Source: Bacteroidia bacterium | Lineage (GTDB): Bacteria > Bacteroidota > Bacteroidia > Bacteroidales > Prolixibacteraceae | Reading direction: 5' to 3' | Assembly: GCA_026391295.1 (NCBI GenBank) | Contig: JAPLDS010000024.1 | Location: 45,784 to 84,815, forward strand | Length of the DNA stretch: 39,032 nt | In this document: in pieces, positions 1-39,032 of the stretch | Layout of the letters: the number at the start of each line of letters is the position of its first letter | Numbering within the stretch: the first letter of the stretch is position 1 | The notes under the pieces: model-generated | What the model was told of the DNA's origin: nothing | Seen by the model: only the letters and a program-made list of their open reading frames with translations | Database searches by the model: none | Program-made: the position numbers and the translations under genes

Positions 1-549
1 GGCTGAGAGTTGTGCATAAGAATTTGGATGAGAACCCATGAAATTAATATTCATTGGATGGATAACCCCGCCAATCTTAGCAGTAACATCCTCAACTATT
101 CCTTTTTGTTGGTTGTCGATAATCCATTCGCTAAAATAGTGCAAGCGACTTTCATACCCGTTTAGAATTCCATACCTATATCTTATTCGTTCTAGTTGAG
201 CTAAATAATTAGCAAAGCTAGGGTTTGGTTTCTTTATGGTTAATGCAATCGCCAAGGAACTCTCGACGAATGTAGTACAATCAAATTCACGAAGATTAAC
301 GACTAACTGCTCCGAATTATTATGATCCAATGTTTTATCAACGTAGGGAGTTGTTCTAAAATCGAGTGCAATCTCTAATAGCAATGACCCAGTTGGAAGG
401 TTCCGATGGGTTAAAAACCGATTCAGTTTTTCTTGAAAAATAGATTGATCCTTTTCAGTGACAACAACTTTAGGGCTGGCCAGAAGTTCTGTTGTAAAAG
501 AGATCAGAAAAATAAAGCACAGAGATACCGTAAAGAGACGAATCTTCAT
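1..549 (-). CDS. DUF1460 (amidase-like) exported protein, C-terminus beyond window
   Basis: This is an open frame read on the minus strand from ATG at 549 to the window edge, about 183 codons with no stop. The start MKIRLFTVSLCFIFLISF is a signal peptide ending near LLA-S, so the product is probably exported to the periplasm or outer membrane. The mature part has TPYVDKTLD, then LVVNLREFDCTTFVESSLAIA. That Cys-centred block is what I recognise from the DUF1460 family (N-acetylmuramoyl-L-alanine amidase-like, NlpC/P60-related fold), in which the Cys is the presumed nucleophile. Its start lies 11 nt after the hisIE stop, so it is probably transcribed as the tail of the his operon, although no link to histidine is known. 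The C-terminal His-containing part lies outside the window. Family assignment is from memory of the motif; the exact substrate is unknown. Confidence 0.75.
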   Translation of the reverse strand, partial: MKIRLFTVSLCFIFLISFTTELLASPKVVVTEKDQSIFQEKLNRFLTHRNLPTGSLLLEIALDFRTTPYVDKTLDHNNSEQLVVNLREFDCTTFVESSLAIALTIKKPNPSFANYLAQLERIRYRYGILNGYESRLHYFSEWIIDNQQKGIVEDVTAKIGGVIHPMNINFMGSHPNSYAQLSA

Positions 550-560
550 AAACACAAAAA

Positions 561-1160
561 TTACTTATGTCTTTTCTTAAGTTCTCGGGCTAGATCTTCA
601 ATACGATAGCCCTTATGTGAAAGGAGGACAATTAAGTGATAAACTAGGTCAGAAGCTTCATATAGCAAGCGCTCATCGTTATTTGCCATTGCCTCGATAA
701 CTGTCTCAACGGCCTCTTCGCCAACCTTCTGGGCCATACGAGAAATACCATCTTCAAATAGAGAGGTTGTATAAGATCCCTTCGGCATATCAACTTTACG
801 TTTATCAATAAAATCTTGTAAGTGTTTTAAGAATAAGATATCTTCCCCTACATTATCTTCACCCCAGCAAGTTCCAGTGCCATTATGACAAGCTGGACCG
901 ACAGGATTAACTTTAATCAAAAGGGTATCTTGATCGCAATCGGCTTGAATTGAAACCACATTAAAGAAATTGCCTGACTCCTCCCCTTTGGTCCACAATC
1001 TATTCTTTGTGCGACTAAAGAAAGTAACAAGTTTGGAGGAAGCTGTCTTTTCATAAGCTTCTTCATTCATAAATCCGAGCATTAAAACTTTGCCGGTGGT
1101 GTTATCCTGAATAATTGCAGGAAGAAGATCTCCTGTTAATTTCTTAAAATTTAATTCCAT
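561..1160 (-). CDS. hisIE: Bifunctional phosphoribosyl-AMP cyclohydrolase / phosphoribosyl-ATP pyrophosphohydrolase
   Basis: This catalyses steps 2 and 3 of histidine biosynthesis in the cytoplasm: PR-ATP to PR-AMP (HisE) and ring opening of PR-AMP to ProFAR (HisI). Residues about 1-110 are the HisI domain, with LMLGFMNEEAYEKT, the metal-binding DCDQDTLL stretch, and PACHNGTGTCW. Residues about 115-199 are the all-helical HisE domain, with KVGEEAVETVIEA and a following ASDLVYHLIVLL. The length of 199 aa is normal for the fused enzyme. It is the last his gene in the operon, 80 nt after hisF, and is followed at once by the DUF1460 gene. Confidence 0.97.
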   Translation of the reverse strand: MELNFKKLTGDLLPAIIQDNTTGKVLMLGFMNEEAYEKTASSKLVTFFSRTKNRLWTKGEESGNFFNVVSIQADCDQDTLLIKVNPVGPACHNGTGTCWGEDNVGEDILFLKHLQDFIDKRKVDMPKGSYTTSLFEDGISRMAQKVGEEAVETVIEAMANNDERLLYEASDLVYHLIVLLSHKGYRIEDLARELKKRHK

Positions 1161-1240
1161 ATCGTGTTGTTGAGCTTTTATTATTATTTACAATTGAATC
1201 CTATAAGACTATAAAATTCAAAGCTTTAATCACAATTAAA

Positions 1241-1993
1241 TTATCTGATTACTATATCTTTTGTGCGAAGGTAATGCTTTAGATCAGGAATGGCAATTTC
1301 GCGAAAATGAAATATGCTAGCTGCCAGTCCAGCATCGGCCTTTCCAAGGGTAAACACATCCGCAAAATGTTCCATGCTACCAGCGCCACCAGAAGCGATT
1401 AGTGGTATTGTCAAGATTTCAGAAAGCTTCGCAAGCTCTTTGTTCGCAAAACCATTTTTAGTGCCATCGTGGTTCATCGAGGTGAAAAGTATCTCTCCTG
1501 CGCCCCGATCTTCTGCCTCTTTAGCCCAAGAATACAACTCTTTATCTGTAGGTATTCGGCCACCATTTACGGTAACTGTCCAATGGTTATTTGCCTCACG
1601 AGCATCGATAGCGACCACCACAAACTGGCTACCGAAGTTACGCACAAGATCATCTATTAGATTTGGATTTCGAACAGCTGAGGAGTTAATAGATATTTTA
1701 TCGGCCCCAGCAGCCAAAAGGGCTTCAGCATCTCTAATTTCACTTATTCCCCCACCAACAGTAAATGGGATATCTAAATTCTGAGCAATCCGTTTAACTA
1801 GTTCTACAAAAGTTTTTCGTCCCTCATGAGTGGCAGTAATATCGAGGAATACTAGTTCATCGGCTCCTTGCTCTGCGTAAAACTTACCAAGTTCAACTGG
1901 ATCCCCAACATTTACAATATTGACAAAATTAACCCCTTTAACAGTCTGTCCATCACGAATATCAAGACAAGGTATGATTCGTTTTGCTAGCAT
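1241..1993 (-). CDS. hisF: Imidazole glycerol phosphate synthase, cyclase subunit
   Basis: This is the TIM-barrel subunit that uses ammonia delivered by HisH to convert PRFAR into imidazole glycerol phosphate and AICAR. The N-terminus [23 protein letters not shown] is diagnostic, with catalytic Asp11 in CLDIRDG. The second-half Asp lies in [10 protein letters not shown] (about residue 130), and phosphate-binding glycines are in VGGGIS and IASGGAGS. The 250-aa length is standard. It follows hisA with a 1-nt gap, so translational coupling is likely. AICAR from this step feeds purine synthesis, which is relevant to purU lying in the same operon. Confidence 0.97.
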
Positions 1994-1994
1994 A

Positions 1995-2720
1995 TTATCG
2001 TGTTATAAATTGGGTAATCTCAGACATCGTTATCCGACCTTCATAGATTGCCTTACCGGTTATCACAGCAGGAATACCTGCATCCTGCAATTCAAGAATG
2101 TCAGCCATCGAGCTAACGCCTCCACTTGCGATTAAATACGTACCCGGCACAGCAACCAAAATCTTAGTATATAAATCTGTGGCTGCGCCTTGTAACATCC
2201 CATCTCTGCTAATATCTGTACTAATTATCTTCGTAATACCTTGGCTATGCCAAGTATTGATAAATGAGAATATATCGGTACCTGTTTGCTCTTGCCAGCC
2301 AGCAACAGCTATCATCTCATCTTTTGCATCTGCTCCTAAAATAATTTTATCTGCACCATATTTTTGAATCCACTGAAGGAAAATATCTGGTGATTTCACA
2401 GCAATACTTCCGCCTGTAACCATTGAGGCACCAGAGTCAAAAGCAATTTTTAGATCTTCATCAGTTTTAAGTCCGCCCCCAAAATCGATAATCAAATTAG
2501 TGCAAGTGGCGATCTTATTCAATACTTTCTGATTAACAATATGATGTGCCTTTGCTCCATCAAGGTCTACCAGATGGAGTCTCTTCAAACCGGCATCTTC
2601 AAACATCTTTGCAACCTCTAAAGGATCTGAATTATAGATGGTCTTCTGATTATAATCACCTTGACTTAATCGGACACATTTACCGTCAATAATATCTATT
2701 GCAGGAATGATTTCAATCAT
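1995..2720 (-). CDS. hisA: ProFAR isomerase (1-(5-phosphoribosyl)-5-[(5-phosphoribosylamino)methylideneamino]imidazole-4-carboxamide isomerase)
   Basis: This TIM-barrel isomerase opens the ribose ring of ProFAR by an Amadori rearrangement to give PRFAR, the substrate of HisHF. The start [23 protein letters not shown] contains catalytic Asp8, and the paired catalytic Asp lies in TDISRDGML (about residue 170). Phosphate-binding motifs are IDFGGGLK and IASGGVSS. The length of 241 aa is typical. It lies 8 nt after hisH and 1 nt before hisF, giving the usual H-A-F order. Confidence 0.97.
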
Positions 2721-2728
2721 CGTGTAGT

Positions 2729-3334
2729 TTAAAACTTGAGATTAATAAAGTTAGACAAGAGCTTTGAGCCTGCCGATCCGCTTTTCTCAGGATGAAACTG
2801 AGTCGCATAAAAATTGTCGCGTTGCAAAGCAGCGCTAAAAGGGTTCAGATAAGTGCACGTTGCAGCAGTATCTGCGCCTGTTGTGGCATAATAAGAATGG
2901 ACAAAATAGAAATAATCGGCTTCACTAAGCCCCTCGAAGAGTGGATTTTTTAATTCGCTTAAACTATTCCACCCCATATGAGGTATTTTACAATGAGACA
3001 AGTCACCAGCTTGTGGAACAAACTTCTTAACCTTTTCAGGAAATATACCCAAACAAGTGGTATCACCCTCCTCAGAGTGACTGCACATCAATTGAAGTCC
3101 TAGACACACCCCAAGTACTGGCTGTTTCAAATCACAGATCAATGTATCTAACTTATGTTGTTTTAAGAATTGCATTGTAGTTGCAGCCTCGCCAACCCCA
3201 GGAAAGATGACACGATCGGCATTCCTAATCTCGTCTTTGTCATCTGTTATTGTAGCAGATATACCAATGCGCTGTAGTGCAAAGTCGACCGACCGAATAT
3301 TTCCAGCATTGTATTTTATAACGACAATATTCAT
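2729..3334 (-). CDS. hisH: Imidazole glycerol phosphate synthase, glutaminase subunit
   Basis: This class I glutamine amidotransferase hydrolyses glutamine and channels ammonia to HisF. The catalytic triad is visible: nucleophile Cys77 in GVCLGLQLM, and His181 with Glu183 in QFHPEKSG. The oxyanion segment PGVGEA near residue 46 is also present. The length of 201 aa is normal. It begins 23 nt after the stop of the TlpA-like gene, so the his operon resumes after a two-gene insertion (purU and the thioredoxin-like gene). Confidence 0.97.
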   Translation of the reverse strand: MNIVVIKYNAGNIRSVDFALQRIGISATITDDKDEIRNADRVIFPGVGEAATTMQFLKQHKLDTLICDLKQPVLGVCLGLQLMCSHSEEGDTTCLGIFPEKVKKFVPQAGDLSHCKIPHMGWNSLSELKNPLFEGLSEADYFYFVHSYYATTGADTAATCTYLNPFSAALQRDNFYATQFHPEKSGSAGSKLLSNFINLKF

Positions 3335-3357
3335 TAATATTTAATCTCTAAATGAAT

Positions 3358-3924
3358 TTATTCTTTTAATAACAATCCGATCACACGCACCATTTCCCTA
3401 AATTCATTCTCTTTAAATAAGCGGGTCATAAAAACGATCTTACCCTTTTTATCTATAATAATATTGCGTGTTACACCAGCTTTCTTATCGGCAAATAAGC
3501 CAAAGACATCTGCATTTTGGTCCACAGCTAACGGATAGGAGATATCAAGATCTTTTTGATATTGCTTAACCTTTTCCAACGGCTCATCGCGGTCAACACC
3601 AAACAATAAGAACTTCGAATTACGCTTATAAAGATCCCAGATATCCTTTTGTATAAATGGAATCTCCTTGCGGCAAACGCCACACCAACTAGCGGTAAAT
3701 TGAAGCATTACCACTTTACCCTTCCACGATTTAGATGACACCTTTTTCCCATTTACCAATTGAAGGGTAAAATCGGGTAAAACATCTCCAATTTTAGCTT
3801 TAAACTCATACTGATCAGGAATCTCTTGCTTCGGAATATGGTTATATTTTTGAGCAAAAGAAGTTGTAAAAAGCAACGTTCCAATCAAAGTAATTATCCA
3901 AGAAATCCTATTAAAAGTTCTCAT
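3358..3924 (-). CDS. TlpA/ResA-like membrane-anchored or exported thioredoxin-fold protein
   Basis: I place the start at the ATG at 3924, giving 188 aa. A longer frame begins with GTG at 4002 but would overlap purU by 71 nt and would put 26 unlikely residues ahead of a clear signal sequence. MRTFNRISWIITLIGTLLFTTSFAQ is a signal peptide or lipobox-free anchor. The mature domain is AhpC-TSA/Redoxin: GDVLPDFTLQLVNGK, then VVMLQFTASWCGVC with redox cysteines Cys81 and Cys84. The cis-Pro region is near GVTRNIIIDKKG. The GV dipeptide between the cysteines differs from the CGPC of thioredoxin and fits periplasmic TlpA-type oxidoreductases. It starts 7 nt after the purU stop. A thiol-disulfide role is expected from the family; its partner is unknown. 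Confidence 0.85.
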   Translation of the reverse strand: MRTFNRISWIITLIGTLLFTTSFAQKYNHIPKQEIPDQYEFKAKIGDVLPDFTLQLVNGKKVSSKSWKGKVVMLQFTASWCGVCRKEIPFIQKDIWDLYKRNSKFLLFGVDRDEPLEKVKQYQKDLDISYPLAVDQNADVFGLFADKKAGVTRNIIIDKKGKIVFMTRLFKENEFREMVRVIGLLLKE

Positions 3925-3931
3925 GATGTAT

Positions 3932-4816
3932 TTAATTAAATACCACAGTTCTATTATTATAGACAAGTATTTTACGCTGAAGATGTTTATAAACGGCCTC
4001 ACTCAACACGATTTTTTCTAGATCACGCCCCTTTCTTACCAAACTATCAACTGTATCGATATGGGAAATTCGTACCACATCCTGCACAATAATTGGTCCA
4101 GCGTCAAGATCTGCAGTGACGTAATGACTCGTAGCACCAATAATTTTCACCCCTCTCGCATGAGCAGCATGATAAGGTTTTGCACCTGCAAAAGCTGGCA
4201 AAAAGGAGTGATGAATATTGATAATTCGATTTGGATAATAAGAAATAAATTGATCAGATAGCACTTGCATATAACGAGCAAGAACAACAAAATCGATATC
4301 GTATTTTTTCAATAATTGCAATTCGGCCTGTTCCTGTTCAGCTTTATTCTCCTTGTTTTTCTCAATAAAATGAAAATCAATACCAAATCGCTGAGCAACT
4401 GGCCTTAAACTTTCATGATTACTAATTATCACAGGAATTTCAGTCTCCCAATCACCCGCAATATATCGCGAAAGAATATCAAATAGACAATGAGATAAAC
4501 TTGAGACAAAGAGCGCCATACGCGGTTTTTTATCTGAAAAATGAAGCGAGAATTTAATCTCAAATTTGCGCGCAATAAGTGTCTCAAAATAATCAGAGAT
4601 CTTATCGCGTGGAATAGCAAATTTATCTAGTTCCCACTCCACCCGCATATAAAAAAGACCCTCTTCATGGTCTACATGCTGATCTAAATAAATTATATTT
4701 CCACGGTTCTCATTTAAGAATTCAGTGACCGCAGCTAATATACCTTGCTTATCCATGCAATGAATAAGAAAAATGGCGGTATTCCTTGGTACTGTATCTT
4801 TACGTATCGATTGCAT
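3932..4816 (-). CDS. purU: Formyltetrahydrofolate deformylase
   Basis: This hydrolyses 10-formyl-THF to formate and THF in the cytoplasm, balancing one-carbon pools. Residues about 10-90 form an ACT domain (FLIHCMDKQGILAAVTEFL). Residues about 100-290 are the formyltransferase-type catalytic domain, with NIHHSFLPAFAGAKPYHAAHARGVK, then GATSHYV and LDAGPIIVQD. These contain the Asn, His and Asp of the catalytic triad. The length of 294 aa is typical. It sits between hisB and the TlpA-like gene inside the his operon. Histidine synthesis releases AICAR, which needs 10-formyl-THF to re-enter purines, so co-expression is plausible; that link is my inference. Confidence 0.95.
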   Translation of the reverse strand: MQSIRKDTVPRNTAIFLIHCMDKQGILAAVTEFLNENRGNIIYLDQHVDHEEGLFYMRVEWELDKFAIPRDKISDYFETLIARKFEIKFSLHFSDKKPRMALFVSSLSHCLFDILSRYIAGDWETEIPVIISNHESLRPVAQRFGIDFHFIEKNKENKAEQEQAELQLLKKYDIDFVVLARYMQVLSDQFISYYPNRIINIHHSFLPAFAGAKPYHAAHARGVKIIGATSHYVTADLDAGPIIVQDVVRISHIDTVDSLVRKGRDLEKIVLSEAVYKHLQRKILVYNNRTVVFN

Positions 4817-4843
4817 AGTTGTTAAATATTTTTCTATTAAATT

Positions 4844-5968
4844 CTAAAGAACACCCTTTGTACTTGGTAATGATTGTACAAAAGGATCTTTTCGAATCGC
4901 CATTTTAAGAGCCCTTGCAAAGGCTTTAAATATTGATTCAATCTTGTGATGCTCATTCGAACCTTCAGCTTTGATATTTAAGTTCGAGAGTGAAGCATCG
5001 GAAAGTGATTTAAAGAAGTGAAAAAACATCTCTGTTGGCATATCTCCCACTTTTTCGCGATTAAATTCTGCACTCCACACAATCCATGGTCTTCCGCCAA
5101 AGTCAAGTGCCACCTGAGACAGACAATCATCCATTGGAAGGCAATAGCCATATCGTTCAATACCCCGTTTATCACCAAGCGCTTTACGAATAGCCTCACC
5201 TAAAGCGATTCCAGTATCTTCAATCGTATGGTGCTCATCAACGGCCAAATCACCTTTCACTGTAATTGTTAAATCACAGCCAGAATGGCGACCTATTTGA
5301 TCGAGCATATGATCAAAAAAAGCTAAGCCAGTATCCACTGTGCATTTCCCCGTACCATCTAAATTAAGCTCAACAAAAATATCAGTCTCAGCAGTCTTAC
5401 GGGTGATTGTTGCCGAGCGCTCCCCAATAGCTAAGAAATTACATATCGCATCCCATTGATCTGTTATTAAGACACAAGAATCTTGTAATCCATCTGCACT
5501 AATTTTTTCTGATTGATCAGCGGGTGCAAAAAAGATCCCTTTAGAACCTAGATTTTTAGCCAATTTAATATCTGTCAATCGATCACCGATTACGAATGAG
5601 CCAGCTAAATCATAAGAATCAGTAAAGTACTCAGTCAGCATACCGATACCAGGTTTTCGATTATTCGAATTGGCTTCTGGCAAGGAAGGATCGATGTGTA
5701 TATTTGAAAAAACAATGCCTTCATTTTCAAATGCTTTAACCATCATTTGCTGCGCAGGCCAAAAAGTATCTTCAGGAAAAGATAAAGTGCCAAGACCATC
5801 TTGATTTGTAACAATGACCAATTCGAAGCCTAGATTTTTTTGAATATTATATAGATTTCGGAAAACACCTGGTATAAACTCAAGTTTATCCAACGCATCA
5901 ACCTGCATATCACTTTTGGGCTCCACAATTAACGTCCCATCTCTATCAATAAAAAGAATTTTTTTCAT
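4844..5968 (-). CDS. hisB: Bifunctional histidinol-phosphatase / imidazoleglycerol-phosphate dehydratase
   Basis: The N-terminal half (residues about 1-165) is a HAD phosphatase with nucleophile motif FIDRDGTLI (Asp8 and Asp10), VTNQDGLG, and the distal [13 protein letters not shown]. The C-terminal half (about 180-374) is IGP dehydratase, with [31 protein letters not shown], and [13 protein letters not shown]. Together these catalyse two non-adjacent steps, IGP to imidazole-acetol phosphate and histidinol-P to histidinol. Where the E. coli phosphatase has a Cys/His zinc loop just before RKP, this protein reads [16 protein letters not shown] with no cysteine, so the zinc site appears absent. 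It lies 27 nt upstream of purU. A possible internal promoter precedes it. Confidence 0.96.
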
Positions 5969-6021
5969 ACTACCTATTTAATTAAGCCTACACCATCTTA
6001 GTGCTTATAAGGTCCTTATAC

Positions 6022-6053
6022 TAAAGTTAAGGAATTGAATTCAGATAAACAAT
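6022..6053 (-). promoter_or_regulatory. Possible internal promoter ahead of hisB
   Basis: Read on the minus strand, ATTG (6053-6050) is followed after 20 nt by TAACTTTA (6029-6022). This is one base from the Bacteroidota -7 element TAnnTTTG, with a -33 element close to TTTG at normal spacing. It lies in the 136-nt hisC-hisB gap, the widest gap between consecutive his genes. A promoter here could give hisB-purU-tlpA-hisHAFIE expression independent of the leader attenuator. The match is imperfect and the region is AT-rich. Confidence 0.3.
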
Positions 6054-6104
6054 GTGTTAATCTATTAAATTCTACTTTAATCGATTACATGAAAATAGTT
6101 ACAC

Positions 6105-7142
6105 TTATACCAATTGATCTAATGCTTCCAATAAAGTAGCATTCTCTTCAGGTGATCCTATGCTAATGCGCAAACATCCTTCGCAAAGCGATATAGAAGA
6201 ACGATCTCTCACAATTATCTGCTGATCAACAAGATATTGATAAATACCTCTAGGATCATGTGTTTTAACAAGTAAAAAATTCGCATCAGACGGATACACC
6301 TTCACCACAAAGGGATACGATTTAAGGGTAACCTCCATCTTATTTCTTTCCTTGAGGATTAAAGTAACCCATTCTGCTTTACTTGACTCATCAGAAAGTA
6401 ATTCAAGAGCTTTATGCTGAGTTAAAATATTGATGTTGTATGGGTATTTAATCCGACTTAAAACGTCGATTATCTCCACAGCTGCAAAAGCCATACCAAG
6501 ACGTAAACCTGCCATACCCCAAGCCTTAGAAAACGTTTGAAGAATAACCAGGTTGGGATATTTATCGAGCGCTGGAAGCAAACTTTTTTCTGGACAAAAA
6601 TCGATATAAGCCTCATCCAAAACAACTATTCCCTTAAACTCTTCAATAATTTGCAATACTCCAGAGCTCTCTAATGCATTCCCTGTAGGATTATTTGGAG
6701 AGCAGAGGAAAATCAGTTTAGTCTTCGGTGTAACCGCCTTTAAAACGGCTTGGGCATCTAACTCAAAATCAGCATTCAAAGAGACCTGCGCCACGGCAAT
6801 ATTATTGGTATCGGCCGCTACCCGATACATACCATATGTTGGATTAATAGAGACTACCTGATCGAGACCAGGTTCACAGAATGCACGAAAAAGCAAATCG
6901 ATAGGTTCGTCACTTCCATTACCCAGAAAAATATTTTCCGCTGGAATATTTTTAAGCTCACTAATCCTTGTTTTAAGTACTCGTTGATAAGGATCAGGAT
7001 AACGGTTCCAAGGAGAATTGAATGGGTTTTCGTTGGCATCAAGAAACACCGCAGCCTCACCAGAGAATTCATCTCTAGCGCTAGAATATGGTTTTAAGTT
7101 GCGAATATTTTCTCGCAGTAATTTGGTAAGATCTAAACTCAT
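6105..7142 (-). CDS. hisC: Histidinol-phosphate aminotransferase
   Basis: This PLP-dependent fold-type I (class II) aminotransferase converts imidazole-acetol phosphate and glutamate into histidinol phosphate. Visible motifs are LDANENPFNSP near residue 34, FLGNGSDEPIDLLFRAF (PLP phosphate site), SPNNPTGN (about 148), LDEAYIDF (about 175), and the PLP lysine Lys206 in TFSKAWGMAGLRLG. The length of 345 aa is typical. It starts 36 nt after the hisD stop. The 136-nt gap to hisB is the only sizeable break in this part of the operon. Confidence 0.97.
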   Translation of the reverse strand: MSLDLTKLLRENIRNLKPYSSARDEFSGEAAVFLDANENPFNSPWNRYPDPYQRVLKTRISELKNIPAENIFLGNGSDEPIDLLFRAFCEPGLDQVVSINPTYGMYRVAADTNNIAVAQVSLNADFELDAQAVLKAVTPKTKLIFLCSPNNPTGNALESSGVLQIIEEFKGIVVLDEAYIDFCPEKSLLPALDKYPNLVILQTFSKAWGMAGLRLGMAFAAVEIIDVLSRIKYPYNINILTQHKALELLSDESSKAEWVTLILKERNKMEVTLKSYPFVVKVYPSDANFLLVKTHDPRGIYQYLVDQQIIVRDRSSISLCEGCLRISIGSPEENATLLEALDQLV

Positions 7143-7178
7143 AGTTCGATGTTTCGATGACAGAAGAAACTATTTACT

Positions 7179-8465
7179 TTATTTTTTAATAGATTTAATA
7201 CGCAACGTAACTGCATTTTTATGTGCAAACAGATGTTCAGCCTGGGCCATCTCTTCAATAACTGGTCCGAGGTTTAGAATCCCTTCTTTTGTGATCTCTT
7301 GAAAAGTAATTTTCTTTGAGAAGCTATCTAAACCAATACCGCTCATCGATTTAGCCCATCCGTTAGTTGGCAAAATATGGTTTGTACCAGAGGCATAATC
7401 ACCAGCACTCTCTGGGGTATAATTTCCGATAAACACAGAGCCTGCATTCGTTATTCGTTCTGCAAGAACTCCAGCATCCTTAGTCGAAATAATCAAATGC
7501 TCTGGGGCATAATAGTTTATAAATCCAAGCATCTCTTCTGTGTCATTGACAAGAATAGCACGACTATTATCCAGAGCTTTAGAGGCAATATCGGCTCTCG
7601 GAAGAGCTTTTAGTTGCTTGCCCATAACTTTGACAACCTCTTTGATTAACTGTTCATTGGTTGTAATCAATATAACTTGACTATCAGGGCCATGTTCGGC
7701 TTGAGACAATAAATCAGCAGCGATAAATTCTGGATTTGCAGTTTCATCAGCCATAACAGCGACCTCAGAAGGTCCTGCAGGCATATCAATTGCGCAATCG
7801 GACATAGCCACAAATTGCTTTGCAGCAGTGACCCATGAATTCCCAGGGCCAAAAATCTTATCAACCTTCGGAATCGTTTCGGTACCGTAAGCCATCGCAC
7901 CAACGGCTTGCATGCCTCCAATTTTATAGATCTCAGTGATGTGACAAACTGATGCGGCAAAAAGTATAGCTGGATGTATTTTCCCCGAACGATCAGGAGG
8001 CGAACAAAGCACAACATTGTTACAACCTGCAATCATAGCAGGAATACCCAACATTAAGACTGTTGAAAACAGCGGGGCTGATCCACCAGGAATATACAGT
8101 CCAACCCGATCGATTGGCACTGATTTCTGCCAGCATTTTACCCCTGGCATAGTCTCAACCACATGACGAGAGAGTTTCTGTGCCATGTGAAAGGTGTCCA
8201 CATTTTGAGCTGCCAACTGAATAGCACTCTTTAATCCAGGAGAAAGAGTGTCGATAGCTTCCTGGATCTCGTCTTCAGAAACCTTAAAATTAGCGACATC
8301 AACATGGTCAAATTGAAGGGTAAACTTTCGTACTGCTTTATCACCATCCTCGCGGATTTTCAACATTACTTTGCGTACCGTTTCAATTTTATCTAAAAAA
8401 TCTGCCGTAGGCCTTTCAGTTATAGCTGGCCACGACTTAAAAAGGGGAAATCGGTAGATCTGCAT
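7179..8465 (-). CDS. hisD: Histidinol dehydrogenase
   Basis: This catalyses the last two steps, NAD-dependent oxidation of histidinol to histidinal to histidine, using a zinc ion. The sequence shows the family core YIPGGSAPLFSTVLMLGIPA, KIFGPGNSWVTAAKQ, and DMPAGPSEVAVMAD. The catalytic block is LLSQAEHGPDSQ (zinc His and Gln) and a later APEHL and SGTNHILPT, with the general-base Glu and His residues. The length of 428 aa is standard. It follows hisG by 11 nt and is the second gene of the operon. Confidence 0.97.
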   Translation of the reverse strand: MQIYRFPLFKSWPAITERPTADFLDKIETVRKVMLKIREDGDKAVRKFTLQFDHVDVANFKVSEDEIQEAIDTLSPGLKSAIQLAAQNVDTFHMAQKLSRHVVETMPGVKCWQKSVPIDRVGLYIPGGSAPLFSTVLMLGIPAMIAGCNNVVLCSPPDRSGKIHPAILFAASVCHITEIYKIGGMQAVGAMAYGTETIPKVDKIFGPGNSWVTAAKQFVAMSDCAIDMPAGPSEVAVMADETANPEFIAADLLSQAEHGPDSQVILITTNEQLIKEVVKVMGKQLKALPRADIASKALDNSRAILVNDTEEMLGFINYYAPEHLIISTKDAGVLAERITNAGSVFIGNYTPESAGDYASGTNHILPTNGWAKSMSGIGLDSFSKKITFQEITKEGILNLGPVIEEMAQAEHLFAHKNAVTLRIKSIKK

Positions 8466-8476
8466 AGTGCTAAAAT

Positions 8477-9337
8477 TTACAAAATCATTTTTTCGATAGG
8501 CAAAACTAAAATTCCTTCAGCGCCACTTCTTTTCAAGTTGCCAATTACAACCCAAAACTCACTCTCATTGATCACAGAATGTAAAGAGCTCCAGCCGCTT
8601 CGTGCCAAAGGCATAATCGTAGGAGAGGTCATCCCAGGAAGAACTTTAATAATTTGTTCCAATTTATCATTCGGGGCATTTAGCATAATATATTTCTTGC
8701 CTCTCCCCTTTTCAACAGATTCGATGCGGAAAATTAACTCATCGAGAATGGCTTGTTTTTCTCTAGAAAGATTAGGAGATGCTACTAATACAGCCTCAGA
8801 CTCCATCACGGTATAAACCTCTTTTAATCGATTACTTACCAACGTACTTCCTGAGCTTACGATATCAAATATCGCATCAGCAAGACCAATCCCTGGAGCT
8901 ATCTCTACAGATCCAGCAATAAAATGGATGTTTGCGGTGATCTTATTCTCTTCAAGAAAAGTTTTTAATATCCGGGGATAAGAAGTGGCAATTTTCTTTC
9001 CAGAAAACCACTCTAATCCCTGATAATCAACATCTTTTGGAATCGCCAAAGAGAGCCTGCATTTACTAAATCCTAAATGCTTCACCGTCTCCACCAACTG
9101 ACCTTGCTCCATCACCTCATTTTTTCCGACTATGCCGATATCGGCCACTCCATCTGACACACATTGAGGAATATCATCATCACGCAAGAATAGTGCTTCC
9201 AGCGGAAAATTCTTAGCAGCAGAGATTAATCTACGGCTACTAGAAATCAACTTGATCCCTGTTTCTGACAACAGCGACATTGAATCTTCGTTCAATCGAC
9301 CTTTAGTCTGTATTGCAACTCTTAATATTGAATCCAT
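8477..9337 (-). CDS. hisG: ATP phosphoribosyltransferase (long form)
   Basis: This is the committed step: ATP and PRPP give PR-ATP. Residues about 1-210 are the two periplasmic-binding-like catalytic lobes (RVAIQTKGRLNEDSMSLL; VADIGIVGKNEV; then DAIFDIVSSGSTLVSNRL, the PRPP-binding loop). Residues about 210-286 form the regulatory ferredoxin-like C-terminal domain (KYIMLNAPNDKLEQIIKVLPGMTSPTIMPL). That domain marks the long, self-contained form that does not need HisZ and is feedback-inhibited by histidine in known homologues. It is the first structural gene behind the his leader attenuator. Confidence 0.97.
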   Translation of the reverse strand: MDSILRVAIQTKGRLNEDSMSLLSETGIKLISSSRRLISAAKNFPLEALFLRDDDIPQCVSDGVADIGIVGKNEVMEQGQLVETVKHLGFSKCRLSLAIPKDVDYQGLEWFSGKKIATSYPRILKTFLEENKITANIHFIAGSVEIAPGIGLADAIFDIVSSGSTLVSNRLKEVYTVMESEAVLVASPNLSREKQAILDELIFRIESVEKGRGKKYIMLNAPNDKLEQIIKVLPGMTSPTIMPLARSGWSSLHSVINESEFWVVIGNLKRSGAEGILVLPIEKMIL

Positions 9338-9348
9338 GGTAATAAATT

Positions 9349-9381
9349 AAAAAAGGCTCACCTGAATAAAAAGGTAAGCCT
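9349..9381 (-). terminator. his leader terminator (segments 3:4)
   Basis: On the minus strand, AGGCTTACCT (9381-9372) pairs with AGGTGAGCCT (9363-9354) in a 10-bp stem with one G-U pair and an 8-nt loop. A run of T residues follows to about 9349. It lies between the leader peptide and hisG, where an intrinsic terminator makes sense only as a regulated one. Confidence 0.85.
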
Positions 9382-9426
9382 GTGTTTTTTGTCTTTTGAT
9401 TATGGACGCATCACCGCAAGCTCACC

Positions 9427-9471
9427 TTATGGTAAGTGATGATGGCCGTTATGAATAATGAGTACTTGCAT
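9427..9471 (-). CDS. hisL: his leader peptide MQVLIIHNGHHHLP
   Basis: A 14-codon ORF on the minus strand has ATG at 9471 and stop TAA at 9429-9427. It encodes MQVLIIHNGHHHLP, with four His codons in the last eight residues, three of them consecutive (CAT CAT CAC). It lies about 90 nt ahead of hisG and directly upstream of the alternative stems described for the attenuator. The start follows the presumed transcription start by only about 10 nt. Histidine-rich leader peptides sense charged tRNA-His; this one is too regular to be chance. Confidence 0.85.
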   Translation of the reverse strand: MQVLIIHNGHHHLP

Positions 9472-9487
9472 ATTGTATATTATCATG

Positions 9488-9526
9488 CAAACTTAGTTAA
9501 AAAACAGATTAGTTCTACTAAACAAA
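9488..9526 (-). promoter_or_regulatory. his operon promoter
   Basis: TAAGTTTG on the minus strand (9495-9488) is an exact match to the Bacteroidota -7 element TAnnTTTG. It would place the transcription start near 9482, just ahead of the leader peptide. A TTTG occurs at 9526-9523, but its 27-nt spacing is longer than the usual 19-21, so the -33 element is uncertain. Confidence 0.6.
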
Positions 9527-9569
9527 GGGATGAAATGTTAAATAAAAATTAAAATTATCCTTCTAACAT

Positions 9570-10634
9570 CTAAAATTGCAAACCCTCAAGCAAGCGAATA
9601 TATGTTTTTATCCCATTCTGTATTTCTGAGATTAAGATATATTCATTTGCAGTATGTGAACGGGCAGAGTCACCTGGTCCCATTTTTATGGATGGGTAAG
9701 GGATCACAGCCTGGTCGGAAGTTGTTGGAGAACCATAAATTTCTAATCCTAAGTCAATGCCTCGTTTTACCAAAGGATGTTCTGGACTTATGCCTGACGA
9801 GTTTAAACGGAAAGAGCGAGGTGATACTTCAGCTTCAATCAGTTTATCAATAACCTTATAAACCTCATCGTTTGAATAAAACTCATTCGTGCGAACATCT
9901 AATACAAATCGACATGAATCGGGGACTACATTGTGCTGATGACCAGCCTCAATTTGCGTAACTGTCATTTTCACGGGTCCTAATAGCTCAGACTCGAGAG
10001 GAAACTTATAGTTTTCAAGGATTTGAATATCCCGAATAGCCTTATATATTGCATTGTCACCCTCATTTCGTGCAGCATGACCAGCCTTACCCTTCGCTTC
10101 ACAATCTAAAACTATTAAACCCTTTTCTGCTACTGCAATATTCATTTGTGTTGGCTCACCTACAATAGCTAAGTCGATCTTACCGATTTGATCTAGAACC
10201 GAGGCAACGCCAAATTCGCCTGAAATCTCCTCTTCCGCACTCACACAAAAAATCAAGTTAAAGGGCAAGGAGGTCGAATCATGAAAATAACGAAAAGCGC
10301 CTAACAACGATACCACAGAAGCTCCTGCATCATTGCTACCTAAACCCGTCAATCGATCACCCTCAACCGTAGCCTTAAATGGGTCGTAGGTCCACCCATG
10401 ATTGGAACGAACCGTATCCATGTGAGAATTGAATAAAATCACAGGTTTTGATTCTACCCAATACTTACTTCGAATCCATATATTATGTCTACTTCTATTC
10501 GGCGCTAAACCCCAAGAAGATAGTTTTTGTTCGATATAATCAGCAACATCTTTCTCTTCCCGACTTAAAGAGGGAGTTTCGATCATTGCTTTTAATAGCT
10601 CAACACTATCTGATATAATTTGTTCTGTCTGCAT
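9570..10634 (-). CDS. argE: M20 family N-acyl-amino acid deacylase (ArgE-like; probably N-succinyl/acetylcitrulline deacylase)
   Basis: This is a dizinc M20 peptidase-family hydrolase. Metal and catalytic motifs in order are FNSHMDTV (His and catalytic Asp), LGSNDAGAS (bridging Asp), CVSAEEE (catalytic Glu and ligand), VGEPT, and SHTANEYI (last His ligand). The length of 354 aa is typical. It is the last gene of the arginine operon, 2 nt after argB. Because the carbamoyltransferase here acts on an acylated ornithine, the natural substrate is probably N-acylcitrulline, as in Bacteroides and Xanthomonas, and not acetylornithine. The family and operon role are well supported; the acyl group (succinyl or acetyl) is inferred. 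Confidence 0.88.
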   Translation of the reverse strand: MQTEQIISDSVELLKAMIETPSLSREEKDVADYIEQKLSSWGLAPNRSRHNIWIRSKYWVESKPVILFNSHMDTVRSNHGWTYDPFKATVEGDRLTGLGSNDAGASVVSLLGAFRYFHDSTSLPFNLIFCVSAEEEISGEFGVASVLDQIGKIDLAIVGEPTQMNIAVAEKGLIVLDCEAKGKAGHAARNEGDNAIYKAIRDIQILENYKFPLESELLGPVKMTVTQIEAGHQHNVVPDSCRFVLDVRTNEFYSNDEVYKVIDKLIEAEVSPRSFRLNSSGISPEHPLVKRGIDLGLEIYGSPTTSDQAVIPYPSIKMGPGDSARSHTANEYILISEIQNGIKTYIRLLEGLQF

Positions 10635-10636
10635 CG

Positions 10637-11413
10637 TTAAAGTACTAATCTAGTTCCTCTTAATCCGCCAGAAATACCCTGAGCATTTGTTATCACGACA
10701 GCTGTAACCCCTTGTCGAAGGGCATTAAATCCACTCTCTACTTTTGGGATCATCCCACCAGATATCACCCCTTGTTCCTTTAGCTCTTCAAAGAGCACCG
10801 GATCTATCTCCGGAATAACTGATTTGTCATCGGTTGGATCGAGTAAAACGCCTGGCTTCTCAAAACAAAAGATCAAGCGCAGCTCATACTTTCCGCATAA
10901 TGTTTTAGCTAATTCAGAAGCGATGGTATCTGCATTAGTATTTAGCAGCGATCCTTTTCCGTCGTGAGTAATTGGAGCGACTACTGGAACGGCACCCATC
11001 CCAATTAATTCAGATATTGCCTGTGCATTAACCCAGTTGACATCTCCAACAAATCCATAATCAATAGCACCAACAGGACGTTTAACCGCCCTAATAATAT
11101 CTAGATCAGCACCTGTTAAACCAATGGCATTATTACCATGTGCCTGCAAGCCTGCTACAATAGTTTTGTTCACAAGGCCAGCATAAACCATCGTGGCTAC
11201 CTTTAGTGTTTCCTCATCGGTAATCCGACGTCCATCAACGATTTTAGTCTCGATACCAAGCTTTTCAGCTAATGCAGTCGCACTACGGCCTCCTCCATGA
11301 ACAAGAATCTTACCTCCAGCAATACGAGAGAAATCCTTTAACAAGGCACTTAAAGAGCCTGGCTCTTCAACAATCTGCCCACCTACTTTTATGATTATCA
11401 AATGTTCTCTCAT
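10637..11413 (-). CDS. argB: N-acyl(acetyl/succinyl)glutamate kinase
   Basis: This amino acid kinase fold enzyme phosphorylates the gamma-carboxylate of N-acylglutamate. It shows the N-terminal IIIKVGGQIVEE glycine loop, LVHGGGRSATALAEKLG, DGRRITDEETLKVATMV, AIGLTGADLDII, LLNTNADTIASELA, and GGMIPKVESGFNAL with the catalytic lysine. The length of 258 aa is typical of the short, arginine-insensitive form. The ATG overlaps the argF' stop (ATGA, 4 nt), so the two are translationally coupled. In Bacteroides the homologue prefers N-succinylglutamate; the argF' specificity residue supports the same here. Confidence 0.95.
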   Translation of the reverse strand: MREHLIIIKVGGQIVEEPGSLSALLKDFSRIAGGKILVHGGGRSATALAEKLGIETKIVDGRRITDEETLKVATMVYAGLVNKTIVAGLQAHGNNAIGLTGADLDIIRAVKRPVGAIDYGFVGDVNWVNAQAISELIGMGAVPVVAPITHDGKGSLLNTNADTIASELAKTLCGKYELRLIFCFEKPGVLLDPTDDKSVIPEIDPVLFEELKEQGVISGGMIPKVESGFNALRQGVTAVVITNAQGISGGLRGTRLVL

Positions 11414-12360
11414 AGCAATCCTTCCAATATAAGTTTTAATATTGTCTGGGCCGAATATACGCGATTTTCTGCTTCGTCGACAACAATTGACGAAGAACTA
11501 TCAAGAACTTCATCCGTAACAATCATATTCCGCCGAACGGGAAGGCAATGCATAAATTTAGCCTTGTTGGTTAGCGCCATTTTTTGCGCAGTGACTGTCC
11601 AACTTAAGTCTTTGGATAAGATCTCTCCATATTTTGTATAAGAGGACCAATTTTTAGCATAGATAAAATCAGCTCCTTCGAACGCCTTATCTTGATTGTA
11701 CTCTACTTCAATATCTCCCATAAAAAAAGGATCCAACTCGTAACCAGAAGGATGAGTAACAACCAAATCATAATCGGTGTGGCGCATCCATTCCACAAAT
11801 GAGTTCGGAACGGCTTGAGGCAATGCCCTTGGATGAGGCGCCCAAGATAAGACAACCTTAGGACGAGCTGTTTTTTTATGTTCTTCGATAGTCAAATGAT
11901 CAGCAAAACTTTGCAATGGATGACGAGTGGCTGCTTCCATACTCACCACTGGAACTCCAGAATATTGTATAAATTGATTAATAATTTTCTCGGCATAATC
12001 AGCTTCTCGATCTTCTAAATCAGCAAAAGCTCGAACACCGATAATATCACAGAAACGACCAATAACAGGTATTGCTTCGCGCAAATGTTCAGCTTTATCG
12101 CCATCCATGATCACGCCAAGCTCACTCTCCATGCGCCATCCATCCTGATTAACATTTAAAACCATGGTATTCATCCCCAAATTCATTGCGGCCTTTTGTG
12201 TGCTAAGCCGAGTACGTAGACTTGCATTAAAAAAGATCAGAACGATGGTTTTATTCTTACCAAGATATTGATGTCCAAAAGGATTATTTTTAATCTCTCG
12301 GGCCATTTTAATTGCCTCCGTTAAAGAAGGAAGGTCATAAACCGAAGTAAAATGTCGCAT
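11410..12360 (-). CDS. argF': N-acylornithine carbamoyltransferase (probably N-succinylornithine)
   Basis: This transfers carbamoyl phosphate to the delta-amino group of an N-acylated ornithine. The carbamoyl phosphate loop is FFNASLRTRLSTQKAAM (residues about 43-59), where ordinary OTCases have STRT. The acyl-ornithine family block follows: MVLNVNQDGWRMESELGVIMDGDKAEHLREA. The second half has MEAATRHPLQSFADHLT and MHCLPVRRNM with the catalytic Cys. Residue 90 is Ala. In published work on this family, Glu at the corresponding position gives N-acetylornithine specificity, while Pro in Bacteroides fragilis and small or hydrophobic substitutions give N-succinylornithine specificity. The length of 316 aa matches the family. 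It lies 39 nt after proA and overlaps argB. Confidence 0.92.
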   Translation of the reverse strand: MRHFTSVYDLPSLTEAIKMAREIKNNPFGHQYLGKNKTIVLIFFNASLRTRLSTQKAAMNLGMNTMVLNVNQDGWRMESELGVIMDGDKAEHLREAIPVIGRFCDIIGVRAFADLEDREADYAEKIINQFIQYSGVPVVSMEAATRHPLQSFADHLTIEEHKKTARPKVVLSWAPHPRALPQAVPNSFVEWMRHTDYDLVVTHPSGYELDPFFMGDIEVEYNQDKAFEGADFIYAKNWSSYTKYGEILSKDLSWTVTAQKMALTNKAKFMHCLPVRRNMIVTDEVLDSSSSIVVDEAENRVYSAQTILKLILEGLL

Positions 12361-12399
12361 AATAAACTGTAATAATATATAATCTTAAATGTTATACTC

Positions 12400-13647
12400 T
12401 TATGAACGAATCTGCCCGTCTCCCTCAACAAGCCATTTATAACTAGTTAACTCTTCAAGAGCCATTGGACCTCTAGCATGCAATTTTTGGGTGCTAATGC
12501 CAATCTCGGCACCTAAACCAAATTGAGCACCATCGGTAAATGCTGTACTTGCATTCACAAATACGGCTGCTGCATCCACAATTTTCAGAAAGCGATCACA
12601 ATTTTCTTTATTCTCTGAAACAATAGCCTCACTATGTTTGGAGCTATACTTAGCAATGTGAGACATGGCTTCCTCAAATGTTGAGACTGTTTTAATCGAC
12701 ATTTTATAGGATAAAAACTCAGTCCCAAACGATTCATCCGTAGCTTGATTTAATAGCCTTTCAGGATAAAGACCATCAAGGGCATCGTATGAAGCCTTAT
12801 CAGCATAGATCTCCACTTCACTCTCCATCAACAAATCAGTGATATGTTTTAAATGCGCTAACCTAGACCGGTGAATAATCAAACAATCCAGCGCATTGCA
12901 TACACTAACCCTTCGAACCTTTGCATTATTTATGATCTGAACACCTTTTGAAAGATCTCCAAACTCGTCAAAATAAGTATGACAAATTCCAGCACCAGTC
13001 TCAATAACTGGAATCGTGGCATGCTCTCTCACATAATCAATCAACCCTTGACTTCCGCGAGGTATAATTAAATCGACATAACCTCTTGCATGCAACAATT
13101 CAGTTGTCGCTTCTCTTCCTGCAGGAAGCAAAGCCAATATATCTGGATTTATATGATTAACAGTTAGTATATTATGAATAATGCTAACAATTGCTTGATT
13201 TGAATGAAAAGCATCGCTACCACCCTTAAGGATGCAGGCATTGCCAGATTTCAGACAAAGTGAGAAGACATCAAAAGAGACGTTTGGTCGTGCTTCGTAG
13301 ATGATTCCAATAACTCCAAATGGAACACTTACTTTTGATATTTTCAATCCGTTAGGACGTTCGACATCGAAAAGAGTCCGACCTAATGGAGAGGGTAAGA
13401 AAGCTACATTACGAATGTCGTCTGCAATATTTTTAATCCTTTCGGCCGTAAGTTTAAGGCGGTCATATTTTGGATCTGAATCCTCCATACGAATTAAATC
13501 CTTCTGATTCTCACGCAGGATAAAGGCCGTACTTTTCTCAGCGGCATCAGCGATTTTCAAGAGAATCTCGTTGATCTTACTAACGCTTAGTAGGTTAAGT
13601 TCTCTACTTGCGTTTAAGGTATTTTCAAATTGCTGATGAAAATTCAT
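12400..13647 (-). CDS. proA: Gamma-glutamyl phosphate reductase
   Basis: This is an NADPH-dependent aldehyde-dehydrogenase-fold enzyme reducing gamma-glutamyl phosphate to glutamate semialdehyde, the second step of proline synthesis. Motifs include [36 protein letters not shown] (cofactor region), [11 protein letters not shown], and [12 protein letters not shown]. Also seen are the catalytic Cys in [14 protein letters not shown] near residue 250 and the C-terminal [24 protein letters not shown]. The length of 415 aa is normal. It follows proB by 6 nt, forming a proBA pair inside the arginine operon. Confidence 0.97.
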
Positions 13648-13653
13648 AATTTT

Positions 13654-14739
13654 TTAAATCAAATATAAATAGTCGTAATGGATAAAAGGTTTCGAAACCT
13701 TGCCTCCCATCTCTTTCAAGACCTCCTCCGAAGAAAATGATGCTTTTCCAAGACCTACTAATTTTCCTTTCGCGTCTTTTACACGAACAATATCCCCCTC
13801 TTTAAAAAATCCAGAAACGGCCACAATGCCAATCAATAAAACACTAACCGCATCATCGGATAGCAATCGATCAAGAGCGCCATTATTAATTACTACTTCC
13901 CCTTTGGCGAAATCATCAGAGTGGGCCAGCCATTTTTTCACGCCCGTTGATTTCTTTTTAGAAGGGATAAAATGGGTTTGCAGGGCGCTATCTTTATGCC
14001 TTAAAAGATTTACTAAAATATGGTCCTTTGTTCCATTCGCTATATGAACAGAAACACCCTGACTAGCAAGCTTAGAAGCGATATGAAACTTAGTCAACAT
14101 TCCACCTCTGCCGAAATTTGATTTCTTCCCAGAAACAGCCTCAATATTCATAGTCTCGCCATGATTAATTGTTGCTACAAGTTTACTTTCTGGATTCTCA
14201 GGTGATCCGGTATAAACACCATCGACATTGGTTAAGATCACTAAGGCCTCCATATCCATCATGGAAGCGATCAAGCCAGAAAGCTCATCATTATCAGTAA
14301 ACATCAATTCGGTTACTGAGATTGTATCATTTTCATTAACCACAGGCACCACGCCATTATCTAATAAGGTGGTCATGCAGTTACGCATATTTAAATAATG
14401 TAGTCGATCGCTGAAGTTCTCTTTCGTTGTCAATACCTGCGCACAGGTAATGTCATTTGAACGAAACAGATCAGCATATTGATTGATTAATTTTACCTGT
14501 CCCACAGCCGACCATAGCTGACGACTTGATACTGGATCGAGCTTTCGCTTTAATTCAACTTCTGCGCGTCCAGCAGCAACAGCTCCTGAAGTGACTAGAA
14601 TAACTTGCAAACCTAATTTACGCAATTCAGTAATCTGATCAACAATATGAGCCATCCGCGACACATTAAGCATCCCTTGGTCATTTGTCAGCACATTACT
14701 TCCAACCTTTACAACTATCTTATTATACAACAAGGACAT
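13654..14739 (-). CDS. proB: Glutamate 5-kinase with PUA domain
   Basis: This phosphorylates glutamate in the first and feedback-controlled step of proline synthesis. I chose the ATG at 14739 (MSLLYNKIVVKVGSN), because the longer frame opens with TTG at 14805 and adds 22 residues with no family resemblance. Residues about 1-250 are the amino acid kinase domain (KVGSNVLT, TSGAVAAGR, LTTKENFSDR, VVNENDTIS, FTDNDELSGLIA, GRGGMLTKFHIA). Residues about 275-361 are the RNA-binding-type PUA domain (KGEVVINNGALDRLLS; DIVRVKDAKGKLVGLGKA). The length of 361 aa is normal for the PUA-containing form. It follows proC after a gap of about 190 nt containing a hairpin. Confidence 0.95.
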   Translation of the reverse strand: MSLLYNKIVVKVGSNVLTNDQGMLNVSRMAHIVDQITELRKLGLQVILVTSGAVAAGRAEVELKRKLDPVSSRQLWSAVGQVKLINQYADLFRSNDITCAQVLTTKENFSDRLHYLNMRNCMTTLLDNGVVPVVNENDTISVTELMFTDNDELSGLIASMMDMEALVILTNVDGVYTGSPENPESKLVATINHGETMNIEAVSGKKSNFGRGGMLTKFHIASKLASQGVSVHIANGTKDHILVNLLRHKDSALQTHFIPSKKKSTGVKKWLAHSDDFAKGEVVINNGALDRLLSDDAVSVLLIGIVAVSGFFKEGDIVRVKDAKGKLVGLGKASFSSEEVLKEMGGKVSKPFIHYDYLYLI

Positions 14740-14820
14740 ATCAGCGTTACAATTACAACGAGTGCATGTTAAAAGATAAAAAACAGGTGACTGAATCAGT
14801 CCCAACCCTTCAATTTGAAA

Positions 14821-14864
14821 GAATTAGCTTTTCATGATCTAATTATACCATAAAAAGCTAATTC
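14821..14864. repeat. 12-bp inverted repeat in the proC-proB gap
   Basis: GAATTAGCTTTT (14821-14832) and AAAAGCTAATTC (14853-14864) form a perfect 12-bp stem with a 20-nt loop. The gap from 14740 to 14927 holds no convincing gene. On the transcribed (minus) strand, a second palindrome GACTGATTCAGTC lies just downstream, and its ATTCAGT can also pair with the ACTGAAT overlapping the first stem. A T-rich stretch follows, so a terminator-like or switching element controlling proBA within the operon is possible. Confidence 0.55.
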
Positions 14865-14927
14865 AGTTAGCAGTGACAGCCGTTGTAAAAATAAGGTTAA
14901 TCTGCCAATTTTACTGCCTAAGAGGTA

Positions 14928-15731
14928 CTATTTTGAAGAATTTATTTTGTTATACGAGGTCAAAATACCTTTAACAATAGATGCAGAGAACCCTCTATGC
15001 TCCATCTCATTCAATCCGGTGATCGTAATTCCTTTCGGGGTTGTCACCTTATCTATCTCTTCCTCAGGATGATTACCTGTCTGAATAACTAATTCAGCAG
15101 CACCTTTAACTGTTTGAGCAACAATCTGCTGTGCTATCTCAGGTGTAAATCCAATTTCGACACCACCCTGAATGGCGGCACGAATAAAACGAAGGGCAAA
15201 AGCAATATTACAAGCTCCTAAAACGGTAGCAGAAGCCATTAAATCTTCATTAATCAAAATAACTTCACCCAGACATTCAAAAAGTTCTTTTACCAATTGA
15301 ACCTGATCAGGGGTGCAAGCTGGAGCAGCAATTAAAGTCATGGACTCCTGAAGTGCGACTGCGGTATTGGGCATAACTCGCAATGGGATAACGAACGAGG
15401 GAAGGTGTTCACTCATGTGAGCAACACTAATTCCGGTCATCAAGGAAGCCACTAACTGACCCTCCTTAAGGCTTGAGGTAATCTCAGTGAAAATCTCAAC
15501 AGCTTGATAGGGCTTTACAGCCACGATAACGATATCTGCTTTTGAGACTGCGAGTTTATTATCTTTAACTATGGTAACCCCTTTAGCCGATAAATCGTCT
15601 AATAACTCAACCCTTCTGCGCGAAACCGTTAACTGAGAAGCAGGTATGCCAGATTTCAAAAAACCATCGGCAACCGAACGACCTAGATTACCTCCTCCAA
15701 CGATTGCTATATTTAATTTCTTAATGTCCAT
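14928..15731 (-). CDS. proC: Pyrroline-5-carboxylate reductase
   Basis: This reduces pyrroline-5-carboxylate to proline with NAD(P)H. The N-terminal Rossmann fold shows IAIVGGGNLGRSVADGF (residues about 8-24), followed by VSRRR, and IVIVAVKPYQ near residue 70. The central block is LRVMPNTAVALQESMT. The C-terminal dimerisation domain has the signature TVKGAAELVI ... VTTPKGITITGLNEME. The length of 267 aa is typical. It lies 32 nt after argD and is the first of three proline genes embedded in the arginine operon. Confidence 0.96.
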   Translation of the reverse strand: MDIKKLNIAIVGGGNLGRSVADGFLKSGIPASQLTVSRRRVELLDDLSAKGVTIVKDNKLAVSKADIVIVAVKPYQAVEIFTEITSSLKEGQLVASLMTGISVAHMSEHLPSFVIPLRVMPNTAVALQESMTLIAAPACTPDQVQLVKELFECLGEVILINEDLMASATVLGACNIAFALRFIRAAIQGGVEIGFTPEIAQQIVAQTVKGAAELVIQTGNHPEEEIDKVTTPKGITITGLNEMEHRGFSASIVKGILTSYNKINSSK

Positions 15732-15763
15732 GTGTAATTCTTAACCTATTTAGATGATGCAAT

Positions 15764-16894
15764 TTACAAATTATTCAGTAGCTTTATTAAGGTATCCACA
15801 AAATGATCGCACTGAGCCTTGCTCAACGTTAATGGTGGTAAGATTCTGATCACATGAGTTCCAGTGACACCGGTGAAAATTTTCTGTTCGAAAAGCAACT
15901 GTTTTCTTAAGGCTGCGATCGGAAAATCGAATTCCATTCCAATCATTAAACCCTTACCTCTCAATTCTTTAATCTGAGTAATCTTAGATAATCTTTCAAA
16001 TAAATACCCACCTACCTCGAAAGCGTTTTCAACTAGGTGTTCATTTTTCAATACATCAAGGACAGCAATTCCAGCAGCGCAAGCTAAATAATTACCGCCA
16101 AATGTTGTACCTAGCATTCCAGACCAAGGTTTTAAATCGGGTGCGATTAGGATACCGCCAATTGGAAAACCATTGCCCATCCCTTTGGCCACAGAAATTA
16201 TATCAGGTTTGATATCGGCATATTGGTGAGCAAAGAACTTGCCACTTCTACCATATCCCGACTGTATCTCATCTAAAATAAATACGGCTCCATATTTCTT
16301 GCATAGCTGCGAGGCAGTTTGCAAGAATTTCGCATCTGGAACAACACAACCTCCAACACCTTGAATACCCTCGATAATAACGGCAGCGACATCGCCTATT
16401 TGCAAGGCTGACTCAAGTTGAGCCGCGTCATTCAGAGGCAAAAGTGTTCGAACCACCGTATCATTCAGTGGCGAGATTATTTTAGGATTATCAGTAACAG
16501 CTACGGCTGCAGATGTTCTGCCATGAAATGCATTTTCAAATGCTATGATTCTCCCCTTGCCCGTGTGAAAAGAGGCTAATTTCAACGCGTTTTCATTGGC
16601 TTCAGCACCTGAATTGCATAAAAACAAAGAGTAATCAGGATACCCCGATAAGTCACCTAGTTTTTGAGCCAACTCCTCTTGCATTGGATTCTGCACAGAG
16701 TTGGAATAAAAGCCAATCTTACGAAGCTGATCTGCAAGTTTTGCCACATAATCAGGATGTGAATGACCGATCGAAATAACCGCATGACCTCCATATAAAT
16801 CGAGGTACTCCATGCCATTCTCATCGGTTATATAGCATCCATTGGCCGAGACCGGATTTATATCAAAAAGCGGATAGACATCAAATAGTTTCAT
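15764..16894 (-). CDS. argD: N-acylornithine aminotransferase
   Basis: This class III PLP aminotransferase converts N-acylglutamate semialdehyde to N-acylornithine using glutamate. Motifs are DLYGGHAVISIGHSHPDYV, LFLCNSGAEANENALKLA (about 95), FHGRTSAAVAVT, FILDEIQSGYGRSGKFFAHQ with the PLP Asp, and SVAKGMGNGFPIGG with the PLP lysine. GTTFGGNYLACAAGIAVLD follows. The length of 376 aa is normal. It lies 59 nt after argC. Acyl specificity cannot be read from the sequence. Confidence 0.95.
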   Translation of the reverse strand: MKLFDVYPLFDINPVSANGCYITDENGMEYLDLYGGHAVISIGHSHPDYVAKLADQLRKIGFYSNSVQNPMQEELAQKLGDLSGYPDYSLFLCNSGAEANENALKLASFHTGKGRIIAFENAFHGRTSAAVAVTDNPKIISPLNDTVVRTLLPLNDAAQLESALQIGDVAAVIIEGIQGVGGCVVPDAKFLQTASQLCKKYGAVFILDEIQSGYGRSGKFFAHQYADIKPDIISVAKGMGNGFPIGGILIAPDLKPWSGMLGTTFGGNYLACAAGIAVLDVLKNEHLVENAFEVGGYLFERLSKITQIKELRGKGLMIGMEFDFPIAALRKQLLFEQKIFTGVTGTHVIRILPPLTLSKAQCDHFVDTLIKLLNNL

Positions 16895-16953
16895 GGTATA
16901 TTATTTATCATCAATACCCTTTTGAAGGGCATAAATTATAGAAATTCAGTTTA

Positions 16954-17922
16954 TTAAAATCCAATTGCCTTAAGACTCAATCCGCACCGTTCGTCAAAAC
17001 CAAACATGAGGTTCATGTTTTGAACAGCCTGACCAGATGCACCTTTAAGCAAATTATCAATGCATGATAGAATCATCAATTTATCACCATGTTTCTCTAA
17101 GTAAACCAAACCCTTGTTGGTATTCACAACTTGCTTTAAATCTGGGTTTTCAGTGGTAATATTTACAAATGGATGAGTCGCATAAAAAGAGGTATAAAGC
17201 TTCAAGGCTTCATCTATCGTCCCTTCATATTTTGTATAAGCCATCACAAAAATTCCTCGGGTGTGATTTCCACGAACAGGAATAAAGTTTAAAGCCTTTT
17301 TAAAGTTAGGCTGAGCTTGCAATAGACTCTCTCCTATCTCGCCCAGATGCTGGTGTTCAAAAGCTTTATAGACTGATAAATTATTATCTCTCCAGCTAAA
17401 GTGAGAAGTTTTTGTAGGCGCCTGTCCTGCTCCCGTTGAGCCCGTAATCGCATTCACATGAATCTCGTCGATCAACAACCCTGCAGAAGCCAATGGAAGA
17501 AGAGCTAACTGAATTGCTGTAGCGAAACAGCCTGGATTAGCAACTCTTTTAGATTGAACTATTTGTGATCGGTTAAGCTCTGGTAAGCCATAAACAAAAT
17601 CGTTACCAGTCCGTTTTAACCTAAAGTCATGACTTAGGTCTATAATTTTTACGTTCTCAGGGATTGAAACGCTATTTAAATACTCTATAGACTTTCCGTG
17701 ACCTGAGCACAAAAACAACACATCAATCTTAGAAAGATCAACATCGGAGAATGCAAGAACAGTATCTCCAAGAAGGTCGGTATGCACAGATGAGATTAGC
17801 GCACCATTGTTACTTCCGCTCTGGATATATTTTAGTTCAGCAAATGGATGAACCAATAAAATTCGAATAAGCTCACCAGCTGTATAGCCGGCGCCGCCAA
17901 TAATTCCAACGCTGATTTTCAT
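16954..17922 (-). CDS. argC: N-acyl-gamma-glutamyl-phosphate reductase
   Basis: This NADPH-dependent reductase acts on N-acylglutamyl phosphate. The N-terminus VGIIGGAGYTAGELIRILLVHP is the cofactor-binding Rossmann turn. The catalytic Cys lies in VANPGCFATAIQLALLPLA (about residue 134), and GSTGAGQAPTKTSHF and PVRGNHTRGIFV provide the substrate site and the His. The length of 322 aa is typical of the short Bacteroidota form. It is 11 nt after argG. Confidence 0.96.
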   Translation of the reverse strand: MKISVGIIGGAGYTAGELIRILLVHPFAELKYIQSGSNNGALISSVHTDLLGDTVLAFSDVDLSKIDVLFLCSGHGKSIEYLNSVSIPENVKIIDLSHDFRLKRTGNDFVYGLPELNRSQIVQSKRVANPGCFATAIQLALLPLASAGLLIDEIHVNAITGSTGAGQAPTKTSHFSWRDNNLSVYKAFEHQHLGEIGESLLQAQPNFKKALNFIPVRGNHTRGIFVMAYTKYEGTIDEALKLYTSFYATHPFVNITTENPDLKQVVNTNKGLVYLEKHGDKLMILSCIDNLLKGASGQAVQNMNLMFGFDERCGLSLKAIGF

Positions 17923-17933
17923 AAGTCCAGTTC

Positions 17934-19124
17934 TTATTTTTTATTTACTGCGTGATAGATCTTTAACTGGTTCCCCAAAATTTTGGTAAACCCTTTGGCA
18001 TCATCAGCCGTCCAACCTTTATTCATCTCGCCATATTGACCAAACTCTGATTTCATCAAATCATGATCTGACTCGATCCCAATCAATTGGAAATGGTATG
18101 GACGTAAAGCGATACTAACCTTTCCAGTGACATTGTCCTGTGTATTTTCAAGGAATTTCTCGATATCACGCATCACAGGCTCGAGGTACATCGCTTCATG
18201 CAAAAACATGCCATACCAGTTACCTAACTGCTCTTTCCAATATTGTTGCCATTTGGTGAGCGTATGTTTCTCTAACATCTGGTGAGCTTTGATAATCAAC
18301 ATTGGCGCAGCAGCCTCGAAGCCAACACGACCTTTAATCCCAATTATAGTATCACCGATATGCATATCGCGACCGATTGCCCAAGCAGAGCCAAGTTTTT
18401 CAACTTCATTAATCGCATCAACGCTATTTTTAAATTTCTTTCCGTTGACACCAACTAGTTCTCCCTTTAAGAAATCAACAGATATAATTTCTTCTCCTTC
18501 TTTCTGCAGATGCGTTGGATACGCCTCTTCGGGAAGTGTTTGATCGCTATGCAAAGTCTCTTTGCCTCCGATACTTGTTCCCCAAAGACCTTTATTAACA
18601 GAGTAGGCCATTTTTTCAAAATTATCGACCACTCCATGCTTGCGTAAGTAAGCGATCTCCGCATCACGTGACAACTCTAAGTCACGAGTAGGTGTTAATA
18701 TTTTAATCTCTGGTGCGAGTACATCAAAAGCCAAATCAAATCGGATTTGATCGTTTCCTGCACCCGTGCTTCCATGTGCCACATGAGTAGCGCCAATACT
18801 TTTCGCGTAATTGATTACGGCAAGAGCTTGAAAGATACGTTCTGAACTAACCGAGATCGGATAAGTATTATTACGTAATACATTCCCATACACCATAAAA
18901 CGAATACCTTTTTGGTAATACTCATCGGTTACATCCAGTAATTTATGTGATTTAACACCCAATGAATAGGCCTTTTTTTCAATTACAGCTAACTCTTCTT
19001 TCGAAAATCCACCTGTATTTGCAATGGCGCTATGCACTTCCATCCCTTTTTCAACCGACAAATAAATTGCACAAAACGAAGTATCCAACCCTCCGCTAAA
19101 TGCTAGAACTACCTTTTCTTTCAT
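17934..19124 (-). CDS. argG: Argininosuccinate synthase
   Basis: This joins citrulline and aspartate using ATP to form argininosuccinate. The N-terminal PP-loop is VVLAFSGGLDTSFCAIYL (residues about 5-22). VAHGSTGAGNDQIRFDLAF (about 114-132) is the aspartate/citrulline-binding region, and GLWGTSIGGKET and LEPVMRDIEKF follow. The length of 396 aa is typical. It is 51 nt after the GNAT gene. ArgH, needed for the last step, is not encoded in this window. Confidence 0.96.
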   Translation of the reverse strand: MKEKVVLAFSGGLDTSFCAIYLSVEKGMEVHSAIANTGGFSKEELAVIEKKAYSLGVKSHKLLDVTDEYYQKGIRFMVYGNVLRNNTYPISVSSERIFQALAVINYAKSIGATHVAHGSTGAGNDQIRFDLAFDVLAPEIKILTPTRDLELSRDAEIAYLRKHGVVDNFEKMAYSVNKGLWGTSIGGKETLHSDQTLPEEAYPTHLQKEGEEIISVDFLKGELVGVNGKKFKNSVDAINEVEKLGSAWAIGRDMHIGDTIIGIKGRVGFEAAAPMLIIKAHQMLEKHTLTKWQQYWKEQLGNWYGMFLHEAMYLEPVMRDIEKFLENTQDNVTGKVSIALRPYHFQLIGIESDHDLMKSEFGQYGEMNKGWTADDAKGFTKILGNQLKIYHAVNKK

Positions 19125-19175
19125 GGAAATATACTTTTGATAATTTAAATTAATACGATAAAAAACCGTTTGTGA

Positions 19176-19865
19176 TCAATGTCCAAGGATGATAATTTTC
19201 TTCCAGTCGATATCTGAGAATGAAAATTTCTCTGTTTTTCGTTTCTCCAACCACTCTTTATAGATTTTAAAAGGGGTCTTTGGCTTTTGTTTCTTATTCT
19301 CCCAAGCAGGATCATAAAGCATTCCGGTGCATAAACATTTCGACTTACCCATCCTTAACAAGATATCGTAGTTTACACAACTTTGACACCCTTTCCAGAA
19401 TTGCTCATCATCGGTAAGTTCAGAGAAAGTCACTGGTCGATAACCCAGTTCTGAATTAATCTTCATAACCGCCAACCCCGTGGTAAGACCAAAAAGCTTG
19501 GCACTCGGAAATTTAACACGTGATAATTCGAAAGCTTTTAATTTTATACTGCGAGCCAATCCGTGGCCACGATAATCCCAATGAACAATAAGTCCAGAAT
19601 TGGCCACATAACGACCATCATTCCAGGTTTCGATGTAGCAAAAGCCAGCAAACTTATCACCATCAATCGCAATAATTGCCTTACCTTCTGAGATTTTAGA
19701 AGCGATATATTCATGTGAACGCCTAGCGATACCCGTTCCACGTTCAAGTGAAGCTTTCTCAATCGTATCGTTAATCTCATCAACGAAACGTAAGTGCTCC
19801 TCACCTGCAACCAAAACCTGAATGTCATTTTTTGGCTCTACTAAATCTTTTTTCTTAAATATCAT
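19176..19865 (-). CDS. GNAT-fold N-acyltransferase; candidate N-acylglutamate synthase
   Basis: Residues about 15-155 form a GNAT domain with the acyl-CoA pyrophosphate loop WDYRGHGLARSIKLKAFEL (about 96-114) and a preceding beta strand FAGFCYIETWNDGRYVANSGLIV. The C-terminal tail (about 156-229) is unusual: Cys160, Cys163, Cys177 and Cys179 form CxxC-x13-CxC, suggestive of a metal or redox site, then a lysine-rich helix. It lies between argR and argG, 20 nt after argR, exactly where a first-step enzyme is missing: no argA, argJ or argO is seen in the operon. I infer that it acylates glutamate, perhaps with succinyl-CoA; the GNAT fold is seen, the substrate is not. Confidence 0.75.
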   Translation of the reverse strand: MIFKKKDLVEPKNDIQVLVAGEEHLRFVDEINDTIEKASLERGTGIARRSHEYIASKISEGKAIIAIDGDKFAGFCYIETWNDGRYVANSGLIVHWDYRGHGLARSIKLKAFELSRVKFPSAKLFGLTTGLAVMKINSELGYRPVTFSELTDDEQFWKGCQSCVNYDILLRMGKSKCLCTGMLYDPAWENKKQKPKTPFKIYKEWLEKRKTEKFSFSDIDWKKIIILGH

Positions 19866-19885
19866 AGCGCTAAATTCTACTATTC

Positions 19886-20218
19886 TTAAATTTTACTTTC
19901 TAATTTGGGCATAATTGATTTCAAGACTTGAATCACATCACTTCTACCGATACCTTCTCCAGCCATATATTCACGCTGCAAAGCTACCATAGCCTGGGGC
20001 GTATTGCCCTGATCAGCAGAAGAAAGTCTGTAGACGTAACCACCCAGATCATCGCTTACCTTCGTGACGTGTATAGCCTTTAAATCACGCGACAAAGTAG
20101 CCTGCGTTACCTCGCAACCTAATTCATGCAACCGAATCTGTAAATCATCCTGACTGCTAATTACCTCTTCCGAAATAATTTTTTTAATTAACAGCATTCT
20201 TTGAGTTCTATTTTTCAT
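19886..20218 (-). CDS. argR: Arginine repressor, internally shortened
   Basis: Residues 1-70 are a normal ArgR winged helix-turn-helix: RTQRMLLIKKIISEEVISSQDDL, then GCEVTQATLSRDLKAI with the recognition helix, then GGYVYRL. The protein is only 110 aa, against about 150-160 for the family. After YVYRLSSADQGNTPQ the sequence goes almost straight to EGIGRSDVIQVLKSIMPKLESKI, which resembles the last helix of a full-length ArgR. The central part of the C-terminal domain, including the GTIAGDDT motif that binds arginine and builds the hexamer, is absent, apparently as an in-frame loss of about 45 residues. It is the first gene of the operon and faces carA across a cluster of ARG-box-like sites. 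It may bind DNA without sensing arginine. Confidence 0.85.
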   Translation of the reverse strand: MKNRTQRMLLIKKIISEEVISSQDDLQIRLHELGCEVTQATLSRDLKAIHVTKVSDDLGGYVYRLSSADQGNTPQAMVALQREYMAGEGIGRSDVIQVLKSIMPKLESKI

Positions 20219-20234
20219 AGAAAAATCAGATCAA

Positions 20235-20248
20235 TGAATATTTATTCT
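20235..20248. promoter_or_regulatory. ARG box 1
   Basis: TGAATATTTATTCT fits the ArgR half-site pattern TGAAT-N4-ATTCA with one mismatch. It lies downstream of the presumed argR transcription start, in the untranslated leader. Confidence 0.65.
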
Positions 20249-20259
20249 ATTAAAGAGCA

Positions 20260-20291
20260 CAAAAATATACACTAAATTTGTATAAACCAAG
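20260..20291 (-). promoter_or_regulatory. argR-arginine operon promoter
   Basis: On the minus strand, CTTG (20291-20288) is followed by a 20-nt spacer and TATTTTTG (20267-20260), an exact TAnnTTTG. The start would be near 20253, about 35 nt ahead of argR. ARG boxes flank it on both sides. Confidence 0.65.
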
Positions 20292-20297
20292 AAAAAA

Positions 20298-20311
20298 TGA
20301 ATATTTATTGC
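20298..20311. promoter_or_regulatory. ARG box 2
   Basis: TGAATATTTATTGC is a second ARG-box-like palindrome just upstream of the argR -33 region. It shares the first 12 bases with box 1. Confidence 0.6.
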
Positions 20312-20327
20312 AAAAAAATGTAATTAA

Positions 20328-20352
20328 TGAATTTTTTATGAATATTTATGAA
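20328..20352. promoter_or_regulatory. Overlapping ARG boxes 3 and 4
   Basis: TGAATTTTTTATGA (20328-20341) and TGAATATTTATGAA (20339-20352) overlap in tandem, and a third TGAATTT half-site begins at 20349. The spacing between the two full boxes is 11 bp, one helical turn. This arrangement suits cooperative ArgR binding upstream of the carA promoter. Confidence 0.55.
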
Positions 20353-20366
20353 TTTACATAGATTGC

Positions 20367-20398
20367 GTTGTGATTTTCATAGAAATAAATTACATTTG
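20367..20398 (+). promoter_or_regulatory. carAB promoter
   Basis: GTTG (20367-20370), a 20-nt spacer and TACATTTG (20391-20398) match the Bacteroidota -33/-7 pattern, with the -7 element exact. Transcription would start near 20404, giving a leader of about 140 nt before carA. Confidence 0.7.
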
Positions 20399-20427
20399 CA
20401 GCTGTGCGACATCAACTAAGAATATCG

Positions 20428-20475
20428 ATGAATAAGACGCCGAAAAATGCGTTTTTACTACTGATTAAAAGGTAG
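20428..20475 (+). CDS. Candidate carAB leader peptide MNKTPKNAFLLLIKR
   Basis: A 15-codon ORF starts with ATG at 20428 and ends with TAG at 20473-20475, about 25 nt after the presumed transcription start. It runs through the whole 5' arm and loop of the leader terminator, and its last codons, AAA AGG TAG, reach the start of the 3' arm. A translating ribosome, or one paused at the single Arg codon (AGG) or at the stop, would prevent the hairpin from forming. No Shine-Dalgarno is seen, as is usual here. Its translation is not proven. Confidence 0.5.
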   Translation: MNKTPKNAFLLLIKR

Positions 20476-20493
20476 TGAAAACGCATTTTTTTT
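20444..20493 (+). terminator. Strong intrinsic terminator in the carAB leader
   Basis: Bases 20444-20462 pair with 20471-20489 in a 19-bp stem (core AAAATGCGTTTT with AAAACGCATTTT, two G-U pairs) around an 8-nt loop. It is followed by T residues to 20493. It lies 50 nt upstream of carA and downstream of the carA promoter, so it should attenuate carAB unless prevented. It is one of the most stable hairpins in the window. Confidence 0.85.
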
Positions 20494-20542
20494 GAGAATT
20501 AAAGTTTTGAATTTATGTTAACCCGAGAAAAATAAGCTTGTA

Positions 20543-21622
20543 ATGCGAAAAGTAAAACTGATTCTTGAGGATGGAACAGTATTAGAAGGGAAATCATTTG
20601 GCTACGAGAAATCGGTTGCCGGCGAGGTAGTTTTCTACACCGCCATGACCGGATATCCTGAAAGCCTTACCGATCCATCTTATACTGGTCAAATACTCGT
20701 CTCAACCTATCCGTTAATCGGAAACTATGGCGTACCCAAAGATTTAATCGAAGATGGGATACACAAACATTTTGAATCAAACAAGATTCATATTACAGGG
20801 TTAATCATCTCAGACTACTCGGTTGGATTCAGTCATTGGAATGCGATGATGAGTTTAGGAGACTGGCTAAAATCACAAGAGATACCAGGGCTTTACGATA
20901 TAGACACTCGATTATTGACCAAGATACTTCGCGAGAAGGGTTCATTATTGGGTAAGATAGAATTTGAATCTGAAGAGATTGAGTTCTTTGATCCCAACCT
21001 TTCTAATCTAGTCGCCATAGCAAGCACCGATAAAGTTATAACATACGGCAATGGTGCCTATAAGATTGTGATGGTCGACTGCGGTGTAAAGAACAACATC
21101 ATCCGCTGCCTAATCAAAAGAAACACAACGGTGATCAGAGTTCCTTGGGACTATGATTTCACCACATTAGAATACGACGGATTATTTCTCACCAATGGGC
21201 CTGGTGATCCAGCCATGTGCGACATTACCGTAAAACATATTAAAGTTGCCATTGCTCAAGAAAAGCCTATCATGGGAATCTGTCTAGGAAATCAGCTTCT
21301 CGGACTTGCTGCAGGAGCAGAGACTTACAAACTTAAATATGGACATCGGAGTCACAACCAACCGGTGCTTCTGAATGGCACAAACAGGTGTTTCATCACT
21401 TCGCAAAATCATGGTTTTGCAATTGCTACCGAAACATTGCCAAGCGATTGGGAATCTTTATTTGTCAATGTAAACGACAATACCAACGAAGGAATTCGAC
21501 ATAAAACGAAACCTTTCTTCTCTACTCAATTTCACCCTGAAGCCTCATCTGGACCAGTGGACACAGAATTTTTGTTTGATGATTTTATTGAAAGTGTAAA
21601 AAAAAATAAGTCAGGTAAATGA
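20543..21622 (+). CDS. carA: Carbamoyl phosphate synthase, small (glutaminase) subunit
   Basis: This hydrolyses glutamine and passes ammonia to CarB; the carbamoyl phosphate serves both arginine (via ArgF') and pyrimidine synthesis. Residues about 1-150 are the CPSase small-chain domain (LEDGTVLEGKSFG; TAMTGYPESLTDPSYTGQILVSTYPLIGNYG). The rest is a class I amidotransferase with nucleophile Cys247 in GICLGNQLLGLA, and His331 and Glu333 in QFHPEAS. The length of 359 aa is normal. Its stop overlaps the carB start (ATGA). Divergent ARG boxes and the leader terminator point to dual control. Confidence 0.97.
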   Translation: MRKVKLILEDGTVLEGKSFGYEKSVAGEVVFYTAMTGYPESLTDPSYTGQILVSTYPLIGNYGVPKDLIEDGIHKHFESNKIHITGLIISDYSVGFSHWNAMMSLGDWLKSQEIPGLYDIDTRLLTKILREKGSLLGKIEFESEEIEFFDPNLSNLVAIASTDKVITYGNGAYKIVMVDCGVKNNIIRCLIKRNTTVIRVPWDYDFTTLEYDGLFLTNGPGDPAMCDITVKHIKVAIAQEKPIMGICLGNQLLGLAAGAETYKLKYGHRSHNQPVLLNGTNRCFITSQNHGFAIATETLPSDWESLFVNVNDNTNEGIRHKTKPFFSTQFHPEASSGPVDTEFLFDDFIESVKKNKSGK

Positions 21623-24600
21623 TCAACTCAGCTATTAAAAAAGTAATCGTCTTAGGCTCTGGGGCCTTGAAAATTGGAGAAGCAGGAGAATTTGACTACT
21701 CTGGATCACAAGCGCTTAAAGCCCTTAAAGAAGAAGGCGTATACACCGTTCTGATCAATCCCAATATTGCGACCATACAAACCTCTGAAGAGATAGCCGA
21801 CAAAATCTATTTTCTTCCCGTTACGGCAACTTGGGTTGAGAAAGTTATCGAAAAAGAGAAACCAGACGGTATTCTGCTAGCTTTTGGTGGACAGACAGCC
21901 CTAAACTGCGGTGTTGATCTTTTCAGACAAGGCATTTTAGAAAAACACAATATACAAGTTGTCGGTACTCCAGTACAATCAATTATAAATACCGAAGACC
22001 GACAGATATTTGCCGATATCTTGCGTGAGATCGATGTGCTAACGCCTAAGAGCGTAGCCTGCGACACGATCGAGAAAGCACGCGAAGCAGCAAAGCAACT
22101 AGGTTTTCCATTAATTATCAGAGCTGCTTACACTTTAGGTGGATTAGGTTCTGGATTTTGCTCCAACGAAGAGGAGTTAAATAAACTAGCGGAAAATGCT
22201 TTCAGTTATTCACCTCAAATCCTTGTTGAAGAGTCAATCAAAGGATGGAAAGAGGTAGAATACGAAGTTGTAAGAGATAAATACGACAATTGCATTACGG
22301 TTTGTAACATGGAGAATTTTGATCCTCTAGGAATTCATACTGGAGAATCGATTGTTGTCGCACCATCGCAAACACTATCAAACGACGAATACCACAAACT
22401 CAGAACGCTCTCAATTAAGATCATTCGCAAGATTGGTGTCGTTGGAGAGTGTAATGTTCAGTTTGCCCTTGATCCAAACTCTGAAGACTATCGGGTGATA
22501 GAGGTCAACGCACGTCTTTCGCGCTCATCAGCCCTAGCATCAAAAGCAACTGGCTATCCGCTAGCTTTTGTGGCCGCCAAACTTGGACTAGGCTATGGTC
22601 TGCACGAATTAAAAAACTCAGTTACGAAAGTTACAACAGCTTGCTTTGAGCCAGCTCTAGACTACGTAGTTGTTAAAATACCACGTTGGGATCTTAACAA
22701 ATTCGAAGGTGTCTCAAAAACACTAGGATCAAGCATGAAGTCAGTTGGCGAGATTATGGCCATCGGACGATCTTTCGAAGAAGCCATTCAAAAAGGGATT
22801 AGAATGGTCGGAGGCGGCATGCATGGATTCGAAGGAAACCGCAGCGAGATGGAGATTACCGATATCGACGGAGAATTAAAAAACCCGACCGATCGTCGAA
22901 TATTCGCCATCGCAGAGGCCTTCCAAAATGGTTACTCAGTTGATAAAATCTGGGAGATCACTCGCATTGACAAGTGGTTTCTTCAGAAACTTAGCAACAT
23001 CCATGATCTAAAAAATAGATTAATCGAATTCAATACCCTTGCTGAACTTCCAGTCGATCTTTTATTGCTCGCAAAAAAGCAAGGATACTCTGATTTTCAA
23101 ATTGCCCGTCTGGTGATGAAAAACCCAGATAGTCAGATCCAAAGCGACTTACTTAAAGTCAGAGCACACCGTAAAAGTTTAGGCATTACCCCTGTAATCA
23201 AACAGATTGATACTCTAGCCGGTGAATACCCAGCACTTACAAACTATCTCTACGTTACCTACAATGGAACCGAACATGATGTAGAGTTCCAGCACGACCA
23301 AAAATCAGTTATCGTACTTGGTTCGGGAGCATATCGTATTGGGTCATCCGTTGAATTCGACTGGTGCTCTGTGAATGCAGTCAACACAATACGAAAGGAA
23401 GGTTTTAGATCAATCATGATCAATTACAATCCGGAAACCGTATCTACCGATTACGACACCTGCGACAGATTATATTTCGATGAATTAACCCTTGAGCGAG
23501 TGCTAGATATTTGTGATCTTGAACAACCACTTGGAACCGTACTTTCGATGGGTGGACAGATTCCGAATAACTTGGCGATGAGACTTCATAAACAAGGTAT
23601 TCCAATCTTGGGAACAACAGCTGAAAAGATTGACAATGCGGAAGATCGTAATAAATTCTCCGCAATGCTTGATAGACTAGATGTAGATCAGCCTCGCTGG
23701 AGTCAATTGACGACCATTGAAGACATCAATCGATTTGTTGATGAGGTTGGATTTCCTGTCTTGATACGTCCATCTTATGTGCTCTCTGGAGCAGCGATGA
23801 ATGTCGTTTCAAATAAAGATCAACTACATCATTTCCTTACTTTAGCAGCGCATGTTTCGAAAGAGCATCCGGTTGTAGTCTCTGAGTTTATAGAGAATGC
23901 GAAGGAGATCGAAGTTGATGCTGTAGCAAAAAACGGAGAGATTGTAGCCTATGCTATTTCTGAGCACGTTGAATTCGCGGGTGTTCACTCAGGTGATGCA
24001 ACCATTGTTTTCCCTCCTCAGAAACTGTATATCGAAACCATTCGAAGGATCAAAAAGATTTCACGCAAGATCGCGTTAGCACTTGAAATTACCGGTCCAT
24101 TCAACATTCAATATCTTGCAAAAGACAATGACATCAAAGTGATCGAATGTAACCTTCGGGCTTCACGTTCATTCCCATTTGTGTCTAAGGTATTGCGCAC
24201 GAATCTAATTGAGATCGCAACAAAAGCGATGCTTGACGTCCCTTTTGAAAAACCAGACAAATCGCTTTTCGAGCTAGATTATGTTGGAGTAAAAGCTCCT
24301 CAGTTCTCGTTCCACAGACTGTTAAATGCAGATCCAGTGACTGGTGTAGATATGGCCTCAACCGGCGAAGTTGCTTGTATTGGAGAGAACTTCTATGAAG
24401 CCTTACTCAAATCGATGCTATCAGTTGGATACCGTATTCCAAAGAAAACAATTCTAATATCTTCTGGTCCGACAAAAGGCAAAGTAGAGTTACTTGAGAG
24501 CGCGAGAATGCTTAAAGAGAGAGACTTTACCATCTACGCTACTGGGGGAACACATCACTTCTTCAAAGAGAATGGAATTGAAACGGAACAGGTTTGCTGG

Positions 24601-24849
24601 CCAGATGAAGACAATGCGGATATCAACACCTTAGACCTGATTAAAAACAGAAAAGTCGAAATGGTGATTAATATTCCGAAAGACCACACAACTCGTGAGA
24701 TTTCAAATGGATACAATATCCGCAGAAATGCAATCGATTTTAACATCCCACTAATCACTAATGCGCGAGTTGCTAGTGCCTTTATCTATGCAATCTGCAA
24801 GCTAGATCTTGAAAATATAGCTATTAAAGCATGGAATGAATACAAGTAG
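21619..24849 (+). CDS. carB: Carbamoyl phosphate synthase, large subunit
   Basis: This makes carbamoyl phosphate from bicarbonate, ammonia and two ATP. It contains two homologous ATP-grasp halves. The first begins VIVLGSGALKIGEAGEFDYSGSQA and has IIRAAYTLGGLGSGF; the second begins VIVLGSGAYRIGSSVEFDWCSVNA (about residue 566) and has LIRPSYVLSGAAMNV. The last roughly 140 residues form the MGS-like allosteric domain (ILISSGPTKGKVELLESARMLKERDFTIYATGGTHHFFKENG). The length of 1076 aa is full. It is the last gene of the carAB unit; 63 nt separate it from the next gene. Confidence 0.98.
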   Translation: MINSAIKKVIVLGSGALKIGEAGEFDYSGSQALKALKEEGVYTVLINPNIATIQTSEEIADKIYFLPVTATWVEKVIEKEKPDGILLAFGGQTALNCGVDLFRQGILEKHNIQVVGTPVQSIINTEDRQIFADILREIDVLTPKSVACDTIEKAREAAKQLGFPLIIRAAYTLGGLGSGFCSNEEELNKLAENAFSYSPQILVEESIKGWKEVEYEVVRDKYDNCITVCNMENFDPLGIHTGESIVVAPSQTLSNDEYHKLRTLSIKIIRKIGVVGECNVQFALDPNSEDYRVIEVNARLSRSSALASKATGYPLAFVAAKLGLGYGLHELKNSVTKVTTACFEPALDYVVVKIPRWDLNKFEGVSKTLGSSMKSVGEIMAIGRSFEEAIQKGIRMVGGGMHGFEGNRSEMEITDIDGELKNPTDRRIFAIAEAFQNGYSVDKIWEITRIDKWFLQKLSNIHDLKNRLIEFNTLAELPVDLLLLAKKQGYSDFQIARLVMKNPDSQIQSDLLKVRAHRKSLGITPVIKQIDTLAGEYPALTNYLYVTYNGTEHDVEFQHDQKSVIVLGSGAYRIGSSVEFDWCSVNAVNTIRKEGFRSIMINYNPETVSTDYDTCDRLYFDELTLERVLDICDLEQPLGTVLSMGGQIPNNLAMRLHKQGIPILGTTAEKIDNAEDRNKFSAMLDRLDVDQPRWSQLTTIEDINRFVDEVGFPVLIRPSYVLSGAAMNVVSNKDQLHHFLTLAAHVSKEHPVVVSEFIENAKEIEVDAVAKNGEIVAYAISEHVEFAGVHSGDATIVFPPQKLYIETIRRIKKISRKIALALEITGPFNIQYLAKDNDIKVIECNLRASRSFPFVSKVLRTNLIEIATKAMLDVPFEKPDKSLFELDYVGVKAPQFSFHRLLNADPVTGVDMASTGEVACIGENFYEALLKSMLSVGYRIPKKTILISSGPTKGKVELLESARMLKERDFTIYATGGTHHFFKENGIETEQVCWPDEDNADINTLDLIKNRKVEMVINIPKDHTTREISNGYNIRRNAIDFNIPLITNARVASAFIYAICKLDLENIAIKAWNEYK

Positions 24850-24912
24850 TATTTATTCCATACTTTAGTTCATTTTTAGGCAAGACTGATCTTTTGATTT
24901 AATAGTTCCCAG

Positions 24913-26340
24913 ATGAAGATACTTCTCACCGGATCAACCGGATACATTGCGCAGCGTCTTCTACCCGTCTTACTCGAAAACGGTCATCAAGTTGTTTGTT
25001 GCGTTCGCGACATCTCCAGATTTAACCACGACCGGTATAAAAATGCTGATCTTACCGTTATTGAGGTAAACTTCCTCGATCCAAAAACGCTTGATCGCAT
25101 ACCAAAAGATATAGATGCAGCCTATTATCTGATTCATTCAATGTCGACCAGCGTAGGCGATTTTGCTGAATTAGAGGATGTCTCGGCTCGTAATTTCAGA
25201 TCACAGATCGAGCAGACCAATGCGGAACAAGTGATCTACTTGAGTGGCATTACGAACAATAGCCAGCTCTCAAAACATCTCACATCCAGAAAAAATGTTG
25301 AGGAAATTTTACAATCTTCAAAATATGCTTTAACAACACTTAAAGCTGGCATTATCATTGGTTCTGGAAGTGCTTCTTTTGAAATCATTCGTGATCTAGT
25401 TGAGAAACTCCCTTTGATCATTGGTCCAAGGTGGCTTAATACTCGCTCACAACCCATTGCGATTCGAAATGTTCTTCAATACATGCTAGGGGTTCTGCAT
25501 AATAAGCCCACTTACAATAAGATTGGAGGAGTAAAAGTATTACCCTACAAAGAGTTGCTCTTGCGATTTGCAAAAGTCCGTGGCTTGAAGCGAATTATTT
25601 GGGTACTCCCCGTAATGACACCTCGCCTTTCATCTTATTGGCTTTATTTTGTCACATCAACAACCTATTCTCTAGCTAGTAATTTGGTAAAGAGTATGAA
25701 GGTAGAGGTAATTTGCGAGAAGAATAACTTAAACGAGCTTATTGGTGGGATTCAACTTATTGGATATAATAAAGCGATCCAATTGGCATTTGGAAAAATT
25801 GAGCAAAATCAAGTTGTATCAAGCTGGAAAGATGCGCTAACAAGTTCGGTGCTTCTACATGGTATCAGCCAACATATTCAAGTGCCAAAGTTTGGTTGTT
25901 TCATTGACCAACGGAAATATAAAATCAAAACCTCGCCTGAGCAGGTGATGAAAAACATCTGGTCGATTGGCGGCACTAGAGGTTGGTATCATGCCAATTG
26001 GTTGTGGGAGATCAGAGGAGCCATGGACCGATTAACGGGTGGGGTTGGACTGCGTCGTGGAAGGAAAAACCCTTCGGAGATCTCAGCTGGCGAATCGCTC
26101 GACTTTTGGCGAGTCTTATTAGCAAATAAAACGGAACAACGACTCTTGCTATATGCGGAGATGAAACTTCCAGGGGAGGCCTGGCTTGAGTTTAAGATAG
26201 TCGACAATAAAGAACTTATCCAGACTGCGATCTTCAGACCGCTAGGGATCTGGGGGCGTATTTATTGGTATTCAGTTCTCCCTTTTCATGGATATATTTT
26301 CAAAGGGATGATTAAAGCCATTTCAACAAAACAATATTAA
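24913..26340 (+). CDS. SDR-type NAD(P)-binding protein with C-terminal DUF2867 domain
   Basis: Residues 1 to about 230 form an atypical short-chain dehydrogenase/NmrA-like Rossmann domain: ILLTGSTGYIAQRLLPVLLENGHQVVC, VNFLDP, YYLIHSMS. There is no clear YxxxK catalytic pair. Residues about 310-475 match my memory of DUF2867, a START/SRPBCC-like domain (WSIGGTRGWYHANWLWEIRGAMDRLTGGVGLRRGR ... LDFWRVL ... LPGEAWLEFKI ... YWYSVLPFHGYIFKGM). The closest known type is YbjT-like. The length of 475 aa fits. Function is unknown; it is probably a redox or lipid/quinone-related enzyme. It is followed 18 nt later by tspO. Confidence 0.8.
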   Translation: MKILLTGSTGYIAQRLLPVLLENGHQVVCCVRDISRFNHDRYKNADLTVIEVNFLDPKTLDRIPKDIDAAYYLIHSMSTSVGDFAELEDVSARNFRSQIEQTNAEQVIYLSGITNNSQLSKHLTSRKNVEEILQSSKYALTTLKAGIIIGSGSASFEIIRDLVEKLPLIIGPRWLNTRSQPIAIRNVLQYMLGVLHNKPTYNKIGGVKVLPYKELLLRFAKVRGLKRIIWVLPVMTPRLSSYWLYFVTSTTYSLASNLVKSMKVEVICEKNNLNELIGGIQLIGYNKAIQLAFGKIEQNQVVSSWKDALTSSVLLHGISQHIQVPKFGCFIDQRKYKIKTSPEQVMKNIWSIGGTRGWYHANWLWEIRGAMDRLTGGVGLRRGRKNPSEISAGESLDFWRVLLANKTEQRLLLYAEMKLPGEAWLEFKIVDNKELIQTAIFRPLGIWGRIYWYSVLPFHGYIFKGMIKAISTKQY

Positions 26341-26358
26341 ATCTAAAGAGATCTCAGA

Positions 26359-26838
26359 ATGAAACGTGCATTAGGAATTGGGTTAACGCTTCTGGGAAGT
26401 TTGCTCCTTCCATTAGCAGTTGGAGGAATCTCAGGTTACGCGACTGCTTCAAGTATTCATGGATGGTACGAACATCTGATTAAACCATCTTTCAATCCAC
26501 CCAACTATCTTTTCGGTCCCGTTTGGACTCTTCTCTACACCTTAATGGGAATCTCACTATTTATAATCTTAAATTCACCCAAAGGAGAATCTAGAGCAAA
26601 AGCGTTGAAAATATTTACTATTCAGCTCACCTTGAATTTCTTTTGGAGTTTCCTATTCTTTAAATTCAATCTTCTAGGGTTAGCCTTTTTGGAAATTATT
26701 TTAATGTTAGCTAGCATTGGCGCCATGATTTTCTATTTTAGTAGAATCAATAAATTTGCAGCTTACTTACAAGTTCCCTACATTCTTTGGGTAAGTTTTG
26801 CTACGACCCTAAACGGTGCCATTTGGATGCTTAATTAA
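26359..26838 (+). CDS. tspO: TspO/MBR family tryptophan-rich membrane protein
   Basis: This is a five-helix membrane protein binding porphyrins and related ligands. Seen are a first helix GIGLTLLGSLLLPLAVGGISGYAT, then the family core WYEHLIKPSFNPPNYLFGPVWTLLYTLMGISLFI. Also present are a third helix (LTLNFFWSFLFFKFNLLGLAFLEIILML) and a last helix (LQVPYILWVSFATTLNGAIWMLN). The length of 159 aa is normal. In homologues it affects tetrapyrrole and stress signalling. It lies close behind the DUF2867 gene, a likely functional pair, although I cannot name their common substrate. Confidence 0.92.
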   Translation: MKRALGIGLTLLGSLLLPLAVGGISGYATASSIHGWYEHLIKPSFNPPNYLFGPVWTLLYTLMGISLFIILNSPKGESRAKALKIFTIQLTLNFFWSFLFFKFNLLGLAFLEIILMLASIGAMIFYFSRINKFAAYLQVPYILWVSFATTLNGAIWMLN

Positions 26839-26881
26839 GCAGTAAGACATTTAGAGGCGAAATAATTAAAGTTCGAAAATC

Positions 26882-27868
26882 ATGTTTCTAGAACAGGCTC
26901 AAGATGGGAAAAATGATATCGGACGTTGGCTCGCTCTGCTAGTTATTCTATTAGTTGCGATTACCATCATCGGAACAATCCCTGTTCAGATTATGGTCTA
27001 CCTGCAAACAGCCGCATCTCCCGATTTAATTCCAAATCTAGAAAACCCGCTCGACCTATCGGCTTTTGAGATCTCTGCACCTACCCAGTTATTATTTCAA
27101 TTCATACCCTACCTAATAGGCATTTTAGCCTTGGCGCTTTTATTTAAGCCCATTCACGAAAGAGATGTTATCACCCTTATTTCTGGCAGCAAGACACTTC
27201 GATGGTCTCAATTCTTTTGGGGTGCTAAAATCTGGCTTCTGCTTCTTTCTATTTACACACTAACATTTTATTTGATTGATAATCAATCAATTAATTTTAA
27301 AATTAATTCCGATTCACTCCTTGAAATTTATCTTGTTATTATACTCTTAGTCCCAATCAAAGCTGGATTAGAAGAGATTTTATTTCGCGGATATCTAATT
27401 CAAGGATTACACCACTTTATTCGTTATAAATGGTTAAATTTGGGAATCTCAGCGTTATTTTTTGCAGGAGTACAGGTTTATCTGTCAGAAGCTAAGGATA
27501 ATGAAGCAATCTTAATCTTTTTTCAATATTTGATATTTGGTATTCTACTCTCACTTTGTGTTATTTTAGACGATGGTCTTGAAATGGCATGGGGAGTCAA
27601 TAGCATAAACACAATTTTTATTGGCATTTTGTCAATTAACGAGAGTGATTCAGATTCGATTCGGCTCAGCCAATTTCATTTTAGCAGTAAGAGTTATGGT
27701 ATTGGGGCCTTATTAATCATCTTCGCCCTATTTATATATAGTGCGAGCAAAAAATTTAAATGGATTGGTTGGAGTACCTTGTTCGTAAAAACTGAACAAG
27801 TAGTTAAAGTATCTGAACTAGATTCAGATTATCTTTATGATGAGTATTCAGAGGAAGATCAAGCATAA
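26882..27868 (+). CDS. CPBP (CAAX protease-like/Abi) family membrane protein, catalytic histidines replaced
   Basis: The protein has about seven hydrophobic segments and an acidic C-terminal tail (SELDSDYLYDEYSEEDQA). The CPBP motif EExxxR is present as GLEEILFRGYLIQGL (Glu164, Glu165, Arg169). The second motif, normally FxxxH, reads FFAGVQ with Gln at 198. The third, normally HxxxN, reads VNSINT with Asn240 in place of His and Asn243 kept. Both active-site histidines of CPBP glutamic proteases therefore appear lost, so this is probably a non-proteolytic member or one with altered chemistry. It lies 21 nt before the ABC ATPase gene and could assist that transporter. The family call is firm. 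Confidence 0.85.
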   Translation: MFLEQAQDGKNDIGRWLALLVILLVAITIIGTIPVQIMVYLQTAASPDLIPNLENPLDLSAFEISAPTQLLFQFIPYLIGILALALLFKPIHERDVITLISGSKTLRWSQFFWGAKIWLLLLSIYTLTFYLIDNQSINFKINSDSLLEIYLVIILLVPIKAGLEEILFRGYLIQGLHHFIRYKWLNLGISALFFAGVQVYLSEAKDNEAILIFFQYLIFGILLSLCVILDDGLEMAWGVNSINTIFIGILSINESDSDSIRLSQFHFSSKSYGIGALLIIFALFIYSASKKFKWIGWSTLFVKTEQVVKVSELDSDYLYDEYSEEDQA

Positions 27869-27888
27869 ATTTTAAACCATTAAAAGTT

Positions 27889-28806
27889 ATGGAATTATTT
27901 TCAGCTAACGATGTTTCTAAGACCTATGCAAGCCAGCAGGCCTTAACAAATGTCTCCATCTCTGTTGAACAAGGAACTATCTTTGGCCTATTGGGGCCCA
28001 ACGGAGCAGGCAAGACAACGCTAATTCGAATCATCAATCAGATCACTGCACCCGATAGTGGCTCTGTCAATTTCGAAGGTCGACCACTAAAGTCAAGTGA
28101 TATCAGTCAGATTGGGTACTTGCCTGAAGAGAGAGGACTTTACAAGAAGATGAAAGTTGGTGAGCAGGCTCTTTATCTAGGACAACTAAAAGGTCTTTCG
28201 CGCCACGATGCCATGAAAGAGTTAAAGATGTGGTTCGAAAAATTCGAGATTACAGCTTGGTGGGATAAGAAAGTGATGGAGCTCTCAAAAGGGATGCAAC
28301 AAAAGGTGCAATTTATATGCACCGTATTACACAAACCACAATTACTGATCTTTGATGAGCCATTCAGCGGCTTCGATCCAATCAATGCAGATCTTATAAC
28401 GCAAGAGATTTTGCGTTTGAAAAATGAAGGTGCAACCATAATTTTCTCTACTCACAATATGGAATCAGTAGAGCAACTTTGCGACCATATTGCGCTAATA
28501 GACAAATCGAAAAAAATTCTTGACGGGCCAACAACGCAAATCCGAGAAAAATTCAAAACCAATACCTTCGACATCAGCTACCGAGGTGCGCTTAACGTTG
28601 ACGACGCTTATTTTGCTGCTAAATACAAAATCCTAAGCCATGAGCAAAATGGACACGGAAATAAATTACATGTCCAAAATCTACACGACGGCACTTCTCA
28701 GGAACTTATCAAAGATCTGGTAAACCAGGTAGAAATTATCTCATTCTACGAGGTCATTCCTAGCATGAACGAAGTATTTATTAAGGTAGTCAAGCAAAAC
28801 TCATAA
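27889..28806 (+). CDS. ABC transporter ATP-binding protein (NatA-like)
   Basis: This is the cytoplasmic ATPase of an ABC-2 exporter. Motifs are Walker A GPNGAGKT (36-43), Q-loop YLPEERGLYKKM, signature LSKGMQQKVQ (132-141), Walker B LLIFDEPFSGFDP (152-164), and H-loop STHNMES. The C-terminal 80 residues are of the DUF4162 type, common in NatA-like proteins. The length of 305 aa is typical. Its permease begins 13 nt after the stop. By homology to NatAB it may export Na+ or a hydrophobic compound; the real substrate is unknown. Confidence 0.92.
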   Translation: MELFSANDVSKTYASQQALTNVSISVEQGTIFGLLGPNGAGKTTLIRIINQITAPDSGSVNFEGRPLKSSDISQIGYLPEERGLYKKMKVGEQALYLGQLKGLSRHDAMKELKMWFEKFEITAWWDKKVMELSKGMQQKVQFICTVLHKPQLLIFDEPFSGFDPINADLITQEILRLKNEGATIIFSTHNMESVEQLCDHIALIDKSKKILDGPTTQIREKFKTNTFDISYRGALNVDDAYFAAKYKILSHEQNGHGNKLHVQNLHDGTSQELIKDLVNQVEIISFYEVIPSMNEVFIKVVKQNS

Positions 28807-28818
28807 AACGTTAAAAAG

Positions 28819-30159
28819 ATGAATAAGATACTATTGATCCTCAAAAGGGAATACTTAACTAGGGTACAAAAGAAATCATTTATCATTCTGACCTTATTAA
28901 TGCCAGTTATCATGGCTGCTTTGATGTTCCTTCCGGCCTATTTTATGTCGATGAATGATGAACAGCAGCGCACGATTGCCGTTTACGATGGATCTTCGAT
29001 CTTTCTGGGTCGACTTGAAAGCACTAATCTTACAGCCTATAAATTTATCCCCAAGGATGAATATGTAGCGCTTAAGAAAGACATTAAGCAATCCTCTTAT
29101 TATGCCTTATTGATTATCGAACCGAATTTCCTAACAACAAATACTGTTCAAATAGCTTCTGGAAACAACATCCCTTACGATCTTAAATCTCAGATTCGGG
29201 ACAAAATTAAAAGCATCATCGAAAAGGACAAAATGGCCGAGGCTGTTCGCAAAACGGCTATACCTGATCTTGAAAAAATTATCGAATCGACCAAAACACA
29301 TATTAAACTTGACACGATTAAAGTTGGTTCCAATGGAGATTCACAGAAAAGCTCAACCGAAATTGGGATGATTCTGGGATACATCTTTGGCTTTATGATC
29401 TACATGTTTATATTCCTGTATGGCACGATGGTTATGCAAGGGGTTATGGAGGAGAAGCAAAGTCGAATCGTTGAAGTTATTATATCTAGTGTAAAGCCCT
29501 TTCAATTGATGATGGGCAAAATTATTGGCATCGCCTTAGTGGGCTTAACTCAATTTGCCTTATGGGTAGTTTTGGGTATTGCCATTTTCGGATTTTCGAA
29601 AAATTTCTATCCCGATCATTCGAAGAAACAGCAGATTCAAAGCGTAATGGAGCAGCAGCAAGATATTATGCAACAAGACTCTCCGGAACCGCAGCTAGAT
29701 AAAATGCAAGAAATAATATCGATGACTGACACCGTAAATTTCCCGTTAATTATTGGGTGTTTTATCTTCTTTTTTATCGGGGGTTACTTTTTATATAGTT
29801 CAATGTTTGCAGCTGTAGGTTCTGCAATCGATGCGCAGGAGGATGCACAACAGTTTATGCTTCCTATTTCCTTACCAATAATACTCTCAATTATGGTCAT
29901 GATGAGCGCCCTTAAAAATCCAGAAGGATCGATGGCATTTTGGTTTAGCATGATTCCATTCACCTCTCCCATCGTAATGATGTCACGCATCCCTTTCGGT
30001 GTGCCAGCTTGGCAATTAATCTTGTCGATGGTATTACTGGTGGTCACATTTGTTGGCATGGTCTGGGTAACTGCCCGCATCTACCGAACTGGAATACTTA
30101 TGTATGGTAAGAAACCATCCTGGAGAGAAATTGGCAAATGGTTGACTTACAAATCATAG
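28819..30159 (+). CDS. ABC-2 type transporter permease (NatB-like)
   Basis: The protein starts with the cytoplasmic stretch LLILKREYLTRVQKKSFIILTLLMPVIMAALMFLPAYF (first helix near residues 22-44). A large extracytoplasmic region of about 140 residues follows (residues about 45-180). Then come five further helices, beginning IGMILGYIFGFMIYMFIFLYGTMVMQGVMEEKQSRIVEVIISSVKP, the conserved ABC-2 coupling segment. Between helices 3 and 4 is a Gln/Glu-rich, coiled-coil-like loop (KKQQIQSVMEQQQDIMQQD). The length of 446 aa fits the NatB family. It pairs with the ATPase just upstream. Confidence 0.9.
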   Translation: MNKILLILKREYLTRVQKKSFIILTLLMPVIMAALMFLPAYFMSMNDEQQRTIAVYDGSSIFLGRLESTNLTAYKFIPKDEYVALKKDIKQSSYYALLIIEPNFLTTNTVQIASGNNIPYDLKSQIRDKIKSIIEKDKMAEAVRKTAIPDLEKIIESTKTHIKLDTIKVGSNGDSQKSSTEIGMILGYIFGFMIYMFIFLYGTMVMQGVMEEKQSRIVEVIISSVKPFQLMMGKIIGIALVGLTQFALWVVLGIAIFGFSKNFYPDHSKKQQIQSVMEQQQDIMQQDSPEPQLDKMQEIISMTDTVNFPLIIGCFIFFFIGGYFLYSSMFAAVGSAIDAQEDAQQFMLPISLPIILSIMVMMSALKNPEGSMAFWFSMIPFTSPIVMMSRIPFGVPAWQLILSMVLLVVTFVGMVWVTARIYRTGILMYGKKPSWREIGKWLTYKS

Positions 30160-30237
30160 ATTTAGCATTGGGGACATATCTTAAACATAAGTTATGTAGT
30201 TTTACATGCATAAATTTCATAATCTAGAAAATCTACG

Positions 30238-31518
30238 GTGGTTTTAGTTTTAATTGGAGTATTTATTCTTGGGTATCTTTTGATATCTATAGAGCATACC
30301 GTAAAGGTCAATAAGTCGGCAATAGCCTTGCTAACCGGCGGACTTGGCTGGACCATATTCAGCCTATTTTCGCCCGACCAAATTATAGTTAATCAACAAC
30401 TATCTGGGCACCTTGGATCCATCGCTGAAATCCTATTCTTTCTATTAGGAGCGATGACAATCGTCGAACTTGTGGATGCCCACAATGGATTTGAAATTAT
30501 AACTTCCAGAATTCAACAGACAAATAAACGGAAGCTTAGTTGGTCTATTGGATTAATCACATTTTTTCTTTCTGCGGTATTAGACAATTTAACCACTACG
30601 ATCGTCGTAATTTCGATGCTAAAAAAATTGATCTCGGATAAAAATGATCGACTTGTGTTTGCTTCAATTGTCGTGATAGCTGCCAATGCTGGCGGAGCTT
30701 GGACTCCAATGGGAGATGTTACCACAACGATGCTTTGGATAGGTGGACAGATAACGACTTTACCGATTATCGTAAAGCTATTTTTTCCTAGTATTGTTTG
30801 TCTTATAATACCCCTACTAGGCTTATCGTATCAGTTAAATGGAACAATAGAAAAGCCACACAAAGTCGAATTAATAGATGAATACCAGGTCACTTCAAGA
30901 CAACAGTCTATTGTGTTTTTGACTGGAATTACTGCCTTGATAATGGTCCCTGTATTTAAATATGCAACCCACCTGCCACCTTACATGGGCATCCTAATTG
31001 GATTAGGCATACTTTGGATTATCACAGAACTTATGCATTCTAAAAAAGAGAACAAAGTTCGGCATTCGTATTCTGTCGCTCAGGCCTTACGCAAGATCGA
31101 TACTGCAACCTTATTATTCTTCTTTGGCATTCTAATGAGTGTTGCATTTTTACAATCTGCAGGCATTTTAACTCACCTGTCAGCATGGATCAATGAAAAG
31201 ACTACAAATCTAACCATACAGGTTTTATCCTTAGGTATCTTATCTTCCATCATAGATAATGTCCCTTTGGTTTCAGCTGCACAAGCGATGTTTAGTCTAG
31301 AACAATTTCCAACTGATTCGTATTTCTGGGAATTCTTAGCCTACAGTGCGGGCACCGGCGGCAGCATCCTAATCTTCGGATCAGCGGCAGGGGTAGCTGC
31401 AATGGGGATGGAAAAGATAAGCTTCGGCTGGTACTTGAAAAAAATAACAGTTTTTGCTTTACTCGGATTCCTCTCAGGGGCATTTGTTTACATCATTCAA
31501 AATCATTTCCTAAACTAG
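30238..31518 (+). CDS. nhaD: NhaD-type Na+/H+ antiporter
   Basis: This is a polytopic membrane protein of the ion transporter (IT) superfamily, about 12 hydrophobic segments over 426 aa. Two inverted-repeat motifs are visible: FLSAVLDNLTTTIVVISML (about 102-120) and LGILSSIIDNVPLVSAAQAM (about 330-349), each carrying the conserved Asp-Asn pair of NhaD proteins. The motif ANAGGAWTPMGDVTTTMLW is also diagnostic. The start is GTG at 30238; an in-frame TAA at 30220 prevents anything longer. The expected role is exchanging internal Na+ (or Li+) for protons, which suits a marine or saline habitat. Confidence 0.9.
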   Translation: MVLVLIGVFILGYLLISIEHTVKVNKSAIALLTGGLGWTIFSLFSPDQIIVNQQLSGHLGSIAEILFFLLGAMTIVELVDAHNGFEIITSRIQQTNKRKLSWSIGLITFFLSAVLDNLTTTIVVISMLKKLISDKNDRLVFASIVVIAANAGGAWTPMGDVTTTMLWIGGQITTLPIIVKLFFPSIVCLIIPLLGLSYQLNGTIEKPHKVELIDEYQVTSRQQSIVFLTGITALIMVPVFKYATHLPPYMGILIGLGILWIITELMHSKKENKVRHSYSVAQALRKIDTATLLFFFGILMSVAFLQSAGILTHLSAWINEKTTNLTIQVLSLGILSSIIDNVPLVSAAQAMFSLEQFPTDSYFWEFLAYSAGTGGSILIFGSAAGVAAMGMEKISFGWYLKKITVFALLGFLSGAFVYIIQNHFLN

Positions 31519-31537
31519 AAATTCGAAACAGGTTAAT

Positions 31538-32461
31538 ATGAGCAGATATGCGGTAATAGACTTAGGCACAAACACGTGTAATCTGCTTATTGCAAATTCT
31601 GTAGGATCTGGTCGATTTGAAATTTTGTACGATCGCAAGCTACCAGTTAAATTAGGACGAGGTGGGATACATAAGGACATTTTGCTGTCGGATGCTATCG
31701 ACAGAGGACTAATCGCTCTAAAGAATCATGCCAAAATCATAGATCAGTATAAGGTTGACACGATTAAAATTATAGGTACTTCGGCGTTGCGTGGAGCCCA
31801 AAATAGCGATATTTTCTGCGATTTAGTCAAGCAAAGTCTAGGATGGGACATTGAGATCATCTCTGGGGAGTTAGAAGCAGAGCTAATATTCCGAGGCGTC
31901 GATCTTTCGTTGCCTACAGATATAGGGACTGCTCTTATCGTTGACATTGGAGGAGGTAGTATTGAATTCATAGTCGCAGACGATCACAAAATACATTGGA
32001 AGAAAAGCTTTAACATCGGAATTGCCCGAGTACTTGAAGCAATCGTAATTTCTGATCCGATTGCGTCAGAACAGATCGAAGAGGTAGAAAAATGGTTTAC
32101 ACCCGCCCTCAACGAATTAAGTAAGGTATGTCACCACTATCAAATAATAACAGCTGTAGGATGCTCAGGAGCATTTGACACCTTTATGGATATTTACGAG
32201 CAGGAGAAGCCTGATCAAAAGATGCGCAAAGCGTCGGAGTTACCTCTAGAAGAATTTGAAAAAATTCAAAAGCAGTTAATTCAGTTAGATAGTCTAAGAC
32301 GAGGTTCAATGGTTGGCATGGAACCTTTACGCGTTGAGATGATTGTTATTGCCTCGGTTTTCACTAATTTTATGCTCAAGAAATTAAACATCGAACATTT
32401 GATTCATACACCTTATTCACTCAAAGAAGGGGTAATGGATCAACTAATCTCAGAAGAATAA
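31538..32461 (+). CDS. Ppx/GppA family phosphatase
   Basis: This ASKHA-fold hydrolase acts on inorganic polyphosphate and/or pppGpp in known relatives. The first phosphate loop is YAVIDLGTNTCNLLIA (4-19), the second VDIGGGSIEFIVAD (about 141-154), and EAELIFRGV is the Glu region. The length of 307 aa corresponds to the single Ppx/GppA core without the HD domain of longer proteins, the usual Bacteroidota form. It is 19 nt after nhaD and 8 nt before the sigma-54-type regulator, so the three may be one transcript. Confidence 0.88.
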   Translation: MSRYAVIDLGTNTCNLLIANSVGSGRFEILYDRKLPVKLGRGGIHKDILLSDAIDRGLIALKNHAKIIDQYKVDTIKIIGTSALRGAQNSDIFCDLVKQSLGWDIEIISGELEAELIFRGVDLSLPTDIGTALIVDIGGGSIEFIVADDHKIHWKKSFNIGIARVLEAIVISDPIASEQIEEVEKWFTPALNELSKVCHHYQIITAVGCSGAFDTFMDIYEQEKPDQKMRKASELPLEEFEKIQKQLIQLDSLRRGSMVGMEPLRVEMIVIASVFTNFMLKKLNIEHLIHTPYSLKEGVMDQLISEE

Positions 32462-32469
32462 TTATTCGT

Positions 32470-33633
32470 ATGGTAAAAATATTAGTCATAGACGATGAAC
32501 GAAGCATTCGAAACACCTTAAAAGATATATTAGGCTTTGAAGGGTATAGTGTTGAAGTGACGGAGGATGGGCTTTTGGGATTAGAGTTAATTAAAAATAC
32601 CGATTTCGATCTTGTGCTTTGTGATATTAAAATGCCACAAATGGACGGGATAGAGGTTTTAGAAAAAATTCTTGAAATTAAACCGGAGACAACCGTTGTG
32701 ATGATCTCTGGACATGGGAATATTGACACAGCTGTTGAAGCCATTAAGAAAGGAGCCTTTGATTTCATCGTCAAGCCACTCGATCTAAATCGACTACTGA
32801 TCACAATTCGCAATGCTGGAAACAAGTCCCAGCTAGTCAAAGAGACTATTACATTAAAGCAGAAGGTTAAAAAACAATACGAAATCATTGGACAGTCGCC
32901 ACTTATTAAATCGGTCATTGAAATGACGGATCGTGTTGCACCGACTGACGCCAAAGTTTTAATCACAGGTCCAAACGGGACAGGAAAAGAATTAGTTGCT
33001 AGGCGACTGCATGAAAAATCATTACGGTCAGATGCGCCATTTATAGAGGTCAATTGTGCTGCAATACCCTCAGAGCTTATTGAGAGTGAACTTTTCGGAC
33101 ATGAAAAAGGGGCATTCACATCGGCCATAAAGCAGCGCAAAGGAAAATTTGAGCAGGCGGATGGGGGAACATTATTTTTAGATGAGATTGGGGATATGAG
33201 TTATTCTGCACAATCAAAAGTCTTAAGAGCGTTACAAGAACACGTGATCACCCGCGTAGGAAGTGATACTGCCATTAAAGTTAACGTTCGTGTCATCGCT
33301 GCAACCAACAAAGACCTAAGCTTAGAGATTAAGAATGGTACGTTTCGAGAAGATTTATTTCACCGGCTAAGTGTGATTCTAATCAATGTACCATCACTAG
33401 AAAGTCGAAAAGAAGACATACCCCTTCTGACTAATTATTTCATTGAGTTAATTTGCAAAGAATACGGACAACCACCTTTGGCCATTGATGACAAAGCTAT
33501 TGAAGTCTTACAAAGCTACGATTGGTCGGGAAACATCCGGGAGTTACGCAATGTTGTAGAGCGACTAATCATCTTATGCACAAAGAAAATAACGAGCGAA
33601 GATGTTAGGCGTTATGTCTCGCCAGGAAAATAG
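32470..33633 (+). CDS. NtrC-family response regulator without DNA-binding domain
   Basis: Residues about 1-120 form a receiver domain with acidic pocket DDE (9-11), phosphoacceptor Asp52 and Lys102. Residues about 140-375 are a sigma-54-activator AAA+ domain: Walker A GPNGTGKE (167-174), GTLFLDEIGDMS Walker B (about 233-244), the sensor region, and SGNIRELRNVVERL. Two oddities stand out. The sigma-54-contacting loop reads GAFTSA (214-219), not GAFTGA. The protein ends at residue 387, right after the AAA+ helical lid (TSEDVRRYVSPGK), so the usual Fis-type HTH is missing. It may activate from solution or act through a partner. No sensor kinase is adjacent. Confidence 0.9.
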   Translation: MVKILVIDDERSIRNTLKDILGFEGYSVEVTEDGLLGLELIKNTDFDLVLCDIKMPQMDGIEVLEKILEIKPETTVVMISGHGNIDTAVEAIKKGAFDFIVKPLDLNRLLITIRNAGNKSQLVKETITLKQKVKKQYEIIGQSPLIKSVIEMTDRVAPTDAKVLITGPNGTGKELVARRLHEKSLRSDAPFIEVNCAAIPSELIESELFGHEKGAFTSAIKQRKGKFEQADGGTLFLDEIGDMSYSAQSKVLRALQEHVITRVGSDTAIKVNVRVIAATNKDLSLEIKNGTFREDLFHRLSVILINVPSLESRKEDIPLLTNYFIELICKEYGQPPLAIDDKAIEVLQSYDWSGNIRELRNVVERLIILCTKKITSEDVRRYVSPGK

Positions 33634-33938
33634 TCTCCTTAACCTTTAAAATATCTAACTTAAATCAAGGAGTTGGATTACATTTATTTCTTGACTTTTA
33701 CTGAAATTGAAAAAATTACGCGTTTTACATTCTGCAATTTCTATCCCGGCCCGCTCCATTTTCAGGTCTTTTCAAATTGAATTTTACATATTAAAGTAAA
33801 GTTTAAAATTAAAATTTCGCCAAACAACAAATAAAATACTATCAATCAACAATTTAAACAAAAATAGGTTATAAACAATTGTTCATAATCTAAGTTAATA
33901 GGTGGTTGATTCATAGTTGATACAATTCATTGAAAAAA
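33634..33938. other. AT-rich intergenic stretch, no gene seen
   Basis: There is no convincing ORF on either strand. It contains the perfect palindrome AACAATTGTT within ATAAACAATTGTTCATAAT (near 33870-33890). It also has AATCAAC/GTTGATT arms flanking that palindrome upstream of the ncRNA promoter, which could be a regulator site. Confidence 0.5.
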
Positions 33939-33971
33939 GTTGCAAACCCACTATCGAAAGGTGTATATTTG
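33939..33971 (+). promoter_or_regulatory. Promoter of the large ncRNA
   Basis: GTTG (33939-33942), a 21-nt spacer and TATATTTG (33964-33971) fit the Bacteroidota promoter pattern with an exact TAnnTTTG. The transcript should start near 33978. Confidence 0.7.
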
Positions 33972-33977
33972 ATATAT

Positions 33978-34528
33978 CAAGTAAGCGATAACAGGTTACT
34001 CTGAATTTAGTGGATGCGAGGAGAGACTCTTAGGTGAGTAAGGAGCCGTATCAATCAAACCTTCGGGATTGCGCAAAGGAAGAGTCAGAGGTTGCAAATT
34101 GGGAGTAATCCTAACGAGCAGTCATCCAGAAATTAACGCTAGTCGTTCATTAAAAGGTTGAGTTTAGGTCTAGAAGAGAGAAGAAGCGTAAGTTTCTGAT
34201 GGAAGCTAGGGGACAGGAGAGTTGTGAGACTGGATAGTTCCATGCCGCAGAAGGATGAATCGCAAGATTCAAACCAAGAGGTAGATGACTAAGCACTCGG
34301 TCCGGGAAGGCTAACCGAAAGGAAAGTCGAAGGGACAGCTGAAGAGTGGCACTGTAAAAGGTTCTATTCTAAAGCCAAGGGCTGTACAATGAATCATCTG
34401 ATTGCGTAAGCAGTACGAAGATGAAATTGCAGCCAAACATGACAACCGTAGCTTGACGCCAATAGTGAAGTAATTTACTAAAGACGAAATGGGAACAACT
34501 TGCAAGAGTGGTTCCCATTTGTGTTTTT
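33978..34528 (+). ncRNA. Large structured non-coding RNA, about 550 nt, family not recognised
   Basis: The region between its own promoter and terminator has no long ORF, higher GC than the flanks and many stable hairpins. They are: AGTAA/TTACT (33980-34000); GACTCTT/AAGAGTC (34025-34031 with 34080-34086), enclosing a CC-UUCG-GG hairpin (34060-34067) and CAAT/ATTG; AGAAGC-GUAA-GTTTCT (34182-34197); ATGGAA-CTA/TAG-TTCCAT (34199-34208 with 34235-34243); TGAATC-GCAA-GATTCA (34256-34271); and a three-tier stem GGCTG..CAAT/ATTGCAGCC (34380-34434) holding CATCT/AGATG and TTGC-GUAA-GCAG. Three GNRA loops plus one UUCG loop suggest a compact tertiary fold, as in large ribozymes. I see no RNase P, tmRNA, SRP or 6S signatures. 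It lies between the NtrC-like gene and convergent nfo. Function is unknown. Confidence 0.8.
34487..34528 (+). terminator. Terminator of the large ncRNA
   Basis: AAATGGGAAC (34487-34496) pairs perfectly with GTTCCCATTT (34511-34520). The loop itself contains CTTGCAAG, and GTGTTTTT follows. It lies between the ncRNA and the end of convergent nfo and may also stop nfo transcripts. Confidence 0.85.
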
Positions 34529-34570
34529 AGGCCTTGCCAAAAATACGCAAGCCTCCTCCTTAAATCTTTC

Positions 34571-35413
34571 CTAACGAACTAACGCATATAACATGCGAAT
34601 CTCTTCAGACCAGATAGTGTCGTCTGGAGTCTCCATGATGATAGGCATATTGTCAAAATGAGGATCATTCATCAAGACCTCAAATAGCTCCATACCAATA
34701 AAACCTTGACCAATGCTATGGTGCCTGTCCACGCGCGTGGCTAACTCTTTCTTCGAATCATTTAAATGAATCGCTTTAAGGTACTCCCAACCAATGACAG
34801 AACTAAACTTATCAAAAGTCTGATTAAAAGTCTCTTTAGTTCGCAAATCATAACCAGCTGTAAAGGTATGACAGGTATCTATGCAAACGCCTACTCGCGA
34901 CTTATCATCTACTTGACTAATAATCTCTGCTATCTGCTCAAATTCATGACCCATATTAGACCCCTGCCCTGCCGTATTCTCGATAACAGCAGTAACACCT
35001 TGAGTCGCTTCTAAGGCAATGTTAATTGACTCCGCAATACGCTTCAAACACTCAGAATGTGATATTTTATTAAGATGACTTCCAGGATGAAAATTCAAGA
35101 GTTTAAGTCCTAATTGCTGACAACGCAACATCTCGTCATTAAAAGCTTCCCGCGACTTTTCAAGACCTTCGGTTTCTGGATGCCCTAGATTAATCAAATA
35201 ACTATCATGTGGCATAATCATCTCAGGCAAGAAACCATTGTCGGCGCAGTTTTTCTTAAAAGCTGCAATACTACTTTGAGTGAGCGGTGCAGCACTCCAT
35301 TGTTTTTGATTTTTTGTAAAAAAAGCAAAAGCATTTGCTCCGATTAACTTTGCATTTAAAGGGGCATTCTCAACTCCACCACCAGCACTTACATGAGCTC
35401 CAATATATTTCAT
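34571..35413 (-). CDS. nfo: Endonuclease IV (AP endonuclease)
   Basis: This trinuclear-zinc TIM-barrel enzyme cleaves DNA 5' of abasic sites in base excision repair. I chose ATG at 35413 ([18 protein letters not shown]); a frame extended by three codons starts with TTG. Metal-ligand motifs are [17 protein letters not shown] (His), [13 protein letters not shown] (Glu), [15 protein letters not shown] (Asp, His), [17 protein letters not shown] (Asp, His), and IIMETPDD (Glu). The length of 280 aa is normal. It is a single gene, convergent with the ncRNA; its upstream gap to the EamA gene is 124 nt. Confidence 0.96.
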
Positions 35414-35537
35414 TCCGAACAAATTAATTACACGTTACTATCAATCTTTGTTTACACCACCCTAAGCAGATCGGCTCTACAAATATGCTAAATAAAATCG
35501 ATTTTCGATCCCAAAATAGGAACAGAACAAACTTAAA

Positions 35538-36425
35538 CTATGCCGTTGAATAGGCCTCTTTACGAGAAAACCTTTTGTTGTTAACCAGAAATATACCACT
35601 TAAGACAATCACTGCGCCAAAGACTTCCATTAAAGTTAAATGCTCCCCTAAAACAGGAACTGCTATCAAAGCGGTGAAAACTGATTGGCTCAATAGGCTA
35701 ACTGAAGCAATAGTTGAAGGCATATGCGCAATGGCATAATTTATTGCTAACCAACCTCCAAGTTGCGAAATCAATCCAACACCAACCAATGCTTGCCACG
35801 ATGACAGCGTAAATCCAGACAAAGGGGCTTTAAATATTAATACGAGTATGAACAATACAAAAGCACTTGAAGCCATGGAGATCATCGTAAAACTTACTGT
35901 ATCAATACCTTGCCGGCCACGCCTTACCAAAAGAAGATAACAAGCATAAAACAAGCTCGCCAGAACAGCTAAGAAATGACCAATATTTAATCGCGAATTA
36001 TAAATCTGGTCGAACCCAACAATTACTGCGACTCCCAATAATGCAATGAAGGTTCCAATCCAAAATACCTTGCCAGGTTTCTCCTTCAGAAATACAATGG
36101 CACCAAGTCCAACCCAAACTGGTGCTAAGTTTGCCAGTAAAGTTGATATCGCAGCTTTAGTCATTAAGATGGAGACATTCCAAACGGCAATATCAAAAGC
36201 AAAGATAACACCACACAAAAAAGCCATCCCAAAAGATTTTCGACTTATAACCTTCCGTTTACGGAAAAACCAAATAGGTAGAACACCTAATAAACCAATA
36301 AACATGCGATAAAAAGCGGCACTAAGCCCAGAAACTCCGGCTAACTTAACAAATATGGCCGACCAGGAGATACATAAAATCCCAAGCAATAACATCAGGT
36401 AATGAAACCAAGTGGAACGAGCCAT
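35538..36425 (-). CDS. EamA/DMT superfamily transporter
   Basis: The protein has ten predicted membrane segments in two repeated EamA halves (residues about 8-135 and 145-285). The first begins LMLLLGILCISWSAIFVKLAGVSGLSAAFYRM. The second includes SLFYACYLLLVRRGRQGI and WLAINYAIAHMPSTIASVSLLSQSVFTALIAVPVLGEHLTLMEVFGAVIVLSGIFLV. The tail is short and basic. The length of 295 aa is typical of drug/metabolite exporters. The substrate cannot be told. A TAnnTTTG site upstream would drive it divergently from typA. Confidence 0.9.
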   Translation of the reverse strand: MARSTWFHYLMLLLGILCISWSAIFVKLAGVSGLSAAFYRMFIGLLGVLPIWFFRKRKVISRKSFGMAFLCGVIFAFDIAVWNVSILMTKAAISTLLANLAPVWVGLGAIVFLKEKPGKVFWIGTFIALLGVAVIVGFDQIYNSRLNIGHFLAVLASLFYACYLLLVRRGRQGIDTVSFTMISMASSAFVLFILVLIFKAPLSGFTLSSWQALVGVGLISQLGGWLAINYAIAHMPSTIASVSLLSQSVFTALIAVPVLGEHLTLMEVFGAVIVLSGIFLVNNKRFSRKEAYSTA

Positions 36426-36508
36426 TAATTTGAATTAAGAAGTAATTAATTCCAGCTAAATTATGCACTTACAACCTTCATAAAAAGGTGCTAATTACTG
36501 AACTTATA

Positions 36509-36516
36509 CAAAGTTA
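36509..36516 (-). promoter_or_regulatory. Possible promoter of the EamA gene
   Basis: CAAAGTTA on the plus strand reads TAACTTTG on the minus strand, an exact TAnnTTTG, about 85 nt upstream of the EamA start. No good -33 element is seen at the expected distance. Confidence 0.4.
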
Positions 36517-36540
36517 GCATTCATGTTGGGTTTAAAAAGT

Positions 36541-36830
36541 AAGAAATGTTTTTATTAATATTAAGATAATGTAAGGCTCAGCAAAAAGAGAGAAATCAGG
36601 TATAAACACTTGCCGGCTAAGATCAATCATCACGAAAGCAAACAAATACACCTATTTAATTTATTAATAATCAATCGATTAACAATAAAAAACTAAAAAA
36701 ATCTAGGATGCTTTAAATCAATCAAACACTTAACATACAAGCCCATAAAGAATAAAACTAGCCGATAAAAATAAAATTAAGGACTTGAGTATCCCCTATT
36801 TATTTAAAATGATTCAACGGATCTTTAGCA
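36541..36830. other. AT-rich intergenic region, nothing recognised
   Basis: This stretch between the divergent EamA and typA promoters has no ORF worth calling and no strong hairpin. It is rich in A/T runs such as those around 36655-36700. Confidence 0.5.
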
Positions 36831-36834
36831 AGAA

Positions 36835-36865
36835 GTTTTAACCCTCAAATAAATGACTACCTTTG
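36835..36865 (+). promoter_or_regulatory. typA promoter
   Basis: TACCTTTG (36858-36865) is an exact TAnnTTTG. GTTT (36835-36838) lies 19 nt upstream. The start would be near 36872, giving a very short leader before typA. Confidence 0.65.
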
Positions 36866-36883
36866 CACCTCAAAATAAAATAG

Positions 36884-38680
36884 ATGCAAAATATCCGAAA
36901 CATAGCTATTATAGCTCACGTCGATCATGGAAAGACTACATTGGTTGACAAAATGATTCTTGATTCTAATATCTTTAGAAACAATCAGAATCCAGGTGAA
37001 TTAATTCTTGACAACAATGATCAAGAGCGTGAAAGAGGAATTACAATCCTCGCGAAGAATGTATCCGTTGTTTACAAAGACACCAAGATAAACATCATTG
37101 ACACCCCTGGTCACGCGGACTTTGGTGGTGAAGTTGAGCGAGTGTTGAACATGGCTGATGGCGTGCTTTTATTGGTTGATGCCTTCGAAGGTACTATGCC
37201 TCAGACTCGATTCGTATTACAAAAAGCTATCTCGCTTGGATTAAAGCCAATCGTGGTAATTAATAAAGTTGACAAGCCAAACTGTCGTCCTGATATCGTT
37301 CACGAGCAAGTGTTCGAACTTATGTACAGCCTTGATGCAACGGAAGAACAATTAGATTTTCCAACAATCTATGGTTCAGCCAAACAAAACTGGATGAGCA
37401 ACGATTGGAAAGTTCGCACAGAAAATATCTCAGAATTATTTGATGCCATTATTGAGCATATCCCTGCACCTGAAGAGAATCCAGGTACACCTCAAATGTT
37501 GGTTACCTCACTGGACTATTCTCAATATGTAGGTCGAATTGCCATTGGCAGAATTCATAGAGGAGAACTTAAAGAAGGAATGAACGTTTCGCTTGTAAAA
37601 CGTGACGGAACAACATCTCGGACAAAAATTAAAGAATTACACGTATTCACTGGCTTAGGCAGAGAGAAAGTTACCAGTGCTAGCAATGGTGATATCTGTG
37701 CCCTAGTAGGAATCGAAGGATTTGAAATTGGAGATTCAATCTGCGATTGGGAAAATCCAGAACCATTGGTGCCAATCTCAATTGACGAGCCAACGATGAG
37801 TATGTTGTTTACCATTAACAACTCTCCATTCTTTGGTAAAGAAGGCAAATTAGTTACTAGTCGTCATATCCACGATAGATTAGTTAAAGAGCTTGAGAAA
37901 AATCTTGCTTTACATGTTGAGACCACCGATTCAGCTGATGCGTGGAATGTACATGGCCGTGGTGTTCTTCATCTTTCAGTATTAATTGAAACGATGCGTC
38001 GTGAAGGTTACGAATTACAAGTTGGTCAGCCTCAAGTATTATTCAAAGAGGTAGATGGGGAGAAACATGAACCAATCGAAATGTTGCATATCGATCTTCC
38101 AGAAGAACTTTCTGGTACTGCCATCGATCTAGTAACACGCAGAAAAGGGGAAATGCTTAACATGGAAAAAAAAGGCGATCGTATCAATCTTGAGTTCCAA
38201 ATCCCATCACGTGGTATCATCGGTCTGCGGACAACGATGATGACAGCGACTCAAGGAGAAGCTGTTATGGCCCATCGTTTTATCAAATACGACAAATTCA
38301 AAGGGGCTATTGAAACCCGTATGAATGGTTCATTAATTGCCATGGAGACTGGAACAGCATTTGCTTATGCATTAAACAAACTACAAGACAGAGGTAAATA
38401 CTTTATCGATCCACAAGAAGAGATCTACGAAGGACAAGTTGTTGGTGAGAGTAGCCGCGAAGGTGACTTAGTTTTAAACTTGACAAAATCAAAGAAGCTT
38501 ACCAATATGCGTGCTTCAGGTTCTGATGATAAAGTTAGACTTACACCTCCGACTAAGTTCAGTCTTGAAGAAGCACTGGAGTATATTCAAAAAGATGAGT
38601 ATGTTGAAGTAACACCTAAATCAATCCGACTGCGTAAAATACTTCTTAATGAAGGAGAACGGAAACGTTCTAAAAAATAG
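36884..38680 (+). CDS. typA: Ribosome-associated GTPase TypA/BipA
   Basis: This translational GTPase of the EF-G family binds the ribosome and aids 50S assembly and stress adaptation. The GTPase motifs are G1 AHVDHGKTT (11-19), G2 ERGITILAKN, G3 DTPGHADFGGEVERVL, G4 NKVDKPNCRPD, and G5 YGSAKQNW. Domain II, EF-G-like domains III and V, and the TypA-specific C-terminal domain follow (PSRGIIGLRTTMMTATQGEAVM; MNGSLIAMETGTAFAYALNKLQDRGKYFI; ASGSDDKVRLTPPTKFSLEEALEYI). The length of 598 aa is standard. It is monocistronic, with its own promoter and a terminator 24 nt downstream. Confidence 0.98.
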   Translation: MQNIRNIAIIAHVDHGKTTLVDKMILDSNIFRNNQNPGELILDNNDQERERGITILAKNVSVVYKDTKINIIDTPGHADFGGEVERVLNMADGVLLLVDAFEGTMPQTRFVLQKAISLGLKPIVVINKVDKPNCRPDIVHEQVFELMYSLDATEEQLDFPTIYGSAKQNWMSNDWKVRTENISELFDAIIEHIPAPEENPGTPQMLVTSLDYSQYVGRIAIGRIHRGELKEGMNVSLVKRDGTTSRTKIKELHVFTGLGREKVTSASNGDICALVGIEGFEIGDSICDWENPEPLVPISIDEPTMSMLFTINNSPFFGKEGKLVTSRHIHDRLVKELEKNLALHVETTDSADAWNVHGRGVLHLSVLIETMRREGYELQVGQPQVLFKEVDGEKHEPIEMLHIDLPEELSGTAIDLVTRRKGEMLNMEKKGDRINLEFQIPSRGIIGLRTTMMTATQGEAVMAHRFIKYDKFKGAIETRMNGSLIAMETGTAFAYALNKLQDRGKYFIDPQEEIYEGQVVGESSREGDLVLNLTKSKKLTNMRASGSDDKVRLTPPTKFSLEEALEYIQKDEYVEVTPKSIRLRKILLNEGERKRSKK

Positions 38681-38704
38681 AGCATTCTAATTGATGTAAC
38701 ATAT

Positions 38705-38745
38705 AAGAACCCTTAAATTGAAAGATTTAAGGGTTCTTCTTTTTA
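38705..38745 (+). terminator. typA terminator
   Basis: AAGAACCCTTAAAT (38705-38718) and ATTTAAGGGTTCTT (38725-38738) form a perfect 14-bp stem with a 6-nt loop TGAAAG, followed by CTTTTT. The symmetry allows it to work on both strands. Confidence 0.92.
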
Positions 38746-38787
38746 TAGCAGTTTCACAAAAAAATAGTCCTCCGAGCCCACTCCCAC

Positions 38788-39032
38788 CAGGCCTCATGAA
38801 AAAGCACATAGAGCACATTAGAATGCACATTAAATCTATTGTGTCTATTGTGTTTCTCCTACTGTGTCCTATTGTGTTTCTTTTTTTCACCACATAGGCA
38901 CATAGGTCACATAGAAAAGCACATTAGAAATCTATTTTGTCTATTGTGTTTTTCCTATTGTGTTCTATTGTGTTTTTCTTTTCTTTTTTACCACATAGGC
39001 ACATAGGCCACATAGAAAAGCACATTAGAAAT
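38788..39032. repeat. Tandem repeat of about 101 bp rich in CACATAG and CTATTGTG, open at the window end
   Basis: The block beginning ACCACATAGGCACATAGG occurs at 38889 and again at 38990, a period of 101 bp. A more diverged copy fills about 38788-38888. Each copy has a left half of CACATAG/CACATTAG words and a right half of CTATTGTGT words. These halves are near reverse complements (CACATAG against CTATTGTG), so each unit can fold into an imperfect hairpin. A T-rich tract ends each unit. The third copy is cut by the window edge. No gene is seen inside. Confidence 0.85.

Follow-up and report, generated by a model that had tools for sequence, protein, structure and literature searches.

OLE, GOLLD and ROOL are large, highly structured bacterial RNAs whose functions are described as poorly understood, GOLLD and ROOL being presented in the same account as prophage or phage encoded (PMC12286853). 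The raiA-motif RNA (ModT) of Bacillota and Actinomycetota is reported as a stand-alone, broadly conserved structured ncRNA that acts in trans on growth transitions (PMC11706538); its length is given as 205 nt (PMC12286853). In Caulobacter, the ncRNA CcnA is reported to be tied to cell-cycle regulators (PMC8959179). E. coli DnaA is reported to prefer, in vivo, boxes paired 2 bp apart (PMC11317965).

We analysed a window of 39,032 nucleotides from a Prolixibacteraceae genome (order Bacteroidales), in which a first-pass annotation had proposed an undescribed class of structured RNA. The proposal stands up well: no Rfam match was obtained, and conservation and covariation are strong. We consider it almost certain that the locus belongs to a real, conserved class of structured ncRNAs, which, as far as sequence can tell, would be a new one among the large structured RNAs of bacteria. 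Like raiA/ModT, it appears as a stand-alone structured RNA of broad conservation (PMC11706538), but it is found in another phylum, has no Rfam match, exceeds the 205 nt reported for raiA (PMC12286853), varies in size and is accompanied by an array of a palindrome and half-sites. With OLE, GOLLD and ROOL it shares large size and high structure (PMC12286853), whereas it has no Rfam match, is chromosomal with clade-specific neighbours and has no plasmid or phage match. CcnA offers a functional parallel to a replication-linked reading, with no homology implied (PMC8959179).

The RNA gene and its immediate surroundings

Positions 33978-34528 of the window read as a stand-alone ncRNA gene with its own predicted promoter and intrinsic terminator. 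The features of the locus are as follows.

32470-33633, plus strand: upstream neighbour, a sigma-54-type response regulator gene (Pfam agrees)
33940-33944, plus strand: -33 promoter element TTGCA, conserved in the genus alignment
33964-33971, plus strand: -7 promoter element TATATTTG, read in the sequence and in the genus alignment
33978-34528, plus strand: ncRNA gene of about 550 nt, its start placed from the promoter, its end from the terminator, with homologue alignments
34483-34528, plus strand: terminator hairpin, whose stem and UUUGUGUUUU tail keep their sequence in 23 copies from five genera
34571-35422, minus strand: downstream neighbour, a gene of the AP-endonuclease-2 fold, called nfo in the first-pass annotation (Pfam agrees)

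The -7 promoter consensus of Bacteroidota is TAnnTTTG. Such an element had been claimed for this unit and is found as TATATTTG, with TTGCA upstream at a spacing of 19 nt. The perfect 10-bp terminator stem, AAATGGGAAC/GTTCCCATTT within 34483-34525, is present as described, and the GNRA loops and the C(UUCG)G hairpin were found in the sequence. The unit was also said to lack a long ORF; the only listed ORF of at least 60 aa within it is 64 aa long and antisense. Across 81 homologues comparable in length, the longest ORF on the sense strand had a median of 51 aa (maximum 138) against 45 aa (maximum 104) after shuffling. These ORFs barely exceed shuffled lengths and their start positions are scattered across the homologues, and a conserved ORF was thus rejected.

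We then compared the locus with known RNA families. Rfam 15 at gathering thresholds gave zero matches for the window and none for 20 homologue loci, which leaves the proposed novelty intact; a permissive search of 33850-34620 returned just two chance-level matches (E 7.6 and 9.8). This covers OLE, GOLLD, ROOL, raiA, 6S, group II introns and the other Rfam 15 families at gathering score, in the window and the 20 homologue loci, and the Rfam 15 ribozyme models in the window. RNase P RNA (RF00010) has no match in the window and sits elsewhere in the same genome (G000:C36, 231.7 bits), in agreement with its dismissal at first reading. The same holds for tmRNA, ruled out as ARAGORN found neither tRNA nor tmRNA genes in the window and Rfam had no match there. 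For Y RNA/YrlA, the partner Ro protein (TROVE, PF05731) was detected in 0 of 6 RNA-carrying genomes, which disfavours this assignment. A cis-regulatory leader or riboswitch was rejected because the unit has its own terminator, the downstream gene is antisense and the neighbours change between clades. Our literature search found no report of this RNA among the records listed, and the main text of two ncRNA surveys, of 26 and 50 genomes, holds no Bacteroid-, Prolixibacter or Draconibacterium term.

Fold and covariation

The predicted fold has an energy of -161.3 kcal/mol against a mean of -136.1 for shuffled sequences (z = -3.98), none of 100 shuffles being as low. RNAalifold applied to 23 aligned copies proposed 81 pairs, 45 of them with compensatory changes compared with 19.5 in shuffled alignments. 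In this alignment 96.5% of cells were paired (90.0% when shuffled), a value reached by 0 of 500 shuffles, and six slid versions were also nowhere near the observed pairing. We extended this to 81 nonredundant copies picked by length class (the family supplied 57, the order search 8 and titled contigs 16; mean identity 51%): 26 of 97 pairs were significant at E<0.05 under a tree-based null with column rates preserved, and when the whole matrix was ranked, pairs of the structure made up most of the top 20. The covariation by which the first-pass annotation would recognise a functional RNA is thus seen in both sets. A harsher phylogenetic null that equalises column rates left 1 pair at E<=0.2, this null having almost no power.

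Support is strongest for the closing helix, the 5′ domain, the helices within 34300-34375 and the terminator hairpin. The parts of the fold are:

33977-33982, plus strand: closing helix P1, 5′ strand UCAAGU, pairing with 34451-34456 (covariation)
33983-33995, plus strand: internal-loop strand AAGCGAUAACAGG, nearly invariant, its last two letters opening P2 (alignments)
33994-34085, plus strand: 5′ domain with the 5′ strand of P2, then P3, P4, P5 and P6 with a UUCG loop (covariation)
34300-34375, plus strand: core helices P10/P10a, with a GAAA loop, and P11 (covariation)
34441-34450, plus strand: internal-loop strand GACAACCGUA, nearly invariant, with order consensus AAUAACNGUA (alignments)
34451-34456, plus strand: closing helix P1, 3′ strand GCUUGA (covariation)

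Of 182 sequences (not redundancy-filtered), 92-100% form each of the six P1 pairs; the 182 are those with both end motifs among 203 candidate full-length copies, some of which are second matches within one locus. P1 occurs in the forms UCAGGU/RCCUGA, UCAAGU/RCUUGA, CCAAGU/RCUUGG, UCAGAC/GUCUGG, CCGAGU/GCUCGG and GCAGGU/GCCUGC. Between P1 and P2 lies an asymmetric internal loop whose two strands, AGNGAUAA and AAUAACNGUA, are nearly invariant. The terminator hairpin is likewise kept in sequence, GGGAAC/GUUCCC followed by the UUUGUGUUUU tail, which is unusual for a plain terminator.

A nested three-tier stem at 34380-34434 had been singled out as especially convincing. Its outer GGCUG/CAGCC pairing is mostly kept but shows no significant covariation, and the region is variable; its inner G(GUAA)C hairpin, invariant in 18 relatives, is gapped in the other 5 of 23 and does not bear out that judgement. 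The end motifs lie between about 200 and about 1030 nt apart, the commonest distances being 200-300 and 400-500 nt; the smallest value (153-155 nt) belongs to a single copy (L108) with an imperfect 3′ motif. This wide range indicates an interior that is expandable around a constant core. Three otherwise normal members (L016 in G020, L135 and L265 in G091) have their motifs about 1010-1030 nt apart and hence a very large interior. Seven copies of one short-form clade (L124, L140, L149, L157, L158, L163 and L175) carry UUGUUCUUUGAGAUGU in the first 45 nt of the RNA, which resembles a boxA antitermination element.

Distribution and copy number

A 611-base query matched 21 of 61 relatives, some through short ends only. 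Homologues were present in 15 of the 18 genomes of the genus, the host included, with 67-96% sequence identity; two of the three genomes without a match are incomplete (64% and 68%) and the third is 91% complete. One copy was detected in the host genome, similarly to its nearest relatives G006 and G016. Neighbouring copies were observed in three congeners (G001, G008 and G015), with a spacing of about 0.9-1.0 kb from start to start in G001 and G008. Several copies run off contig ends, as expected if tandem arrays break assembly.

R1, a sequence-only profile built from 21 sequences and covering the 3′ half of the RNA, gave matches in 116 of the 140 genomes of the host family, representing 17 of 23 genera; of the 103 high-quality genomes, 90 matched. 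A single copy is usual in the large genus g11, and two to four copies are usual in g18. Across the order Bacteroidales, R1 matched 48 of 295 sampled genomes and a 5′ pattern 43 of 295, against 2 genomes for the reversed control; 18 of 20 fetched 5′-pattern loci also had the 3′ motif. The union of both searches comprises 58 of the 295 genomes, from 40 genera and 30 families, and the 237 negatives are to be read knowing that strict filters and exact patterns miss members. The first-pass annotation had spoken of an RNA class in this lineage: the class holds, its confinement to the lineage does not, since it is spread over the order.

We also scanned a titled collection of 84,980 species, which yielded at least 116 stretches. 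Among the matches listed, 88 had the 3′ motif within 1.3 kb and 28 lacked it; 11 of the latter have <700 nt downstream, and the 17 with >=700 nt are probably mostly chance. The 3′ motif occurred in 17 of 2000 random stretches. Titles with both motifs, again among the matches listed, named Bacteroidales or Bacteroidetes in nearly all cases; a few MAGs bore the label Chlorobiota or Sphingobacteriia. By record titles, the cultivable Draconibacterium and Maribellus carry the RNA in their genomes.

Gene neighbours are clade-specific, for example rplQ and eno, a biotin-carboxylase-like gene or the response regulator (names from translations), so that the RNA is not the leader of one gene. No match was obtained by blastn in collections of plasmid and phage records, and 5 pattern matches in viral contigs had neither the 3′ motif nor the palindrome described below; a phage or plasmid origin is accordingly disfavoured. 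The gene is chromosomal and apparently vertically inherited.

The upstream array, its possible regulator and alternative readings

Upstream of the promoter we observed an array that is absent from the first-pass annotation and that, with the consensus palindrome TTATnAACAATTGTTnATAA, is shared by most lineages. In the window it consists of:

33869-33888, no strand assigned: 20-bp palindrome TTATAAACAATTGTTCATAA, two inverted DnaA-box-like 9-mers 2 bp apart, kept at most Bacteroidales loci
33894-33925, plus strand: three direct half-sites GTTAATAGG, GTTGATTC and GTTGATACA, with G at +25, +36 and +47 from the palindrome start (11-bp phasing)

Among 187 loci with 150 nt upstream, TTATnAACAATTGTTnATAA was found in 168 at <=5 mismatches and in 134 at <=2, the remaining 19 having no palindrome within 5 mismatches. 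Beyond the palindrome, the consensus of 108 nonredundant loci shows GTTnATA at +25 and GTKnATA at +36, to which the window adds the half-site at +47. The distance from the palindrome to the promoter, its end point set immediately after the -7 element, was 93-95 nt in 94 of the 108 loci and 104-106 nt, one 11-bp unit more, in 9. The motif TTATNNACA occurred 245 times compared with 8.6 in shuffled sequence (138 nonredundant loci). Within 1 mismatch, the palindrome was present once per genome, at the RNA, in 11 of 12 genomes; the host is among them, and its reversed control gave 0 matches. The twelfth, G061, has three palindromes, two of which lie upstream of its two detected RNA copies. The third (G061:C1:78694-78713) is exact, lies 1.7 kb from an RNA-preceding one, has no R1-detected copy behind it and possibly marks a diverged tandem copy.

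A palindrome and half-sites on one face of the DNA, leading to the promoter in 11-bp steps, are what a cooperatively binding regulator needs, and we think it very probable that the RNA is controlled through this phased array. The boxes mostly read TTATNAACA and, like the DnaA box TTATNCACA, leave the fifth base unspecified, but they usually have A instead of C at position 6 of that box, and the canonical TTWTNCACA occurred in 16 of 153 loci. An initiator-like regulator is therefore plausible, with DnaA as one candidate and its binding at candidate level. The last two consensus half-sites are direct repeats 2 bp apart, with an 11-bp period, and thus resemble the box pairs preferred by E. coli DnaA, whereas the two boxes of the palindrome, also 2 bp apart, are inverted (PMC11317965). 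We tentatively take DnaA or an initiator-like protein as the leading candidate.

We further looked for the palindrome across the class, where 57 of 395 genomes matched; about 15 matched the reversed control, so that some of the 57 are chance. The 14 other Bacteroidales genomes of this sample had no palindrome. Outside Bacteroidales, 29 palindrome loci were read, 14 translated and 7 proteins checked in Pfam, and at many of the 29 the palindrome precedes unrelated genes. It lies upstream of dnaB at four loci (L336, L345, L346 and L347) in two families outside the order and upstream of gyrB at one (L335); in those of these dnaB and gyrB loci that were read, no obvious half-sites were seen beside it. 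At three loci of Flavobacteria-like genomes (L333 and L337 on the plus strand, L339 on the minus strand), palindrome, half-sites and a TAnnTTTn-like promoter precede a noncoding unit upstream of icd, the isocitrate dehydrogenase gene. This unit, of about 400-450 nt within the roughly 650 nt that come after position 1500 in the oriented locus, follows rplS in L333 and L337, has a shared terminator sequence and a ACGTTCTTT box, and looks unrelated to the Bacteroidales RNA. It has no Rfam match of its own, two of the three loci carrying the Rfam L19-Flavobacteria leader.

We regard as the probable, and best, explanation a chromosomal stand-alone gene for a large, structured, trans-acting RNA of a new Bacteroidales class, under an initiator-like regulator. 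The class and the fold are well supported; the identity of the regulator and the function are what we infer. A protein would bind the array cooperatively on one DNA face and would couple synthesis of the RNA to growth or replication. The transcript would then act in trans through the P1-P2 loop, serving as a stable RNP or scaffold and probably involving a protein, the lineage-variable interior being tolerated. That it works as a trans-acting RNP has, in our estimate, an even chance. A wider and somewhat unlikely version is a replication-control circuit of Bacteroidota, in which an initiator-type protein on the near-unique array would switch on the RNA, and maybe dnaB or gyrB in other orders, the RNA feeding back on replication or growth and the Flavobacteria-like genomes having an analogue upstream of icd.

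Other readings of the locus fare less well. An ornate RNA like OLE, GOLLD or ROOL, which would form a homo-oligomer or cage from RNA alone and whose level the array would merely set, is unlikely: length, stable tetraloops and complex covarying fold resemble those classes (PMC12286853), but Rfam gave no match to them, plasmid and phage collections and viral contigs yielded no convincing member, and the size-variable interior speaks against one fixed quaternary lattice. We hold it distinctly unlikely that the RNA is an sRNA-type regulator pairing with mRNAs through its conserved loops as seeds. Its nearly invariant single strands and its own promoter and terminator would suit this role; yet the two strands face each other in the internal loop by the closing helix, an arrangement more in keeping with a structural or protein-binding core, and the molecule is far larger than required.

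The sites datA and DARS serve DnaA titration or reactivation. By analogy, the DNA array might be the functional element and the RNA secondary, as the array varies less than the RNA interior and has a near-unique palindrome. This is very unlikely given that the RNA body covaries and is conserved through the terminator, and that array and promoter keep a fixed helical phase to each other. A replication origin with an origin transcript is extremely improbable, for although the DnaA-box-like array lies beside an AT-rich stretch (25-26% GC in 200-nt windows of 33700-33999), the RNA is away from the negative-to-positive GC-skew switch in the single-contig relatives G098, G142, G094 and G143 (sampled coarsely, in 10-20 kb windows), G127 and G124 being too noisy to place it.

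A terminus location, considered from two genomes, was dropped after four more. By local GC skew the RNA is on the lagging strand, head-on to replication, in all six of these genomes, which are related and include the two with noisy skew and so do not count as six independent cases. A search for direct box pairs in 9 genomes gave four sites, two without a further box nearby and two inside a second box cluster, seen in two relatives from one genus (L417 and L418). This cluster has 6-7 DnaA-box-like sites over about 300 nt from position 1490, some at 32-33-bp spacing, and in L417 it follows a response-regulator-like gene. It seemed origin-like at first; denser GC-skew sampling places it inside a positive-skew stretch, off the switch, and it thus does not identify the array boxes as origin-type.

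Returning to the reading of a trans-acting RNA under an initiator-like regulator, an RNA of such size, with a covarying fold and carried by most genomes of its family, is in our view unlikely to be dispensable. The few large bacterial RNAs without a known function would gain a class from Bacteroidota, and here a testable clue is at hand: the palindrome of its promoter array precedes dnaB and gyrB, among others, in other orders of the class. If the regulator were indeed DnaA, replication control would offer a way into the role of large bacterial RNAs, with Draconibacterium and Maribellus among the cultivable hosts.
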